DNA of 63,833 nucleotides from Myxococcales bacterium (GTDB lineage Bacteria; Myxococcota; B64-G9), in contig JAAZNF010000011.1 in the NCBI GenBank assembly GCA_012798435.1, positions 1-63,833 of the forward strand, given 5' to 3'. Below are positions 1-63,833 of the stretch, piece by piece. How positions within the stretch are numbered: position 1 is the stretch's first letter; every line of letters starts with the position of its first letter. The notes under the pieces are model-generated. The model was not told where the DNA came from and did no database searches. It worked only from the letters and a program-made list of their open reading frames with translations. The translations under genes were made by a program, and so were the position numbers.

Positions 1-312
1 CCTGCGGCCCCAGAACTTCTCGCGCCAGCCGACCGCCTTGCCGACCCTGCGGGCGACGTTGCCGCAGAGAAAGCACATGAAGGAGGAGAGTGTGAGGGAG
101 TCGGGGGTGGTGAGGATGAGGTGGAAGTGGTTGGAGGCGAATGAAAAAGCGTGCAGGCGCACGGGGTAGAGAGAGAGCGCGCGGCCGAGGACGCCGAGGA
201 TGAGGGAGTTCGTGGTCCTGGATGGCCTGAGAAGGAGTCGGCCGTGGATGACCTTTGAGACGACCTCGAAGGTGGAGTTCGGACGCGGGAGGTATCTTAG
301 TTTCCTGCTCAC
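1..312 (-). CDS. IS200-like / REP-associated tyrosine transposase, N-terminal part
   Basis: Partial gene read from a GTG at 312 to the window edge (104 codons). An in-frame TAG lies two codons upstream of the GTG, so the start is fixed. The peptide carries F-A-S-N-H-F-H-L-I-L (residues 58-67), in which H62 and H64 form the His-x-His metal site of the HUH/Y1 transposase fold. It is followed by a Lys/Arg-rich stretch with W-R-E-K-F-W-G-R, typical of the transposase_IS200-like (DUF1568, RAYT) family. The catalytic tyrosine helix would lie beyond base 1. The family cuts single-stranded DNA at hairpins (known). Whether this copy is intact cannot be seen. Confidence 0.8.
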   Translation of the reverse strand, partial: MSRKLRYLPRPNSTFEVVSKVIHGRLLLRPSRTTNSLILGVLGRALSLYPVRLHAFSFASNHFHLILTTPDSLTLSSFMCFLCGNVARRVGKAVGWREKFWGRR

Positions 313-487
313 AGGCTACCATGTAAGCAATTGTCATACCAACGAGAAGGTCAAGGCTGTATTCGAATAAAATACAAATAAAAACAAACAACTATAAAGA
401 CACAAAATCAGCAGACAATCTGTGAAAATTGGCCTTCTGTCAGGATTTCGAACACCGTGTCCGAAATCCGGACGGAGGAAACCGGGG

Positions 488-508
488 GAAACCGGGGTGG
501 GTGGAACC
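488..508. repeat. dispersed 3'-flanking repeat, copy 1
   Basis: The 17-mer CCGGGGTGGGTGGAACC (492-508), preceded by GGGGAAA (485-491), recurs at 33861-33885 with one inserted base. Both copies lie just downstream of the stop codon of a minus-strand gene (559 and 33906 respectively). Function is unknown. It may be a mobile 3'-end element or part of a transcription end. The rest of 313-487 is visibly AT-rich and shows no gene. Confidence 0.6.
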
Positions 509-549
509 AGGTAAGGGAACCAGGTAAGAACCGGGTAAGAACCGGGTAA
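504..549. repeat. four-copy 11-bp tandem repeat
   Basis: GAACC(A/G)GGTAA occurs four times, at 504-514, 517-527, 528-538 and 539-549. The last three are head to tail with an 11-bp period, about one helical turn. The array ends 10 bp before the minus-strand stop codon at 559. It could be a protein-binding array or simple slippage. Confidence 0.75.
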
Positions 550-558
550 AAAAGACTT

Positions 559-1176
559 TCATTTTCGAATTTCAAGTTGGGACGAGAAAAACTTGAGGAG
601 TCCCCTTCGAATAGCTGCTAGTTGTTGCTTGTCCAATGTTGCCTTCTCGTCGCGGGGAATTTGCTTCATCAGATTGTCGAACCGAGCGCTGTGGCACAAG
701 CCGAAAAAGTGCCCGAGTTCGTGTGCCATGGTGTCGAGACGAGCAGACGTTGGCGCAATAATGATGTATCTCCGTCCGGCCAGCTCTCGGCGTCTTCCCT
801 GGTAGCGCCAGTCGCGGCCGGCGATGTCGACATCTGATCGTTCGAGGTCTCCTAGACGTTTGACGAGGAAAACGTGCACCCGGCCGTCCAACGGTGCCAG
901 GACGGCCAGCGCATCACGCTCTGCTCTACTTCGTATTTCAGGATTTTTCGGCTCGCCGTAGCGGTGTTCTTTCTCCAAGAACAGGATGCGGGCAGGCTCA
1001 AAGAGTTCGTTGGCCCGGGAAAGGGCATCGCGAAAATAGGCCGTCAACGGACCATCCTCCTGGCTCGCCAAGTGGACCACAAGTTCGATCTTGTCGACCT
1101 CGGCGTCCAGTCCATCGCGCGGGGAAAGAAGTCCAAGAATTGGGATGCAGGCCAGTGCCCAACATTTGGTACTCAT
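559..1176 (-). CDS. secreted zincin-like metalloprotease
   Basis: A 205-residue protein with a hydrophobic N-terminus (about residues 5-17) that looks like a signal peptide. Residues 152-162 read H-E-L-G-H-F-F-G-L-C-H, the extended HExxHxxGxxH zinc signature of metzincins (ligands H152, H156, H162; catalytic E153), followed by N-L-M around 170 that could be the Met-turn. The length fits a minimal archaemetzincin/astacin-like catalytic domain, but I recognise no named family. The start ATG at 1176 has no clear Shine-Dalgarno. The upstream neighbours are tRNA genes on the same strand. Zinc peptidase activity is inferred from the motif; the substrate is unknown. Confidence 0.75.
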   Translation of the reverse strand: MSTKCWALACIPILGLLSPRDGLDAEVDKIELVVHLASQEDGPLTAYFRDALSRANELFEPARILFLEKEHRYGEPKNPEIRSRAERDALAVLAPLDGRVHVFLVKRLGDLERSDVDIAGRDWRYQGRRRELAGRRYIIIAPTSARLDTMAHELGHFFGLCHSARFDNLMKQIPRDEKATLDKQQLAAIRRGLLKFFSSQLEIRK

Positions 1177-1230
1177 GGTTGTTGAAGACGGAAAAACCCA
1201 CAGATCCTGCCGGGGGTGGCAGTGAAACTA

Positions 1231-1304
1231 CGCGCCTGGCAGGGCTCGAACCTGCTGCCTTCGGATTCGAAGTCCGACGCTCTATCCAGGTGAGCTACAG
1301 GCGC
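1231..1304 (-). tRNA. tRNA-Arg(TCG)
   Basis: Complete cloverleaf: acceptor GCGCCTG pairs with CAGGCGC, discriminator G, T-arm GTTCGAGCC, and anticodon loop CTTCGAA giving anticodon TCG (reads CGA and related codons). The CCA end is not encoded. It is the last of three tRNAs read on the minus strand. Confidence 0.93.
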
Positions 1305-1311
1305 AAAAAAA

Positions 1312-1384
1312 TGGGTCGTACAGGAATCGAACCTGTGGCCCGCGGATTAAGAGTCCGCTGCTCTACCAGCTGAGCTAACGACCC
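1312..1384 (-). tRNA. tRNA-Lys(CTT)
   Basis: Acceptor GGGTCGT pairs with ACGACCC, discriminator A, anticodon loop CTCTTAA giving CTT (AAG codons). The T-loop GGTTCGATTCC is canonical. No encoded CCA. Only 7 nt separate it from tRNA-Arg. Confidence 0.94.
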
Positions 1385-1392
1385 ATGGAGTA

Positions 1393-1466
1393 GGTGAGTG
1401 AAGGGGCTCGAACCCTCGACATCCAGATCCACAGTCTGGCGCTCTACCAATTGAGCTACACTCACC
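1393..1466 (-). tRNA. tRNA-His(GTG)
   Basis: Acceptor GTGAGTG pairs with CACTCAC. The genome encodes both the extra 5' G (-1, base 1466) and the C73 discriminator (1393), the identity pair of histidine tRNA. The anticodon loop CTGTGGA gives GTG. First gene of the cluster. Confidence 0.94.
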
Positions 1467-1502
1467 AGAAGATCCGATTCAAAGAACAAATCGAGCGGGC
1501 CG

Positions 1503-1531
1503 GTGGTACCAGAGGACACGCGGGCTGTCAA
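1503..1531 (-). promoter_or_regulatory. candidate sigma70-type promoter of the tRNA cluster
   Basis: On the minus strand a perfect TTGACA (1531-1526) is followed after 17 nt by TACCAC (1508-1503). The predicted start is near 1496, about 30 nt before tRNA-His. Confidence 0.5.
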
Positions 1532-1600
1532 TAGAAAGGTGGATCGCACACGACGCTTCGGCTAGAATGCTTTGGATCAATATCCCCGCGGAGGAGATGC

Positions 1601-4201
1601 ATGTCGATCCAGGATTGCCGGCGCCGCTCGCTGCTCTTGGCTTTTCTCTCCGGGTTGACCATCACAGGGGCCGCCGGGTGCAGCGGCTCGACGACCGGGG
1701 ACGGCGGGACCCAGTGTGTGCGGGACGAGGAGTGCGGGCTCGGTGAGATCTGCGTGGGCGGCCGCTGCGTACCCTTCGGCTCCGACGAGGGGCCGCGCTT
1801 CTGTTCCTCCGATCCCCAATGCCGCGTCGACGAGATCTGCGAGGACGGGGTGTGCGTGAAGGGCTCTCGCCCGGACGGCGGAGACGGCTCCGACGGGAAC
1901 GACGGGGGTGGCGACGAGGTGTCGGACGGTGGACAAGACGCCGCCGACGACGCCAGCGCACCCAACATCGCTCTCACCGGCGACGTGATCATCACCCAGG
2001 ACGCTCAGGGCAAGACCTACACCATCGACTACGGCAATGTCACTGTGGGCCAGGCAGTAAGCCGCAACCTGGTCATCCGCAACACCGGCAACGCCGACCT
2101 TTCCGTCTCGGTGATTACCCTAGACCAGGATCCCAATGCGGAGTTCGCCACCAGCCGCGTTGTCCCGCCGGCACTGATCATCGGCCCCGGGTCCGAGGAG
2201 ACGATCGTCGTCACCTATACGGCCAAGGACGGCCTCACCGACCGCGCGCTGGCCAAAGTCTTCTCGAACGATCCGGACGAGCCTGAGATCCGCGTCCAGT
2301 TGAGCAGCGAGTTCAAGGGCGTCCCGGCGCTGGTCGTCGATCCGATCCTGCTCGACTTCGGTGACGTGGCGGTCGGCGAGCAACCGACCCAACCCGTCAC
2401 TCTCTCCAACCAGGGGTCCGGCAACGCCGTGCTGCGCATCCTGTCGGTGGTCCCCGAGGCGCCCATCGCCAGCGCCTACCAGGTGCTGGTGCTACGCCTC
2501 TCGGACGGCGAGCCGGTGACGCCGCCGGTGTATCTCAACCGCGGCGACGGGCTCGAGGCGCGGATCACCTTCGCCCCGCCAGGGCGGAACGCCTACAATG
2601 GCAACCTGGTGATCACCACCGATGTGGCCGGCTCCGAGGTGAGCCTGGTGGCGCTGCGGGGCCGCGCCGGGGCCCCGGCCATCCGGGTGGAACCCTCGCA
2701 GGTGGATTTCGGGCAGGTGCCCACCAACACCCGGCCGGCCGACCGCTCGATCGACATCTCCAACGCCGGCAAGGGGGACCTCACCGTCTCGAGCCTCGAC
2801 CTTATGGCGGGCCACACCGCGGAGCTGTTCCTGGTGAACCCGCCGCCTGTGCCCCTGGTGATCCCGGCCGGCGCCCGGCAGACGGTGAGCGTGGGTTACA
2901 CTCCGGTGGACGTGGGCATCGATCAGACCTCTCTGGTCATCGTCCACGACGACCCCGACCGCCAGCCCGACGTGCGCGTCAACATCGGCGGCGAAGGAGT
3001 CCAGGGCAACGCCCGGCCCACCGCGGTCATCAAGGGAAACGGTCAGGACGTGGCGCTTCTGCGCGTCATGCTGGGTGAGCAGGTGAACCTCGACGGGAGC
3101 GCCTCCTTCGACAGCGACGGTACGGTCACGGGCTACGCCTGGCGCATCGTGCAGCAGCCCGCCAGCCACCCCTGCGGCAGCGAATCCACCTTGTCGGGCG
3201 CCTCGGGGCAAAACGCCACCATCGTGATGCGCGAGGCCGGGATCACCCGCATCGGCCTCAAGGTCAAGGACGACCTCGAGGCGTGGTCGGACGAGGATCT
3301 TTTGGACATCCAGGTGGCCGCGGCGCCGGTGGCCCGCATACGGGTCGGCGGCAACGATACCGGCTTCGTCGAATGCGACCTCGCGGATGTGCTCTCCTTC
3401 AACGGGCAGTTCTCGTCCGACTGCGATGGCACGGTGACCGAATACCAGTGGAACGTACTCGCCTATCCGGCCGGACGTGGCTCGGCACCGGCCATCCAGG
3501 GCGGTGGGGACTTTGCCTCCATCCTGTTCGACTTCCCGGGGAACTACCGTATCGGGCTTGTCGTGCGCGACAACGACGTGCCAAAAAACCAGTCTACCCA
3601 GGCCGTCTTCGACGTGCTGGTGCGCGGCCCCAAGGCTTTCCGGGTCACGGCCGACTGGTTCAACCAGGGGCAGAACGACAACCGGGTGGACGTGGATCTT
3701 CACCTCTTGAAACCGGGCGCGTCCGGTACCTTCACCGCCGACGACTGCCACCCCGGCAAACCAGGGGTGAGCAGCGGCAATCCGACTCCCAACTGGGGTA
3801 TCTACGGGAACCCCGTGTACCAGCGCGACGGCTGGGAGGATGCCGATGGCGTCGCCAACCCGACCAACCCCGCCGACGAGATCAACCTGGCCAACCCCGG
3901 CATGGGCGTGTTCACCATCAAGGTGTACTTCCGCTGCCACTCGTCCACGTCGCTGATGGGAGACTACCAGTGCTGTGACGACTTGTGCGGCTCGTCGCTG
4001 AACTGCCCCTTCTGCGGCTGGTGCATGCTGAACGAGAACTACTGCCTCCGGGTGGCCATCGGAGAGGTATCGGTGTACGTCACGGGCTACGACAACGTCG
4101 AGCGCAAGATCGTCACCAGGGGATTCTCGTTTCCGCGAGAGCAGGGGAGGACGTTCATACAGATCGGGACGCTTTCCTGGCCCGACGGGAACTTCCAGTG
4201 A
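1601..4201 (+). CDS. ASH/PKD-domain surface lipoprotein with Dickkopf-like Cys clusters
   Basis: An 866-residue lipoprotein. A lipobox ends at the Cys of G-A-A-G-C, and the GGAGGAG ribosome site sits 5-10 nt before ATG 1601. Next come two Cys-rich repeats (C-x4-E-C-x4-I-C) of the Dickkopf type, then an Asp/Gly linker (about residues 90-118). Three ASH (choice-of-anchor-D-like) beta-sandwich repeats follow, recognisable by D-F-G-x-V-x-V-G, then two PKD-like domains with S-x-D-x-D-G-T-V. The C-terminal domain contains N-R-V-D-V-D-L-H-L and resembles the DUF2135/YfaP type. It is probably anchored outside the cell as an adhesion or scaffold protein; no enzyme motif is seen. Confidence 0.85.
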   Translation: MSIQDCRRRSLLLAFLSGLTITGAAGCSGSTTGDGGTQCVRDEECGLGEICVGGRCVPFGSDEGPRFCSSDPQCRVDEICEDGVCVKGSRPDGGDGSDGNDGGGDEVSDGGQDAADDASAPNIALTGDVIITQDAQGKTYTIDYGNVTVGQAVSRNLVIRNTGNADLSVSVITLDQDPNAEFATSRVVPPALIIGPGSEETIVVTYTAKDGLTDRALAKVFSNDPDEPEIRVQLSSEFKGVPALVVDPILLDFGDVAVGEQPTQPVTLSNQGSGNAVLRILSVVPEAPIASAYQVLVLRLSDGEPVTPPVYLNRGDGLEARITFAPPGRNAYNGNLVITTDVAGSEVSLVALRGRAGAPAIRVEPSQVDFGQVPTNTRPADRSIDISNAGKGDLTVSSLDLMAGHTAELFLVNPPPVPLVIPAGARQTVSVGYTPVDVGIDQTSLVIVHDDPDRQPDVRVNIGGEGVQGNARPTAVIKGNGQDVALLRVMLGEQVNLDGSASFDSDGTVTGYAWRIVQQPASHPCGSESTLSGASGQNATIVMREAGITRIGLKVKDDLEAWSDEDLLDIQVAAAPVARIRVGGNDTGFVECDLADVLSFNGQFSSDCDGTVTEYQWNVLAYPAGRGSAPAIQGGGDFASILFDFPGNYRIGLVVRDNDVPKNQSTQAVFDVLVRGPKAFRVTADWFNQGQNDNRVDVDLHLLKPGASGTFTADDCHPGKPGVSSGNPTPNWGIYGNPVYQRDGWEDADGVANPTNPADEINLANPGMGVFTIKVYFRCHSSTSLMGDYQCCDDLCGSSLNCPFCGWCMLNENYCLRVAIGEVSVYVTGYDNVERKIVTRGFSFPREQGRTFIQIGTLSWPDGNFQ

Positions 4202-4221
4202 GAGTCAGGTCGAGCTGACGT

Positions 4222-4392
4222 TCAGGGGTTCGGAGCGACGGCCGATCTCAGGTCGTGCAACCGAACCTCGAGACGGCTATCCAGAGTGCGGTCAAGTTCC
4301 TGGATGACAGTATGGGTCTGTTCTGAGCCGTCGTACGAGAAGAACGGCAGAAGCGAGAGCACCAGCGTCACGGTGATGAGAAATAGTTTCAC
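4222..4392 (-). CDS. 56-residue exported peptide gene
   Basis: A short gene with strong start signals: AAAGGAGG at 4398-4405 lies 5 nt before GTG 4392, and a candidate promoter sits upstream at 4423-4450. The peptide begins M-K-L-F-L-I-T-V-T-L with one hydrophobic segment (residues 2-18) ending P-F-F-S-Y. A charged amphipathic tail (about 25-50, E-L-D-R-T-L-D-S-R-L) follows. It is either secreted or a single-span membrane peptide. No family is recognised. It converges on the preceding lipoprotein gene (20-bp gap) and lies downstream of the deoxynucleoside kinase on the same strand. Confidence 0.7.
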   Translation of the reverse strand: MKLFLITVTLVLSLLPFFSYDGSEQTHTVIQELDRTLDSRLEVRLHDLRSAVAPNP

Positions 4393-4422
4393 GATGGCCT
4401 CCTTTGTAATATCACAAGCTAC

Positions 4423-4450
4423 ATGGTACTACATGGAGACGCCACGTCAA
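4423..4450 (-). promoter_or_regulatory. candidate promoter with overlapping direct repeat (operator?)
   Basis: On the minus strand TTGACG (4450-4445), a 16-nt spacer and TACCAT (4428-4423) point to a start near 4416, ahead of the 56-residue peptide gene. An 8-bp direct repeat CTACATGG (4419-4426 and 4429-4436, 10-bp period) straddles the -10 element, as an operator would. Confidence 0.5.
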
Positions 4451-4461
4451 GTTTTTCTATT

Positions 4462-5070
4462 TTACAGATATTTTTCTATTTTTTTCAGTAGGTTGAGTCT
4501 GTGTATCAGGTCTGTCACATAGTCGATCTTGTCGCTTTCTATTTCGATTATCGGAGAAAGATTGTAGCTGGCGATCCACTCGGTATAGAGACGGTCCAAC
4601 TTTTTCAGGTAACTCAAAGGGATAGTCTGTTCCATGCCGCGCCCGCGTACTTCGATCCGCTTTCTCATGGTTCGAACAGAGCAGCGCAAGAAGATCATCA
4701 CGTCGGGCGGGGTGAGGTCTTTGCGGATTGTTTCATAAAGCTCAGTATAAGTCTTGTAGTCGCGGGGAGTTATATGATGAGAACGAAACAAGTTCTTTGC
4801 GAATATCTCCGCGTCTTCGTAGATCGTGCGGTCCTGGATGACGGTGCGCGGGAAGCGTTCGAGCTCCCGGTGGAGCCTGAACTTGTGGGTGAGGAAATAC
4901 ACCTGCGAATGGAACGCCCAACGCTTCATGTCCTTGTAGAAGTCTTCCAAATACGGGTTGGTGTCGTTGGGCTCGTAGAATGGCTTGAGGTCGTAGCGTT
5001 TGCATAAAAACTCGACCAGCGAGGTCTTCCCCGCTCCGATGTTGCCCGCGATGGCGATGTATTTTTTCAT
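4462..5070 (-). CDS. deoxynucleoside kinase
   Basis: A 202-residue P-loop kinase of the dCK/dGK/dNK family, which phosphorylates deoxynucleosides for salvage. Visible motifs: Walker A G-N-I-G-A-G-K-T (9-16), Y-E-P (32-34) for the substrate-contacting Glu, Q-D-R-T (79-82) in place of the usual E/D-R-S, and the Arg-rich lid R-K-R-I-E-x-R-G-R-G (about 136-145). Length matches the family. Its ATG overlaps the stop of the upstream permease gene (ATGA, 5067-5070), so the two are probably co-translated. The coding DNA is less GC-rich than its neighbours. The exact nucleoside preference cannot be read. Confidence 0.9.
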   Translation of the reverse strand: MKKYIAIAGNIGAGKTSLVEFLCKRYDLKPFYEPNDTNPYLEDFYKDMKRWAFHSQVYFLTHKFRLHRELERFPRTVIQDRTIYEDAEIFAKNLFRSHHITPRDYKTYTELYETIRKDLTPPDVMIFLRCSVRTMRKRIEVRGRGMEQTIPLSYLKKLDRLYTEWIASYNLSPIIEIESDKIDYVTDLIHRLNLLKKIEKYL

Positions 5071-6227
5071 GTTCCTTCCTCGTGCCAGGCCATGGCACGC
5101 TTCTGGTACATGGTGAAGACCCGGATCAGGATCACCGCTACCGGGACGGCGAAGAGCGCCCCCACGATGCCGTAGAAGTGCTCGCCGGCAACCAGGGCGA
5201 AGACCACCAGGGCGGGGTGGATGCGCGCCGCAGTGCCCATGATCTTCGGGTTGAGGAAGTTGGCTTCCAGGAGGTGGATGCCGACGATCCAGCCGAGCAC
5301 ACCGAACCCGGTCCCGAGGCCGTTGGTGATGGCGATGGCCACGATGGGGATGGAGGAAAGGATGGAGCCGAAGATGGGCACCAGGCTCATCACAGCGGCC
5401 AGGATGGAGAGCATCACGGCGAACTTGATGCCGAAGACGAAGTACAGGCCGATGAAGGTCAGCAAGCCGTTCACCAGGCAGATGAGCACCTGGCCCCGCA
5501 CCACGCCGGCCAGGCCCTGATCCGCTTGCTCGAGGAACTCGGCGAACACCGGGCGGTACTTTGGGGGAAACAGGCTCTCCAGGAACCGCAGGGGCCGCAC
5601 CGGATCGATGAGTAGAAAGGCGGCCACCATCAGGATGAGGAACGCCATGAAGATCTTGCGGAAGGCGTTCGCCGCGAACCTCGGGCCTACAGACAAGAGC
5701 TCCACTAGCCGCTCACGCAAGGCTTCCTTGATCTCGGCCAGTGACTGCTTGACCGCCACCCGGATGTCGATTCCTGGCCGGGGAGGTCCGCTCTCCCCGA
5801 CCTCGGCGGCGGCGATCTGGACCGGGATGCCCTTCTCTCGCAGCCAGTCCTCGGTGTCGCGGGCGTACTGGTTGATGCGCTCGGTGGTGAGGCTCCCGAG
5901 CAGTTTCTCTCCGTCACGGGCCAGCTTGCCGATCTCTTTGCCGATGCGGGGCAGCGAGAAATAAAAGAACAAGAACACCAGCCCGACCAGGACCAGCAGC
6001 ACCGCAACGGTGGCGAGCCAGCGGGGCACGGATTTCTTGCCGAGGCGGAGTCTGGCGATACGGTTCACCAATGGCGCGAGGAGGTAGGCGATGAGCACGG
6101 CGCCGATGAAGGGCGCCAGGATCTCGGCGGCGAAGAAGATCACGCCGAGCACGGCGAGCCAAAGCAGGACAAAGGCATACCGCCTGGCGAACATTCCGCT
6201 CCCGCTGCTGGTCGCCACACCGCTCAT
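5067..6227 (-). CDS. AI-2E family transporter (PerM/TqsA-like permease)
   Basis: A 386-residue inner-membrane protein with hydrophobic segments near both ends and the family's long central loop (about residues 90-200). Its C-terminal half holds the typical L-V-N-G-L-L-T-F-I-G, P-I-F-G-S-I-L-S-S-I-P and P-x-I-M-G stretches. The family includes AI-2 exporters and Na+/H+ antiporters, so substrate is not predictable. The ATG start at 6227 has no clear Shine-Dalgarno; an internal Met 12 residues in is an alternative. It overlaps the deoxynucleoside kinase gene by 4 bp. Confidence 0.88.
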   Translation of the reverse strand: MSGVATSSGSGMFARRYAFVLLWLAVLGVIFFAAEILAPFIGAVLIAYLLAPLVNRIARLRLGKKSVPRWLATVAVLLVLVGLVFLFFYFSLPRIGKEIGKLARDGEKLLGSLTTERINQYARDTEDWLREKGIPVQIAAAEVGESGPPRPGIDIRVAVKQSLAEIKEALRERLVELLSVGPRFAANAFRKIFMAFLILMVAAFLLIDPVRPLRFLESLFPPKYRPVFAEFLEQADQGLAGVVRGQVLICLVNGLLTFIGLYFVFGIKFAVMLSILAAVMSLVPIFGSILSSIPIVAIAITNGLGTGFGVLGWIVGIHLLEANFLNPKIMGTAARIHPALVVFALVAGEHFYGIVGALFAVPVAVILIRVFTMYQKRAMAWHEEGT

Positions 6228-6276
6228 GTCGCGGGCAGTGTGCCGCGGTCTCGTGAGGGATTCAACATAAAAACGT

Positions 6277-7266
6277 TCAGAAAGATGCCGCCAGGCCGAA
6301 GCCGGCTCCTTCCGGCAGCAGGAGGGGGGTCAACGAGAACGAGGCCGGGGAAGAGGCGCGACTCGGCTCCTTCGCAGGGACGAGCCAGAAACACACCAGC
6401 CCGCCGCCGAGGAGTAGCGCACCCGCGCCCAGGGCCGAAAGACCTCCGACCCAGTAGTCGTGCGCCTTGCCATCCTCGGCGCGGACGATCCGCTGCAGGC
6501 GCTCCATCTCCTCGATGGTGGTGGCTGCCAGCCATTCCCGGTAGGCAGTGTCGCGACGCTCCTGGGCGCTTTTCATCGGGCCGAGGAGAAGCGCCATGCC
6601 CGTGGCCAACGCCCCGGCCGCGACGCCGGTGGAGACGCCGCCGAGCCAGAGCAGGGTCGTGCGCGTACTCTGCGTATCGGTCCGGCGTGCCGTGAGCGCT
6701 TCCTCGGCCGGGTTGGGCACGGGCTTCGAAGCGGGGTCCAGGACAGCGGGGGAGGGCCGGGTCGGCGGGGCCGGGGAATGTTGTGGAGCCGCCTTCGAGC
6801 CGGGCTGGGGAGGAGGAGCAACGGTCCGGGAGACTCCGAGCGCGAGCAGCGCCCGCCGAAGATCGGCCCCGAGCGAGCTTTGCTCCTGAAAGCCGCGCAT
6901 CGGCACGGTGGTGGCGAGCTCGAACACGGTGGCCTGGGTACGGGCGTCGAACCCGCGCATGGAGATCTTGAGCAAGGGACCGAGCCGCAGCACCTCGATG
7001 ACCAGCACGCCGGTCCGTTGCGCGCTCTCGGCGTCCCGTTTCAGGCACGCGGCCGTCACGCAGCAGTCACCACTCTCCGCCTGTATTTGATCGGCGGGCC
7101 CGCGCTCTCGGTCGAGCAGCGAATGCAGCCTCTTGCGGATCGGCTCTGTCTGATCGTCCGCAAGACCCTTGAAGGTGAGACACGCCCGGATGCGCCGACC
7201 CTCTCCAGCCCGGCACGGAACGGCCACCGCCGCCAGCATGGTGAAAAGGAGAATCCCGCGGAGCAT
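6277..7266 (-). CDS. exported two-helix membrane protein, partner of the cyclase gene
   Basis: A 329-residue protein of unknown family. A signal peptide (about 1-20) is followed by a mixed alpha/beta domain (25-140). Its logic (E-V-L-R-L-G-P-L-L-K-I-S-M-R-G-F-D-A) resembles periplasmic FlgO/CsgG-like folds. A Pro-rich linker (150-185) leads to two hydrophobic segments (about 203-228 and 273-298) separated by a charged helical stretch. It begins 9 nt after the pseudokinase-cyclase stop codon and has no Shine-Dalgarno, so coupled translation is likely. A role in the same signalling unit is inference from position. Confidence 0.6.
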   Translation of the reverse strand: MLRGILLFTMLAAVAVPCRAGEGRRIRACLTFKGLADDQTEPIRKRLHSLLDRERGPADQIQAESGDCCVTAACLKRDAESAQRTGVLVIEVLRLGPLLKISMRGFDARTQATVFELATTVPMRGFQEQSSLGADLRRALLALGVSRTVAPPPQPGSKAAPQHSPAPPTRPSPAVLDPASKPVPNPAEEALTARRTDTQSTRTTLLWLGGVSTGVAAGALATGMALLLGPMKSAQERRDTAYREWLAATTIEEMERLQRIVRAEDGKAHDYWVGGLSALGAGALLLGGGLVCFWLVPAKEPSRASSPASFSLTPLLLPEGAGFGLAASF

Positions 7267-7275
7267 GAAGGAACA

Positions 7276-9843
7276 CTAGCGAATCTTCTTGAGGATTTCA
7301 AAGGCGCGGTTTAGCTGGCGGTTGGCCTCGACGAAGTTCTGGCCGTTCATGGCCCGGTCCACTTCCTGGAGCACCTGTGCGATGTCCGTCAGTGCGGCCG
7401 TGCGCTCGGTCGAGCCGGCGGACTCGCTCAACCGGTCGAAGGTCCGGTTGAAGCGCAGCAGCTTCTTCTCCACGAAATCCTTCCCCACCTGGACGGAATC
7501 CACCAGCGCCTGCACCTTGAGGTAGGTGGTCAGAAGCTCCTTGTCTTTCGAGTTCTTTTCGAGCTGCGGAAGGCGTTGGATCTCCTTGTCCAGATCGGGC
7601 AGGTCGCCCGGGATGATGCCCTTGCGCCGGATGGACTGCAGCAGCCGGCGGCGGGCTTCTTCGGGCCTCAGCCGTGGGGGTTTATCGTTCTTCGGGGGTT
7701 TGAGTTCGGCCGGAGGCGGCTGAACGCTGTCCGCAGGTTCTGCCAGTCCGGCGTCCTCGGGCGCTGGCGCTCCGGCATCCTCGGGCTCTGGTGCTCCGGT
7801 GTCCGGCGAGACGTTGGGGCGCCGGGGTTCGCTTGCCGCTGGAGACGCCGGCTCGGACGCGGGCGGGTTGTGCGGCGGCTCCGGCTCGGCGGGTTGGAGG
7901 CTGGCGAAGACCAGCACCACGACCCAGACCAGGGCGCCGGCGAGCAGCAGCGAGAGCACCAGCACGGCGCGCCCCATCCGGGGCTTCTCTCGCGCCGGTT
8001 CTGTACGGGGCTTGAGTGGGGACGCTTGTCCCGGCGCGGCGGCCGGCGGGGCCGGTTCCGCGATGTAGATGGTCTTGACGTCCGAGCCGATCGCCGGCGT
8101 CTGGCCGGACTGAGAGCCCGGTTCGTCGGGCAGGGCCTCGCCGGGGAGCGTCACGGCCTGGATCTCATCCGAGAGGCTGCGCCGTTGGGGCGGTGCGGGG
8201 GGCCGCAGGCTCTCCGACAAGTCGGGCAGATCGAACGGGAACGCTCCCGACCCGGGCTTGCCTTCGAAGGCCGGGAGGCTCACCGTCGGGATGTGCGCCT
8301 CCTGCGGGCTGGCCTTGGGCGCTGCGGCCGCCATCTCCCGCGTCGCCGGGCCTTCCTGCGCCGAGACGTCGCGACGCTCCTGCGGCAGTGGACGATCGGG
8401 GTCCCAGCCCACCAGGAAGAGGTCGAACTCCTCCTCCTTCCCCTTGAGAGTGGTGCGGGCGAAGAAGACCATCGGCGCATGCATCGCCTTGAGCTGGGCG
8501 CGGGTCGCCGCCGATATCATGATCTGCTCGGCGCCGGCCTTGGAACAGACGCGCGCGGCCACGTTCACCGCGTCGCCGAAGACGTCCTGGGCCTCGACGA
8601 TGCACTGTCCGCTGTTGAGGCCGATGCGGATCTGGAGCCGCTCACCGGCGTCGGGGAGGGCGCGGTTGTGCTGCTGTAGCGCCCGCTGCATGTTCACCGC
8701 GGCGCGCACGCCCTCGTCGGCGGTGTCGAAGGTGGCCAGGATGGCGTCCCCGATGGTCTTGACCACGGTGCCGCGCTGCGCCTGGATGAGCGGGAACAGG
8801 AGCTCGTTGTGCCTCTGGATGCGGCGCCGGCCGGCCATGTCGCCGTGCGTGTCGAAGTAGGCGGTGATGCCCACGATGTCGCTCATCAGGATGGTCTTGT
8901 CGCGCCAGGGGATCTCCTGGGTGTGGGCGTCGCGCTCGTCGAGCACATCCTCACGCTCGGCAATCGACGCCGCCGTCGGGATGGCTGGGGAGGTCGGGAG
9001 GCTTTTTGCGGCCGCTGTTTCCGGACTTGCGGAAAGCAGTTCTTTGAGCAGGGCAGTGGCGTCGGGCTGGCGCCGGCCCGGGTCGGAGGAGAGGGCGCGA
9101 ACCACCAGTCGCTCGAGTTCCGGTGATATGTCGGGGTTGAAAAGCCTGGGCGGGACCAGTTTTCCGGAGAGCAGCGCCTTGTAAGCCTCAGCGGGGTTGC
9201 GACCGGGGTAGGGAGGCTTTCCGGTGATGCAGCGGTACAGCATTGCGCCCAGCGCGAAGACGTCGCCGCGGGCGCTCGGAAGCTTGGTGTTGGCGACCTC
9301 GGGCGCGAGCCACAGCAGCAGTTCGAGCGGGTGGAGATCCCCCTGGACCAGCCGCAGGCGGGTCCCACCCAGGCCGAAATCCGTGATGAGCGGCTGGTCA
9401 CCCGAGCGCACCGTGACGCTTGCGGGTGTGAGCGCGCCATGCGAGAGGCCGGACTGGTGGATGGTCGAAAGCGCCTCGCACGATCGAGACAGGATGCGCA
9501 GGTAGCGCTCGGGAGGGAGGGTGGATTCCGCCAGCATGCGGGCCAGCGAGGGCCCGCTCGCGTGTTCCAGGGTGAGGAAGGTGTGCTCTCCCTCGTCGTG
9601 GAGATCGAAGATTCGCGCAAGATTCGGATGGAAGACCGAACGCGCTCTGAGCAGCTCCTGGCCCAGCGCGGCCACGGCGGGGCCAAGGGCGAGCACGGCC
9701 GGAAACAGGCGCAACGAGACTTGCACCCCGAAGCGCGTGTCCTCGGCCAGGTAGGTTCGGCCCAACGAGTCCTGTCCCGTCGGTTCCACGATGAGAAAGC
9801 GCCCCAGTTTCTGCCCTGGAACGAGTGGGGGCGAATCAGACAT
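7276..9843 (-). CDS. pseudokinase-adenylate cyclase fusion with periplasmic helical domain
   Basis: An 855-residue multidomain protein. Residues 12-272 have the Ser/Thr kinase fold but look inactive: the VAIK lysine is Arg45, and the HRDxKxxN loop reads H135-G-A-L-T-P-A-S, so the catalytic Asp, Lys and Asn are absent. D155-F-G and A180-P-E remain. Residues 314-480 are a class III nucleotidyl cyclase with metal Asp in S-D322-I-V-G, K362-T-I-G-D366, D420 in Q-D-V-F-G, and V-N-V-A-A-R. The Lys/Asp pair predicts ATP as substrate. A linker leads to one transmembrane helix (625-649), a Pro/Glu/Ala region, and a helical C-terminal domain outside the membrane. GAGGTG precedes the ATG. Confidence 0.9.
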   Translation of the reverse strand: MSDSPPLVPGQKLGRFLIVEPTGQDSLGRTYLAEDTRFGVQVSLRLFPAVLALGPAVAALGQELLRARSVFHPNLARIFDLHDEGEHTFLTLEHASGPSLARMLAESTLPPERYLRILSRSCEALSTIHQSGLSHGALTPASVTVRSGDQPLITDFGLGGTRLRLVQGDLHPLELLLWLAPEVANTKLPSARGDVFALGAMLYRCITGKPPYPGRNPAEAYKALLSGKLVPPRLFNPDISPELERLVVRALSSDPGRRQPDATALLKELLSASPETAAAKSLPTSPAIPTAASIAEREDVLDERDAHTQEIPWRDKTILMSDIVGITAYFDTHGDMAGRRRIQRHNELLFPLIQAQRGTVVKTIGDAILATFDTADEGVRAAVNMQRALQQHNRALPDAGERLQIRIGLNSGQCIVEAQDVFGDAVNVAARVCSKAGAEQIMISAATRAQLKAMHAPMVFFARTTLKGKEEEFDLFLVGWDPDRPLPQERRDVSAQEGPATREMAAAAPKASPQEAHIPTVSLPAFEGKPGSGAFPFDLPDLSESLRPPAPPQRRSLSDEIQAVTLPGEALPDEPGSQSGQTPAIGSDVKTIYIAEPAPPAAAPGQASPLKPRTEPAREKPRMGRAVLVLSLLLAGALVWVVVLVFASLQPAEPEPPHNPPASEPASPAASEPRRPNVSPDTGAPEPEDAGAPAPEDAGLAEPADSVQPPPAELKPPKNDKPPRLRPEEARRRLLQSIRRKGIIPGDLPDLDKEIQRLPQLEKNSKDKELLTTYLKVQALVDSVQVGKDFVEKKLLRFNRTFDRLSESAGSTERTAALTDIAQVLQEVDRAMNGQNFVEANRQLNRAFEILKKIR

Positions 9844-9876
9844 TCACACCTCGGCCGCGCAAGCGCGCTTGGGCGG

Positions 9877-9906
9877 AATATAGTGGCGTGCGGGGGGCGT
9901 TCGCAA
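9877..9906 (-). promoter_or_regulatory. candidate promoter of the pseudokinase-cyclase gene
   Basis: On the minus strand TTGCGA (9906-9901), an 18-nt spacer and TATATT (9882-9877) lie 34 bp ahead of the ATG at 9843. The element sits in the 114-bp divergent spacer shared with the gene at 9958. Confidence 0.5.
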
Positions 9907-9957
9907 TCGGAAAATGAGAGGTTTTCGCTTCCGGCGAGCTGTGGTAGATTTGCAGGC

Positions 9958-11682
9958 GTGAGAGTTGCGATTCTGATTTCGAGTGTGAGTTGGGCTTTGC
10001 TCCTTGGCGGAGGCTGCTATCGTCCGCTCGATGGCGACATGCGTTGCCATCCGAAGGCCTGCGGGATCCTGCCCGAGAGCGGCGTCAACTGCGGCGCCTG
10101 CCAGGGGGCGACTTCCATTTGCATCGATAACCAGTGTCGTGACGCCTGCGCCGGTTTCGAATGCGGCGCCCCACCCGAGTACCCTGCCCTGGACTGCGGC
10201 TCCTGTTCCGCGGGTGGAAGCGTGCGTTGCGTCCAGAACCGCTGCCAGGATGTGTGCGCGAATCTCCAGTGCGGCGAGCCGCCCGGCTGGCCGGGCGTGA
10301 GCTGCGGCACCTGCCAGGGGTCGCAACAATGCACCGGCAATCAGTGCGGTGACGCCTGCGCGGACAATCGCTGTGGCGCCCTGCCCGGGCCGCCGCCGGT
10401 GGACTGCGGCGAGTGCGCCTCCGGGCTGCCCTGCCAGCCCGACGGCCGCTGCCCGGCGGCGCTCGGGCGGTTGGTGATCGACGGCAACACCTGCACCTTG
10501 TCCGACTCTCCTTGTGATTCCGCCCATGTGGAAAGCCGCGGCCCGTCCCTGTGGATGCTCAAGACCGCGGAGCCGTTTTCCGAGGTGGTGATCCGTGGAA
10601 ATGCCGTCCTCTCGGCCGCTGGTCTCCAGCCCGATGGGCAGGGAGGGTACGCTGGCGGGCGCCTGATCCTCCGTTCCCAGGAAAGCGTAACGGTCGAGGC
10701 GGGCAGCGGCATCGTCATGAGCGGGCAAGGGTGGGGCGGTGGTGGCGGCGGAGGAGGGCAGCAGTATTGTGACTCCCAGGCTCGCTGCAAACCAGGCCCC
10801 GGGGGAGGCGTGGGCTCTAGCTGGGTCGCCGGCACCAAAGGGGAAGACGGTGATGCCGGGCCGATGTGCATGCGCTACACGTCGGACACGGTCGGTGGTG
10901 GCACCGGCGGCACGGGTGGCGGCTTTGGAGGCCAACCAGGTGTGTCCGGCGGTGGCTGTCCCAGTCGATGTGGCGGAACGCCTGATCCCCCCGATGCCGG
11001 CGCCGGCGGCGCCGGTGGAGGGCCCTTTGGCGGCGCGGGTGGTGTTGACCGTGGGTTCGCCAACGCTTGCAGCACGGATTTGTGCTGCAACGCGATTGCG
11101 CGAGACTGCATCCCCGATCCGCAGGGAGGAGACCCGGCGCTGGATCCGCCCTGGCCGGCAGAGGGTGGCCATCGCGGTGGTTACGCGACCCCCGAGAACA
11201 ATGGCGACACGACGGTCGATGAGAGCGTCCTGATCGGATCCGGTGGCGGCGGGGGCGCCGGCGGAGCCAGGAGCAGTTCCTGGTGCTGCGGCGGCGGCGA
11301 CGGCGGCCCGGGGGGCGTGGTGGGTGGCCGTGGCCGGGTAGGTTGCGGGGGAGGAGGGGGGGGTGGGGGCGGAGCGGCCGGCGGGGGCGCCATCGAGATC
11401 TGGGCCAAGAACATTCAGATCGCAGGGGAAATCGCGGCCGATGGAATGGGCGAGGCCCGCCTGGGCGGCGGATACGGCGCAGGGGGCGGCATCTTGCTCC
11501 GAGCCAAGAACTCGCTCGACCTCCACGCGGCCCGGATTCATAGCATGGGCGGAAGCGGGGACGGCACCGGCACCCGGCTCAACGGGGGCACGGTCAAACT
11601 CTTCTACCGCAACCTGGAAGGCTCGCTCCCGGTCGATCTCGAGAATGCCTGCGGCAGGCTTTATCAGTCCGTGCTCCCCTAG
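9958..11682 (+). CDS. Cys-repeat / Gly-rich surface lipoprotein
   Basis: A 574-residue protein. The frame is open upstream, but codons before 9958 run antisense through the cyclase gene and its promoter. GTG 9958 gives a hydrophobic signal ending L-L-L-G-G-G-C, a loose lipobox. Four tandem Cys-rich repeats of about 35 residues follow (C-G-x-P-P-x-x-P-x-x-x-C-G-x-C ... N-x-C-x-D-x-C, about 25-160). A beta-rich domain comes next, then very Gly-rich runs (about 255-500), and an ending like the glycine-rich autotransported proteins of myxobacteria. No enzyme motif is seen. It ends in a 4-bp CTAG overlap with the convergent gene. Confidence 0.75.
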   Translation: MRVAILISSVSWALLLGGGCYRPLDGDMRCHPKACGILPESGVNCGACQGATSICIDNQCRDACAGFECGAPPEYPALDCGSCSAGGSVRCVQNRCQDVCANLQCGEPPGWPGVSCGTCQGSQQCTGNQCGDACADNRCGALPGPPPVDCGECASGLPCQPDGRCPAALGRLVIDGNTCTLSDSPCDSAHVESRGPSLWMLKTAEPFSEVVIRGNAVLSAAGLQPDGQGGYAGGRLILRSQESVTVEAGSGIVMSGQGWGGGGGGGGQQYCDSQARCKPGPGGGVGSSWVAGTKGEDGDAGPMCMRYTSDTVGGGTGGTGGGFGGQPGVSGGGCPSRCGGTPDPPDAGAGGAGGGPFGGAGGVDRGFANACSTDLCCNAIARDCIPDPQGGDPALDPPWPAEGGHRGGYATPENNGDTTVDESVLIGSGGGGGAGGARSSSWCCGGGDGGPGGVVGGRGRVGCGGGGGGGGGAAGGGAIEIWAKNIQIAGEIAADGMGEARLGGGYGAGGGILLRAKNSLDLHAARIHSMGGSGDGTGTRLNGGTVKLFYRNLEGSLPVDLENACGRLYQSVLP

Positions 11683-12863
11683 CGGGCGACGGTCCACACC
11701 ACCGGGAAGGTGACGAAACCCGCCCAGGGATACCCCTGGTAGTCGCCCGAGTTCGCGTGCAGGATGAAGCAGAACTCGATGCCGATCGCCACGCGCGAGG
11801 CGATCTGGAACATGTAGCGAAGCGAGGGCGAGAAGTAGAGCCCCTTGTCCTTGACGTGGCGGCTGCTGTCGTCCTCTCCCTGGCGGGTGTACCAGTAGCC
11901 CGTTCCCAGGCCCAGCTTGAGCTGGTGGTCGCCGTTCTGGGTGAGGTAGAACGGATAGTAGACCCGCGTCCCCACCAGCCAGAAGAAGTCCCGGCTGGAG
12001 ACGCCGCCCACGCCGATGTCGAGGAGCGTCCACTGGAAGTGATCCCACTTCAGGGTGATGCCCTCGGCGCCGCCGCCCGCCAGGAATGCGTCGGAGCCAC
12101 CGCCGAAGTGGACCTTCAGCCCGACCCAGTCGATCCGGTTTCGCAGCTTGCGTAGGTCCGCGCGGGCGCGCTCGAGCGAAAAGCGCAACACCTGCGAGCC
12201 GCGCACGGTGACACTGTGCTCGAGCGTCTCGTACCCCGGCAACACCAGGCGCAGGATCACCGCGCGGTTCTGCGGCAGGGCGGCCCGGAGCGGCGTCATG
12301 CCGGCCCGCCGCCCCTCGACGAACACCTCGGCCCCGGAGGGCTCACTCTCGACGTCCACCGGAACCTGACGCTCCCCGGGGGCAGGCAGAAGCTTCTGGA
12401 CCGCGAGCTCGATCAGGCGCGAAGCCGAGGCCTCCGTGCAGGGCCCGGAGGCGGTGGCCGCGCCGGTGGCGGTGGCGCGGGAGAGGTCGTAGAGCGTAAG
12501 GGTGAGCGTACACTCATCGCCAAGCCTAAGAAACTGCGCGGCGATGGAGTTGGCGGCCGAAAGCTCGCGGCCGATCTCGATCTGGCACGCCTCCTCGTAG
12601 CAGGAGCGGTAACTTTCCTCCTTCTGGGCGCGGAGCCGTTCGCGGAGCTGGGCGCGGGGGACCACCTGCAGAAGGCCGCTCTCCGCCAGTTTCGCGGCCA
12701 GCAGGTCGCTCAGCGTATCGAGCACAGATTCGGGCCAGTCGAGACCCTTCTGCTCGATGTCGAAGACGGCGACGATCGGGAGACGTTCGCTTTCGCCGGC
12801 GCGAATGGGCGAGGCGAGGGCGAGCGACCATATCAGCGTCCATCGGAAAATCCGAGCGTTCAT
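11679..12863 (-). CDS. CsgG/FlgO-like and PEGA-domain outer-membrane protein
   Basis: A 394-residue exported protein with signal peptide 1-22. The N-terminal domain (28-165, I-V-A-V-F-D-I-E ... L-x-x-L-L-A-A-K-L-A-E-S) resembles the CsgG/FlgO nucleotide-binding-like fold. A PEGA domain follows (about 168-232, S-E-P-S-G-A-E-V-F-V-E-G-R). The C-terminal part (240-394) has alternating aromatic beta strands that could form a small outer-membrane barrel. AAGGAG precedes ATG 12863. PEGA domains are associated with surface carbohydrate or peptidoglycan contact; the role here is not known. Its stop overlaps the stop of the convergent lipoprotein. Confidence 0.75.
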   Translation of the reverse strand: MNARIFRWTLIWSLALASPIRAGESERLPIVAVFDIEQKGLDWPESVLDTLSDLLAAKLAESGLLQVVPRAQLRERLRAQKEESYRSCYEEACQIEIGRELSAANSIAAQFLRLGDECTLTLTLYDLSRATATGAATASGPCTEASASRLIELAVQKLLPAPGERQVPVDVESEPSGAEVFVEGRRAGMTPLRAALPQNRAVILRLVLPGYETLEHSVTVRGSQVLRFSLERARADLRKLRNRIDWVGLKVHFGGGSDAFLAGGGAEGITLKWDHFQWTLLDIGVGGVSSRDFFWLVGTRVYYPFYLTQNGDHQLKLGLGTGYWYTRQGEDDSSRHVKDKGLYFSPSLRYMFQIASRVAIGIEFCFILHANSGDYQGYPWAGFVTFPVVWTVAR

Positions 12864-13010
12864 CGAAGGCTCCTTGTTGTTGCGGCCGGCATTCTAGTCA
12901 TACTTCGTGGTTGGTTGAAACTGTTGCCAGAACGTCGTCAGCGTGGTAGGCAAAATCGCATTGGCGCCGCGCAGGCGGCGGCGAGGAAACCGTGCGGAAG
13001 GGAGAGTGCC

Positions 13011-13124
13011 ATGGCCAAGGGACAGATTCGCAAAGAACGGCAGAACAAGCCCAAGCTCAGCGCCAAGGAGAAGAAGGAGCGCAAGAAGGAAAAGAAGCTG
13101 GCCAAGTCCGGCTGCTGCATGTGA
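13011..13124 (+). CDS. Lys-rich 37-residue protein
   Basis: A mini-gene with an AAGGGAG ribosome site at about 12998-13004. About half of the 37 residues are Lys, Glu or Arg (K-E-K-K-E-R-K-K-E-K-K-L), and it ends S-G-C-C-M. The first stretch (M-A-K-G-Q-I-R-K) resembles other small basic bacterial proteins. The Cys pair could bind metal or be modified. Its stop overlaps the GTG start of the next gene (GTGA, 13121-13124). A role in nucleic-acid or acidic-surface binding is a guess. Confidence 0.65.
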   Translation: MAKGQIRKERQNKPKLSAKEKKERKKEKKLAKSGCCM

Positions 13125-13912
13125 GATCCTCGTCCCCGCCGCTGGGCGAGTTGTTGCTTGCGCCGTGGCGGCGGGTGGTTTCCTGCATTTTTTTCGCGTG
13201 GTGGGCCGTGCTGGCCGCCGGAGGGGTGGGGTGTCGCTCGAACACCGAGCCGCAGGCGGACCAGGCGTCGTTAGAGAACGATGTCCCTTTCAACGCCAAC
13301 CCTCCCGTCATCGATGGCGTGCTGGGTGACGCCTGGAGCGACGCTTTCCATGGCGAGCTGCGCCTCGGGGACGGCCGGTCGCTACCCCGTTACCGCACCC
13401 GGTATCATCTGTTGTGGAGCGCCTCGGCGCTCCTGCTCGCTTTCGAGTGCGAGGATCCCGACGTCTCGGGAAGATACACAAAGCGCGACGAGCCGTTGTA
13501 CCTGGACGAGGTCGTCGAGGTGTTCCTCGACCCGGACGCCGACAGAAAAAACTACGTGGAGATCGAGGTGAGCCCGCGAAACGTCCTGTTCGACGCCTCG
13601 TTTCGCGCCCGGCGTCAGGGGATGGACCTGGCCTGGGACCCACCGCTCCAATCCGCGGTAGCGGTGGACGGGACCATCGACGACGACACTGACCACGACC
13701 GGGGATGGGCGGTCGAGCTGAGCGTCCCGTTCGCCGCGCTCGAAGGCCAGGGCCGGATGCCGCCGCGGCCGGGCGATGCCTGGCGCGTGAACCTCTTCCG
13801 CCTCGACAAGTCGTTCGGGCGCGAGGAGGCCTCCATGCTGCGCCCAGCGGGGGGCGACTTCCACAACCTGGATGCCTTCGCCACGGTTCGCTTCTCGGCG
13901 CCGGGCCGTTGA
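13121..13912 (+). CDS. CBM9-like domain lipoprotein
   Basis: A 263-residue lipoprotein (the GTG start at 13121 overlaps the previous stop). After a basic N-terminus and hydrophobic span comes the lipobox A-A-G-G-V-G-C. The mature part is a carbohydrate-binding-module-9-like (DOMON-type) beta sandwich: P-V-I-D-G-V-L-G-D-A-W near the start, F-E-C-E-D-P-D-V, D-E-V-V-E-V-F-L-D-P-D in the middle, G-W-A-V-E-L-S-V-P-F and W-R-V-N-L-F-R later. This domain binds sugars or haem in other proteins. Position just ahead of FeoB makes a metal- or haem-related role possible but unproven. Confidence 0.78.
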   Translation: MRSSSPPLGELLLAPWRRVVSCIFFAWWAVLAAGGVGCRSNTEPQADQASLENDVPFNANPPVIDGVLGDAWSDAFHGELRLGDGRSLPRYRTRYHLLWSASALLLAFECEDPDVSGRYTKRDEPLYLDEVVEVFLDPDADRKNYVEIEVSPRNVLFDASFRARRQGMDLAWDPPLQSAVAVDGTIDDDTDHDRGWAVELSVPFAALEGQGRMPPRPGDAWRVNLFRLDKSFGREEASMLRPAGGDFHNLDAFATVRFSAPGR

Positions 13913-13927
13913 TTCCGGGAGACCTGC

Positions 13928-15700
13928 TTGAAACAGCCGGAGATCGGCCCCAAGACGCTGCTTCTGCTCGGCAACCTCAAGGTGGGCAAGACCACGCTGC
14001 TGTTTGCGTTGGCGGGCTCGAGCACGCGCCCGGTCCGCCTGCCGGGTATCGAGCGAGAGCTGGAGGCGGGCTCGCTCGGTTCCACCGGGCGCTTCGAGAA
14101 TCTCCTGGACGCTCCGGGTTGTGGGCTGCTCTCCGAGCACTCGGCGGATGCGAATCTCCTCCGGAGGCTTCTTTCCGAACGGCGAGTGGGCGGCGTGTTG
14201 CTGGTGCTCGACGGAAAGAACCTGCGCCGCGGCCTGGCCCTGTGCCAGCAACTCGCCGAGTTCGAGATCCCGGTGGCCGTGGCGCTCAACCTGTCGGACG
14301 AGGCGGCCCAGCGAGGCATCGAGGTGGACGCGGCGGCCTTGTCTCAACTGCTGGATGTTCCGGTGGTCCCGACGGTGGCGGTCGAGCGGCAAAACCTGGC
14401 CGCGCTACGCCGGGCCCTGGAGCAAGCCCGACCGCTTTCCAGGTCGCTTAGGGTCGGCGAATGTCAGGAGCCCGGAGAGCTGGAGGCGACCTCGGGCTGC
14501 TTCGCCAAGGCGGAAGAGCTCGCCGCCCGTGTGACGAGGATGCGTCCGGCGGCGGCGGATGGTATTGGACGAAGGCTGTCGCGGCTCACCCGCAGGCCGC
14601 TCACGGGGATCCCCATCGCGCTTCTCGTGCTGGCCTCCTTGTACCTCTTTGTCGGGTGGTTCGGGGCGGGCGTGCTGGTGGACTGGATCGAGCACGGGCT
14701 CTTCGAAGGCCTGCTGCTGCCGCCGCTGCTGCGGCTTTCCGAGGCGCTTCCCTGGCCGTGGCTGCGGGAGATGCTGTTCGGGCCGTTCGGCGTCATCTCG
14801 GTGGGGCTGGTGCTCTCGGTGGGCATCGTGCTCCCGGCGCTGCTCACCTTCTACCTGGCCATGGCGTACCTGGAGGACTCGGGGTACCTGCCGCGGCTGG
14901 CGCTGCTGCTGGACCGGCTGATGCGCCGGATCGGCCTGACTGGCAAGGGAGTGCTGCCGCTCATCATGGGCTTTTCCTGCGTCACCGCGGCGTTGCTCGC
15001 CACCCGGGCCCTGGACACCCGCAAACAGCGCCTGGTGGCCGTGCTGCTCCTGGTGCTGGGGGTTCCGTGCGCGCCGCTCATCTCGGTGGCGGCGGTGGTG
15101 TTCTCGCGCCTTGCGCCGGGCGAGGCGCTGCTCTACCTCGGCGTCATCCTGGCCAACATCCTGGTGATCGGGCTTGTCGCCAATCATGTGCTGCCCGGCA
15201 AGCGGGGCGATCTCGCCATCGAGCTTCCTCCCTTGCGTTGGCCGCGGCTCGCCAACCTGCTGGTCAAGACCGGCTGGCGGACGTGGTGGTTCTTGCGCGA
15301 GGCCCTGCCGTTCTTCCTCATGGGTTGCCTGGCGCTGTTCGCCCTGGAACGCCTGGGGGCGCTGGCGGCGCTCGAGTCTACGTTACGGCCGGTGCTACAG
15401 AAGCTCCTGGGGCTGCCCGCCGACAGCGCGGCGCTGTTCCTCATGAGCATGGTGCGACGCGAGGCTGGGGGTGCGCTCTTGCTGCCCCAGCTCGAAGCGG
15501 GGCTCTACGACGGCGTGCAGGTGGTGGTGGTGCTGGTGGTGATGACGCTGATGATCCCGTGCGTCAACGCGGCGCTGGCCTGCTACCGGGTGCAAGGGTT
15601 CTGGCGCGCCACCGGCATGCTGCTGTTCACCATCCCCTGGGCGCTGCTGTGGGGGATGCTGGTCAACGTGGGGTGCCATGTGCTTGGATGGCAATTCTGA
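13928..15700 (+). CDS. feoB: compact FeoB-like ferrous iron transporter
   Basis: A 590-residue GTPase-coupled iron(II) permease, shorter than the usual 700-770. The G domain has P-loop G-N-L-K-V-G-K-T (15-22) instead of G-N-P-N-x-G-K-T, switch D-A-P-G (61-64) and a weak G4 N-L-S-D (121-124). The membrane domain (about 235-590) keeps the Gate signatures: T-G-K-G-V-L-P-L-I-M-G-F-S-C then A-T-R-A-L, V-P-C-A-P-L-I, and a late P-C-V-N-A-A-L-A-C. The TTG start has GGGAG 7 nt upstream. A FeoA domain is not fused here but is found in the next gene. Confidence 0.88.
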   Translation: MKQPEIGPKTLLLLGNLKVGKTTLLFALAGSSTRPVRLPGIERELEAGSLGSTGRFENLLDAPGCGLLSEHSADANLLRRLLSERRVGGVLLVLDGKNLRRGLALCQQLAEFEIPVAVALNLSDEAAQRGIEVDAAALSQLLDVPVVPTVAVERQNLAALRRALEQARPLSRSLRVGECQEPGELEATSGCFAKAEELAARVTRMRPAAADGIGRRLSRLTRRPLTGIPIALLVLASLYLFVGWFGAGVLVDWIEHGLFEGLLLPPLLRLSEALPWPWLREMLFGPFGVISVGLVLSVGIVLPALLTFYLAMAYLEDSGYLPRLALLLDRLMRRIGLTGKGVLPLIMGFSCVTAALLATRALDTRKQRLVAVLLLVLGVPCAPLISVAAVVFSRLAPGEALLYLGVILANILVIGLVANHVLPGKRGDLAIELPPLRWPRLANLLVKTGWRTWWFLREALPFFLMGCLALFALERLGALAALESTLRPVLQKLLGLPADSAALFLMSMVRREAGGALLLPQLEAGLYDGVQVVVVLVVMTLMIPCVNAALACYRVQGFWRATGMLLFTIPWALLWGMLVNVGCHVLGWQF

Positions 15701-15712
15701 GCGGGAGGAGCG

Positions 15713-16360
15713 ATGAGCGACCGGGTCGTGGATGAACTCATGGAGGCGGTCTGGACCTGCGAGGAGCAAGGGCGCTCCAGCGTGGACGAGATCCTGGGTG
15801 CCACCCACGGATCGGCCACCCGGGAGGACATCCGGCGCGCGCAGGAGCAGGAGCTTTTGCGTCTGGAAGGGGAGCGGATCCAGCTCACCCAGAACGGGAG
15901 GGAAAAGGCCGAGAACCAGATGCGGCGCCACCGCCTGGCGGAGCGGCTGCTGGTGGACGCGCTCGGGCTGCCGCTCGCACAGGTCGAGGCGCTGGCCTGC
16001 ACCGCGGAGCACCTGGTCATGCCGGAAGTGGCCGACGGCATCTGCACCCTGCTCGGGCACCCGCGCGAATGCCCCCACGGCCGGCCCATCCCGCCCGGCG
16101 AGTGCTGCCAAGAGGGGCGCAAGGAGGCGGGCCGGGCGCTCTCTCCGCTTTCCGAGGCGCCGCTGGAGCGCGAGCTGCGGGTGGCCTACCTGCGCACCCG
16201 CGATCACGACCGGCTGCACCTGTTGTTGTCACTGGGGCTGGTTCCGGGGACCCGCCTGCGTCTCCATCAGAAGCACCCCGCGGTGGTGGTGGAGGTCGGC
16301 CAGGCCGAGTTCGCCCTGGACCGGGAGGTGGCCTCGGACATCGTGGCCTGGCTGGAATGA
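15713..16360 (+). CDS. DtxR/MntR-family metalloregulator with FeoA-like C-terminus
   Basis: A 215-residue protein: winged helix (1-65), dimerisation and metal domain (66-145) and FeoA/SH3-like domain (about 152-215). Candidate ligands match DtxR: H73 and E77 (H-R-L-A-E), C96, E99 and H100 (C-T-A-E-H-L-V-M-P-E). An extra H-P-x-x-C-P-H-G follows, with further cysteines (C120, C131, C132). It should sense Fe2+ or Mn2+ and regulate the adjoining feoB-like gene, though no operator dyad was identified. The start is fixed by GGGAGGAG 12 nt after the feoB stop. Its stop overlaps the next ATG. Confidence 0.9.
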   Translation: MSDRVVDELMEAVWTCEEQGRSSVDEILGATHGSATREDIRRAQEQELLRLEGERIQLTQNGREKAENQMRRHRLAERLLVDALGLPLAQVEALACTAEHLVMPEVADGICTLLGHPRECPHGRPIPPGECCQEGRKEAGRALSPLSEAPLERELRVAYLRTRDHDRLHLLLSLGLVPGTRLRLHQKHPAVVVEVGQAEFALDREVASDIVAWLE

Positions 16361-16866
16361 TCTTCCGAAACCCATTCTGTGGCGCGTTGCCGCTCGTCCT
16401 CACCTTTGCCTGCGCCGGGCTGCGCCCGGGCGGCGAGCACGAGGATATCTCCCGGATATACGAGGTGGTCCTGGAAGACGCGCACGGCGGCAGCATATCC
16501 TTCGCCGAGTTCCGTGGTCAGGTGCTGGTGGTGGACCTGTTCGCCACCTGGCTCAATCCGAGCCTGGTGAACGCCAGCCTCTACGCCGACCTCTACCGGA
16601 AGCATCGGGAACGCGGGCTGCGGGTGGTGGGCGTGGCGCTGGACGAGCAGGGGCGGATGGTGGTGGAGGCGTTCGCCCGGGCGCTGGACCTGCCCTACCC
16701 GGTGGCCCTGGCAGACGGGGGAGTGCGCGCGGGGGCCAGCATCTTCGGGGATCTGGCGACGCTGCCCCGTCTGATGGTGTTCGACCGCTCGGGAGCGCTG
16801 GTGGCGGTGTGGTTCGGCCTGGCGCCGGCCAGGGAGCTCTCCCGGCTCATCGAACGCCTGTTGTAG
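16357..16866 (+). CDS. Cys-less TlpA/redoxin-like lipoprotein
   Basis: A 169-residue thioredoxin-fold protein translated from an ATGA overlap with the regulator. The N-terminus ends in a lipobox-like L-T-F-A-C. The redoxin core is clear (V-L-V-V-D-L-F-A-T-W ... G-L-R-V-V-G-V-A-L-D ... P-Y-P-V-A-L-A-D ... L-P-R-L-M-V-F-D-R-S-G), but the C-x-x-C active site is replaced by W-L-N-P-S. It therefore cannot act as a dithiol oxidoreductase and may be a binding or assembly protein. It closes the iron gene group before a new promoter. Confidence 0.82.
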   Translation: MIFRNPFCGALPLVLTFACAGLRPGGEHEDISRIYEVVLEDAHGGSISFAEFRGQVLVVDLFATWLNPSLVNASLYADLYRKHRERGLRVVGVALDEQGRMVVEAFARALDLPYPVALADGGVRAGASIFGDLATLPRLMVFDRSGALVAVWFGLAPARELSRLIERLL

Positions 16867-16882
16867 CTTCCTGCGAAAGGGG

Positions 16883-16910
16883 TTGCGGACGCCGCCGCCT
16901 GTGCTAGGAT
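16883..16910 (+). promoter_or_regulatory. candidate promoter of the exbB operon
   Basis: TTGCGG (16883-16888), a 16-nt spacer and TAGGAT (16905-16910) lie in the only sizeable gap of this gene run, 28 bp before the exbB-like start. Confidence 0.5.
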
Positions 16911-16938
16911 TTGCGGTCGTGCGCGGAAAGGAGCGGCC

Positions 16939-17571
16939 GTGTTCGAAGGCAAGAGCGTCTGGGAAATCCTCAACATGGGCGGCTTCACCATGTACATCCT
17001 GCTGGCCTGTTCGGTGGTGTCGCTGGCGGTGATCCTGGAACGGTTGTACCAGTACCACCGGGCCAAGACCGACCGGCGGGAGTTCATGGAACGCATCCGG
17101 GCCGAGGTGGGCCGGGGTGCCTACGACGTGGCCATCAAGATCTGCGAGATGGAGGCGAAACCGGTCTCCCAGGTGGTGTGTGCCGGCCTCAAGAACCGTA
17201 CCGCGCCGGAGGACGAGATCAAGAACGCCATGGCCCGCGAGGTCATGGTGGAGACGTCGCGCCTGGAGCGATTCACCAGCGTGGTGGGCACCATCGGTGC
17301 GGTGTCGGTATACATCGGGCTGTTCGGGACCGTGCTGGGCATCGTGAGCGCCTTCCACAACATCGCCCAGACCGGCTCCGGCGGGTTGCCGGTGGTCATC
17401 GGTGGCGTGGCCGAGGCGCTCATCTGCACCGCCACGGGCCTGCTGGTGGCCGTGCCTGCGGTGGTGGCCTACAATTACCTGATGCGGCGCGTGGACCGCT
17501 TCGTGGTGGACATGGAGTATTGCTCCTCCGAGTTGGCCGGGCTGCTCCGTTCCAAGAAGGATCCGGCATGA
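16939..17571 (+). CDS. exbB: ExbB/TolQ/MotA-type proton channel
   Basis: A 210-residue inner-membrane protein with three hydrophobic segments (about 14-34, 108-133, 150-178) and the signature G-T-I-G-A-V-S-V-Y-I-G-L-F-G-T-V-L-G-I-V and G-V-A-E-A-L-I-C-T-A-T-G-L. Together with the next gene it would form the stator that uses proton flow to energise TonB-dependent or Tol-type machinery; no tonB is adjacent. The GTG start follows GGAAAGGAG. Stop and next start overlap (ATGA). Confidence 0.93.
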   Translation: MFEGKSVWEILNMGGFTMYILLACSVVSLAVILERLYQYHRAKTDRREFMERIRAEVGRGAYDVAIKICEMEAKPVSQVVCAGLKNRTAPEDEIKNAMAREVMVETSRLERFTSVVGTIGAVSVYIGLFGTVLGIVSAFHNIAQTGSGGLPVVIGGVAEALICTATGLLVAVPAVVAYNYLMRRVDRFVVDMEYCSSELAGLLRSKKDPA

Positions 17572-18011
17572 AGCTTGCGGGTCGGCGCAGCCGTGTCATG
17601 GCCGAGATCAACATCACGCCGTTTACGGACGTGGTGCTGGTGCTGCTCATCATCTTCATGATCACTACGCCCCTGCTCATGCAGTCCGAGCGCGATCCGG
17701 GCCAGAACGACAACGCCGGCTTCGACGTGCAACTCCCCCAGGCCAAGGGCGGCGGCATTGCCGGGGGCGCCAACCAGGTCGTGGTGGCCATCCTCCAGGA
17801 CGGGCGGATGGTGTTGAAGGGCGAGGTGGTGTCCGAAGAGGACCTGCGTTCCGCTCTCGAGCGTATCAAGGCCCAGAACCCTCAGGCCCTGGTGATCATT
17901 CAAGCCGACCGCATGGTGAACCACTGGCGCGTGGTGCGGGCCATGGACATCTCCGCCGAAGTCGGGCTCCGGCGCCTGGCCATCGCCACCCAGGAGGACG
18001 GAGCCCCGTGA
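17568..18011 (+). CDS. exbD: ExbD/TolR-type biopolymer transport protein
   Basis: A 147-residue single-span protein. The basic N-terminus is followed by A-E-I-N-I-T-P-F-T-D-V-V-L-V-L-L-I-I-F-M, whose Asp is the conserved proton-relay residue. The periplasmic domain (50-140) has the family pattern V-V-V-A-I-L-Q-D-G and A-L-V-I-I-Q-A-D. Overlaps both neighbours (ATGA upstream, GTGA downstream), so a single co-translated unit is likely. Confidence 0.94.
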   Translation: MKLAGRRSRVMAEINITPFTDVVLVLLIIFMITTPLLMQSERDPGQNDNAGFDVQLPQAKGGGIAGGANQVVVAILQDGRMVLKGEVVSEEDLRSALERIKAQNPQALVIIQADRMVNHWRVVRAMDISAEVGLRRLAIATQEDGAP

Positions 18012-18325
18012 ACCTGGGGGCCCGGATAGCCCTGGTCGTGGGTCTGGCCGCCGCGGCCGGGCTGTTTGCCTATTCCTGGTTCGGGCCACAGAGCGGCGGC
18101 AAGCGTGCCGCGCTCGAGGCGGAGCTTACGCGCCTGCGCGAAGAGAACCGTGCCCTGGCCGAGGAGAACCGCCTCCTGGACCTGCAGATCCGGGCGCTGC
18201 GCGGCAACCGGGTGTACCAGGAGCAGGTGGTGCGGGACGTGCTGGGGCTGGTACGGCCGGGCGAGTGGGTGTTCTACCTCCAGCCCGATCCGCCGGACGC
18301 GGGCCCGCCGGCGCAGGATCCCTGA
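18008..18325 (+). CDS. FtsB/DivIC-like septum protein
   Basis: A 105-residue protein with one transmembrane helix (7-26) and a coiled coil (about 32-66, E-L-T-R-L-R-E-E-N-R-A-L). It ends in the FtsB-like L-R-G-N-R-V-Y-Q-E-Q-V-V-R-D-V-L-G-L-V-R-P-G-E. This matches the septum-formation-initiator family, whose members bridge FtsL and FtsQ in division. Location behind exbBD is atypical. The GTG start overlaps the exbD stop. Confidence 0.82.
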   Translation: MNLGARIALVVGLAAAAGLFAYSWFGPQSGGKRAALEAELTRLREENRALAEENRLLDLQIRALRGNRVYQEQVVRDVLGLVRPGEWVFYLQPDPPDAGPPAQDP

Positions 18326-18334
18326 GGACGAGTC

Positions 18335-20557
18335 ATGACAGCCGGTCGTGGCCTGGCGCGCGTCGTATTCTGGAGCGAGCGAAACCTCCTGGTGGAGTCC
18401 GCCCTGGCGGGTTTGCTCGCCCTCATCGCCGCAGGACTCATCGGCGCGAAAGGGGTGCCGGCCGCCCTGGCGGCAGCCGGATTGTGCGTCCTGCTCGCCT
18501 ATCGCCTGTGGCGCATGGCGCGGCGCTTCACCCCGCGCCTGGTGGATCAGCCCGGAGCGGATCGCGAGCGCCGGCAACTTTCGCTTCTGCTGCTGGGCAC
18601 GGTGGCGTTGCTCGTGGGAGTCTCGGGGGGGCGCGACGGCCGCCTCGATCCGCTGTGGTACCTTCTGCTGGCGGCCTGCGGCGGCTACGAGCGGCGGCCC
18701 GGCAACCTGGCCTGGTTGCTCGCCGGAGCGCTGCTCTTCGACGTCAGCCTGTGGTGGGCGCAGCCCGGCCGCCAGGGCTTCGCGCTGGCTCTGCGCCTCG
18801 CCTTCGACGTGGCGTTCCTCGGCATCAGCTTCGCGCTCAACCGGGCACACCTTCTGGCCCGCGAGCGGGAAGTGGCGGCGCGGCTCGGCGCCCAGCGGGC
18901 GCGCCTGGAGGAGGAAGCCGCCCTGTACCGGCAGGTCGGCAAGGCGCCGGAGCTGCCCTCCGAGGAGTGCCGCGAGTTCCGCCGCCTGAGCTCGGCCCGC
19001 GAGCTCGGGGTGAGCGCGGCCAACCTGCTCCAGGTGGCGCAGGCGGCGCTGCGTCCGCACACCATCGCGCTCTTCATGCTCAGCCCGGACGGCAAGACGC
19101 TCCAGCTCAAACAGGCCCTGTGCGAGGAGCCATCGCTCCTCCAGCAGGGCCCACTCCCGGCCGGCGAAGGGATGCTGGGTGCGGTGCTCAAGAGCGGGCA
19201 CGCCGTCTCCCGCGATCGGCTGCGCGACTCGTCGATGCTCACCTACTACGCCTCTCGGCCCAACATCCGCACCTTCGTCGGCGTCCCGGTGCTCGAGGGG
19301 GAACACCGGCGCGGCGTGCTGCTGGCGGACCGCCGCGCCGACATTCCCTTCGGAGAAGAAGACGAGGCCCTGCTGCTTGCGCTCTCCCGCGAGGTGTGGC
19401 GCACCTTCTCGGTCGAGCGCTTGCTGGAACGCTCCGACGAGGAGCAGCAGAAACTCCGCCTGTTCTACGAGTCCAGCCGCCAGATCAACCGGGCCGTCAA
19501 CCAGTCCGAGGTGCTGGACGAGGTGCTGGGGGCGGTGCGGCGCATCTTCGGCTCGGTGGACTTCGCCGCCCTGGTATTGCGCGATCCCCCCGATTCGCGC
19601 CAGTTGGTGATCCGCGCCGTGGTGGCGCCCGAGTCCCTGTCCGAGTGGCGCGAACGGGCCTTGCAGCATGCCCTCGAGGGAGAAGACCACCTGTGCGCCC
19701 TGGCCATCAAGAGCGGATTCGCCGTGCCGGCCGTGCCCTACCACAAGGTGGCTCGCAGCCAGCGCTCGATCTTCGGGCGTCACCTCACCCCGACCGGGCT
19801 CGACTCCCTCAAGGTGTTCCCGCTAAAGGTGGCGGCCACCAAGGAAGGCCGCTCGGTCCCGGGCGAGGTGGAGACGTTGGGGACCCTGGTGGTGGGCAGT
19901 ACCGCACGGGGTGTGTTTCCTGAGATCGGGGAGGAATCGGCCTCCAGTTTCGTCCAGGAGACGTTGGAGACGCTGGCCGACATCGCCGCCATGGCCATCC
20001 AGAGCGCCCAGCGCTTCGAGCAGCTGCTGCGCCTGGCCACGACCGACGGGCTCACCGGGCTGCACAACCACCGCCGCTTCCAGGAGCTTCTGGAAGGGGC
20101 GGTGGCCGAGGCTCTGCGTTACCAGAACCCGTTGTCGCTCATCCTGTGCGACGTGGACCACTTCAAGAAGGTGAACGACAGCTACGGGCACCCCACGGGC
20201 GACGAGGTGCTGCGCCGGGTGGCCCGGGTGTTGTCGGAGCTGGCACGGCAGAGCGACCGGGTGTGCCGCTACGGCGGCGAGGAGTTCGCGGTGATCATGC
20301 CCCACACCGACGCCGAGGGGGCGCGGGTGCTCGCCGAACGGTTCCGCGAGGAGATCCGCGAGCAGAGCTTCGACGCCGGCGGGCAGCGCTTCCAGGTGAG
20401 CATCTCGCTGGGGATCTGTACCCTGCCGGGGCAGGCGCGCCACAAGCAGGAATTGATCGACCGTGCGGACCAGGCCCTGTATCATGCCAAACACACCGGG
20501 AGGGACCGGGTGGTGCATTACGCCGACCTCCCCAAAGACGCCGGGAGCCCAGAATGA
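18335..20557 (+). CDS. membrane GAF-GGDEF diguanylate cyclase
   Basis: A 740-residue protein that should make cyclic di-GMP. The N-terminal part (about 18-190) has several hydrophobic helices. A helical linker and GAF-like domains follow (about 220-370 and 385-560; the first contains P-N-I-R-T-F-V-G-V-P-V-L). The GGDEF domain is complete: D-G-L-T-G-L-H-N-H-R-R-F, D-V-D-H-F-K-K-V-N-D, and active site G-G-E-E-F (647-651). An inhibitory I-site R638-x-x-D641 stands five residues before it, so product feedback is expected. ATG 18335 is 10 nt after the FtsB-like stop. It is one of two second-messenger cyclases here; a PilZ receptor lies at 60619. Confidence 0.93.
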   Translation: MTAGRGLARVVFWSERNLLVESALAGLLALIAAGLIGAKGVPAALAAAGLCVLLAYRLWRMARRFTPRLVDQPGADRERRQLSLLLLGTVALLVGVSGGRDGRLDPLWYLLLAACGGYERRPGNLAWLLAGALLFDVSLWWAQPGRQGFALALRLAFDVAFLGISFALNRAHLLAREREVAARLGAQRARLEEEAALYRQVGKAPELPSEECREFRRLSSARELGVSAANLLQVAQAALRPHTIALFMLSPDGKTLQLKQALCEEPSLLQQGPLPAGEGMLGAVLKSGHAVSRDRLRDSSMLTYYASRPNIRTFVGVPVLEGEHRRGVLLADRRADIPFGEEDEALLLALSREVWRTFSVERLLERSDEEQQKLRLFYESSRQINRAVNQSEVLDEVLGAVRRIFGSVDFAALVLRDPPDSRQLVIRAVVAPESLSEWRERALQHALEGEDHLCALAIKSGFAVPAVPYHKVARSQRSIFGRHLTPTGLDSLKVFPLKVAATKEGRSVPGEVETLGTLVVGSTARGVFPEIGEESASSFVQETLETLADIAAMAIQSAQRFEQLLRLATTDGLTGLHNHRRFQELLEGAVAEALRYQNPLSLILCDVDHFKKVNDSYGHPTGDEVLRRVARVLSELARQSDRVCRYGGEEFAVIMPHTDAEGARVLAERFREEIREQSFDAGGQRFQVSISLGICTLPGQARHKQELIDRADQALYHAKHTGRDRVVHYADLPKDAGSPE

Positions 20558-21873
20558 AAAAGAACTTCGTGCTCGACACCAATGTCCTGCTGCACGACCC
20601 TAACGCGCTCGTGTCATTCGGCGACAACGACATCGTCATCCCCATCTATGTGATCGAGGAGATCGACCGCTTCAAGAAGGAGCTGTCGGAGCTGGGGCGC
20701 AACGCCCGAGTGGTGAGCCGCATGATCGACGAGTTCCGCCAGAGCGGCCAGCTCAACAAGGGCGTGAGCATGCCGACGGGCGGCACGCTGCGGGTGCTGT
20801 TCTCGCATCGGGGCATCCCCGAGCAGCTCGGTCCGGTGGAGAAGATGGACCACCGTATCCTGGCGGTAGCGGCGGAGCTGCAAGAGAAGGAGCCGCAGAA
20901 GCCGCTGGTGTTCATCACCAAGGACACCAACCTGCGCATCAAGGCGGACGTGCTGGGGCTCAAGACCGAGGACTACGACACGGAGAAGGTCTCGATCGAC
21001 GAGATATACACCGGCTTGGCGGAGGTCGAACTGCCGGGCGAGCTGGTGGACGCCTTCTACCGCGACGGGAATCTCCCCATCGAGAAATTGCCACTGGCGG
21101 AGGCGGCGCCCAACCAGTTCGTGAACCTGCGTGACTCGGCCAACTCCAGCCACACCGCCATGGGCCGGGTGGACGTGGACGGGCGGCGGCTGGTGCCGGT
21201 GGCCAAGGTGCGTGGCGGCGTGTGGGGCATCTCGCCGCGCAACCGCGAGCAGTCCTTCACCTTCGACCTGTTGCTCGACGACCGCATCAAGCTGGTCACC
21301 CTGGCGGGCAAGGCCGGGACCGGCAAGACCCTGCTGGCGCTGGCCGCCGGACTGCACAAGACCGCCGAGGAGGGGGTGTACCAGCGCCTGCTGGTGTCGC
21401 GGCCGGTGTTCCCGCTGGGACGCGACATCGGTTTTCTGCCCGGGGACATCGAGGACAAGCTCAACCCCTGGATGCAGCCCATCTACGACAACCTGGAGTA
21501 CCTGCTCAACCTGTCGCGCAAGGACAAGCGTCAGGGGCGGAGCTACCGCGAGCTGATGGACATGGGCCTCATCGAGATCGAGCCGCTCACCTACATCCGC
21601 GGGCGCAGCATCCCCAACCAGTACATCATCGTGGACGAGTCGCAGAACCTCACCCCGCACGAGGTCAAGACCATCATCAGCCGCTGCGGCGACGGCACCA
21701 AGATCGTGCTCACCGGCGACCTGTACCAGATCGACAACCCCTACGTGGATTCCTCCAACAACGGCCTGTCCCATGTGGTGAACAGCTTCAAGGGGAAGCC
21801 GCTGGCCGGCCACGTGCTGCTGCGCAAGGGAGAGCGCAGCGAGCTGGCCGAGCTGGCCTCGGATCTGCTGTGA
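20554..21873 (+). CDS. PIN-PhoH ATPase (PhoH2 family)
   Basis: A 439-residue protein: a PIN ribonuclease domain (1-150) with acidic residues D8, E35/E36, D99 and D124 (T-K-D-T-N-L-R), then a PhoH helicase-like ATPase (230-439). Walker A is G-K-A-G-T-G-K-T (252-259), Walker B V-D-E-S-Q-N, and V-L-T-G-D-L-Y-Q-I-D-N is present. PhoH2 proteins unwind and cut RNA and can act as toxin-antitoxin components. No antitoxin-like small gene precedes this one; it overlaps the diguanylate cyclase stop (ATGA). Confidence 0.93.
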   Translation: MKKNFVLDTNVLLHDPNALVSFGDNDIVIPIYVIEEIDRFKKELSELGRNARVVSRMIDEFRQSGQLNKGVSMPTGGTLRVLFSHRGIPEQLGPVEKMDHRILAVAAELQEKEPQKPLVFITKDTNLRIKADVLGLKTEDYDTEKVSIDEIYTGLAEVELPGELVDAFYRDGNLPIEKLPLAEAAPNQFVNLRDSANSSHTAMGRVDVDGRRLVPVAKVRGGVWGISPRNREQSFTFDLLLDDRIKLVTLAGKAGTGKTLLALAAGLHKTAEEGVYQRLLVSRPVFPLGRDIGFLPGDIEDKLNPWMQPIYDNLEYLLNLSRKDKRQGRSYRELMDMGLIEIEPLTYIRGRSIPNQYIIVDESQNLTPHEVKTIISRCGDGTKIVLTGDLYQIDNPYVDSSNNGLSHVVNSFKGKPLAGHVLLRKGERSELAELASDLL

Positions 21874-22096
21874 GAAAATACCCGCTCGACACCTCATCGA
21901 AGACGAAGGGAATGCCTGGGCTCTTATCTTGGCACGGCACCGGTCGGGCGGAGGATGGACCCGTTGACAATCGCGTCTGGCCGTGCGGGTTTGCTGGGCA
22001 GCACGGCAAGGTGCTTGTTCGTCTGGTGGCGCGCACGGTCGCGCTGGCTCTGGCGGCCTCGCGACCTTGCGCCACTTCAAGGCAGAGGGAATTGGC
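21874..22096. other. intergenic spacer without a supported gene
   Basis: This 223-bp stretch after the phoH2 stop has no ORF with a credible start. An open frame runs into the acylphosphatase gene, but AGAGGGA before 22097 marks the start there. Confidence 0.5.
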
Positions 22097-22387
22097 ATGA
22101 GCGGGAGCAGTGGTTTGCGGCGCATGCACCTGCGGATCAGCGGCCTGGTCCAGGGGGTGTCCTTTCGCTGGCACACCCGGCGCATCGCCCAGGCGCTGGG
22201 CCTGGTCGGCTGGGTGAAGAACCTGCCCGACGGTAGCGTGGAGGTGCTGGCGGAAGGAGAGGAAGGCGCGCTGCGCGACCTTTTGGCCTGGTGCCGCAGG
22301 GGCCCGGAGCTGGCCCAGGTGGAGCGGGTGGAGGAGCGCTTTTCGGACGCCACGGGAGGATTTTCCGAGTTTCGAGTGACGCGCTAG
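22097..22387 (+). CDS. acyP: acylphosphatase
   Basis: A 96-residue alpha/beta protein with both acylphosphatase signatures. G-L-V-Q-G-V-S-F-R holds the phosphate-binding loop and catalytic R24; G-W-V-K-N-L-P-D-G-S-V-E-V holds catalytic N42. It hydrolyses acyl phosphates in the cytoplasm. The start is set by AGAGGGA 7 nt before ATG 22097, although the frame is open further upstream. Length matches the family (about 90-100). Confidence 0.95.
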   Translation: MSGSSGLRRMHLRISGLVQGVSFRWHTRRIAQALGLVGWVKNLPDGSVEVLAEGEEGALRDLLAWCRRGPELAQVERVEERFSDATGGFSEFRVTR

Positions 22388-22458
22388 ACAGGTGGCCACT
22401 TGGCGGATGACATCTCCCGTCGATTGCGGGATGGGTCATGATGTCAGGAGGGCTTCTC

Positions 22459-25400
22459 ATGAAAACACTGGATCGTCTGGGTCGGGTCGTCTGCGCCTGG
22501 TGGTTGATCGCGGGAGTGTCGTTGCTCCCCGGCTGCTCCGACGCCGGCGGGCCCGGCGGCGACGGGGGCGGGGATGTGCCGGACGGGGTCACCGACAGCG
22601 GCGACACGGGGCACGACGGCGGGTCGGACGGCGCCGATGGAACGGGCGGAGAGGCCGACGGGAGCGCCGACCCCTGCCGCAACGTCTCCTGTCCCGCGTG
22701 GCAGCATTGCGTCGTGGAGGGTGTCCAGGGACGCTGCATCGACAACACCTGCGCCGACCTCACCTGCGCGGGTACCGAGGAGTGCCAGCCCCACCCGGGC
22801 GGCGGCGCCTGGTGCGTGGACATCTCCTGTTTCGACGACCTCGACTGTCCGCCAGAACGTTTTTGCCAGGCCAACCTGTGCCGGGACGACGTGTGCGAGG
22901 GCGGGTGCCAGCGCTGCAACGGCAACGCCGTCGAGCGCTGCCGCTTCAACGGCGGCGGCTGGCTCCCCGATGTCACCTGCGAAAGCGAAGCCCATTTCGA
23001 TAGCCTGTGCCGCGAGCTCGCCCCGTGCGACGCGCATTGCACCTGCCAGGACGACTGGGATTGCCCGGCCTGGATGCAGTGCGAGGCGGGGCTGTGTCTG
23101 GGGTCCGGCCGCGAGCCTTCCTGCCGGCTCGCCCCGGAGCCCTTCACCAACGTGCTGCCGGTGCCGGAGATCGTGTGGGGCGGCACCCAGGCCAACCCCA
23201 CTGCCCCGGACAGCCCATTCTCCGAGGCGGTCCAGGTAGTGATGATGCCGTTGGTGGCCAACCTGGACGACGACAACGGCGACGGGTTGATCGACGAGCG
23301 CGACTATCCCGAGATCGTCTTCTTCGCCTTCCGCCAGCACGACTACTCGGCGAACGGCGTTCTGCGAGCCATCCATGGGGGTGGGGCCAACAAGGGCAAG
23401 GACTTCTTCGCGGTGTGCGGCGACAAGGTGTGGCACGAGGGTGATCCGCTGAACCTCGCCTGCACCTATACCGAGGCCGACATCGACTCGACCTCGACGC
23501 CGGCCGTGGGCGACCTCGACGGGGACGGAAAGCCGGAGATCGTGGCGCTCAGCGAGCTCCTCAACTCCAACCGCAGCATCCACATCTACGGGAGCACCGG
23601 CGAGATCCATTCCAAGAACGCGGCCACCGGCAATCTGGGCGGCCCCAACCCGGCGGTGCTGATCGCCAATCTGGACGGGCAGGGCCTCGCGGAGATCGTG
23701 GTCGGCCGCAACGTGTTCACCCTGGAAAAAGACGGCCAGGAAAGACTCAAGGTGGTGGATCGGTTCCAGGGCTCGCTCACGAACGGCACCAACAGCCAGG
23801 GGCCCATCTCCTGCGCGGCCGACGTGGCCGGCGACGAGCGAGCGGAGATCATCGCCGGGACCGCCGCCTACAACCTGCCGCGGCCACCGCCCGGGGTGAC
23901 CCGGCGCTCGCAGTGCACTGGCCAGGAGACAGAGCCGGAGCACGTCGCCTTCTGCAACGGCCAATTGCTGACGGTATGGAGCGCCGCGACTTCACGCGAG
24001 GGTTTCTGCGCCGTGGCCGACGTGCTGGGCGTGGATCCGGCACTGCCCCCCGGCCCGGCCAACCCGCTGGATGGAAAGCCCGAGGTGATCCTCATCGCCA
24101 ACGGTCGGCTGGTGATACTGGATGGAGCCACCGGAACGCTCCTGCGCGACATCGACCTGGCCGACGGCACCCGGGGCGGCGCGCCCAACGTCGACGACTT
24201 CGACGGCGACGGGTTCCCCGAGGTGGGGACGGCGTTTCTGGACCGCTACATCATGTACGACTTTCAACCCGCGAGCGGAAGTTGCCCCGCCTGGCCGGGG
24301 TTGTTGCGCGAGGGACAGCCCCGCCCGGCCGAGAACCTGCCGCGCGATCCGGGGGGTAGCTGCGTCGCGGACGGCGACTGCAAGGCCGGCGAGGCGGTGT
24401 GCAACCAGAAGACCGGCAAGTGCGTGTGTCTGCACAACGCCTGGGCCAGCGCCACCGAGGACGATTCCAGCCGGGTCACCGGTAGCTCGGTGTTCGACTT
24501 CAACGGCGACGGCGCGGCCGAGGTCGTCTACAACGACGAGTGTCGCTTCCGCGTGTACGACGGCACGGACGGGACCATCTGGTTCTCCGAGCCCTCGGAG
24601 AGCCGGACCCGGGTGGAGTACCCGGTCATCGCCGACGTGGACAACGACGGCAACGCCGAGATCGTCTTCTGTACCACCACCGAATCGGGGTTCTGCTCGG
24701 AAAACCTCGACGATCGATACAACGCCGGCATCGAGGTGTGGGGCGACGCCGGGGACTTCTGGGTGTCGGCGCGACGCGTGTGGAACCAGCACGCTTACCA
24801 CGTGACCAACGTGCTGGAGTCCGGCGGCATCCCGCTCATCGAGCCCGCCAGCTGGCGCAGCTACCACGGGCGCAGCTACAACACCTACCGTTCCAACCCC
24901 CGCTCCTACGACTGGGCGCCCGACCTGGCCATCGGTGGCATGCAGTTCTCCTCGCCGGACGCGACCTGCGGCGCGCTCTCCCAGCTCCTCGACATCGTGC
25001 TGCGGGTGGAGAACCGCGGCGACGTCCGGGTGGGACCGGGGCTCCTGATCGGGTTCGAAGGGACCTGGCGGGATCTGTCGGTCGTCGAGGATCTCAAGGA
25101 CGGGGCCGGCCAGCCGTTGCATCTTGCGCTTCCGACGCCGCTGGAGGCCGGGGCCTGGCAGATCCTCAAGGTGGCCTACAACTCCGCCAACAACGGCCAG
25201 GGCCGGCTGCCCGACGAGGTCCGGGCCATCATCGACGTCGACAACCGCGAGCGGGAGTGTATCGAGGACAATAACGATTACTCCGCTCCGGTCGAGGCGG
25301 GGGATCAGGCGCCCGATCTGCGCCTCCTGCTGTCCGATCTCGACCTGGCCGGTTGTCCCACCGCCACCATCCGCATGCAGCTGACCAATGAGGGATCGCT

Positions 25401-25650
25401 TCCGGTCGCCGGAGTGGTGGTGCGCTTTTACGCCGGAGATCCCAACCAGGGCGGGACGCTGGTTGGCGAACATACCGTGACAGACAGTCTCGATCCTGGC
25501 GAAACCGAGAGCCAGCTGGTCGCTCTTCCCGGATTTCCCATGTACCAGGTGACGGTGTGGGGTTGGGTGGACCCAGACAACCTCATCGCCGAGTGCGACG
25601 AGGCCGACAACCAGGCGCGCGGCCCCAGCGGCAACTGTCCGCCGTGGTGA
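22459..25650 (+). CDS. FG-GAP repeat lipoprotein with C-terminal CARDB domain
   Basis: A 1063-residue lipoprotein. AGGAGGG at 22446-22452 selects ATG 22459; the lipobox ends L-L-P-G-C. After an Asp/Gly/Thr-rich linker (to about 75) come Cys-rich clusters (80-230). A long beta-propeller region follows with Ca-binding-type FG-GAP/VCBS motifs such as V-G-D-L-D-G-D-G-K-P-E-I-V, V-D-D-F-D-G-D-G-F-P-E-V, D-F-N-G-D-G and V-D-N-D-G-N-A-E-I-V-F. The last ~200 residues contain CARDB-like domains (V-D-N-R-E-R-E-C-I-E-D-N-N-D-Y; I-A-E-C-D-E-A-D-N). It is probably a surface protein stabilised by calcium; ligand unknown. Confidence 0.88.
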   Translation: MKTLDRLGRVVCAWWLIAGVSLLPGCSDAGGPGGDGGGDVPDGVTDSGDTGHDGGSDGADGTGGEADGSADPCRNVSCPAWQHCVVEGVQGRCIDNTCADLTCAGTEECQPHPGGGAWCVDISCFDDLDCPPERFCQANLCRDDVCEGGCQRCNGNAVERCRFNGGGWLPDVTCESEAHFDSLCRELAPCDAHCTCQDDWDCPAWMQCEAGLCLGSGREPSCRLAPEPFTNVLPVPEIVWGGTQANPTAPDSPFSEAVQVVMMPLVANLDDDNGDGLIDERDYPEIVFFAFRQHDYSANGVLRAIHGGGANKGKDFFAVCGDKVWHEGDPLNLACTYTEADIDSTSTPAVGDLDGDGKPEIVALSELLNSNRSIHIYGSTGEIHSKNAATGNLGGPNPAVLIANLDGQGLAEIVVGRNVFTLEKDGQERLKVVDRFQGSLTNGTNSQGPISCAADVAGDERAEIIAGTAAYNLPRPPPGVTRRSQCTGQETEPEHVAFCNGQLLTVWSAATSREGFCAVADVLGVDPALPPGPANPLDGKPEVILIANGRLVILDGATGTLLRDIDLADGTRGGAPNVDDFDGDGFPEVGTAFLDRYIMYDFQPASGSCPAWPGLLREGQPRPAENLPRDPGGSCVADGDCKAGEAVCNQKTGKCVCLHNAWASATEDDSSRVTGSSVFDFNGDGAAEVVYNDECRFRVYDGTDGTIWFSEPSESRTRVEYPVIADVDNDGNAEIVFCTTTESGFCSENLDDRYNAGIEVWGDAGDFWVSARRVWNQHAYHVTNVLESGGIPLIEPASWRSYHGRSYNTYRSNPRSYDWAPDLAIGGMQFSSPDATCGALSQLLDIVLRVENRGDVRVGPGLLIGFEGTWRDLSVVEDLKDGAGQPLHLALPTPLEAGAWQILKVAYNSANNGQGRLPDEVRAIIDVDNRERECIEDNNDYSAPVEAGDQAPDLRLLLSDLDLAGCPTATIRMQLTNEGSLPVAGVVVRFYAGDPNQGGTLVGEHTVTDSLDPGETESQLVALPGFPMYQVTVWGWVDPDNLIAECDEADNQARGPSGNCPPW

Positions 25651-25706
25651 GGCGGCATCTCGGCCAGGCACCCTCCAGACGCGAAGGATCCCCCCTGGAA
25701 TAGGAT

Positions 25707-25724
25707 GAGCATGTCTGCATGCTC
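25707..25724. terminator. hairpin between convergent genes, possible terminator
   Basis: GAGCATG and CATGCTC form a perfect 7-bp stem with loop TCTG in the 103-bp gap between convergent genes. No strong T-run follows on either strand, so the role is tentative. Confidence 0.4.
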
Positions 25725-25753
25725 TTGATATCAGCTGCTCCTGCCGGACGTGC

Positions 25754-27604
25754 TTACCTGCCCTGTCCCTGGGACTTTTCTCCGTCCTTGGGAGGCTGGG
25801 TCGGAGGAGGAGGCGGCGCGGGCTTGGTCGAGTCGCCGTCCTTGGGAGGCTCCAGCGAGGGAGGTGCTGGTGCGGGCTGGGTCGAATCGCCTGCCTTGGG
25901 GCTCTCGGGCGTGGGCGTCGTGGGTGGTGAAGCCGCGGGCGCCGGGCCAGCGTCGGTCGCCGCGGGCGGAGTGGGGGTCGTCTCGGGTGTGGGCGCCGGT
26001 GGCGCGTCGGGAGGCTGCGCCACCGGTTTGGGCTGGAGTTCCGCGGGCGGCGGGGATGCGGCGGGTGGCGCGGGCGGTGCTGGAGACGGCGGCTGCGAAG
26101 CGCGCTCGCGGTGGATGCCTTCTTCCTCGATGGCCGAGCGGATGGAGGAGTACAGCACGCCAGTGTCCACCTCGCCGGAGAAGACCAGAAGGAAGGTGTT
26201 CGAGGCCACGTCAGTCGTCGGGAACGCCCAACCCTGCTGACCCGTCGAGGCGTCGAACGTCACCTGGCTGCCGATGACCTTGCCGAAACCGCCGATGAAC
26301 ATGGCGCACAGCTGGAACTGCGACCACGATCCTGCGTAGGCCACGCCGAAGGTGCCGCCGTAGCGGTTGATCCGCGTCAGGCCGGCGTGCGCCTGGGTGC
26401 GCAGACCTTCCGCGGGAAAGTCCTTGGCCGCGGTGAGATCGGTGAAGAACCCGGCCCGCAGCGCGATGCGCGGGTTGAGATACACCTCGGCTCCGGCGTT
26501 GACGTTGAAGCCCGCCTTGGACCCGGCGGGGATGTCCACGATCTGGCTGTCGGTGATGACGTATTGCCCCGGGTGGCCGGTGTCGTCGTTCATGATGACG
26601 GTGCGCTCTTCCAGCCCGTGAGTGTTGGTGTAGTCCTGAGGCAGATACACGCTGGCGTCGACCGACACCGCGAAGGTCCCCGGGCGCTCGTAGCCTATAC
26701 CTGCGTTGAGCCATAGCGGGGTGCGCTCCTCGTAGACGTCGGCGTCGAGGGTGATGTCGGTGATGCTGTATTCCCGGAACGGCTGGGTGGAAGCCACGAC
26801 GTATTGGGTAAGATCGGTGAAGCTGCCGGCCAGGTGCAGGCTCGGGCTGTGGATCGCCAGGCCCAGGCTCAGTCCGCCGAGGAAAGGGCCCGCCTGCACG
26901 CCGGCCACGAGATCCACGTCCCAGCTCGTCCCCCGCGATCGTCCCTGCATGTCGAGGCCCCCCACCGCATTGAAATAGCTGTCGACCTGGTAGTCGCTGC
27001 TGTAGAGGTCCGCGCGGTATTGGTATCTTCGCAGGAAAGCGGTCACGCCCGCGGTGAGCCACCCCGCCTTGAAGGCATAGCTCGCCCCGAAGTCCTCCTG
27101 CTTTCGCAGGGCGGTCCCCACCATCTTGCTGAAGGCCTTTCCGGTGCCGAAATCGAGCCGGAAGGAGTGCTCGATGTGTTTGGGGTCGTTGAGGGGAGAG
27201 ATGTAGGAGAGCGCCAGCACGTGCTCACCTTTCGAGCCCAGGTGCCACAGGTAGGCCAGGCTGGTGGGGAAGAGGCTCGTTCCCTCCAGGCGATATCCGC
27301 CGGTGGTGGCATCCTTCTCCAGGCCCAGCATGGCCCGGGCGTCCTCAGCCACGCTGTAGAAACGCGGGATGTCGACGCGCTTCCAATAGAAGGCGTTGGC
27401 GGCCACGGTGAAGGTGTCGTTCTCGGTGCGTGCCAACCCTGCCGGGTTCAGCCACGGCATGGCCGAGTCGAATCCGATGGCCGTCCCGGCGCCGCCCATC
27501 CCGGCGGTGCGAAGGCCGAAGACATAGGGCTGGAAATTCTGGGCGCGCGCCGGAGCAGCGAGCAGGAGCGCGGCCAGGGAAATGACGGGCAAAATTCGGA
27601 GCAT
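25754..27604 (-). CDS. FadL/OmpP1-like outer-membrane protein with Pro-rich tail
   Basis: A 616-residue exported protein. GAGG eight bases ahead supports ATG 27604; ATG 27619 is an alternative. Signal peptide about 1-20. The mature start has Y-V-F-G-L-R-T-A-G-M-G-G-A ... M-P-W-L-N-P-A-G-L-A-R, the plug region typical of OmpP1/FadL-type barrels, then many amphipathic strands to about residue 490. The final ~119 residues are a Pro/Ala/Thr tail with repeats of K-D-G-D-S-T-x-P-A-P, unusual because barrels normally end in a beta signal. It is paralogous to the gene at 28311 and is the last gene of a three-gene minus-strand operon. Hydrophobic-substrate transport is inferred. Confidence 0.8.
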   Translation of the reverse strand: MLRILPVISLAALLLAAPARAQNFQPYVFGLRTAGMGGAGTAIGFDSAMPWLNPAGLARTENDTFTVAANAFYWKRVDIPRFYSVAEDARAMLGLEKDATTGGYRLEGTSLFPTSLAYLWHLGSKGEHVLALSYISPLNDPKHIEHSFRLDFGTGKAFSKMVGTALRKQEDFGASYAFKAGWLTAGVTAFLRRYQYRADLYSSDYQVDSYFNAVGGLDMQGRSRGTSWDVDLVAGVQAGPFLGGLSLGLAIHSPSLHLAGSFTDLTQYVVASTQPFREYSITDITLDADVYEERTPLWLNAGIGYERPGTFAVSVDASVYLPQDYTNTHGLEERTVIMNDDTGHPGQYVITDSQIVDIPAGSKAGFNVNAGAEVYLNPRIALRAGFFTDLTAAKDFPAEGLRTQAHAGLTRINRYGGTFGVAYAGSWSQFQLCAMFIGGFGKVIGSQVTFDASTGQQGWAFPTTDVASNTFLLVFSGEVDTGVLYSSIRSAIEEEGIHRERASQPPSPAPPAPPAASPPPAELQPKPVAQPPDAPPAPTPETTPTPPAATDAGPAPAASPPTTPTPESPKAGDSTQPAPAPPSLEPPKDGDSTKPAPPPPPTQPPKDGEKSQGQGR

Positions 27605-27653
27605 GAGGACCTCGTTCATGTGTTTAACGAAGCGCAATGCCGGCCTCGCGTGG

Positions 27654-28292
27654 TCATGGCGTCGGCGTGCCCAGCGTGCCGGAGAACTGCCCGGACCAGG
27701 TGTCGCCGGGGTTGGTCGAAAGCTCCTCGAAGGTGAGCCGGCCACTCGTCATCTCCGCGATGGTTCGGGGAGGCATGGTCCATTGGGGGTCGTGGTCCTC
27801 TCCCAGGTAGGTGTAATAGTCCAGGCTGCCAAAGACCTCGCTGCCGATGTCCATGTCTTTGCCAGCGGTGAGGGTGGTGGTGGCGATGAAAAACGAAAAC
27901 ATCACCATGTCCCGGTTGATTTCGGCATTGTAGGTGGAAAACAAGATGCCCGAGCCGTCGGGGAGCAACTTGAAAAAGGCGCCGGTGCCGGTGAGGTAGT
28001 CCGAGCCGTTGAAGTTCGCCCGCGCCCACACGTTGGAGGCGCCGGCCGAGGGCTCGTATTTTCCAGTGGCCGAATTGTACTGTGGGGCCAAGACGAAGGT
28101 GAAGGTGCCGGCGAAGCGGTTGGGGCCGGCGCTCACCTCGACGACGCAGCGCTCGCTCGCCATGTTGCACACCGAGCCCAGCTCGCAATCGGAGGAGGTG
28201 ACGCAGCGGTGGACGGTGGGGAAGTCGTCGAGGACGCAGCCGAAGAGCGCCGCGGCCGAGAGAACGGCGATGGTGACGGAAGTTTTTCTCAT
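27654..28292 (-). CDS. small Cys-cluster lipoprotein
   Basis: A 212-residue lipoprotein with lipobox A-A-L-F-G-C (about 14-19), then a Dickkopf-type cluster C-V-T-S-S-D-C-E-L-G-S-V-C-N, then a beta-rich domain (55-212) with no recognised family. GGGAG precedes ATG 28292. It lies between two paralogous FadL-like barrel genes (18 bp and 49 bp gaps), suggesting it works with them at the outer membrane. Confidence 0.78.
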   Translation of the reverse strand: MRKTSVTIAVLSAAALFGCVLDDFPTVHRCVTSSDCELGSVCNMASERCVVEVSAGPNRFAGTFTFVLAPQYNSATGKYEPSAGASNVWARANFNGSDYLTGTGAFFKLLPDGSGILFSTYNAEINRDMVMFSFFIATTTLTAGKDMDIGSEVFGSLDYYTYLGEDHDPQWTMPPRTIAEMTSGRLTFEELSTNPGDTWSGQFSGTLGTPTP

Positions 28293-28310
28293 GGCGTCTC
28301 CCGTGTCGGT

Positions 28311-29789
28311 TCAGGCGCCGGGCCCTAGGCGGCCGATCTCCTCGGAGGCCGCCGCTTTCATGCTAGAGAACAGGCTGGCGATGTCGATGCGTCCCGAGAA
28401 CGACAGCGTCACCGTGTGGCTCGAAAAATCGGAAGCGGCGTAGCTGCGGTTGATGGTGCCGTTGCTCTCCAGGTATCCGTTCATGGCCATGATGCGGCCC
28501 GTACCGTAGAGGTACATGAGCGCGAGCTGGAACTGGGCCGTCTGCCCGGTGTAGCCGAGACCCAGCGTGCCGCCGTAGCGGTGCATGCGGCTGTTGCCGG
28601 CGTCTTCCAGGAGCCCGTCATCGCCCGGATCGGTGTTGGCGGCGAAGTCGGTGAAGAAGCCGGCGCGCAGCGCGATGCGATCGAGGAGCTGGACCTCGCC
28701 GCCGACGGAGACGTTCACCACCATGTCCTGCTCGCTCTCGATGATGAGATCGCGGCCTTCGGTGCGGAACGACTCGGTGCCGGTGTACACGCGCACCGCC
28801 TGGGCGCCGGAGAGGTTCTGGTAGCGGCCTTGCGGCAGATAGAGGTTGACGTCCGCGGCCACGGCGAAGCGGCCCGGGCGCTGGTAGCCGAGCCCGAGCG
28901 AGAACCAGAAGGGTGTCCTCACCTCGAAGGCCGGTATGTCGGCCTTGCCGATCTCGATCATCAGCTCGTCCGTGTTGGCGTTGCCAATAAGATGCTGAAA
29001 GCTCTGGTTGAAATGGCCCGAAAGGTGGATGGAGCGGCCGTGGACCGCGGCGCCGGCGAAGAAGCCATCCCAGAAAGGCCCCGCCTGGACCCCGGCCACC
29101 AGGTCCAGATCGAGGCTCATGGCGTCCACGATGCGGCTGTCGGGCCCGAACATGAAGTGCCCGTCCAGCCGGTAACCGGTGGCGTTGGTGGTCTGGACGA
29201 AGGTGATGGGGAGGTAGCGTAAAAAAACCGACAGCCCGGCGCTCCAGTTGCCCGCGCAGTAGGAGTACGTCGGCCCGAACTCGTACTGAGTGAACTCGCG
29301 CACCTGGGTAAACGTCAACTTGGCCACCGTCTGGCCGGCGTCAGCGGCGGTTTCCGAGGTGAGGTTCCTCTGCCCGCGGTTGGGGGTGAGCATGGAGAGC
29401 GCCAGCACGTGGTGGTACTCGGGATCCAGAAAGAAGCTGAAGCTCACGCCGCTCGGGAAGAAGGCGTCCTCGGAGCTCGTGCCGCGGGAGCTGGACTCGG
29501 CCAGCGGGCCGCCGATGGCCAGCATGCTCGGGACGGCGGCCTTCTCCATGGACCAGGCGTTGGCCGAGAGCGACAGGTTGCTACGCCCCGCGCGGGCGAC
29601 CCCGGCCGGATTGACCCATGGCATGGCCCCATCCTCGCCGAAGGCGGCGGCCGCCCCGCCCATGCCGGCCGTCCGCAAGCCGAGCAGCAGCGGCTGATAG
29701 CTCGGGAGCGTGGAGAAGTCGCTCTGCGCCCTGCCGCTCGTTGGCAGCAGAGTGAAGACAACGGTTGCAATGAGTGCTTTCCGCGTCAT
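28311..29789 (-). CDS. FadL/OmpP1-like outer-membrane protein
   Basis: A 492-residue exported barrel. Signal peptide about 1-21. It shares with the gene at 25754 the segments L-L-G-L-R-T-A-G-M-G-G-A, A-M-P-W-V-N-P-A-G-V-A-R, D-L-V-A-G-V-Q-A-G-P-F and R-I-A-L-R-A-G-F-F-T-D, so the pair arose by duplication, but this copy lacks the Pro-rich tail. It starts the minus-strand operon; an inverted repeat TAGAT/ATCTA sits just upstream (29801-29816). Confidence 0.82.
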   Translation of the reverse strand: MTRKALIATVVFTLLPTSGRAQSDFSTLPSYQPLLLGLRTAGMGGAAAAFGEDGAMPWVNPAGVARAGRSNLSLSANAWSMEKAAVPSMLAIGGPLAESSSRGTSSEDAFFPSGVSFSFFLDPEYHHVLALSMLTPNRGQRNLTSETAADAGQTVAKLTFTQVREFTQYEFGPTYSYCAGNWSAGLSVFLRYLPITFVQTTNATGYRLDGHFMFGPDSRIVDAMSLDLDLVAGVQAGPFWDGFFAGAAVHGRSIHLSGHFNQSFQHLIGNANTDELMIEIGKADIPAFEVRTPFWFSLGLGYQRPGRFAVAADVNLYLPQGRYQNLSGAQAVRVYTGTESFRTEGRDLIIESEQDMVVNVSVGGEVQLLDRIALRAGFFTDFAANTDPGDDGLLEDAGNSRMHRYGGTLGLGYTGQTAQFQLALMYLYGTGRIMAMNGYLESNGTINRSYAASDFSSHTVTLSFSGRIDIASLFSSMKAAASEEIGRLGPGA

Positions 29790-29961
29790 TTCGGCCCTCG
29801 TAGATAAATGAATCTATCCTGAACGGTCCATGTCGTATTTCATCTGAGGTCGACATGTCAACCAGAACTTTTCCGCAAGGTGCTGCCAACGAGTTGCAGC
29901 CTGGAGCCGAAACGGGTACAACCTCGAAGTCAACCCGATGCCGACCCAGGAGGATTTCAGA

Positions 29962-31266
29962 ATGAAAATGACGAGAGCCATGTTCGGTCTTGGTCTTGTG
30001 CTGTCTCTCGCTGCCAGTGCAACGGGGGCGGCCGCGGAGAAGTTCACCGCGCTTCACGAGGTGCTCCGGCACTTCGAGGTGGCGTTCGTCGACAAGGCCA
30101 ACCTGCACGCCCTGGCCACCGGCGCGCTGCGGGGGCTGGTGCGTTCGGTCCCCGGCGCCGAGGTGCGTCTCGAAGCCGAGCCGAAGTTCGCCACCGTCAC
30201 CATCGCCGGAAAGAGCGAGACGCTGCTCGCCGACACCATGCACGACTTCAAGGCGCTGGAAGAGGCGCTGGTCCGGGCGGCAACCCTCGCCGTGGGCGCG
30301 GGCAAGGCCAACAAGCGCGCAGTGGAGCACGGCATGCTGCGCGAGATGGTGGCCGCCTGCGGCGATCCCTGGAGCGTCTTTCTGGAGCAGGACATCTACA
30401 ACCGCCTGTTGGAGGACGGGAGCGTGGTGATCGGCGACGTGGGACTGCTGTTCGAGAACGTCCCCGGCGGCCTGCGAGTGCTGGACGCGGTGGTCGGCGG
30501 GCCGGCCTACCAGGACGGGGTGCGCGCCGGCATGAAGGTGGATAAGGTGGCCGGGCGCGACGCCGCGACGCTCAACGAGCTCGAGGCGCTGGCGCTGTGC
30601 CGCGGAAAACCCGGTGACAAGGTCGAGCTGGTCATCGGCGGCAAGGCGCGCACGCTGACCATCGCCGAGCCACCCAAGCAAAACATCCGGGTCGACGTGC
30701 TGCCCGGCGGTGTCGCCCGCATCCACCTTCTCGACTTTCGCGCCGATACTGGTAAGCACCTTGCGGCGGTGCTGCCGAAGATCGCCGAGAAGGGCGGGGC
30801 GCTCAAGGGCCTGGTGCTCGACCTGCGCGGCAATCCGGGCGGGCTGGTGACCGAGGGCACCGCGGTGGTGGGGCTGTTCATCAACGGCGGCACGGTGGTC
30901 ACGGTCAAGAAGAAAAAGCAGATGGGCGCCGAGGTCGAGGCCGTACGCAAGCCGGGGCCGTGGAAGGACCTGCCGCTCATGCTGCTGGTGGATCACCGCT
31001 CGGCCTCGGTAAGCGAGATCGTGGCGCTGGCGCTCCATGATCACGAGCGGGCCAAGATCGTGGGCGAGAAGACGCTGGGCAAGGGCACCGTGCAGGTGGT
31101 GATGGAGTTGGCCGACGGCTCGGCACTGAAGCTTTCCACCGGGCGCTACTACTCGCCCAAGGACACGCCGCTCTACCAGGGCATCGAGCCCGACGTGGAG
31201 GTCGCCTGGGACGGCCGCGGCGAGGACCTCCCCCTCAAGAAGGCGCTTGCTTTACTCAAGAAGTAA
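29962..31266 (+). CDS. S41-family C-terminal processing protease
   Basis: A 434-residue periplasmic serine protease. AGGAGG at 29949-29954 fixes ATG 29962 rather than the upstream ATG at 29938. Signal peptide about 1-24, PDZ domain roughly 150-235 (G-D-V-G-L-L-F-E ... A-Y-Q-D-G-V-R-A-G-M-K-V), and the S41 core with L-D-L-R-G-N-P-G-G and the Ser/Lys dyad inferred as S349 (in S-A-S-V-S-E-I) and K374 (G-K-G-T-V-Q), spaced as in Tsp. It cleaves proteins near exposed C-termini. Divergent from the FadL-like operon; the target is unknown. Confidence 0.92.
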   Translation: MKMTRAMFGLGLVLSLAASATGAAAEKFTALHEVLRHFEVAFVDKANLHALATGALRGLVRSVPGAEVRLEAEPKFATVTIAGKSETLLADTMHDFKALEEALVRAATLAVGAGKANKRAVEHGMLREMVAACGDPWSVFLEQDIYNRLLEDGSVVIGDVGLLFENVPGGLRVLDAVVGGPAYQDGVRAGMKVDKVAGRDAATLNELEALALCRGKPGDKVELVIGGKARTLTIAEPPKQNIRVDVLPGGVARIHLLDFRADTGKHLAAVLPKIAEKGGALKGLVLDLRGNPGGLVTEGTAVVGLFINGGTVVTVKKKKQMGAEVEAVRKPGPWKDLPLMLLVDHRSASVSEIVALALHDHERAKIVGEKTLGKGTVQVVMELADGSALKLSTGRYYSPKDTPLYQGIEPDVEVAWDGRGEDLPLKKALALLKK

Positions 31267-31280
31267 CCGACAATGCGCTG

Positions 31281-31801
31281 GATCTAGCAAGGGGGCCTGG
31301 CCCCCTTGAACCCCCTTGAAACCGTCGCGGAAAAATCCCCAATAGTAGAGAGAAAAGGCGCTATCAATAAGGGAAAAAGGAGAGGAAGGAATACTTCGCA
31401 CAGGGAAAACCCGCGGGATTGTTGTCTCTCCTGACTTGCGGATTTTCCTTATCAGCATGTTTTCTCTGGATTATCCTTGGGAAATCACGGGGCCTGTCCC
31501 CGTGCTTTCCCTGGGAGAAGCCCCCGAAAAGGCGCTGCAAGTAGGGGAAGAAGGAAAAGCCCGCCGGATTCCGACCTTTTGTGAGCAGGTTTTTCCAGTT
31601 TCCTGCTTTTCCTAGAAAGCAGGTTTTCTCTTTCTTTCTCGTATCCTTCCTGGGGGTTCACGGGGGCAGAGCCCCCGTGCATCCTCCCTGCATTTCCCAG
31701 GCAGCAGTTATTTTTCCGGGTTTTCCTGGATAGCAGGTTTTTCCGGGTTCTTTCCCGTGGGGTCCAAGGGGGCTTGCCCCCTTGCCGGGATTTTTTCTTT
31801 T
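31281..31801. repeat. GC-rich hairpin array in a 535-bp gene-free region
   Basis: No gene is supported between 31267 and 31801. Four related hairpins are spaced through it: 31288-31308, 31486-31504, 31659-31679 and 31765-31784, with arms such as CAAGGGGGC or CACGGGGGC. Read on the minus strand, the stretches after the hairpins at 31679 and 31504 align with each other (AAGGATA, GAGAAAAC, GCGCCTTTTC in the same order), so the region is a diverged tandem array of about 175-bp units. A related GGGGCCTGTCCCC core recurs at 34691-34703. Confidence 0.65.
31765..31796 (+). terminator. candidate intrinsic terminator
   Basis: The hairpin CAAGGGGG/CCCCCTTG (31765-31784) is followed five bases later by a T-run (from 31790). 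It could end transcripts from the S41 protease gene after a long untranslated stretch. Confidence 0.5.
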
Positions 31802-33694
31802 TTACTTCAACTCGCCGGAGAGTTTCTCCAACTCGCCGATGGCGCGCTCGAGGGAGGCGAAGGCCGTACGGTAGGCCTCGTCCTGGGTGAGGTCCACGCC
31901 CGCGAGTTTCAGTAGATCCACCGGGTACAGCGAGCCGCCGGCTTTGAGCATGGAAAGGAAGCCTTCGCGCGCCTTGGCGTCACCGGCGAAGATGCGCTCG
32001 GCGATGGCCACCGACGCGATGAAGCTGGTGGTGTACTGGAACATGTAGAAGTTGTAGAAGAAGTGCGGGATGTAGGCCCACTCCACCGAAAACAGCGGGT
32101 CGATCTCCACCACCCCTTGCTCGGCGCCGTAATACTCGCGCAGCAGCCCGAGGTAGCTCGACTCCAAAAAGTCCGCGGTGAGCGGCGTGCCCTTCTGGGC
32201 CGCGTCGTGGATGAGGAGCTCGAACTGTGCGAACAGGCACTGGCGAAAGACCGTGGTGCGCCAGGACTCGAGGTACTGGCCAAGCAAGAACATCTTCTTC
32301 GCCCGGTCGCTCTCCTTGGCGACGAGGTGGAGGCGCAGCAGGTTCTCGTTGGCGGTGGAGGCCACCTCGGCCACGAAGATGGGGTAGTCGGCGTCGTGGA
32401 ACTTCTGGTTCTTGTTGGAGAGGTACGAGTGCACCGCGTGCCCCAGCTCGTGGGCGGTGGTGCTCATGGCGTCGTAAGAGTCGACGTAGTTGAGCAGGAG
32501 GTAGGGGTGCACGTCGTAGGCCGAGCCGGACATGTAGGCCCCGGAGCGCTTGCCCTCGGTGGGGTACACGTCGATCCAACGCTGTGCGAAGGCGGCGCTG
32601 AGGATGTCCACGATCTCGGGGCCGAGGGGCTTCACCGCCTCCAGGATGGTCTTCTGGGCATCTTCGTAGGGGATCTTCATCTCCACTGCCGGGATCACCG
32701 AGGCGTAGAGGTCGGAGTAGAGGAGCTTCTGCGCCTTGAGGAGTTTCTGCTTGAGTTTCAAATAGCGCCACAATAGCTCGCGGTTGGCGCGGACGTTTTT
32801 TATCATGTTGTGGTAGATGGACGTCGGCACGTTGGTGCGGTCCAGGGCGGCCTCGAGGTCGCTTGCGTAGCGGCGGCTCTTGGCCACGAAGTGGTCGCGG
32901 CTCACCGTGCCGGAGAGCAGCCCGGCCATGGTCTCGCGGAAGGAGCGGTAGGTGCCGAACAGCGCCTCGAACACGCGCTTTCGCACCGCGGCGTCGGGGT
33001 GGGCGCGGTGACGGGTGAACATGGCCTGGTTGATGCGGGTCTTCTGGCCGTCGACGTCGATCTCGGGGAAGGGAAGGTTCACCGTGGAGAGCGTCTCGTA
33101 GATGTTCTCGGGCACGGCCGCCAGGTCGCCGGCGCGGGCCATGAGTTCTTCCTCGGCCTTGGAGAGCACGTGTGGGCGGCGGCGCAGGATGTTGTCGAGG
33201 TAGTGGCCCACGTCGGCCAGGGCCTTTTGCTTTTGCAGGACCTTGGCCTTGGCCGCCGGGATGGCCAGGATCTCGGGCTCTACGAAGGCCGCCGCCGCGG
33301 AGAAGCGCGTGCCGAGCTTCTCGATGCGGTCGTGGAGCTCCTGGCCCTTCACGTCCTTGCCGTCTTGGTCGTGGAGCCGCTCGGAGTATGTGGCGAGGCG
33401 GGCGAAGCGCTTTGACATATCGAAGAGTTGGTCGAGGCAGCCCCGCAGGTCCTTGGCGCTCCGGCCGAGCTTCCCCTGGCACTTGGCGAAGGTCGCCATG
33501 TCGGCTTCGACCTTGGCGAAGTCCTTCTCGAACTCTTCAAGGGTGGGGTACAGATCCTCGAGTTTCCAGCGGTATTTTTCCTCGACCTCGGAACGCTTGG
33601 GGATGGTGCTCATCTTGGCGCCTTTCTCCTCGCCGCGGGCGAGCGGGGCCAGCATGACAACTGTCAGGCAGGCGAGAAAAATTCTATTGGGCAT
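31802..33694 (-). CDS. exported M3-family oligoendopeptidase F
   Basis: A 630-residue zinc peptidase of the PepF type. GAAAGGAG before ATG 33694 gives a signal peptide (about 1-21, N-R-I-F-L-A-C-L-T-V-V-M-L), whereas most PepF proteins are cytoplasmic, so this one probably acts in the periplasm or as a lipoprotein. The N-terminal domain contains K-Y-R-W-K-L-E-D-L-Y-P-T. The active site is T-A-H-E-L-G-H-A-V-H-S, with the third-ligand Glu in F-V-A-E-V-A-S-T-A-N-E. It should hydrolyse oligopeptides of about 7-17 residues (family knowledge). Confidence 0.92.
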   Translation of the reverse strand: MPNRIFLACLTVVMLAPLARGEEKGAKMSTIPKRSEVEEKYRWKLEDLYPTLEEFEKDFAKVEADMATFAKCQGKLGRSAKDLRGCLDQLFDMSKRFARLATYSERLHDQDGKDVKGQELHDRIEKLGTRFSAAAAFVEPEILAIPAAKAKVLQKQKALADVGHYLDNILRRRPHVLSKAEEELMARAGDLAAVPENIYETLSTVNLPFPEIDVDGQKTRINQAMFTRHRAHPDAAVRKRVFEALFGTYRSFRETMAGLLSGTVSRDHFVAKSRRYASDLEAALDRTNVPTSIYHNMIKNVRANRELLWRYLKLKQKLLKAQKLLYSDLYASVIPAVEMKIPYEDAQKTILEAVKPLGPEIVDILSAAFAQRWIDVYPTEGKRSGAYMSGSAYDVHPYLLLNYVDSYDAMSTTAHELGHAVHSYLSNKNQKFHDADYPIFVAEVASTANENLLRLHLVAKESDRAKKMFLLGQYLESWRTTVFRQCLFAQFELLIHDAAQKGTPLTADFLESSYLGLLREYYGAEQGVVEIDPLFSVEWAYIPHFFYNFYMFQYTTSFIASVAIAERIFAGDAKAREGFLSMLKAGGSLYPVDLLKLAGVDLTQDEAYRTAFASLERAIGELEKLSGELK

Positions 33695-33860
33695 CGGTGG
33701 GCTCCTTTCTTTCAGCCGGGATGGTGCCACAGACGCTTACGGAGCACAACCCGGATTACGAGAATCTCAGAGGAAGAAACAATACAAGGAGAAAGACCCG
33801 GGAAAGCCTCTGATAATGAAGGAAAAACACGACAAGTCTAGTTTGAATTCGAGGAAATTT

Positions 33861-33885
33861 GGGGAAATCCGGGGTGGGTGGAACC
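33861..33885. repeat. dispersed 3'-flanking repeat, copy 2
   Basis: Contains the same 17-mer (CCGGGGTGGGTGGAACC, 33869-33885) as 492-508, preceded by GGGGAAAT. It lies about 20 bp past the stop of the minus-strand gene at 33906, as copy 1 does for the gene at 559. No gene is seen in 33695-33905. Confidence 0.6.
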
Positions 33886-33905
33886 CGGGCAAAAACTCCG
33901 ATCAT

Positions 33906-34607
33906 TCAACCCAGCGCTCCATTTTTTCCGGGCAGCTTCAAGAAAAGGCCAGCGTAGGCAGGCTCGAAGATGAAGTTCTGCTCGAAGCCGCCCGAGGCCT
34001 CCTGGAGCAAGGGCAACATCGTCTCGCAGAGCCTGCCAAACTGCGCCAGCCCCACCTTGTATGCGGTGAAACCGCCGTAGCGCCCGGCCTTCAGCACCAG
34101 GTGCGTGTTGCCCTGGCCCGACGCCTTGGCCTGGACCGTCCAGTCGAGCTTTGCCACCGACGCACCTACCGGCCACTCCCACTTGAGTTTCTTGGCCGCC
34201 TTCTTGAGGTCGCGCTCCTTGGCCAACCGTTTCGACAACTCGCGGTCCTCACCCGCGAACCACTTCAGCCCGCCGAAGAATCCTCTTTGTAGCGCCACCG
34301 GGTTCTTCAGGCATCCCCGGAGCAAAGCGTGGTGCTCACCGGGCAGGGCCGTAATCGTCGCGAAAGGCTGGAAGTACGCACGCGTGAGCTCCCCAGTGCG
34401 CAGCTTGAACACCAGGATTGCGTCAGCCCGGAGCCTGCCGCCAAGCAAGCTCTTCAACGTGTCGCCGATGAGCTTTCCCCGGCTAGCGTCATCCGGGTGA
34501 ATTTCGAAGACATCCTCGACCGTGACACCGGCCTTCTGGGCCTCATCCAGGATGCTTTCCTTCTGGCGAGCCAGCATCTTCTCCTGCCCCTTTCCGAACA
34601 ATCCCAT
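33906..34607 (-). CDS. conserved-looking cytoplasmic protein of unknown family
   Basis: A 233-residue soluble protein with no signal peptide. It starts M-G-L-F-G-K-G-Q-E-K-M-L-A-R-Q-K-E and has a mid-region resembling a PH-like or bPH beta domain (A-I-L-V-F-K-L-R-T-G-E-L-T-R-A-Y-F). An Arg/Lys-rich helix follows (about 125-142), then a C-terminal beta section. AAAGGAG precedes ATG 34607 clearly. I recognise no family and assign no function. Confidence 0.7.
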   Translation of the reverse strand: MGLFGKGQEKMLARQKESILDEAQKAGVTVEDVFEIHPDDASRGKLIGDTLKSLLGGRLRADAILVFKLRTGELTRAYFQPFATITALPGEHHALLRGCLKNPVALQRGFFGGLKWFAGEDRELSKRLAKERDLKKAAKKLKWEWPVGASVAKLDWTVQAKASGQGNTHLVLKAGRYGGFTAYKVGLAQFGRLCETMLPLLQEASGGFEQNFIFEPAYAGLFLKLPGKNGALG

Positions 34608-34849
34608 GTTTCTCTCCTTTGGCCTGGTCGGCTACCACTTTTGTTGACGGAGCGATCCAGTTGTTTCAAGGGAGACATCCTGAAGACTCCGGGGCCTGTC
34701 CCCCTGAAAAAGGTTTGATTATCAATGACATCGTGGCAAGAGAGTCAGCCAGGGAATGAGCCCATGCAGCGCTGCGTCATAATCCTTGACTCGGAGCCGG
34801 AAGGGATAGAAAAGTCATGCGACGTCAACGTCTTTTTCGGAGGTCCACG
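34608..34849. other. divergent intergenic region
   Basis: A 242-bp spacer between divergent genes. It contains GGGGCCTGTCCCC (34691-34703), matching the hairpin core at 31489-31501, and a weak promoter-like TTGACT (34786) with TAGAAA (34807) ahead of the LolA-like gene. The 15-nt spacing is short, so I do not call a promoter. Confidence 0.4.
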
Positions 34850-35593
34850 ATGAGCAAGGCACTTATGACATCGACCCTGTTTTTTTCGGTGATTCTCCTC
34901 AACGCGCCTTTGGCGAGCGCCCTCACCGGCGACGAGGTGCTCAAGAAGATGGACGCCGCCGAGTACAGCGCCAAGGACACCGAGGCCACGGTGAAGCTCA
35001 TCATGACCGACAAGGGCGGCGCGCGCTCCGAGCGCAAGATGCAGATGTTCCAGAAGGGCATGAAGCAGCGCCTGGTGCGCTTCCTCGAGCCCGCCGACGT
35101 CAAAGGCATCGCCTTCCTCGACGAGGGCGACGACAAGATGTACCTGTACCTGCCCGCGCTGCACAAGGTGCGCCGCATCGCCGGCCACGTGAAGAACGAG
35201 AACTTCGCCGGCACCGACTTCGCCTACCAGGACCTCCAGGCGGGAGAGTTCTCGGCGCGCGTGGACGCGAAGTCCATGACCGAGGACGACACCCACTACG
35301 TCGTCGAGGCCGTGCCGCGGCCGGGCACCGACTCCAAGTACGGAAAGCTCATCCTGCACATCCGCAAGGCCGACTTCTTGTTCGACAAGATCGAGTTCTT
35401 CGACGAGTCGCAGACCTTGTGGAAGCTCTTCACCCGCGACGACTTTCGCGCCGTCGGCAAGTACACCCAGAGCTACCGCATCCTGATGAAGGATCAGAAG
35501 TCCGAGCACTCCACCGAGATGACGGTGATCGAGCTCAAGGTGGACACCGGCCTCAAGGACTCGTTCTTTTCCCAGCGCCAGCTCAAAAAGTAA
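34850..35593 (+). CDS. LolA-like outer-membrane lipoprotein-sorting protein
   Basis: A 247-residue exported protein. CGGAGG (34839-34844) fixes ATG 34850; a signal peptide (about 1-25) ends A-S-A. The body matches the COG2834 LolA-type fold that shelters lipid (D-E-V-L-K-K-M-D-A-A-E near the start, M-Y-L-Y-L-P-A-L-H-K-V-R-R-I, then F-A-G-T-D-F-A-Y-Q-D-L). Members next to RND exporters are thought to carry lipids or lipoproteins across the periplasm. Here it leads a cluster with a barrel and an MMPL/RND exporter, supporting a three-part export route. Confidence 0.88.
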   Translation: MSKALMTSTLFFSVILLNAPLASALTGDEVLKKMDAAEYSAKDTEATVKLIMTDKGGARSERKMQMFQKGMKQRLVRFLEPADVKGIAFLDEGDDKMYLYLPALHKVRRIAGHVKNENFAGTDFAYQDLQAGEFSARVDAKSMTEDDTHYVVEAVPRPGTDSKYGKLILHIRKADFLFDKIEFFDESQTLWKLFTRDDFRAVGKYTQSYRILMKDQKSEHSTEMTVIELKVDTGLKDSFFSQRQLKK

Positions 35594-35625
35594 GCGGCGT
35601 AACGTGGTGCCAGCGGCCATAGGCT

Positions 35626-35725
35626 TACGATGCACTCATTCGAAACAGGTGTTTCCGGGCACGACCGACCGCGGGCCGAAAGAGCCAGCGCAGGCGGCGC
35701 GCCTTGGGTTGCGGTGGAAGACCGC
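35626..35725 (+). repeat. intercistronic leader element, copy A
   Basis: About 100 bp ahead of the barrel gene. It shares five ordered blocks with copy B at 37211-37324: TACGATGCAC, CGACCGACCG, AGCCAGCGC(A/G)GGCGG, TGGGTTGCGG and GACCGC. Spacing is 36, 21, 22 and 15 bp here against 36, 22, 24 and 26 bp in B. Each copy ends just before a start codon, so a regulatory or RNA-level role is possible. Confidence 0.75.
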
Positions 35726-35740
35726 GATAGGATGCATGGC

Positions 35741-37198
35741 ATGAGAGCGCACGCCATCGTGGTCGCGGCCTGGCTGTGCGGTGCCGTGTGGTCTGCTGCC
35801 GGCAGCCTGCGCCCGGCCTCCGCGGGCGAGGTCGAATTCAACGGTTCTGTCGCCAGCGAGAACTTCTTGGGTGTGAGCGGTGACGATGCGGGCCGCTGGT
35901 TCGACTTTCGCAACGCGAACACCATCGGCTTCAAGCTCAAGGCGCATCCCTCCGACGAGGTGACCGCCTCGGCGAGCCTCGAGGTGCGAAACACGAACTT
36001 CAGCGAGATCCGCCTCGTCACCGAGCTTTGGGACCGCGCCGCCGCCGACCCGGTGTCGCTGCGGGTGCGCGAGGCCTACGTCCAGGTCGACGGCTTCGTC
36101 TTCGACGGGGACGAGTTCTCCCTGGATCTTCGCGCGGGAAAGCAGATCGTCGCCTGGGGCGAGGCCGACAGCTTCAACCCGACCAACAACTTCGATCCCT
36201 ACGACCTCGAAAACCCCCTCGACTTCAAGGAGCGCCTGGCCAACGTCTCTCTGAAGCTCGACTTCAACATTGGAGACGACTTCTTGCTCCTCGAGGGCGT
36301 GTTCGTCCCGCGCCACCTGCCGTCGCTTCTGCCCATCGACCTGCTCATCCGGGGCGACCCGCTGCAGAGCCCCCTCATGCCCGCGATCGATCCGCGCCTG
36401 CTTGCCCAGCTCGAGACGCTGGGGATCCTGCTCGTGCCGCCCGGGCTGGACGTGGTGACCGCGCCGGCGCCGGCGTTCGCCGCCGAGAACATCGCCGCCG
36501 GGGCGCGCCTCAAGGGCTCGTTCTTCGGCTTCGACATGTCGGTGTCCTACTTCCGCGGCCGCGATCTCCTGCCCGCGCCGACGCTGGCCAAGACCCGGCT
36601 CGCCGGGAGCGTGGCCGAGGGGTGTCCCCAGGGCGGGACGAGCTGCCTGGTCTTCGACGGCGTCGAGCTCTCCTACCCGCGGCTCCAGGTGGTGGGCTTC
36701 GACTTTCGCGGGAGCCTCGGCAAGGTCGGCGTGTGGGGCGAGGTGGGGGTGGTGTTCCCGGAAAAGGTCGCCACCGTGGTCGAGGCGGGCCTGCTCGGCA
36801 GCTACCAACTGGCCTTCATCGACGATACCCCATTTACCAAGTGGACGCTGGGCGCCGAGTACACCTTCCCGGGCGGGCTCTTCGTCAACGCCCAGTGGGT
36901 GCACGGCTTCTTCGCCGAGCGCACCGGGCACGCCTTGCACGACTACCTCTTCGTGGACGTGAAGAAGACATTCCTCTCCGAGCGTCTGCGCCTCGAGCTC
37001 ATGCTGGGCGGGGAGGTCGATCCCAACCGCGGCCGTAGGGCCCTGGGTGGCTTCGTCGGGTTGGAGGCGGGCTACAAGCCCTACGATGGGGCGGAGGTGG
37101 TGCTGGGGTGCGCGCTGGCGGCCGGTGAGGAGCGCACCACCTTCGACCTTTTTGAGGATCTTTCGCAGGTCTATCTCAAAATCCGGGCGGACTTCTAG
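35741..37198 (+). CDS. DUF1302-like outer-membrane barrel
   Basis: A 485-residue exported protein. The frame is open from 35630, but that part lies in the repeated leader; AGGA 8 nt ahead and an immediate signal peptide (M-R-A-H-A-I-V-V-A-A-W) favour ATG 35741. The mature chain starts E-V-E-F-N-G-S-V-A-S-E-N, shows R-A-G-K-Q-I-V-A-W-G-E-A-D-S-F-N-P-T-N (typical of DUF1302 barrels beside RND genes) and alternates aromatic strands to the end, finishing Y-L-K-I-R-A-D-F, a good beta signal. It probably forms the outer-membrane part of the adjoining export system. Confidence 0.82.
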   Translation: MRAHAIVVAAWLCGAVWSAAGSLRPASAGEVEFNGSVASENFLGVSGDDAGRWFDFRNANTIGFKLKAHPSDEVTASASLEVRNTNFSEIRLVTELWDRAAADPVSLRVREAYVQVDGFVFDGDEFSLDLRAGKQIVAWGEADSFNPTNNFDPYDLENPLDFKERLANVSLKLDFNIGDDFLLLEGVFVPRHLPSLLPIDLLIRGDPLQSPLMPAIDPRLLAQLETLGILLVPPGLDVVTAPAPAFAAENIAAGARLKGSFFGFDMSVSYFRGRDLLPAPTLAKTRLAGSVAEGCPQGGTSCLVFDGVELSYPRLQVVGFDFRGSLGKVGVWGEVGVVFPEKVATVVEAGLLGSYQLAFIDDTPFTKWTLGAEYTFPGGLFVNAQWVHGFFAERTGHALHDYLFVDVKKTFLSERLRLELMLGGEVDPNRGRRALGGFVGLEAGYKPYDGAEVVLGCALAAGEERTTFDLFEDLSQVYLKIRADF

Positions 37199-37210
37199 AT
37201 TCTCTGCGCG

Positions 37211-37324
37211 TACGATGCACGCTTTGGATACACATGTTTTCGAGCGCGACCGACCGTGGGGCCCACAAAGCCAGCGCGGGCGGGAGCACGCCTGGGTTGC
37301 GGCGGAGCCGTGAGAGGAGACCGC
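37211..37324 (+). repeat. intercistronic leader element, copy B
   Basis: Second copy of the element at 35626-35725, inside the gap between the barrel and exporter genes. It ends directly before ATG 37325 and includes the GAGAGGAGA ribosome site. Compared with copy A, most extra bases lie between the last two blocks, where the ribosome site falls. Confidence 0.75.
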
Positions 37325-40249
37325 ATGCTCGAACGTTTTGCCCGCTGGGTGCTGCGCCTGCGCGTCGTCATCATCGCGCTCTCTTTCGTGCTCACCGGGC
37401 TGGCCGTGCTGGCACTCGTCACCAAGGCGCGGGTTGAGAGCGACGTCAGCAAGTACCTGCCGGCCGACGACCCGGTAATCCAACGCTTCACCCACGCGGG
37501 GGAGAAGTTCGGCGGCGTGACCGTGGCGCTGGTGGTGGTGGACTTCGGCGACGCCTTCACCCAGGAGGCCCTGGCCGACCTCGACCGGCTCACCCGGGCC
37601 TTACAGAAGATCTCCGGAGTGAAGTGGGTCATCTCGCTGGCCAACGTCGACGATGTGCAGGAGAGCCAGGTCGAAGGCGAGAAGGCCGTGCTGGTGGGAA
37701 AGCTCATCGCGCCCGGAAAGATCCCCAGCGATCCGGAGGAGCTTTCGCGCCTGCGCCGCTACGTCCTCGGCAAGGAGACGCTCACCGGGACGGTGGTGAG
37801 CGCCGACGGGCGCTACGCCTCGGTGGCCTGCACCATCCTGGAGCAGGCAGACCGGGTGGTGGTGGCGAGCGAGATCGAGCAGGTGGCGCGCGCCGAGATC
37901 CAGACGCGCACGCTGTATTTCTCGGGCTTTCCCAACTGGACCAAGACCATGTCGCACATCATCCTGTCCGACATGGCCCGCCTGGTGCCCATCGTGGCGC
38001 TGCTGGTCATCCTGGCCCTGTTTGCGAGCTTCCGCTCCCTGCGCGGGGTTCTCCTGCCGCTGCTCAACGTCATGCTCAGCTCTACCTGGGCCATGGGTCT
38101 CATGGCCGCACTCGACTGGCCCATCACCATGCTCTCGAACGCGGTCCCGGTCCTGATGATGGCGCTGGGCACGGCCTACTCGATCCACCTCTTGCACCGG
38201 GTGAACGAGTCCGCCGCCGCCGACCCGACGGGGACGGGGCTCGCCAAGGCGCTCTCCGAGGTGTTCGTGCCGATTCTGGGCGCGGGGGTGACCACGGTAG
38301 CGGGGTTCCTGTCGTTCCTCACCACCAACCTCTCTTTCATCCGCCAGACGGGGTGGATCGCGGCCTTTGGAATCTTCGTGGCCATGATGCTCGCGCTCAC
38401 GCTGCTCCCGGCCATCCTGTCGTTCCTGGCGCCATCCCGGCCGCGCCGGACCGAGAGCGAGGGCGCCGGCCGCGCGGGGCTCTTCCTCACGCGCGCCTTC
38501 GATGGCATCGTGGCCGCGGTGCTGCGCCGGCCCATCGTGGCGGTGATCGCCGCCTTGCTAATGGCGGCCACCACCGTGCCCTTCATCCTGCGTCTCGAGA
38601 GCCGCTTCGACATGATCGAGTACTTCCCGCACGACAGCGACGTGCGCACCGCCGACCGGCTCATGCGCGAGAAACTGGGCGGCAACACCCCGGTATGGGT
38701 CACCATCGCCGGGGACGCCAAGGACCCGCTGGTGCTACGCCACGCCTTGCTGGCCGGGAAGTTCCTGCGCGCCCAGGGAGACATCCAGGACGTGCGCTCC
38801 ATCGCTGACCTGCTGGCCGAGATGAACCAGGTTCTCTCCGGCCGGCGCGCCTTGCCGGACTCGCGCGAGGGCATCGCCAACCTGTGGCTCAGCCTCGAGG
38901 GCAAGGACATCCTGGACCAGCTCGTGGACGGCGAGCGGCGCGAGCTTCTGGTCCAGGGGCGGTGCCGCACCGGCGACACCGGGCGGTTGCGCCGGCTGGT
39001 GGCCGACCTCGACCGCTTCCTATCGGGTTTCCCCAGGCGCTTCGTCTCCGTGCGGCTTTCCGACACCGACGCCGAGACGGCCGAGAAGGCCGGTGACACC
39101 ACCCGCCGCTGGGTGGCCTGGACCATCGCCCTCGACGTCAAGGCGCGGCTCGCCCGGGAGTTGGACCCGGAAGAGGTGCTGCGCTGGCTGGATGCGGCCG
39201 ACCGCGGCATCCGGCTCGACCTCGATTCGTTACGAAAACGGGTGAGCGAATACCTGGCCTCCCCGGAGGCGGAGCTGGAGATCGCTCCCGAGCGGCTGGC
39301 CGCCGCCGCCAACGAGGCGGCGCGGGTCCTTCAGGGCGCTGCAAACGAGGAGACGCTGAGTGCTGTGCTGGGGGCGCGCATCTTCGCTTCGCAATCAGAA
39401 GCGGAGGAGGGGATGCGGGATCTGCGAGCGCTTTCGCGCTCGTTGTTGATCCTGGCCCGGGAGGAACGCGGCACGCAGCGAGTGGCGGCGCTCCGCGGCG
39501 CCCTCATGCAGAGACTCATTTCGCCGGCGTCCGAAAACGCCCTGCTGGTTGCGGACATCGAAGGCGACCTGTGGGAGCTTGAGAGCGAGACGGCCTGGCT
39601 CCCGGAAGAGGAAGCGCCCGCCCGCCATGCTGGAGCGCCGGTAGAAGCAAGGCTCGCTCAGACCGGGTTCCACGAGGTGACGGTGGAGGTGGACGACGGC
39701 ATCGTGCGCAGCCAGCTCTCCAGCCTGGGACTGGCCATCCTGGTGGCCTTCGTATTCATCGCTCTCCAGTTCCGCTCGCTGGTCGCGGCGCTGGTCGGAC
39801 TCATCCCGGTCGGCTTCACCCTGGCGGTGATTTTCGCCGTGATGGGGGCGCTCGACATCAAGCTGGAACCCGCCACGGTGCTCATTGCCTCGGTGGTGGT
39901 CGGGGTGGGCATCGACTATCCCATCCACCTGCTCTCGCGCCTGCGGCTGCTGGCCGCGCGACCTGGCATCGACGCACAGGCGGCCATTCTCCAGAGCGTG
40001 CACTCCGTCGGCCGCGCCATCTTGATCAACGCGCTGGCGGTGCTGCTCGGTATGCTGGTGTTTTTGTTCGCCCAGCTCATCCCGCTGCACTACTTCGGCT
40101 CGCTGATGGCGCTGGCCATGGCCACCAGCTCGCTTTCGGCCATCATCGTGCTGCCCGCAGTGGTGGCGGCGACGCGGCCGGCCTTCGTGGCCAAGATGTG
40201 TTCCGGCGCCACCGCGGCACAGGATCCGGGCGCCACGACAGGAGGGTGA
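37325..40249 (+). CDS. RND superfamily exporter (MMPL type)
   Basis: A 974-residue inner-membrane transporter with the two-repeat RND layout: a hydrophobic helix near residue 15-35, a periplasmic loop, a five-helix block (about 215-365), a second single helix (near 400), another loop, and a final helix block (about 780-950). Motifs include [14 protein letters not shown] in repeat 1 and [17 protein letters not shown] in repeat 2, the Asp-bearing helix expected for proton coupling. GAGAGGAGA selects ATG 37325. Substrates are usually lipids or hydrophobic compounds (family knowledge). Confidence 0.93.
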
Positions 40250-40250
40250 C

Positions 40251-40460
40251 ATGGCGAAGAGCTGCGACAAGGAGAAGAACCGGAGAGACTGCAACTGCAC
40301 CTACGAGCCTTGCTCCCGCAAGGGCATCTGTTGCGAGTGCATCGCCTACCACCGGCGGGCCGGGGAGCTGCCGGCCTGCTTCTTCCCGCCGGAGGTGGAG
40401 CGGACCTATGACCGCTCTATTGCTTGTTTTGTAAGGCTGCACGGTGGCAAGCGATCCTGA
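40251..40460 (+). CDS. DUF6485-type Cys-rich small protein
   Basis: A 69-residue protein beginning one base after the RND stop, with GGAGGGTG ahead of its ATG. It has nine cysteines, most in C14-N-C, C21, and C27-C-E-C30, then C43 in L-P-A-C-F-F-P. This fits the DUF6485 family as I recall it, probably a metal-binding fold. Function unknown; its tight spacing to the exporter suggests co-expression. Confidence 0.8.
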
Positions 40461-40484
40461 ACCCGGAAAAGCCGGCCACCTCGA

Positions 40485-40513
40485 TTGACACCCGGTGGTC
40501 CCGATGATAGGAA
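40485..40513 (+). promoter_or_regulatory. candidate promoter of the YfcE-type gene
   Basis: TTGACA (40485-40490), a 17-nt spacer and TAGGAA (40508-40513) lie 46 bp before ATG 40560. The -10 resembles others in the window (TAGGAT at 16905 and 62410). Confidence 0.45.
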
Positions 40514-40559
40514 AGCGGGCGGGTCGGATCGTGAGCTGTGACGCGGGAGGAGAGAGCGA

Positions 40560-41051
40560 ATGCTGATCGGTGTGATGGCGGACTCCCACGACCACCTCAC
40601 CGCGCTGGAGGCGGCGGTCAAGCTCTTCTCGGAGCGCGGGGTGGGATTCGTGATCCACGCCGGCGACTTCGTGGCCCCGTTCTCGCTTTCACCCATGGAA
40701 GCCCTCAAGTGCCCCTGGATCGGGGTTTTCGGCAACAACGACGGTGAACACAAGGGGCTGATCCGGCGTTCGAAGGGTCGTATCCAACCGCCGCCGTTCG
40801 ATCTCAACCTCGACGGCAAGAAGGTCACCGTCGTCCACGAGCTGACCGACGAGGACCGTCGGCGCATGGATGTGGAGGGGACGCAGATCGCCATTCACGC
40901 CCACACCCATCAGCCGTCGGTCGAGAGCGTGGGCAAGGTGCTGTACGTGAACCCGGGCGAGCTCAGCGGATGGTTGTACAAACGGCGTACGGTGGCGTTC
41001 ATCGACACCGAGGGCCTGAAGGCCACCATCGAAGACCTCGCTCTCCCCTGA
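40560..41051 (+). CDS. YfcE/MJ0936-family phosphodiesterase
   Basis: A 163-residue calcineurin-like phosphoesterase with the two-metal motifs: D8-S-H10, H-A-G-D-F (33-37), G-N-N-D (58-61), V-V-H-E-L, and H-A-H-T-H near 115. Enzymes of this group hydrolyse phosphodiesters with manganese; the physiological substrate is often unknown. GGGAGGAGAGAG precedes ATG 40560. Confidence 0.9.
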   Translation: MLIGVMADSHDHLTALEAAVKLFSERGVGFVIHAGDFVAPFSLSPMEALKCPWIGVFGNNDGEHKGLIRRSKGRIQPPPFDLNLDGKKVTVVHELTDEDRRRMDVEGTQIAIHAHTHQPSVESVGKVLYVNPGELSGWLYKRRTVAFIDTEGLKATIEDLALP

Positions 41052-41094
41052 TGGATCAGCAGTTTTTCTCGACGGGCGTTCGACCAAGGTTGCT

Positions 41095-41958
41095 TCAGTG
41101 AATCACCGTGGCAAATCCGGCAAACAGCTCGCCGGCCAGGCGCTTTTTCTTCTTCCCATCCGCGAACCGCAGGTAGTGGTTGAGGGCTTGCCCGGTTTTG
41201 GGATCTCTCCGCCTCTCGGGGTGGAACAGGTTGAGCCGCGTACGCAGCGCCCCGCCGCGGGCGTGGTGGATCACGATGACCGTGCCGTCGGCCTTGACCG
41301 ATTCTACGATGCCGACGTGGGTGAGGGGATCGTTGGCGCGCCCATCGCGGTTGCGATCGAACGTGTTGTCGAAGAACACGATATCCCCGACCTCCGGCAC
41401 CTTGTGCGTGTGAACCATGCCACGCTGCACGAGGCCGTGAAAGAGCTGGGCGACCAGGCTCTCTCCCTTGCGCGAGTCGACGGAGAGATAGGCGTCCAGC
41501 GGAATGCCGGCGGCAGAGTAGGCGGCCATGACCAGCCCGGAGCAGTCCTTCTTGACGACCTTGCCGTCGACCCGGTACGGTTCGCCCCGACCGGAGAGCA
41601 TGGCGCGGGCCTTCTCGACGACGAGCGCCCGGCCGCGCTCCGGATCCGGCATCCGCTTGTCCACCATGGCGACCTTCCTGACTTCGAGGGGAGGGGTCTT
41701 GGCCTTGCCGCTGCCAGGCCAGGTCTCGCACCTGTGGAGAACGGGGTGACGGAAGTCTTCCTGGCAACGAACGACCGGAACCTCCGTCGGGGGTTCGAGA
41801 TGCAAACGACCGCCGTCATGAACAGACTTGTCGATGTGGTTCGGAACGAGCAGGGTGTGCCGAAACTCGCCGAAAGGTGCCACGGCGATCCTCCCTCCGC
41901 AGGCGCAGATCGCAGTGGCGAAGACACAAGAGAATACAACCAGAAGGGAAGTTCTCAT
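41095..41958 (-). CDS. NlpC/P60-like cysteine peptidase lipoprotein
   Basis: A 287-residue lipoprotein (lipobox A-I-C-A-C, about 16-20). The C-terminal half has NlpC/P60 or amidase-fold residues: catalytic Cys in K-K-D-C-S-G-L-V-M-A-A-Y, G-D-I-V-F-F-D-N, the His in L-T-H-V-G-I-V-E-S, and a third polar residue in V-I-H-H-A-R-G-G. It likely cuts cell-wall peptides. AGGAGG lies just before ATG 41958. The N-terminal 100 residues are unfamiliar. Its gene starts only 30 bp from a divergent lipoprotein gene. Confidence 0.82.
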   Translation of the reverse strand: MRTSLLVVFSCVFATAICACGGRIAVAPFGEFRHTLLVPNHIDKSVHDGGRLHLEPPTEVPVVRCQEDFRHPVLHRCETWPGSGKAKTPPLEVRKVAMVDKRMPDPERGRALVVEKARAMLSGRGEPYRVDGKVVKKDCSGLVMAAYSAAGIPLDAYLSVDSRKGESLVAQLFHGLVQRGMVHTHKVPEVGDIVFFDNTFDRNRDGRANDPLTHVGIVESVKADGTVIVIHHARGGALRTRLNLFHPERRRDPKTGQALNHYLRFADGKKKKRLAGELFAGFATVIH

Positions 41959-41988
41959 TTGGAGCCTCCTGGCCTATATTCGGCTACA

Positions 41989-43833
41989 ATGTATTACATG
42001 TCAAAAAAACTGTGCCATTTGTTCGTAGCATCTTGTTTTATAAGCTTATTTTTTGTGTCGGCATGCAAGACAGTCGACTGGGCTGCCGTGGAGCAGTCTG
42101 ATGACGTCGACTTGCTATGGCGCTTCATCCGCGAATCGCCGGATGACATCCGGGCGGCCGAGGCTCGCGCTCGTATCGCCTCCATCGAGTACCGCCAGGC
42201 GCAGAAATTGAACACCCGGTACGCCTACCGTGTTTTCCTCGAGCGCCACCCGCAGTCGACTTTCGCCGTCGAGGCCAGACAGCGTCTGGAAAAGTTGGAT
42301 TTCGAAGACGCGGAGCGGGTCAACACACGAGCGGCATGGGAGGCCTTTCTGCGGGCTTATCCGCGCTCAGGAAAATCCGAGGCCGCGATAAAAAACCTCT
42401 ACGGCATCCTTTGCTCGGCCGCAAAGGCGGCATCACCCGAGGATCTGGACGCCATCCTCAGGGAATACCCGAGAATCCCTTGTGCTCAGATCATGGAGGC
42501 CCAGGCACGGGACAAGATGTTCGAGAAGGCCATGTCCCAGTCGGACACGATGGCCATCCTCGATCTCATCGAGCGCTATCCCGATCATCCCGCGGTGCCC
42601 AAAGCCAGAAAGCAAATTGTCGAAAAACAGGTTGAACAGCTTGTCCTCTATGCAAAATACGACCTCGCCATCGAGCTTGCCCTGTCACAGGCGAAAGACA
42701 CCGAGGCGGACAGCCTGGCCGAATCCATTCGAAGAGAGAAACTGCAGTGGGTCCTCGAATCCTTCGACCGAGGTCTCATTCAAAGGCACCTTTCCGAATC
42801 TGGCATCGACGAGGCCCTGGTGGCGGAGTTCGTTGGCGCGTTGGACAAGAACGCTCGCGTCGTGAAACCGCTCCGGGAGGCTGCCGGGATCTTGCGCCGT
42901 CCGGCCGTCGATCTCTCGGTGCTCGACGTCCAGGCCGATCCCAAGAACCGCTGGGATTACGTCGAACTGCTCTCTCTGCTGCCAGAAGAAAAGTCCGCGG
43001 ATGAGCTGCTCGTGTTGCTTTCGGATCAGTATCTGGAGGTCCGCCGCAGGGCATTCCAGTCACTCGCGGCTGTGCTTGCGAAGATGGGCTCGATCCGCAA
43101 GATGGCCTGGCTGGCCTCTTCGCGCGCAAAGCTCGTCGGTACGGCACGCCAGGGAGAGATGTTGTTCCGGCTGTTCGCGGTCGAGATGATGGCCGGCAAC
43201 ACGGCCAGGGCCGAGCAATGCCTGGAGCGATTGTTCGCCGGACGCGAGGATCCCGATCCCCTGGTCGCCCAACAGACAGTCCTGCTCAAGCTCTCCCTGG
43301 GACGCGAGCGGGAGGCGGCGGTGGCGGCGGCCGCGTTCTGCGTCCTGGCACGACAGTGGTTTGAGAAGCGCACGACCGATTGGTCTATCAAGGACGGCCT
43401 GGGAAGCTCGAGCGCGGCCTGGTTGAGTCTGCGCCAGCTCTTTGGCCTGGGAGTGTTGTGGAGAGAAGTCCTCGCGCCCTTCGAGCGGGGAAGCTCGAGT
43501 TTCAGCGAGGATCTCGGCCCCTGGTTGGAAAAGGGACGCGTTGATCTCGCCTCGCTCGAGGCTTGGCTCTCGGAGCAAGAGGAGAGATGGGAGCGCAGCC
43601 ACCCCGGCTACGTGCGCTCTGGAGCCGAGCCGTCCCTGGCTCGTGAGCAGAAGCGGCGGCAAGAAGAAGAGCGTCTCGCGGCGCTGCATCTGGCCCTGGC
43701 CGGCCCCGAACCGTCGCTGACCCTGCGCTGGGCGGCCTGCTGCCATCCTCGCCTCGAGACACGCGCATCAGCGGCGCTGGCGAGCTATTTCTTCCGGGTG
43801 CGCCGGGGATTTCCTGCCGTCGGGAGCCCATGA
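41989..43833 (+). CDS. helical-repeat lipoprotein
   Basis: A 614-residue lipoprotein (signal M-S-K-K-L-C ... F-F-V-S-A-C). ATG 41998 is an alternative start; neither has a clear Shine-Dalgarno. The frame is open upstream, but that part is antisense to the NlpC-like gene. The N-terminal half has repeats of the pattern L-x-x-F-L-x-x-Y-P-x-S-x-x-x-x-x-A-x-x-x-L-x-x-L (A-Y-R-V-F-L-E-R-H-P-Q-S; A-W-E-A-F-L-R-A-Y-P-R-S), as in BamD/TPR-like solenoids; the rest is helical with HEAT-like spacing. Its stop overlaps the helicase start (ATGA), an unexpected partner. Confidence 0.75.
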   Translation: MYYMSKKLCHLFVASCFISLFFVSACKTVDWAAVEQSDDVDLLWRFIRESPDDIRAAEARARIASIEYRQAQKLNTRYAYRVFLERHPQSTFAVEARQRLEKLDFEDAERVNTRAAWEAFLRAYPRSGKSEAAIKNLYGILCSAAKAASPEDLDAILREYPRIPCAQIMEAQARDKMFEKAMSQSDTMAILDLIERYPDHPAVPKARKQIVEKQVEQLVLYAKYDLAIELALSQAKDTEADSLAESIRREKLQWVLESFDRGLIQRHLSESGIDEALVAEFVGALDKNARVVKPLREAAGILRRPAVDLSVLDVQADPKNRWDYVELLSLLPEEKSADELLVLLSDQYLEVRRRAFQSLAAVLAKMGSIRKMAWLASSRAKLVGTARQGEMLFRLFAVEMMAGNTARAEQCLERLFAGREDPDPLVAQQTVLLKLSLGREREAAVAAAAFCVLARQWFEKRTTDWSIKDGLGSSSAAWLSLRQLFGLGVLWREVLAPFERGSSSFSEDLGPWLEKGRVDLASLEAWLSEQEERWERSHPGYVRSGAEPSLAREQKRRQEEERLAALHLALAGPEPSLTLRWAACCHPRLETRASAALASYFFRVRRGFPAVGSP

Positions 43834-45809
43834 TGAAGTACCGCCTCACGGCTGCGCCGGTGCCCGAGTCGTTCAGGTATGAGGAGCACCTCAACCCCGA
43901 GCAGCTCTCGGTCGTCATGGCGGGCGCGGGCGCGCTGCTGGTCATCGCTGGCGCCGGGACCGGGAAGACCCGCACGCTCACCTACCGTGTGGCGCGGCTG
44001 GTCGAGCTGGGGGTTCCACCCGGGCGCATCGCGCTGTGCACCTTCACCAACAAGGCCGCCCAAGAGATGCTCGCCCGGGCGGACGCTCTGGTCGGCGCCC
44101 GCTCGCGCGAGGTGCACGGCGGCACGTTTCACCACCTGGCCAACCGGCTGCTGCGCGAGTGGGGGACACGGCTGGGATACTCCGAGGGTTACACCATCCT
44201 GGACGAGGAGGACGCCCGCGACCTCCTCGGTGCTTGCATCGCCGAGAGAGAGCGCAAGGGCCGCGCCCTCACCCTGCGGGCCGCGGCGCTGTCTCCGCCC
44301 ATCAGCCTGGCGGTGAACAGCCGCACTCCGCTGGACCAACTGATCCTGCGGCGTTTCCCCGAGCTGTGCCCGGTGCTTCCCGAGATCCTGGAGGTGGCGC
44401 GCCTGTACCGGGAGCGAAAACAAAAGAACAACGTGATGGACTTCGATGATCTTTTGCACAACCTGCGCGAGCTGCTGGAAGACGACACCGTCCGCAGAGA
44501 GGTAGCGAGCCGCTTCGAGCACGTGCTGGTGGACGAATACCAGGACACCAACCGCCTGCAGGCCGAGATCGTCGACCTTCTGGCCTCGGCCCACCGCAAC
44601 CTGATGGTGGTGGGGGACGATGCCCAGTCGATCTACGGGTTCCGCGGGGCGGAACCGGGCAACATCCTGAACTTTTCCGAGCGCTGGCCCGAGGCGACCA
44701 TGTTCCAGCTCACCATCAACTACCGCTCCACCCCGCAGATCCTGGATGTGGCCAACGCCTGCATCCGCTGCAATCGCAACCAGGTCAAGAAGGACTTGCA
44801 GGCGAGCCGCCCGCCCGGGGAGCGAGCGGCTTTGGTCCCGGTGCGGGATTCATCCATGGAGGCGGCCTTCGTGGCCCAGCGAGTCCTGGACCTCGTGGGG
44901 GAGGGACAACCGCTGGACCAGATGGCGGTGCTCTACCGCGCCCACTTTCAGAGCATGGAGCTGCAGCTCGAGCTCACCCGGCGGAAGATCCCTTTCCGGG
45001 TTCGCTCCGGGGTGCGTTTTTTCGAGCAGGCGCACATCAAGGACGTGCTGGCCTACCTGCGCCTGCTCGCCAATCCCCATGACGAGCTGAGCTGGCTGCG
45101 TGTCCTCAACCTCCAGCCGGGCATCGGCCGCGGTGGCGCGCTCGAGCTGTTCCGACACCTCAACACCTTCGCGGATCCGGTAGGAGAGTTCGCGACACGC
45201 CCTCCGCTGGAGCGGGTCGGGGCGCGAGCGCGGGAGGCCGTGCGAAAAACCGCCGAGCTGTTTGCGCGCCTGAGAAGCCAGCCGGATCTCCCCGCGCCGT
45301 CGGCGGCCATCACCGAGGTGCTGGCGGGTGGCTACCGCGAGCTGCTGCCCTCCCTGTACGAGAACGCCGCCACGCGCGGCGAGGATCTGGACCACTTGGC
45401 CGAGTACGCGCAGCGCTTTTCCGATCTTCCGGGCTTTCTCTCCGAGCTCAACCTGCTCGCCTCCTTCGCCGCGGAGACGATCCTGCTCGCGGATCAACCG
45501 ACGGAGCGGCTCACCCTCTCCACGGTCCATCAGGCGAAGGGCCTGGAGTGGAAGGTCGTCTTCGTCATCGGCCTCTCCGAATCCCTGTTCCCGCACGCCC
45601 GCGCCATGCAAGAACCGGGTGGCGAGGAGGAGGAACGAAGGCTCTTCTACGTGGCGGTGACCCGGGCGGCTCGGGAGCTGTATCTGCTGGTGCCGCAGGT
45701 GGCGGATCGCCCCGGGGGCCGGCGGGCGTTGCTGCGGCCTTCGCGCTTCGTGGACGAGGTGCAGCGGGCGGGCGCCGTGGAGCGCTGGACCGTGGAGGAG
45801 GCGTCATGA
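43830..45809 (+). CDS. UvrD/Rep-family ATP-dependent DNA helicase
   Basis: A 659-residue superfamily 1A helicase with all main motifs: Q-like L-N-P-E-Q-L, Walker A A-G-A-G-T-G-K-T, T-F-T-N-K-A-A-Q-E-M (Ia), V-D-E-Y-Q-D-T-N (II), V-G-D-D-A-Q-S-I-Y-G-F-R-G-A (III), N-Y-R-S-T (IV), T-V-H-Q-A-K-G-L-E-W-K-V-V-F-V-I-G (V), E-E-R-R-L-F-Y-V-A-V-T-R-A (VI). Length is at the short end. It unwinds DNA 3' to 5' in repair. Translation is coupled to flanking lipoprotein genes on both sides. Confidence 0.95.
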   Translation: MMKYRLTAAPVPESFRYEEHLNPEQLSVVMAGAGALLVIAGAGTGKTRTLTYRVARLVELGVPPGRIALCTFTNKAAQEMLARADALVGARSREVHGGTFHHLANRLLREWGTRLGYSEGYTILDEEDARDLLGACIAERERKGRALTLRAAALSPPISLAVNSRTPLDQLILRRFPELCPVLPEILEVARLYRERKQKNNVMDFDDLLHNLRELLEDDTVRREVASRFEHVLVDEYQDTNRLQAEIVDLLASAHRNLMVVGDDAQSIYGFRGAEPGNILNFSERWPEATMFQLTINYRSTPQILDVANACIRCNRNQVKKDLQASRPPGERAALVPVRDSSMEAAFVAQRVLDLVGEGQPLDQMAVLYRAHFQSMELQLELTRRKIPFRVRSGVRFFEQAHIKDVLAYLRLLANPHDELSWLRVLNLQPGIGRGGALELFRHLNTFADPVGEFATRPPLERVGARAREAVRKTAELFARLRSQPDLPAPSAAITEVLAGGYRELLPSLYENAATRGEDLDHLAEYAQRFSDLPGFLSELNLLASFAAETILLADQPTERLTLSTVHQAKGLEWKVVFVIGLSESLFPHARAMQEPGGEEEERRLFYVAVTRAARELYLLVPQVADRPGGRRALLRPSRFVDEVQRAGAVERWTVEEAS

Positions 45810-46855
45810 GTCCCCTCGGTCGCATACTGCTTTTGGGCCTGGGACTTTCCATTCTCGGCTGCACCTCCGCCCGCGAGCGGGTGCGGCGCGATCTGGAGTG
45901 GAGCGAGCACGCCTTTCAACGCGGAGAGGTGTTCGAGGCCTACCGGCGCCTGAAGGGTGTCGTCCAGATGGACCTGGACCTGGCGCAGGAATACCAGACA
46001 CTGAACCAGCAGGTCACCTCGGCCGTGGAATATCTGATCGAGCAATGGGTGAGCCGGGCCGAGGCCGCCCGCGCGGCCAACGATCTTCTGGGGGCGCGAC
46101 TCTACCTGGGCGACCTGCTCGCCCTGCTTCCGCCGGCCGACCCGCTGAAGATCCGGATTGTGGAAAGATACTCGAAGATCGAGGATGACCTGCGCAAGAT
46201 TCGCTCGCGCATCGATGGCTGGATCCTCGAGGGTCGGAAGGCGTTTCTTGCGGGGGTATACTCGCGGGCGCGCGACGAACTGGAACGGGCGCTGGCCGTG
46301 GCGCGGGTGTATCGTCTTCCCCTCGATCTGGCGACGGAGCGAATGGCGGAGGAGGCGCGGCGACGCGCGCCGGTGAGCCACGAGACCCCTGTATCCGTCG
46401 AACCCCCGCCTGCGGAGTCGCCACCTCCGACGCCCAAAGAGCCGAAGGAACGGGTTGTCGTTCGTCGTCCGCCGCGCCCGGACCACCCACGCGGCCCGGC
46501 GACGTCGCCGCCAGTCGAGAAGGCACCCGACCCCGCCGAGCCCCTGCTGGACCGGGCCCGCGAGCGCCTGGCGAAAAACGATCTGGTGGGGGCGATCTCG
46601 GTGCTACGCGAATTGCTGCGCCAATTCCCCGATCATCCTCAAGCCCTGGAACTCTTGCGGAGCCTCGAGCCGCAGCGAAAACGGCTACTGGAAGAGCTCG
46701 GACGCCGGGCCGCGGAGTTCTTCTCTCGCGAGGACCTGGAGCAGGCGGCGCCGCTGTATCGGGATATCCTGGTGCTGGATCCCGGGAACCTGCGCGCCAA
46801 GGAAGGCCTGCAGATGCACAAGAAGTTTTTAGAGCTCAAGCAGAAACAGCGTTGA
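45806..46855 (+). CDS. TPR-like lipoprotein
   Basis: A 349-residue lipoprotein (lipobox S-I-L-G-C, ATGA overlap with the helicase stop). Two helical parts (20-190 and 245-349) flank a Pro-rich linker (about 200-245). The second part has TPR-like repeats (L-D-R-A-R-E-R-L-A-K-N-D-L-V-G-A-I-S-V-L-R ... L-E-Q-A-A-P-L-Y-R-D-I-L-V-L-D-P-G-N-L). It may scaffold envelope assembly. Its 3' end overlaps the convergent sensor-kinase gene by 20 bp. Confidence 0.82.
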   Translation: MSPLGRILLLGLGLSILGCTSARERVRRDLEWSEHAFQRGEVFEAYRRLKGVVQMDLDLAQEYQTLNQQVTSAVEYLIEQWVSRAEAARAANDLLGARLYLGDLLALLPPADPLKIRIVERYSKIEDDLRKIRSRIDGWILEGRKAFLAGVYSRARDELERALAVARVYRLPLDLATERMAEEARRRAPVSHETPVSVEPPPAESPPPTPKEPKERVVVRRPPRPDHPRGPATSPPVEKAPDPAEPLLDRARERLAKNDLVGAISVLRELLRQFPDHPQALELLRSLEPQRKRLLEELGRRAAEFFSREDLEQAAPLYRDILVLDPGNLRAKEGLQMHKKFLELKQKQR

Positions 46856-47918
46856 CCGGGGCCGGGGGAGGGTTGGGCTCCGCGGTGGGCAAGGTCAGGA
46901 AGAACGTCGCGCCGCGCCCGGGCTGGCTCCAGGCTGTCAGAAAACCGCCGAGGAGCCGCACCGTGGTGGCGGCGAGCGCCAGGCTCAACCCTTGCCGGTC
47001 GGGTTTGGTCGAGAAAAAAGGCGAAAAGAGCGCCCGCTCGACTCCCTCGTCGAACCCCGGCCCGTTGTCCCGGAACGTCGCCACCACCCGGCCCCGGCCG
47101 TCCCGGTTGGTGCCGATCTCCAGCATGCCTCCGCCCGCGGCCATGGCCTCGCGGGCGTTGTCGATGAGGACCGAGATCACCCGGCCGAGCGCTATCTCCT
47201 CACCGGCCACCAGCGGCAAGCCTTCGGCCAGGTTGAGGCGGATGGCGATGCCCCCCTCCTTGGCTACAGCGGCGAAGTCGTGGACGGTGCGCTGCACCAC
47301 GTCGTTCAACTGACAACCACTGCCCCGGGGGGAATCGGAGCGCAGGTACTGGCGTAGCCAACCCAGCCAGTCCAGCAAGGTACGCGCCTCGCGCTCGGCC
47401 AGGCGCAGGTAGTTCTGCAGTGGGCCGTCCGGGAGAGGCTGTTGCGGCGACAGGTTGACGAAGCCCAGGGTGCTAGAAGCCGACTTCTCGATCCTGGAGA
47501 GCAGGCCGCTCCCCATCCGGCGCAGGGCCTCGTCCCGAACTTCCCGCGCCTCCTCCCGGAACCGCCGAGTCGCATCCTTGTGGTTCTGTTCCAGGCGGGC
47601 GCCCAGGTCGCGGGTGAGGCGGGACAGATCGGCCAGCTCCTCCGGCCTGATGATCCGGCCCGAGTCCCCAAACCGCCCCTCGCCATATGCCGCCAGGGTT
47701 TTTGATAGCGCCCGTAGCAAATCGCGCATGCGGGAGAACCAGAAGTTCGCGGCCACCAGCGCAATCGCGGTGACGGCCAGGATGGCGAGTGCGCCGCGGG
47801 ACAGCAGAGTGCCGGTGTCCGCTGGTGATGACAGCGCCACGAGTAGCAGGATCAGGCCGCCCAGCAGGGCGCCGCCGCCCGCGAGGAGAAAGAAGAGTTG
47901 ACGCAGGTTTTTCGGCAT
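46836..47918 (-). CDS. His-less sensor kinase (degenerate histidine kinase)
   Basis: A 360-residue membrane protein (ATG 47918 chosen; TTG 47939 possible). Two hydrophobic helices (about 7-29 and 40-62) are followed by a helical dimerisation-type region and a full GHKL ATPase domain: N-box V-L-I-D-N-A-R-E-A-M, G1 D-N-G-P-G-F-D-E-G, F-box F-S-P-F-F-S-T-K, G2 Q-G-L-S-L-A-L. No H-E/D-x-R/N phosphoacceptor motif is visible where the histidine helix should be (R-M-G-S-G-L-L-S-R-I-E-K). No response regulator is adjacent. It may be an ATP-binding sensor without phosphotransfer. Confidence 0.78.
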   Translation of the reverse strand: MPKNLRQLFFLLAGGGALLGGLILLLVALSSPADTGTLLSRGALAILAVTAIALVAANFWFSRMRDLLRALSKTLAAYGEGRFGDSGRIIRPEELADLSRLTRDLGARLEQNHKDATRRFREEAREVRDEALRRMGSGLLSRIEKSASSTLGFVNLSPQQPLPDGPLQNYLRLAEREARTLLDWLGWLRQYLRSDSPRGSGCQLNDVVQRTVHDFAAVAKEGGIAIRLNLAEGLPLVAGEEIALGRVISVLIDNAREAMAAGGGMLEIGTNRDGRGRVVATFRDNGPGFDEGVERALFSPFFSTKPDRQGLSLALAATTVRLLGGFLTAWSQPGRGATFFLTLPTAEPNPPPAPVNAVSA

Positions 47919-48078
47919 ACGCAGGCGAAGCCTATCCAAGTACGGCGCAGCCTGTCAAACGACGGCGTGTGAACCCTTCAAACAAGGAATCCGTTCACAT
48001 CCACAGGCTGCGCCGCCGAGGAGTGGAATCGAGGCAGAAGTCGGGGGAAAAAGCAGCCGCGCGGGCTGGCGAAAAAGC

Positions 48079-49329
48079 TCAAGGCGCCGGCTTTTCCGGG
48101 GCGGGGGCCGGCGTGGGCGCCTTTTCTTCTTCGCCCACGCGGAAGATCTTGTAGCTCGCCTTCTTCCCCACGAAGTGGATCACCGCCGCCATGCCGCGGC
48201 TCTCGGTGCCGTCGTTCATGGCCCAGGCCATACTGTCCGCCGGCCCGGGGTTGAGAAACAGCGAATCCACGAAGGTGTTCTGGGCCACGAGCGAGGTCCC
48301 GTCCAGGTTGGTGGCCTTGCCGCCGGCCTCCTGGATGTTTCCGAAGGCCCCGAAGCGGATGCCGGCCTGCTGAAGCGCCGTGGCCAGGGCCGGGTTGCCC
48401 ACGTTGGCGCCCTCGGACACCGCGTCGATGCCCTGACGGTCCTTCTGGCGCGGTGGGCCGTGGGAGATGACCATGACGTTGCGCGGTGCAGCCTCTCGTG
48501 CCAGGCGGATGAGGCTCAAGGTGTCGCTCTCGTAGTACAGGCAACGGTCCCAGGGACAGTGCACGTATTCCGGATCGTGGTAGCCGGGCATCGAGACGAT
48601 GGTGAGGTCGTCGAGGTCTACCCGGCGGATGAGGTTCAGGTTGAAGACGTTGGGAAAGTCGCGGGCCAGCGTCGCCATGGCCGAGTTGAATACCGTCTTG
48701 CACTCGCGGTTGCCGCTCACCACCAGCACCGGCAGGTTTTTCTCGGCCAGCACCGAAACCAGGTCCACCAGGCCGTCGTAGCTCTTGCGCATGGCGTCGC
48801 GGCGGGCCTCCAGCGTGGCGCGCCGACGCAGGGCGGCCTTTTTCTCCTCTGACAGGGGATTGCCCTTTTCGTCCTTGTCGGGCACCGTGATGTCGCCGGG
48901 GATGGGCATGATGCCGGCGATGTCGCCCAGGTGAACGATGGTACGGACCTTTTCGCGCTCGAAGAAGGCCAGGATGCGCTCGAGGTTCTTCTTGTTGTCC
49001 GGCGTGAACTCCTTGGAGTCCGAGAGGATGCCGATGACCTCTTCCTCGTCGGGATCGGAGTCCTTCTGCTTGAGCCAGTAGCCGTCCAGTTCGAAGCGGC
49101 TGTCGCCGAAGAGGAGCTCGCGGGGCTTTCCGACGGTCTCCAGCGGCCCCACGCAGTCGTCCTCCGAGGCCTTGAGCGTGGCTTGGACGTCCGCGGCCTG
49201 GCTCGCCTCCGCCGGCTTTCCGGCGTCCTTGGGCTTCTCTTCGGTTGAGGGTTTTTGGCAGCCGAACAACGCCAGGGTTACCGCCAGGATGAGGGCACGA
49301 CCCGACCATGCGCGCACGAAGGATTGCAT
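48079..49329 (-). CDS. calcineurin-like phosphoesterase-fold lipoprotein
   Basis: A 416-residue lipoprotein (GGAGG five bases before ATG 49329; lipobox A-L-F-G-C). After an acidic linker, the body has the metallophosphoesterase layout I-G-I-L-S-D-S-K, V-H-L-G-D-I-A-G, V-V-S-G-N-R-E-C, V-I-S-H-G-P-P-R, but motif I is D-S-K rather than D-x-H and motif III is G-N-R-E rather than G-N-H-D/E. Two metal ligands thus look altered. Insertions with W-D-R-C and charged Lys/Glu stretches occur. Outer-membrane periplasmic location is likely; catalysis is uncertain. Confidence 0.78.
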   Translation of the reverse strand: MQSFVRAWSGRALILAVTLALFGCQKPSTEEKPKDAGKPAEASQAADVQATLKASEDDCVGPLETVGKPRELLFGDSRFELDGYWLKQKDSDPDEEEVIGILSDSKEFTPDNKKNLERILAFFEREKVRTIVHLGDIAGIMPIPGDITVPDKDEKGNPLSEEKKAALRRRATLEARRDAMRKSYDGLVDLVSVLAEKNLPVLVVSGNRECKTVFNSAMATLARDFPNVFNLNLIRRVDLDDLTIVSMPGYHDPEYVHCPWDRCLYYESDTLSLIRLAREAAPRNVMVISHGPPRQKDRQGIDAVSEGANVGNPALATALQQAGIRFGAFGNIQEAGGKATNLDGTSLVAQNTFVDSLFLNPGPADSMAWAMNDGTESRGMAAVIHFVGKKASYKIFRVGEEEKAPTPAPAPEKPAP

Positions 49330-49467
49330 CGTCGCCTCCAAAATGGAGTTTTAGTCCCTGAGTTCTTCGTCCGGGGGCAGTATACACAATGCGACTCGGA
49401 GGACAAGCAAATTGTTGGCGCCGGCGGCCGGGTTGACCGGCTGCGTCAGCGGGCGTAGCCTCGCATC

Positions 49468-50832
49468 GTGCGCACCGGGAATGGTGATAGGCAAGCACTC
49501 GAGCGGTGTAGGCGCTTCATCGAGGCCCATCGGCTGCTCGAACCATCGGACCGCGTGCTCGTGGCATGCTCGGGCGGCGCCGACTCGCTGGCCCTGCTCG
49601 ATATCCTCGGGCGCCTCAGCCAGCCTCTCGGAATTGCCATCGTCGGCTGTTACGTCGATCATGGGCAGCACCCGCGCGCCGCGAGCGCCGCTCGCCGGGT
49701 GGAGCGTCATTGCCGGCGGCTTTTGGTGCCGTTCGTCCTGTGCAGGGCCGACGCAGCCCGGGCGGCGCCAGGAAGCAACGAGGACGAGCTGCGCCGGGAG
49801 AGGGCCCGGCTGTTGGAAGAGACGGCCGAAGACCTCGGCTGTCGGCGCATCGCCACCGGGCACACCCGTGACGACCAGGCGGAGACGGTCCTGTTGCGGA
49901 TCGTCCGGGGCACGGGGGTCGCCGGCCTTCGCGGTATTCCAGTGCGGCGCGGGCGGTTCATCCGGCCGCTGCTGTGGAGCTCCAAGGAGACTCTGGAGCG
50001 GTACTGCCGGTCGCGCCGCCTGGCCTTCGATCGCGATCCCGCGAACCGGGACATGCGCTTTGTGCGCAACCGGATCCGGCACCACGTCCTCCCCCGGCTG
50101 AAGACGCTCAATCCCGCGGTGGCGGAGGCCTTGCTCCGGCTCTCCCGCGCCGCCGCCCGCGATCAGCGCGTGCTCGCGGCCTTGGCGCGCTCGGTACCGA
50201 TGGAGGAGGGAAGAGGATTCGCGCGCATCCCATGGAATCAAGCCTCCCAGCTTCCCGCCGCGGTCTTGACCCGCGCTTGGGTCCTCATGTTGCGCAAGGT
50301 GAAGGGACCGGGGGCATCCCTGCCGCTCGGCCACGGCGAGGTCATGCTGCGCCGCATGAGGCGCGAGGGCCCTGGGTGTTGGTCGCACTCGCTTCCCGGG
50401 GGAGTCGTGGTGCGCCGGGACAAGAGGTGGCTTTCGTTCGAGCTTCCCGACGGAAAAGCGAAAGCCTTCTGTATCAGGGTAAAAAAAACCGGCGAGGTCC
50501 GGTTGCCGCAGGGACGGATGCGCTTTTCCCTTCAACGGTTCCGGCCGGAGCGGGCCGGGCCATGCCGGGTGTTCTTCGACCCCGAACTCGCGCCTTTCCC
50601 CTTGACGGTGCGCTCGCTGCGGCCGGGGGACCGCCTGGAGAAGTGGGGCGGGGGAAGCCGCGAGGTGTGCCGGATCTTGATGGACGAGAAGATCCCGCGC
50701 CGGGACCGGACCCTGGTTCCGCTGCTGTGTCGCGGGCGGCGCATCCTGTGGATCGCGGGGGTGCGGCGCTCGCGACACTATCCGCTCAGCACCTGCGGAA
50801 AAATGGCCTTGTGCGTCGAGTACATACGTTGA
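49468..50832 (+). CDS. tilS: tRNA(Ile)-lysidine synthase
   Basis: A 454-residue enzyme that makes lysidine at C34 of tRNA-Ile(CAU), letting it read AUA. The PP-loop S-G-G-A-D-S (35-40) activates the base with ATP. T-G-H-T-R-D-D-Q-A-E-T (about 130-140) and P-L-L-W-S-S-K-E-T-L follow, and R-N-R-I-R-H-H-V-L-P marks the family. The C-terminal region holds the substrate domain (V-R-S-L-R-P-G-D-R-L). An in-frame TAG 9 bases upstream makes GTG 49468 the earliest start; no clear Shine-Dalgarno. Confidence 0.94.
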   Translation: MRTGNGDRQALERCRRFIEAHRLLEPSDRVLVACSGGADSLALLDILGRLSQPLGIAIVGCYVDHGQHPRAASAARRVERHCRRLLVPFVLCRADAARAAPGSNEDELRRERARLLEETAEDLGCRRIATGHTRDDQAETVLLRIVRGTGVAGLRGIPVRRGRFIRPLLWSSKETLERYCRSRRLAFDRDPANRDMRFVRNRIRHHVLPRLKTLNPAVAEALLRLSRAAARDQRVLAALARSVPMEEGRGFARIPWNQASQLPAAVLTRAWVLMLRKVKGPGASLPLGHGEVMLRRMRREGPGCWSHSLPGGVVVRRDKRWLSFELPDGKAKAFCIRVKKTGEVRLPQGRMRFSLQRFRPERAGPCRVFFDPELAPFPLTVRSLRPGDRLEKWGGGSREVCRILMDEKIPRRDRTLVPLLCRGRRILWIAGVRRSRHYPLSTCGKMALCVEYIR

Positions 50833-50857
50833 CAACCCCGAGCAAAACTGCTACGCA
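50829..50857 (+). promoter_or_regulatory. candidate promoter of the acyl-CoA/mutase operon
   Basis: TTGACA (50829-50834) overlaps the tilS stop; after 17 nt comes TACGCA (50852-50857), a poor -10. It is the only good -35 upstream of the operon's first gene. Confidence 0.35.
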
Positions 50858-50905
50858 AGGCCCGGGTATTTCAGAACTTCGGCGTGTTACCGCCGGGAGG
50901 TTCTC

Positions 50906-51757
<852 letters not shown>

Positions 51758-51759
51758 TC

Positions 51760-52905
51760 GTGATCGATTTCGAACTATCCGAGACGCAGAAGCTCATCCA
51801 GCAGACTGCCCGGGACTTCGCTCGCAGCGAGCTGCTCCCGGGCGCCTCCGAACGGGAGCGCAAGGGCGAGTTTCCGGCCGAGCTCTTGCAGAAGATGGCC
51901 GGGTTGGGGCTCATGGGGGTGAACGTCCCCGAGCGTTTCGGCGGCACCGAGGCGGGTGTGGTGGCCTACGTGCTGGCCATGATGGAGCTCGGCGCCGCCT
52001 GCTCCTCGACCACGGTGACCACCGGCGTGACGAACATGGTGGCCGAGATCATCTGCAAGTTCGGCACCGAGGAACAGATCCGAGCCCACGTGCCCAAGCT
52101 GGTCTCCGGCGAGTACCTGGCCGGCGCCTTCGCGCTCACCGAACCCGGCTGCGGCTCCGACGCGGCCTCACTGGCCACCACCGCTCGCCGAGCACCGGAC
52201 GGTGGCTGGATCCTCGATGGCACCAAGCAGTTCATCACCTCCGGCGCGGTGGCCGGCGTGCACGTGGCCTGGGCTCGCACCGGCGGGCCGGGGGCCAAGG
52301 GCATCTCCGCCTTCCTGGTGCCGGCCGCCACGCCGGGGCTGATCGTCGGCCGCGAGGAGCGCAAGATGGGGCAGCGCGCCTCGAACACCGTCTCGCTCAC
52401 CTTCGACGGCATGAAGCTCCCACCGGACGCTCTGCTGGGCGAGGAGAACCGCGGCTTTCGCATCGCCATGGTCGCGCTGGACGGCGGCCGGCTCGGTGTC
52501 GGCGCCATGGCCATCGGCATCGGCAACGCGGCGCTCCAGGCGGCGATAGACTATGCCAAGGAGCGCAAGACCTTCGGCCAGCGCCTGGCCGATCACCAGG
52601 CCATCCAGTGGATGCTGGCCGACTCGGCCACCGAGCTGGACGCGGCGCGGCTGCTCATCCTGCGGGCGGCCCGCCTGAAGGAGCTCGATCGGCCCTTCAC
52701 CCGCGAGGCCTCCATGGCCAAGCTCTTCGCCACCGAGGCCGCCAACCGGGTGTGCTCGCGAGCGGTGCAGGTGCACGGCGGCTACGGCTACGTGGACGAA
52801 TACCCGGTGGAGCGGTTCTACCGCGATTGCCGGGTCACCACCATCTACGAAGGCGCCAGCGAGATCCAGCGCATGGTGATCGCCCGCTCGCTGCTGGAGG
52901 AGTGA
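51760..52905 (+). CDS. acyl-CoA dehydrogenase
   Basis: A 381-residue FAD flavoprotein that introduces the alpha-beta double bond into acyl-CoA thioesters. Signatures: F-A-L-T-E-P-G-C-G-S-D-A (about 125-136), W-I-L-D-G-T-K-Q-F-I-T-S, Q-V-H-G-G-Y-G-Y, and the catalytic Glu region I-Y-E-G-A-S-E-I-Q. Length is standard. The GTG start lies 2 bases after the preceding stop. Chain-length or branched-chain preference cannot be read. Confidence 0.95.
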   Translation: MIDFELSETQKLIQQTARDFARSELLPGASERERKGEFPAELLQKMAGLGLMGVNVPERFGGTEAGVVAYVLAMMELGAACSSTTVTTGVTNMVAEIICKFGTEEQIRAHVPKLVSGEYLAGAFALTEPGCGSDAASLATTARRAPDGGWILDGTKQFITSGAVAGVHVAWARTGGPGAKGISAFLVPAATPGLIVGREERKMGQRASNTVSLTFDGMKLPPDALLGEENRGFRIAMVALDGGRLGVGAMAIGIGNAALQAAIDYAKERKTFGQRLADHQAIQWMLADSATELDAARLLILRAARLKELDRPFTREASMAKLFATEAANRVCSRAVQVHGGYGYVDEYPVERFYRDCRVTTIYEGASEIQRMVIARSLLEE

Positions 52906-52908
52906 GGA

Positions 52909-53451
52909 ATGGCCGGCGCGAAACGGCTCGAAAAAGGCTTCGTCCACGTGTACACCGGCGACGGCAAGGGAAAGACCACCGCCGCGCTGGGGCTGGCCTG
53001 CCGTGCGGCGGGGCACAACCTGAAGACCTTCATGATCCTGTTCATGAAGGGTAACATCGAGTACGGCGAGCTCGAGATCGCCCGGCGCCTGGCGCCATTT
53101 CTTGAAGTGCGCGAGATGGGACGGGAGACCTTCGTCTCTAAGAAGAACCCGGACCCCATCGACGTCAAGTGGGCCCAGGACGGCATCAAGCTGGCGCGCA
53201 AGGTCCTTTCCGAAAACCAGCACGACATCGTGATCCTGGACGAGATCAACGTGGCCTTGGATTTCAACCTGGTCGAGCTTCGGGATGTGCTGGACCTCAT
53301 CCGCAGCAAACCGCCCGAGGTGGAGCTGGTACTGACGGGGCGAGGTGCCCACCCCGAGGTGATCGCCGCCGCCGACCTCGTCACCGAGATGAAACTCGTC
53401 AAGCACTACTACGAGCGCGGCATCCTGGCCCGGGTAGGGATCGAACGCTGA
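52909..53451 (+). CDS. cobO: corrinoid adenosyltransferase (CobA/BtuR type)
   Basis: A 180-residue ATP:corrinoid adenosyltransferase. The P-loop G-D-G-K-G-K-T-T (17-24) and the acidic [10 protein letters not shown] motif define the CobA family, and T-G-R-G-A-H-P-E-V follows. It makes adenosylcobalamin, the cofactor of the mutase encoded next; the neighbourhood supports local cofactor supply. Its ATG follows the dehydrogenase stop by 3 bases. Confidence 0.94.
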
Positions 53452-53461
53452 GGAGTTGGAA

Positions 53462-55144
53462 ATGCTTTTCGACACCGAGTCGCTCAAAGAGGTGTTGGCG
53501 CAGAAGGAGTCCTGGACGCGTGAGGAACTGGCGAAGCTCCTCGCCGAGTCGCCAGAACGGCAAAAGCGCTTCTCCTCCATCTCCGACCAGGAGATCCCGC
53601 GCCTGTGTACTCCGGACGATTGCGGCTCGCTGGATTACCTCGAGCACCTGGGGTTCCCCGGCCGCTACCCGTACACCCGGGGTGTCCAGCCGAGCATGTA
53701 CCGCGGGCGCCTGTGGACCATGCGACAGTTCGCCGGCTTCGGCACCCCCGAGGACACCAACCAGCGCTATCGCTATCTTCTGTCCCAGGGCCAGACCGGG
53801 TTGTCAGTGGCGTTCCATTACCCCACGCTGATGGGGTACGACTCGGATCACCCCCGTTCGCGCGGCGAGGTGGGCAAGTGCGGGGTGGCGGTGGATTCGC
53901 TGCGGGACATGGAGGTCATCTTCGACCGCATCCCGCTCGACAAGGTCACCACCTCCATGACCATCAACGGCCCGGCGGGGATCCTACTGGCCATGTACAT
54001 CGTGGTGGCGGAAAAGCAGGGGGTGACGCCCGACCGCATCGGCGGCACCATCCAAAACGACATCCTCAAGGAGTACATCGCGCAGAAGTCGTGGATCTTC
54101 CCCCCGCGACCCAGCATGCGCATCATCACCGACATCCTGGCCTACTGCACCCGCCACGTGCCGCGCTGGAACACCATCTCCATCTCCGGCTACCACATCC
54201 GCGAGGCGGGGGCCACGGCAGCCCAGGAACTGGCCTTCACCATCGCCGACGGCATCGGTTACGTCCAGGCGGGGGTGGACGCCGGGCTCGATGTGGATGC
54301 CTTCGCGCCGCGGCTTTCATTTTTCTTCAACGCCCACGCGGACTTCTTCGAGGAGATCGCCAAGTACCGGGCGGCGCGACGCCTGTGGGCCCGCATCATG
54401 CGGGAGCGCTTCGGCGCGCGCAAGGAAGCCTCCTGGAAGTTGCGCTTCCACACCCAGACCGCCGGCTGCAGCCTGACCGCGCAGCAACCCATGAACAACG
54501 TGGTACGGACCACCTTGCAGGCGCTGTCGGCCGTCCTGGGCGGCACGCAGAGCCTGCACACGAACTCGATGGACGAGACGCTGGCCTTGCCCACCGAGGC
54601 CTCGGTGACGGTGGCGCTCCGCACGCAGCAGATCATCGCGGAGGAGTCCGGGGTCACCAACACCATCGATCCGCTGGGCGGATCGTACTTCGTCGAATGG
54701 CTCACCGACGAGATGGAGAAGCAGGCCCAGAAGTACATCGACAAGATCGACCAGATGGGTGGCATCGTGCGGGCCATCGAGCTCGGCTTCCCGCAGCGCG
54801 AGATCGGTGACGCCGCCTACCATTACCAGCAGCAGGTCGAGAAGCGCGAGAAGATCATCGTGGGAGTCAACAAGTACGCGATGAGGGAAGAGATCCCCAT
54901 TCCCATCCTCAAGATCGACGAAGAGGTCGAGCGGAGGCAGGTCGAGAACCTCAAAGAGGTGAAGAGAAAGCGGGATCAGGCAGCCGTAAAGAAAGAGCTT
55001 GAAAAGATCGAGAAAGCAGCGCGTTCCAACGAAAACCTCATGGAGCGCTTTGTGGATGCGGTGCGGGTGTATTGCACCTTGGGCGAGATCATCGGTGTTC
55101 TGCGCGGCGTGTTCGGAGAGCACCGCGATCCGGGAATGTTGTGA
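53462..55144 (+). CDS. methylmalonyl-CoA mutase, large (catalytic) subunit
   Basis: A 560-residue TIM-barrel subunit. AGGAG followed by ATG 53462 sets the start (a TTG at 53456 is less likely). Typical stretches: [43 protein letters not shown], and [13 protein letters not shown]. The B12 domain is encoded separately downstream, as in archaeal-type split mutases. The loop usually written A-F-D-L-P-T reads A-F-H-Y-P-T here. The C-terminal ~80 residues are charged and helical. Related isobutyryl- or ethylmalonyl-type mutases cannot be excluded. Confidence 0.9.
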
Positions 55145-55180
55145 GCCGGCCCGTCGCCGGCGAGAGACACGGGAGGAGCC

Positions 55181-55585
55181 ATGACCGAGCAGAGGAAGCT
55201 TCGCATCCTGATCGCCAAACCGGGACTGGACGGGCACGATCGCGGCGCCAAGGTGGTGGCGCGCAGCTTGCGGGACGCAGGCATGGAGGTCATCTACACC
55301 GGGCTGCACCAGACCCCGGAGATGATCGTCGCCACCGCCATCCAGGAGGACGTGGACGCGGTGGGGCTGTCCATCATGAGCGGGGCCCACAACGTGCTCA
55401 TGCCGGCGGTGGTGGAAGGCCTGCGCCAGAAAGGTGGCGGCGACATCGTGGTGTTCGGGGGCGGGATCATCCCGGACGACGACATCCCCCGCCTGCGCGA
55501 GCAAGGCGTGCACCAGATCTTCACCCCCGGCACTTCCACCGAGAACATCGTGAAATGGATCCGCGAAAACATCAAACCCCGTTGA
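55181..55585 (+). CDS. methylmalonyl-CoA mutase, B12-binding subunit
   Basis: A 134-residue flavodoxin-like domain binding adenosylcobalamin base-off/His-on. D17-G-H19-D-R-G22 is the DxHxxG motif, H19 being the axial cobalt ligand. S-I-M-S-G-A-H and G-G-G-I-I-P-D-D-D follow as expected. GGGAGG precedes ATG 55181, 36 bp after the large-subunit stop. Confidence 0.95.
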
Positions 55586-55601
55586 AAGCCCGAGGCCCCA
55601 A

Positions 55602-56234
55602 GTGACCAAGAACACGGATTTTCCACAGCGCCGTCCCCAGCGCCGGGACCGCGAACGAGGCGGCTCCGACGAGCGGCGCGGCCGGGTGATGTTGCGCCGC
55701 GGTCATGAGGAACGGGAACGTCCGATGGGCGGAGACACCCCTCCGGCAAGACCCGCGGCGGCGCGGCCGGCTCCCGTGACCGAGCCCCCCGAGGACCGGG
55801 CGCTGCGCGAGGTGGCGATGAGCGGAAAGGGCCTGGGCGGGTACGCCAGCTTCAGCGACATCCCGGCCCATCGCCTGGGCCGCGCCTTGCGCAACGAACT
55901 CTACCGTCTGGCCAACCGATTGCCGGAGAGCGAAAAGCTGAACCTGGTCCAGCGGCTCAAGCACAGCGCCACCACCATCACCGCCTCGCTGGCCGCCGGT
56001 TTCGGCGGCGGCACGTTCCGTTCCGGGGTCAGCGGAGCCCTCGAGAGCCGCATGGCGCTCATGAGCGTACAGGACCACCTGCAGCAGCTCGGGGAGCTGG
56101 GCCTCGCGGAGGAGACGGAGCTGGTTCGGCTTCGCGCCGACGCCGACGCGGTGGTCGTCGAGGTGAACCGGTTCCTGGGTCAGCTTGCCAGGCAGAAGCC
56201 CGCCGGCGGGGAAGGAGCGGCCCCGGCTCCATGA
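55602..56234 (+). CDS. four-helix-bundle protein in the mutase operon
   Basis: A 210-residue protein. The N-terminal ~70 residues are charged, Arg-, Pro- and Gly-rich and probably disordered. The rest (about 80-205) resembles the S23-like four-helix-bundle family (L-R-N-E-L-Y-R-L-A-N-R-L-P-E-S-E-K ... A-T-T-I-T-A-S-L-A-A-G-F-G-G-G ... V-Q-D-H-L-Q-Q-L). The role of this family is unclear. Sitting between the B12 subunit and MeaB, with its stop overlapping the MeaB ATG, it may belong to mutase maintenance. Confidence 0.75.
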   Translation: MTKNTDFPQRRPQRRDRERGGSDERRGRVMLRRGHEERERPMGGDTPPARPAAARPAPVTEPPEDRALREVAMSGKGLGGYASFSDIPAHRLGRALRNELYRLANRLPESEKLNLVQRLKHSATTITASLAAGFGGGTFRSGVSGALESRMALMSVQDHLQQLGELGLAEETELVRLRADADAVVVEVNRFLGQLARQKPAGGEGAAPAP

Positions 56235-57250
56235 TCTCGCTCGATGCTCTCCGCGCTCGTGAGGTCCGTGCCTGTGCCCGCCTGATGCGGTGGCTCGACG
56301 ACGGGTTGCCCGAGGCGCGCGTTCTCCTCAAGCAGCTCTACCCCCACGCCGGGAAGGCCTGGCTGGTCGGGATCACCGGCAACCCCGGAGCGGGCAAGAG
56401 CACACTGGTGGATGGGCTCATTCAGAAATTCCGCACCCGTGGCCAGACGGTCGCAGTGGTGGCGGTCGACCCCAGCAGCCCTTTCTCCCGTGGCGCCATC
56501 CTGGGCGATCGCATACGCATGCAGCAGCACGCCCTGGACGAGGGGGTGTTCATCCGTAGTTTCGCAACCAGGGGCCACCTGGGCGGGCTCGCCAGTACCA
56601 CCGCCGACGTGGTCCACGCACTCGACGCCATGGGTTGGGACGTCATCCTGGTCGAGACCGTGGGCGTGGGCCAAGACGAGGTGGAGATCCAGAACCTTGC
56701 CCACACGACGCTTGTGGTCATGGCGCCGGGTATGGGGGACGAGATCCAGGCCATCAAGGCGGGCATCCTCGAGATCGCCGACGTTTTCGTGGTGAACAAG
56801 GCCGACCGTGACGGGGCGGACCGGACGGTGCGCGAGCTTCAGATGATGCTCGAGCTGGGCTCATCGGTCGAGGAGCCGGAGGACGGGCGCGGCCATGAGA
56901 GCCAGGCCAGAAAAGACTTCGCCGGCCCCATGCGCCGCCTGGGACCCCGCGGCTGGCGCCCGCGGATCGTAAAAACGGTGGGCCTCACGGGAGAGGGCCT
57001 GGACGGCCTGGTGGAGGCCATGCTGGAACATAAGAAGGCCTACCAAGAGGCCATGAAGGACGTGGACTTCAAGAAGGCCCTGCTGAGAAGGGAATTTCTC
57101 GAGATCTTCCGGCGCACCTTGCTCCAGCGGGGCTGGTCGTACCTGATGCACGAGGATCACATCCGCGAGATCGTGGAGGAGTTGTTCGGGGGCAAGACCG
57201 ATCCTTACACCCTCGCCGAACAGGCGGTCAGCGCGCTCGGGCGCCTGTAG
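56231..57250 (+). CDS. meaB: MeaB/ArgK-type G3E GTPase for the mutase
   Basis: A 339-residue GTPase that protects and loads the adenosylcobalamin of methylmalonyl-CoA mutase. Walker A G-N-P-G-A-G-K-S (50-57), D-P-S-S-P-F-S-R-G-A-I-L-G-D-R, E-T-V-G-V-G-Q-D-E (switch region), N-K-A-D (G4) and a helical C-terminus (after 260) are present. ATGA overlap with the four-helix-bundle gene; last gene of the operon. Confidence 0.95.
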   Translation: MISLDALRAREVRACARLMRWLDDGLPEARVLLKQLYPHAGKAWLVGITGNPGAGKSTLVDGLIQKFRTRGQTVAVVAVDPSSPFSRGAILGDRIRMQQHALDEGVFIRSFATRGHLGGLASTTADVVHALDAMGWDVILVETVGVGQDEVEIQNLAHTTLVVMAPGMGDEIQAIKAGILEIADVFVVNKADRDGADRTVRELQMMLELGSSVEEPEDGRGHESQARKDFAGPMRRLGPRGWRPRIVKTVGLTGEGLDGLVEAMLEHKKAYQEAMKDVDFKKALLRREFLEIFRRTLLQRGWSYLMHEDHIREIVEELFGGKTDPYTLAEQAVSALGRL

Positions 57251-57301
57251 GCATCAGCCGAACTGAAGAATAATCATTTTATTTCAATGCGTTGTGTCTC
57301 G

Positions 57302-57331
57302 TTGACAGGGACGGTTGCGGAACCTTAGTAT
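57302..57331 (+). promoter_or_regulatory. candidate promoter of the small lipoprotein gene
   Basis: A perfect TTGACA (57302-57307), an 18-nt spacer and TAGTAT (57326-57331) give a start near 57338, about 30 nt before ATG 57370. Confidence 0.6.
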
Positions 57332-57369
57332 GTGTCGGTTGTCCGACCTTCACGATTTTGGAGGATTCC

Positions 57370-58029
57370 ATGAAGACGAACTCGAAGTGGTTGTCCTTGG
57401 TGGCCATCCTTGTCCTGGCATTCGGCGGCTGCGGTCTTCTCGATAGCGAGGCGACGGTTTCGATTGACGTGCCGGACCAGACGTTCTCGTTTTCTTTGGA
57501 CGCGAGCCAGGTCCGTTCCCAGATCGAGCAGGCCTGCGCCTGCACCCTCCAGGGCAACGAGATCCCCCAGGGAGTGAACCTCACCCAGACCTTCACCGTG
57601 GAGCTGCCGGCCCAGGCCATCGACCTTTCGCAGAACCCTGATCTGCAGAAGTACAAGGATCAGCTCGACAAGGTGAAGGCAGTCACCATCAAGTACGTGC
57701 GCTACACTCTGTCCCAGAACAGCCTGAACTTCGACCTGCCCGCCGCCGAGCTGTGGATCGGCGCGCTGTCCGCCACCTCCATCAGCCACGCATCCGCGAA
57801 GAAGATCGCCGTGCTGCCCTCCATCGCGGCCGGGTTCACCGGGACGGGTGAGGTGAATTTCGTCACCGGCGGGCGCGACACCTTGAGCAGCTTCTTGCTC
57901 AGCCTTCAGTTCGCCCTGCTCGGCAAGGCCGACATCACCGTGGACACCTCCAAGACCCGCACCGTCCCTGGCGGCCAGCTCGCGGGCTCCGTGACCATCG
58001 GCCTGTCCTTCAAGGTGGCTCCTCTCTGA
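57370..58029 (+). CDS. small lipoprotein of unknown family
   Basis: A 219-residue lipoprotein (GGAGG ahead of ATG 57370; lipobox A-F-G-G-C). The mature part is beta-rich with V-S-I-D-V-P-D-Q-T-F-S-F-S-L-D-A-S near the start, a pair A-C-A-C (about 58-61) and a C-terminal V-T-I-G-L-S-F-K-V. No known family is recognised. The promoter above makes it independent of meaB; the TPR gene follows after 26 bp. Confidence 0.75.
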   Translation: MKTNSKWLSLVAILVLAFGGCGLLDSEATVSIDVPDQTFSFSLDASQVRSQIEQACACTLQGNEIPQGVNLTQTFTVELPAQAIDLSQNPDLQKYKDQLDKVKAVTIKYVRYTLSQNSLNFDLPAAELWIGALSATSISHASAKKIAVLPSIAAGFTGTGEVNFVTGGRDTLSSFLLSLQFALLGKADITVDTSKTRTVPGGQLAGSVTIGLSFKVAPL

Positions 58030-58055
58030 GCCGCGCCGCGGGACGGCCGCTGCCC

Positions 58056-58766
58056 ATGTCCAAGAAAGCCATCCTGGTCGCGCTGGCCATCGTGCTCCTG
58101 GGAGCGGCCGCGACCGCGCTCATGTTCATCGGCGGCCGGGGCAAGGGCGTGGGCCTGGTGTACGTCCCCGACGAGGCCGTGCGCCACCGCGAGAAGGGCG
58201 AGTTCCTGCTCAACCGGCGCCTGCACACCACGGATCGCACCCTGAAGGCCGAGCTGCTCACCGAGGCCATCGAGGAGTTCAAGAAGGCGCTCGAGGCCAA
58301 GCCCGACTTCGAGACGGTGCACAACCTGCTCGGGCACGCCTACATGGAGCGCGGCCAGTGGGAGACCGCCCTGTCGCACCTCAACCGCGCCCTCGAGCTG
58401 CGCGCGGACTACCCGGCGGCGCTCTACAACCGTGGGCGGTTGTACGCCCAGGTGAGCCTTGGAAAGCGCGACAAGGACCTGCTTCAGAAGGCCATCGCTG
58501 ACTACCGCGCCGCGCTGGCCTCCGAGCTCTCCGTGGGGTTCACCGGAGACATCCTCAAGGCCCTGGCCGATGCCCAGAACCAGGCCGACGATCTCGGCGG
58601 GGCCATCGAGACGCTCAAGCAATACCTGAAGGTGGCGCCCCATGCCCCGGACGCGGCCCTGATCGAGCGTAAGATCCGCGGCCTCATGATCATGCAGCAG
58701 GGCAGCGCCCCTCCCGAGGGCGAGATCTACAAGGAAGTCGTGCAGGGCAACAAGCAGGATTCGTGA
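58056..58766 (+). CDS. membrane-anchored TPR protein
   Basis: A 236-residue protein with one N-terminal hydrophobic helix (about 5-26), then tetratricopeptide repeats (I-E-E-F-K-K-A-L-E-A-K-P-D-F-E-T-V-H-N, H-L-N-R-A-L-E-L-R-A-D-Y-P-A-A-L-Y-N-R, L-K-Q-Y-L-K-V-A-P-H-A-P-D-A-A). It probably mediates protein contacts in the periplasm. A start 26 bp after the lipoprotein gene suggests joint expression. Confidence 0.85.
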   Translation: MSKKAILVALAIVLLGAAATALMFIGGRGKGVGLVYVPDEAVRHREKGEFLLNRRLHTTDRTLKAELLTEAIEEFKKALEAKPDFETVHNLLGHAYMERGQWETALSHLNRALELRADYPAALYNRGRLYAQVSLGKRDKDLLQKAIADYRAALASELSVGFTGDILKALADAQNQADDLGGAIETLKQYLKVAPHAPDAALIERKIRGLMIMQQGSAPPEGEIYKEVVQGNKQDS

Positions 58767-58790
58767 CGGCGACCACGAGCCGAAAGGGTC

Positions 58791-58819
58791 TTTACCGGGG
58801 CGGGGGAGTGGGCTATACC
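58791..58819 (+). promoter_or_regulatory. candidate promoter of the BNR-repeat gene
   Basis: TTTACC (58791-58796), a 17-nt spacer and TATACC (58814-58819) lie 29 bp before ATG 58849. Confidence 0.45.
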
Positions 58820-58848
58820 GGACGGGCCAGCGTACGCCGGGGTTTTCC

Positions 58849-60588
58849 ATGGCATATTCGACGATTGCGGTGCTTTTCGCCATGCGTCTCGTTCAGGGCT
58901 CACCGGGGCCTGTCGAGCCGCGGGCGCTCACCTGCCCGACGCCGAAAGTCTGCCTCGCGCTCGACGCCGACGGCTCGATCTACACCCTGTCCGTCGGGCA
59001 GTCTGGTTGGAGGCTCCGCTCGCGCGAACCCATACGGGGCCTTCAAAAAATCGCCTTTCCAGGGATTCTCCGTGGCGCCGGGTTGGATGCAGCCGGCACG
59101 GCTTGGCTCACCCAGGACGGTGGAAAGACCTTCCAGCGACTGCCGCTCATGGGAACGCTCCAGAGCGTCGATCTCGTCGCTGGCGAAACGTCGCTTGCTC
59201 TTCTCTCCGATGGGAGAGTGATGGAGCTCGCGAGCCGGCTCCACGAGCGCGGCCGTGTGACCGGCCGGCCCCTGGCGCTCGCCGCCGCCGGAAAACACCT
59301 CGCCGCGCTCACCGACTCGTCGATCTTCGTCAGCTCCGGCGTGGGGTGGCGGCACATGGAGCTGCCAGAAGCGTGTGCGGGTCCCCCGATGTGTTTCATC
59401 AGGATCAGCGACCAAGGAGACGTGGCGCTCTTCTTTCATGGCCGGGTTTTGCTTCTCGATAAAGCGAAACAGGAATGGAAACGGGTTGGAACCCCGTGGG
59501 CTTCAAATTCGGAAGCGTGCCCCCGAGATGGATTGTTTCTCGACGAACAGACGCTCCTCGTCATCGACGACAAAGGAGATATCTGGCTACTGGACAGGCA
59601 CCACGGCGAGCCCGTGAAAGCCTTTGTCGAGGGAGGATGGGTGCGCGCGGCTCGCCAGGGCAAGTCGTGCCTCCTCGTCGGCAATCGAAGTCGGACCGGT
59701 CAGGCGGAGGCGGCTGGAGTGGGGCGGATCCGTTTGAACGTGCTCTTTCCGGGGCAGCGTGCGATCCGCGACCTCCAGGTGGACCCGGTGTCCCGCACGG
59801 TGTACCGGTTGTTCGCCGACGGTGTCCTGGAGGCGAGTTCGCTGCCGGTCAACGGAACCAGCTGGGTCGCACGGCTGCCCACACCGGCGCGATCGCTGCG
59901 GGTTAATTCGTCTGACGAGATGGCGCTTCTTACCGAGGATTCGCGGGTGTTCTTCGGCCAGGATCGGGGACGCCGCTGGACCGAGGCGGCCCCTCTGAAC
60001 TCCATCCGAATCAACGACATGGGCTGGATCCGGCGGGGAGAGTTGCTCGCGGTCGGGCCGGCGGGCTCGCTCATCGCCACCCGGGACGGCGGAAAGACAT
60101 GGGAGCAGCGACTGTTGCCGGCGAACGGCGCCGATCTCCGCCGTATCCAGGTGGTGACACCGAGGTCGGTCTATATCATCGGCGAGCGCCGACAGGTGTT
60201 CGTGAGCCGCGACGGGGGCAAGAGCTTCCTTTCCGTGCTCAAGGGCGAGGGCACCCTGAACGCTCTCTACTTCATCGACGAGCAGGAGGGCTGGGTCGGT
60301 GGCGAAGACGGCGCCGTTCTGCACACCACGGATGGCGGCGCCACCTGGACGGCCTGCCCGATTACCGGGACCAAGATGGTCCGCGACCTCTGGTTCGACC
60401 GGAAGCTGCGTGGCGCGGCGTTGTCCGACCTGGGCCTGCATGTGACGCATGACGGCGGCAACACCTGGGAGCTTGTCGAGAGCGGTGCCGGCTGCGGCTG
60501 GTCGGCGTTTGCCTGCCGCGATGCCACGACATGTTTTCTGGGTGGCGAGTGCGGGCGCTTCATGGTAGGGAGTCCCTGGGCGCGGTGA
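58849..60588 (+). CDS. BNR/YCF48-like beta-propeller protein
   Basis: A 579-residue protein with a short hydrophobic start (M-A-Y-S-T-I-A-V-L-F-A-M). At least four BNR-type Asp-boxes, S/T-x-D-G-G-x-T-W/F, are visible: T-Q-D-G-G-K-T-F, T-R-D-G-G-K-T-W, S-R-D-G-G-K-S-F, T-T-D-G-G-A-T-W and T-H-D-G-G-N-T-W. G-W-V-G-G-E-D-G resembles YCF48. It is probably an exported or envelope propeller; no sialidase catalytic pattern is evident. C-terminal cysteines (C-G-W-S-A-F-A-C ... C-F-L-G-G-E-C) could form disulfides. Confidence 0.78.
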   Translation: MAYSTIAVLFAMRLVQGSPGPVEPRALTCPTPKVCLALDADGSIYTLSVGQSGWRLRSREPIRGLQKIAFPGILRGAGLDAAGTAWLTQDGGKTFQRLPLMGTLQSVDLVAGETSLALLSDGRVMELASRLHERGRVTGRPLALAAAGKHLAALTDSSIFVSSGVGWRHMELPEACAGPPMCFIRISDQGDVALFFHGRVLLLDKAKQEWKRVGTPWASNSEACPRDGLFLDEQTLLVIDDKGDIWLLDRHHGEPVKAFVEGGWVRAARQGKSCLLVGNRSRTGQAEAAGVGRIRLNVLFPGQRAIRDLQVDPVSRTVYRLFADGVLEASSLPVNGTSWVARLPTPARSLRVNSSDEMALLTEDSRVFFGQDRGRRWTEAAPLNSIRINDMGWIRRGELLAVGPAGSLIATRDGGKTWEQRLLPANGADLRRIQVVTPRSVYIIGERRQVFVSRDGGKSFLSVLKGEGTLNALYFIDEQEGWVGGEDGAVLHTTDGGATWTACPITGTKMVRDLWFDRKLRGAALSDLGLHVTHDGGNTWELVESGAGCGWSAFACRDATTCFLGGECGRFMVGSPWAR

Positions 60589-60618
60589 GCGCTATCGCGG
60601 AAGAGCAAGGAGATGTTC

Positions 60619-61053
60619 ATGGTGGAGAAACGGAGGCAGCGGAGGGCGGAGGCGGAGATCCGGGTCGAGTACCGCACCGTGGGGAGCTTTTTGTCCGACT
60701 ACGTGACGAACATCTCGCGGGGAGGGGTTTTCGTCCGCACCGATACGCCGCTTCGGATCGGCACCCGGGTCCGCCTGGTGTTCTCGCTTCCCGGTATGCC
60801 GTTCCCCTTTGACCTCAACGGAGAGGTGCGCTGGGTGCAGGAGCGCCCCAACCGAGAACACCCCGAGCGCGGAATGGGCATCGCCTTTGATGGCATCGAC
60901 GAGCGCATCCAGAAACGCATCCAGGCCTACGTGGAGAAGCACTCCCCAGCCCAGGGTGAACCGTCCGAGGTCCACGCATTTGGCGCCGCCGCCGCCAGAC
61001 ACGACATCACCCAGAAAGTCATCATCCCCGAACGGCCGCGACAGTCCCGCTAG
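60619..61053 (+). CDS. PilZ-domain c-di-GMP receptor
   Basis: A 144-residue protein. AAGGAG (60607-60612) directly abuts an ATG at 60613, while ATG 60619 has the proper 6-nt spacing, so 60619 is chosen. The PilZ motifs are R-R-Q-R-R near the start and N-I-S-R-G-G-V-F-V (about 33-41), matching R-x-x-x-R and D/N-x-S-x-x-G. The C-terminus resembles the myxobacterial PilZ group (TIGR02266, from memory). It would bind the product of diguanylate cyclases such as the one at 18335. Confidence 0.9.
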   Translation: MVEKRRQRRAEAEIRVEYRTVGSFLSDYVTNISRGGVFVRTDTPLRIGTRVRLVFSLPGMPFPFDLNGEVRWVQERPNREHPERGMGIAFDGIDERIQKRIQAYVEKHSPAQGEPSEVHAFGAAAARHDITQKVIIPERPRQSR

Positions 61054-61068
61054 TTTCCTCTCCGATAC

Positions 61069-62388
61069 ATGACGCGACGCTTCTTCATACGCACCTTCGG
61101 TTGTCAGATGAACGAGCACGACTCCGACCGCATGGCCCAACTGCTGCTCGAGGCGGGCTGGGAAGAAGCGAGCGAGCCTCGCCGCGCGGATCTCATCTTG
61201 GTCAACTCCTGCTCCGTGCGCGCCAAGCCGGAGCACAAGGCGCTCAGCGAGATTGGGCGCTTCCAGGCCGCCCGCCGCAGCCGAGGCGTGCGCCTGGTCC
61301 TGGCCGGGTGCGTGGCGCAGCAGGAGGGCGCCGCGCTGCTGGCCAAGGCGCCGTACCTCGACGCGGTGATCGGCCCCGACGCCATCGGTCGGATCGCCGC
61401 CATCGCCGATTCTCTCAAGGAAAGTAAAGGGCCGGTGCTCGACCTTGTGGAGCACACCCCGGCGGACCCGGGGTTCGTCCCGTTGCGGTGTACCGGGCGC
61501 GTGGGTCTCTCGGCCCTGGTGACCATCATGAAGGGCTGCAACAACTTCTGCAGCTTCTGCGTGGTGCCCTACGCGCGGGGCCGCGAGGTCAGCCGGTCGA
61601 TTTCTGACATCCTCGCCGAGGTGGACGCGCTGGCCCGGGCCGGAGCGCGGGAAGTGACCCTGCTGGGCCAGAATGTCAATTCGTTCCGAGACGGCGCGGC
61701 GGGCTTTGCCGACCTGCTCCGCTCGCTCGATCGCCAGGGGGCCGTCGAGAGGATCCGCTTTACCACCAGCCATCCCAAGGACCTCTCGGACGACCTCATC
61801 GCGGCCATCGCCGAGCTGCCACGGGTGTGCGAGCACCTGCACCTGCCGCTGCAAGCGGGCTCCGATGCGGTCCTGCGGCGGATGAACCGGGGCTACGGCG
61901 CGGCGCATTTCCTGTCCCTGGTCGAGCGTGCGCGAAAACACATCGCGAGTGTCAGCGTAACCACGGATGTGATCGTCGGCTTTCCGGGCGAGAACGAGTC
62001 GGACTTCGAACAGACGCTCGCGGTGGTCGAGAAGGCGGGCTTCGAGCAGGCCTATTCCTTCTGCTATTCGCCGCGGCCGGGCACGAAGGCGTCCGAGTGG
62101 CCGGATGACGTGCCGCCCACGGAGAAGAAGCGGCGCCTGGATAGGCTCCAGCGCCTTCTTTCAACCCTGGAACAGAAGGCGCTGGAGCGGATGGTGGGGA
62201 GGAGCTATGAGGTCCTCTTCGAGGGCGCGAGCCGCCGCGATCCGAGCTGCGGCACCGGACGGACCCGTTGCAACTGGGTGGTGAATTTCCCGCGGCCCAA
62301 CGCGGGCGCACCGGGAGCGCTTCTTTCGGTACGTATCATCGAGGCACGCGGGCACACGCTGTGGGGCGAGGTGCGTTGCGAAGGTTGA
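61069..62388 (+). CDS. miaB: tRNA-2-methylthio-N6-dimethylallyladenosine synthase
   Basis: A 439-residue radical SAM methylthiotransferase acting on A37 of tRNAs reading UNN codons. N-terminal domain cysteines C12 (F-G-C-Q-M-N-E-H-D-S), C48 (N-S-C-S-V-R) and C81 (A-G-C-V-A-Q) hold one iron-sulfur cluster; C157-x3-C161-x2-C164 (G-C-N-N-F-C-S-F-C) holds the radical SAM cluster. Q-N-V-N-S-F, H-L-P-L-Q-A-G-S-D and D-V-I-V-G-F-P-G-E match MiaB, with a C-terminal TRAM-like region. ATG 61069 has no evident Shine-Dalgarno. Confidence 0.95.
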   Translation: MTRRFFIRTFGCQMNEHDSDRMAQLLLEAGWEEASEPRRADLILVNSCSVRAKPEHKALSEIGRFQAARRSRGVRLVLAGCVAQQEGAALLAKAPYLDAVIGPDAIGRIAAIADSLKESKGPVLDLVEHTPADPGFVPLRCTGRVGLSALVTIMKGCNNFCSFCVVPYARGREVSRSISDILAEVDALARAGAREVTLLGQNVNSFRDGAAGFADLLRSLDRQGAVERIRFTTSHPKDLSDDLIAAIAELPRVCEHLHLPLQAGSDAVLRRMNRGYGAAHFLSLVERARKHIASVSVTTDVIVGFPGENESDFEQTLAVVEKAGFEQAYSFCYSPRPGTKASEWPDDVPPTEKKRRLDRLQRLLSTLEQKALERMVGRSYEVLFEGASRRDPSCGTGRTRCNWVVNFPRPNAGAPGALLSVRIIEARGHTLWGEVRCEG

Positions 62389-62415
62389 CAGGAGCGGGCG
62401 GAGGCGAGATAGGAT
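62385..62415 (+). promoter_or_regulatory. candidate promoter of the bifunctional nuclease gene
   Basis: TTGACA (62385-62390, overlapping the miaB stop), a 19-nt spacer and TAGGAT (62410-62415). The spacer is long, so confidence is low. Confidence 0.35.
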
Positions 62416-62434
62416 GGTCCCAGGAGGAAGCAGC

Positions 62435-63016
62435 ATGAGCGAACAACCACTGGCGCCCGGCGGCAACGGAGATTTGATTCGAGTGGTCGTGGCGGGCATC
62501 ACCATGGACCCGACCAACAACATGCCGGTCGTCCTGCTCAAAGAAGCCGAGAGCACCATGGCCATCCCCATCTGGATCGGTTTGGTCGAGGCCAGCGCCA
62601 TCGCCTCCGAGCTGGAGGGCACTCGCCTGGCCCGTCCCATGACCCACGATCTCCTGAAAGGCGTGCTGTTCACCCTCGGGGGAACCCTCGAGCGCGTGGA
62701 AGTCACCGATCTGCGCGACAACACCTTCTACGCCAACCTGGTCCTGCGCGCGCTGGACGGGCAGACGCACCTCGTCGACTCGCGCCCCTCCGACGCCATC
62801 GCGCTGGCGCTGCGCACGGGTGCGACCATCTTCGTGGCCCGGAAGGTGCTCGAGGCCACTCAGCTCGTGGACCTGGCACAGATAAGAAAAGAAGAGTCCT
62901 CCAAGGATGGCGAGTCCAAAGACGGGAAGAAGGCCACCGGCGAACCGAGCAAGGACAAGTGGACCCAGATCCTGGAGAACCTGAAGCCCGAGGATTTCGG
63001 CAAATACAAGATGTAG
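62435..63016 (+). CDS. bifunctional nuclease family protein (DUF151)
   Basis: A 193-residue protein. AGGAGGAAG ahead favours ATG 62435 over the upstream in-frame ATG at 62414. Domain signatures: M-P-V-V-L-L-K-E-A-E-S-T-M-A-I-P-I-W-I-G, E-A-S-A-I-A-S-E-L-E-G, R-P-M-T-H-D-L-L, and S-R-P-S-D-A-I-A-L-A-L-R. The family is described as having DNase and RNase activity. The C-terminal Lys/Ser-rich segment (about 155-180) is probably disordered. Confidence 0.92.
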   Translation: MSEQPLAPGGNGDLIRVVVAGITMDPTNNMPVVLLKEAESTMAIPIWIGLVEASAIASELEGTRLARPMTHDLLKGVLFTLGGTLERVEVTDLRDNTFYANLVLRALDGQTHLVDSRPSDAIALALRTGATIFVARKVLEATQLVDLAQIRKEESSKDGESKDGKKATGEPSKDKWTQILENLKPEDFGKYKM

Positions 63017-63138
63017 GAATCCCGCTTATATCATATCACTTCACGCAAATTCACAATTCTTCATTTTCCCGCACTAACAAATTGACTTCTTGAGTTAATT
63101 TTCCTTCACGCGACTTCACACGACTTCACGCAATACAT
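63017..63138. other. AT-rich intergenic DNA at the segment edge
   Basis: After the DUF151 stop the sequence turns visibly AT-rich. Variants of ACTTCACGC/ACTTCACAC recur between 63039 and 63130. No gene or tRNA is seen here; open frames across 63116-63759 lack plausible starts. Confidence 0.5.
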
Positions 63139-63139
63139 C

Positions 63140-63356
63140 GCGACCAGGGTGCGACCAGGGGGGGAAAATCGCATTCATACACGACCAGGATGCGACCAAG
63201 GCCCATTTTTCAAAAAAAATATTTTTGCGGCCGAAAATCGCGCAAACCTGCTCTACAGGCCGACTTCCCGAATTTTCTGGTCGCGAAAAAACGATTAGAG
63301 GCCGCAGGAGGCCGCCAAAACGTCGCGACCAGGGTGCGACCAGGGTGCGACCATTC
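63140..63356. repeat. iteron-like 11-bp-period repeats
   Basis: GCGACCAGGG or close variants start at 63140, 63151, 63181 (first base A), 63192, 63325, 63336 and 63347. Within each group the period is exactly 11 bp. An inverted partial copy TGGTCGCG lies at 63278-63285. The array sits beside AT-rich DNA, an arrangement seen at plasmid or element origins, but no Rep gene is visible. Confidence 0.7.
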
Positions 63357-63438
63357 GAGGCCCTCCCGGGCGCAAATGGCGGCCCCACAAGTGCTTTCCT
63401 TGTTTCATAACAAACAGGAAACATATTTTGGCAAAGCC

Positions 63439-63468
63439 TTGATTCGTTCGCCGGCATGATGTTATGAT
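63439..63468 (+). promoter_or_regulatory. candidate promoter of the terminal locus
   Basis: TTGATT (63439-63444), an 18-nt spacer and TATGAT (63463-63468) predict a transcript starting near 63475, the first base of the structured leader. Confidence 0.55.
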
Positions 63469-63474
63469 CCCTCC

Positions 63475-63550
63475 GTGGGCTAGGCCGACGGGCCGAAAAC
63501 CCCGCCCCCGACGGGGCCGCCCACAACCTTGCTCGGGCCGCAACGGGAGC
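63475..63550 (+). ncRNA. structured 5' leader RNA (candidate)
   Basis: A closing stem GTGGGC/GCCCAC (63475-63480 with 63519-63524) encloses two hairpins: GGCC/GGCC (63483-63486, 63491-63494) and CCCCG/CGGGG (63500-63504, 63512-63516), forming a three-way junction. A further hairpin GCTC/GAGC (63531-63534, 63547-63550) would hide GGGAG, the ribosome site of the next ORF. Repeated GGCC segments allow alternative pairings. No known RNA class is recognised. Confidence 0.5.
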
Positions 63551-63556
63551 GGGCGC

Positions 63557-63833
63557 GTGACTGACGAAAAACAAAAACTCATCGAACTGGCGCTCCGAAT
63601 TTGGTCCGCTTCCGCCCCTAACGGGAAACTGTCACGGCAAGATGAAAAGAAAGCGAGGGCCTTCCTTGAAAATACGCCCCTGGAAAAAATAAGGTCATGG
63701 CTAGAAAGGGACAGCGGGGAGGACGAAGCGATACCGCTTGACCAAGAAGCCACCGTCAACGAGGTAGGCAGACCTCAACGAAGCAGATCACAACGAATCC
63801 GAAACCCACGACGGCCACGAGGCGAAATCGACC
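63557..63833 (+). CDS. charged protein, start of a gene leaving the window
   Basis: GTG 63557 preceded by GGGAG (63545-63549) opens a frame that stays open to the end (92 codons). The peptide starts M-T-D-E-K-Q-K-L-I-E-L-A-L-R-I-W, then K-L-S-R-Q-D-E-K-K-A-R-A-F-L and L-E-K-I-R-S-W-L-E-R-D. It is charged and helical, becoming Arg-rich near the edge. Codon choice is less GC-rich than in most genes of the window. No family is recognised; phage or element origin is possible. Confidence 0.55.
   Translation, partial: MTDEKQKLIELALRIWSASAPNGKLSRQDEKKARAFLENTPLEKIRSWLERDSGEDEAIPLDQEATVNEVGRPQRSRSQRIRNPRRPRGEID

Follow-up and report, generated by a model that had tools for sequence, protein, structure and literature searches.

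What does a kinase domain that appears to have lost its catalytic residues do when it is fused to a cyclase that has kept its own? The question is raised by P0001, a protein encoded in the window, by which we mean the whole 63,833-nucleotide stretch of Myxococcota DNA analysed here. The stronger finding of our analysis is a family of fused kinase-cyclases to which P0001 belongs, in which either of the two enzymes can die, as judged from its residues, and which mostly carries an unnamed envelope domain.

Domain layout and catalytic residues of P0001

The features are listed below by their position in the window, with strand and basis.

7276-9843 (-): P0001, an 855-aa pseudokinase, cyclase, TM and helical domain protein; open reading frame without internal stop, and Pfam
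9022-9819 (-): Hanks-type kinase fold, aa 9-274, catalytically degenerate; family HMM, pLDDT mostly ~90 or more
9760-9777 (-): G-loop G23-Q-D-S-L-G28, Asp25 replacing the second Gly; residue reading
9709-9711 (-): R45 at the β3 (VAIK) Lys position; residue reading
9418-9441 (-): catalytic loop HGALTPAS, aa 135-142, without Asp, Lys and Asn; residue reading
9373-9381 (-): DFG, aa 155-157, kept; residue reading
9298-9306 (-): APE, aa 180-182, kept; residue reading
8908-9021 (-): kinase-to-cyclase linker, 38 aa, low confidence, no S-helix; core 283-309 with pLDDT <50
8398-8907 (-): class III nucleotide cyclase domain, aa 313-482; D322, K362, D366, D420, N427 and R431 intact
7975-8397 (-): cyclase-to-membrane linker, about 140 aa, disordered, 18% Pro; pLDDT and composition
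7900-7974 (-): single transmembrane helix, aa 624-648, N-in; hydrophobicity, flanking charge and model
7279-7665 (-): C-terminal helical envelope domain, aa 727-855, KGIIxGD ... ANxxLNRxF; without a Pfam family
6277-7266 (-): partner gene, 9 nt downstream of P0001; homologues beside relatives
9958-11682 (+): divergent gene whose product is a predicted lipoprotein rich in Cys (lipobox LGGGC); L040 has a homologue, 41% identical, in the same divergent placement

The kinase and cyclase domains are not chance assignments, because PF00069 matches aa 61-259 (E 6e-19, 68.8 bits against a cut-off of 31.7) and PF00211 matches aa 317-475 (E 4e-19, 69.3 bits against a cut-off of 21.9) in Pfam. The kinase profile, together with a Foldseek match to PknB (E 8e-17), identifies a Hanks-type fold, and the nearest kinases by sequence and by solved fold (Foldseek) are PknB/PknA. 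The sequence-only reading had called this domain a pseudokinase. Direct reading confirmed the residues on which that call was based, namely R45, the loop H135-G-A-L-T-P-A-S142 standing where HRDxKPxN is expected, and the retained DFG and APE motifs; it added D25 in the G-loop, a loss that had been missed. Four nucleotide or catalytic positions (the G-loop Gly, the β3 Lys, the HRD Asp and the Asn) are thus lost together. Where an active Hanks-type Ser/Thr kinase has its catalytic residues, P0001 has R45, A137 and S142, with D155 alone present. Also kept are αC E63, αF D194 and R258; indeed, E63, H135, F156, P181, E182, D194 and R258 are invariant in alignment A1, six of whose ten rows are members without the HRD Asp. 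The earlier claim that Asp, Lys and Asn have all gone from the catalytic loop stands as a description, but the Lys cannot serve as a mark of a pseudokinase. Its loss is uninformative because it is common in this genome, where ∼30 of the 44 kinases that we fetched as background have another residue, mostly Ser. The HRD Asp, whose loss is unusual, is missing in 5/44 kinases of the same background. Two more likely pseudokinases are encoded in this genome, at L164:2149-3981 (+), with HGGLEPAN/GIG, and L173:1356-3566 (+), with HRAVCPEN/GFG.

The cyclase domain keeps the metal ligands D322 and D366 and the transition-state residues N427 and R431. The GTP-selecting residues of receptor guanylate cyclases are absent, and in their place is the adenine pair K362/D420, which aligns with K101/D157 of Ma1120, a cyclase whose guanylate cyclase activity was raised by joint replacement of the two residues (PMC4215837). 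The metal aspartates and the ATP-selecting pair had been proposed from the sequence and were found as described, so that a degenerate kinase does lie beside a cyclase whose set of ATP-type catalytic residues is complete. P0001 is therefore predicted, from these residues, to be a membrane-anchored enzyme making the messenger cAMP. The genome of the window holds 17 cNMP-binding matches above the Pfam cut-off.

The sole hydrophobic helix lies at residues ∼624-648, after the kinase and the cyclase, and both catalytic-type domains are N-terminal to the membrane segment, as had been claimed. Its flanking charges are +3/-3, and the predicted topology is therefore N-in/C-out. The structure model, which is of a monomer and leaves dimer arrangement outside its reach, consists of two well-folded cytoplasmic domains with a low-confidence linker between them, about 130 disordered residues (pLDDT about 30-38 across most of the cyclase-to-membrane linker), the transmembrane helix, a second disordered segment and, at the C-terminus, a helical region. 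The proposed location of a helical C-terminal domain outside the inner membrane is accordingly upheld as a prediction.

Reciprocal loss in the kinase-cyclase family

Relatives were found by searching with a cyclase fragment. The sequence-only reading had suggested looking for the same domain order in Myxococcota, and it is indeed present in further genomes, both of the window's own family and of several other families of the phylum. We compared 15 kinase-cyclase members, the window's included, membership being defined by the presence of both domains. The HRD Asp is absent in seven of them, and in all seven the six checked cyclase residues are intact. The kinase triad is present in the remaining eight, of which two have lost cyclase residues with kinase motifs intact and six keep both centres; no member has lost both, an absence that is within chance expectation at these numbers (p 0.47). 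The loops without Asp read HGALTPAS in the window protein, HRGLTPSN in L039 and L040 (both of which keep the β3 Lys, the G-loop and the Asn), HRNLKPSK in L044, HGNLKPSK in L046 and, in two proteins of L041, HGALRPEA (577 aa) and HRGLRPAV (1199 aa).

The two members with the opposite pattern have intact kinase motifs. In L055 the adenine Asp is replaced by Gly and the transition-state Arg by Gln. In L037 (506 aa, no TM helix) both metal aspartates are Glu, and the cyclase has further changes of the adenine Asp to Gln, Asn to Arg and Arg to Gln. A reading in which all members have an intact cyclase is ruled out by these two proteins. Loss can affect either catalytic centre, since L055 and L037 mirror the members without the HRD Asp. 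All three states occur together in the genome G006: kinase lost in L040, both kept in L042 and cyclase lost in L037. The gene at L205:2944-4464 (+) is the same as that in L037 and has partner and lipoprotein-like genes nearby.

Loss of the HRD Asp is enriched in the family relative to the other kinases of the window genome (7/15 versus 5/44, Fisher p 0.007) and relative to cyclase-free kinases bearing the C-terminal domain of P0001 (7/15 versus 0/11, p 0.010), in tests that count related sequences as independent. Loss of the G-loop Gly tracks that of the Asp as a trend (4/7 versus 1/8, p 0.12).

In a tree built leaving out the catalytic kinase columns, the members without the Asp form two groups, and the window's group is closer to the canonical L042, L055 and L037 than to the second of these groups. 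A minimum of two changes follows, and two losses of the HRD Asp are the most parsimonious history on this tree; with these members constrained to one clade, a single loss is not rejected (AU p 0.051). On a fixed topology the kinase:cyclase branch ratio is 1.82 in lineages without the Asp versus 1.14 in the others, and by bootstrap the first exceeds the second 1.61-fold (1.28-2.03), the kinase diverging faster. The window branch has a kinase:cyclase ratio of 3.0 (1.95-5.4, bootstrap), and L037 and L055 lean the opposite way (0.78 and 0.60). The family probably descends from a kinase-cyclase in which both enzymes were active and attached to this type of sensor.

The C-terminal envelope domain and its neighbours

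The C-terminal domain matched no Pfam family, and its model (single sequence, pLDDT 80) gave no PDB match below E 0.001. Of 193 Myxococcota genomes, 32 contain it according to a profile built from seven copies, with the motif KGIIxGD...FVxxKLxRFN...ANxxLNRxF (window 7279-7665 (-), L185-L188, L191 and L193-L204). It is an unnamed Myxococcota module, new here. Besides kinase-cyclases, it occurs on kinases with intact motifs, mostly after a predicted TM helix, and on predicted lipoproteins whose genes immediately follow those of HAMP cyclases (L196, same genome as the window). Such lipoproteins also lie beside cyclases in L194, L197, L199 and L202. The TM-HAMP-cyclase-envelope domain fusion at L195:2565-4952 (-) is a one-chain form of the pair of HAMP cyclase and lipoprotein genes.

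The partner gene (6277-7266) encodes a protein with a signal-like hydrophobic N-terminus, an envelope domain and, close to the C-terminus, a pair of hydrophobic segments; it has no Pfam match. Comparison of gene order shows that this neighbour is conserved: homologues immediately follow the relative's gene in L040 and L042, adjoin a kinase bearing the C-terminal domain in L055, and lie next to that domain in L189 and near the L037 gene in L205, with weak matches in L186 and L188. Proteins of similar layout without a profile match follow kinases in L185 and L187 and a kinase-cyclase in L043. The members without the C-terminal domain (L041, L044 and L046) have another neighbour in common, weakly SprT-like in L044.

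Proposed mechanism, alternatives and known systems

We consider that P0001 is probably a membrane-tethered, clustering-driven class III adenylate cyclase. Its N-terminal kinase domain would have lost phosphorylation, the fold being kept as a regulatory or dimerization scaffold. Beyond the inner membrane, the C-terminal helical domain and the envelope protein encoded downstream would detect the input; binding there would gather receptor monomers, and the cytoplasmic cyclase domains, on flexible linkers, would then pair and produce cAMP, the pseudokinase fold helping or restraining this pairing. The window's lineage would have retained the cAMP output and a sister lineage the kinase. Class III cyclases function as dimers, and clustering-driven pairing of the cyclase domains is the simplest fit to the structure model. 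Linkers across the family measure 22-93 aa between kinase and cyclase and 49-227 aa between cyclase and TM helix, the latter rich in disorder-promoting residues. A rigid signal from the membrane to the cyclase is unlikely because of this long, disordered segment, and clustering, a step that we infer, is likelier than a rigid transmembrane switch.

The kinase might instead be a role-less relic of an active kinase-cyclase, the cyclase alone being the output. Its accelerated divergence, threefold on the window branch, would suit such a relic and by itself could reflect slow, role-less decay; relatives do retain intact kinase motifs, and cyclases of the same sequence stretch exist without a kinase (e.g. 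L140, 287 aa). We nevertheless find this account unlikely. The modelled kinase domain is complete, without large gaps and confidently folded, and the rows of A1 without the Asp keep the spine His and Phe, the αC Glu, APE, the αF Asp and the Arg. All such members also retain the domain, but we gave this argument no weight because it is partly circular, membership having required both domains. Kinases without the HRD Asp can retain some activity, and the DFG Asp still present in P0001 counts against full loss of kinase function. A weak or altered transferase activity that relies on DFG and further residues would moreover be compatible with the retained DFG and APE, with the β3 Lys, G-loop and Asn that accompany HRGLTPSN in L039 and L040, and with the ATP modelled in DYD, a degenerate bacterial family with a β3 Arg, in a 2025 review (PMC12599244). 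In P0001, however, all four of the G-loop Gly, β3 Lys, HRD Asp and Asn are gone, which makes an atypical active enzyme very improbable.

The remaining alternative is allostery as in receptor guanylate cyclases, in which the pseudokinase would bind ATP and a conformational change would reach the cyclase through a rigid dimerization helix. The kinase-then-cyclase order and the retained DFG Asp are consistent with it, and Foldseek aligns the P0001 model with GC-A (9bco) over both domains. The rmsd of that match is 25 Å, however, which indicates no common arrangement; the 38-aa linker is non-helical with a core pLDDT <50, the G-loop Gly, β3 Lys and catalytic-loop Asn have gone, and the TM helix is on the opposite side of the cyclase, 144 residues off. 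We regard such allostery as distinctly unlikely.

Beyond the clustering-driven cyclase that we favour for P0001, we tentatively raise the possibility of a Myxococcota envelope-sensing module, made up of the unnamed helical domain and the envelope partner, with reciprocal enzyme death. Lineages that lost the kinase would signal through cAMP and those that lost the cyclase through phosphorylation, and the dead domain would regulate the living one, convergent with the animal receptor guanylate cyclases. The members form a natural series in which to ask how an enzyme domain that has died serves the living one fused to it. Animal receptor cyclases show one end state; this family offers three states (both domains intact, dead kinase with live cyclase, and the converse), all within one genome, and the step from catalyst to scaffold becomes testable both ways within one family. 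The common envelope domain points to an undescribed sensor for both phosphorylation and cAMP signalling.

We found no description of the pseudokinase-cyclase-TM-envelope domain architecture in the open-access literature. A reverse-order paralogue (own genome C35, L049; also L050-L054 and L056) resembles P0001 in having both domains and one TM helix and in occurring in the same genomes. It differs in that the cyclase precedes the kinase and the HRD Asp is kept in all checked except L056, and it has no match to the C-terminal domain. The copy at L049:4579-7977 (-) encodes ∼1100 aa, keeps the HRD Asp and is found in most genomes of the window's family. The TOMM kinase/cyclase fusion TIGR03903 likewise has the kinase first, and its profile positions 34-443 are matched by aa 69-459; P0001 is not a member, because the whole-protein score is 64.6 against a cut-off of 705.75. 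PknB-type transmembrane Ser/Thr kinases share with P0001 a kinase, one TM helix and an extracytoplasmic C-terminal domain, whereas P0001 has lost the catalytic residues, has a cyclase between kinase and TM helix and ends in an unnamed helical domain rather than PASTA (NF033483, 113.5 bits against a cut-off of 450). The bacterial Ser/Thr pseudokinase families reviewed in 2025 (ActPs1-3, GLW, CP1, DYD and DLHK) are, like P0001, degenerate Hanks-type kinases, several of them membrane-associated; the text of that review nowhere uses the term 'cyclase' (PMC12599244).

The likeness to receptor guanylate cyclases put forward in the sequence-only reading survives in part. GC-A/NPR1 is, like P0001, a single-pass protein with a pseudokinase directly before a class III cyclase. 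Receptor guanylate cyclases are ordered ectodomain-TM-pseudokinase-dimerization domain-cyclase (PMC10400071), with an S-helix following the kinase domain (PMC1592074). P0001, in contrast, has its TM helix (624-648) after both enzymes, an inverted membrane order of pseudokinase-cyclase-TM-envelope domain, and disordered linkers, that between pseudokinase and cyclase being mostly coil without an S-helix or dimerization helix; its adenine-type K/D pair and a kinase nearest PknB/PknA also set it apart. The comparison is thus a partial functional analogy and not one of membership.
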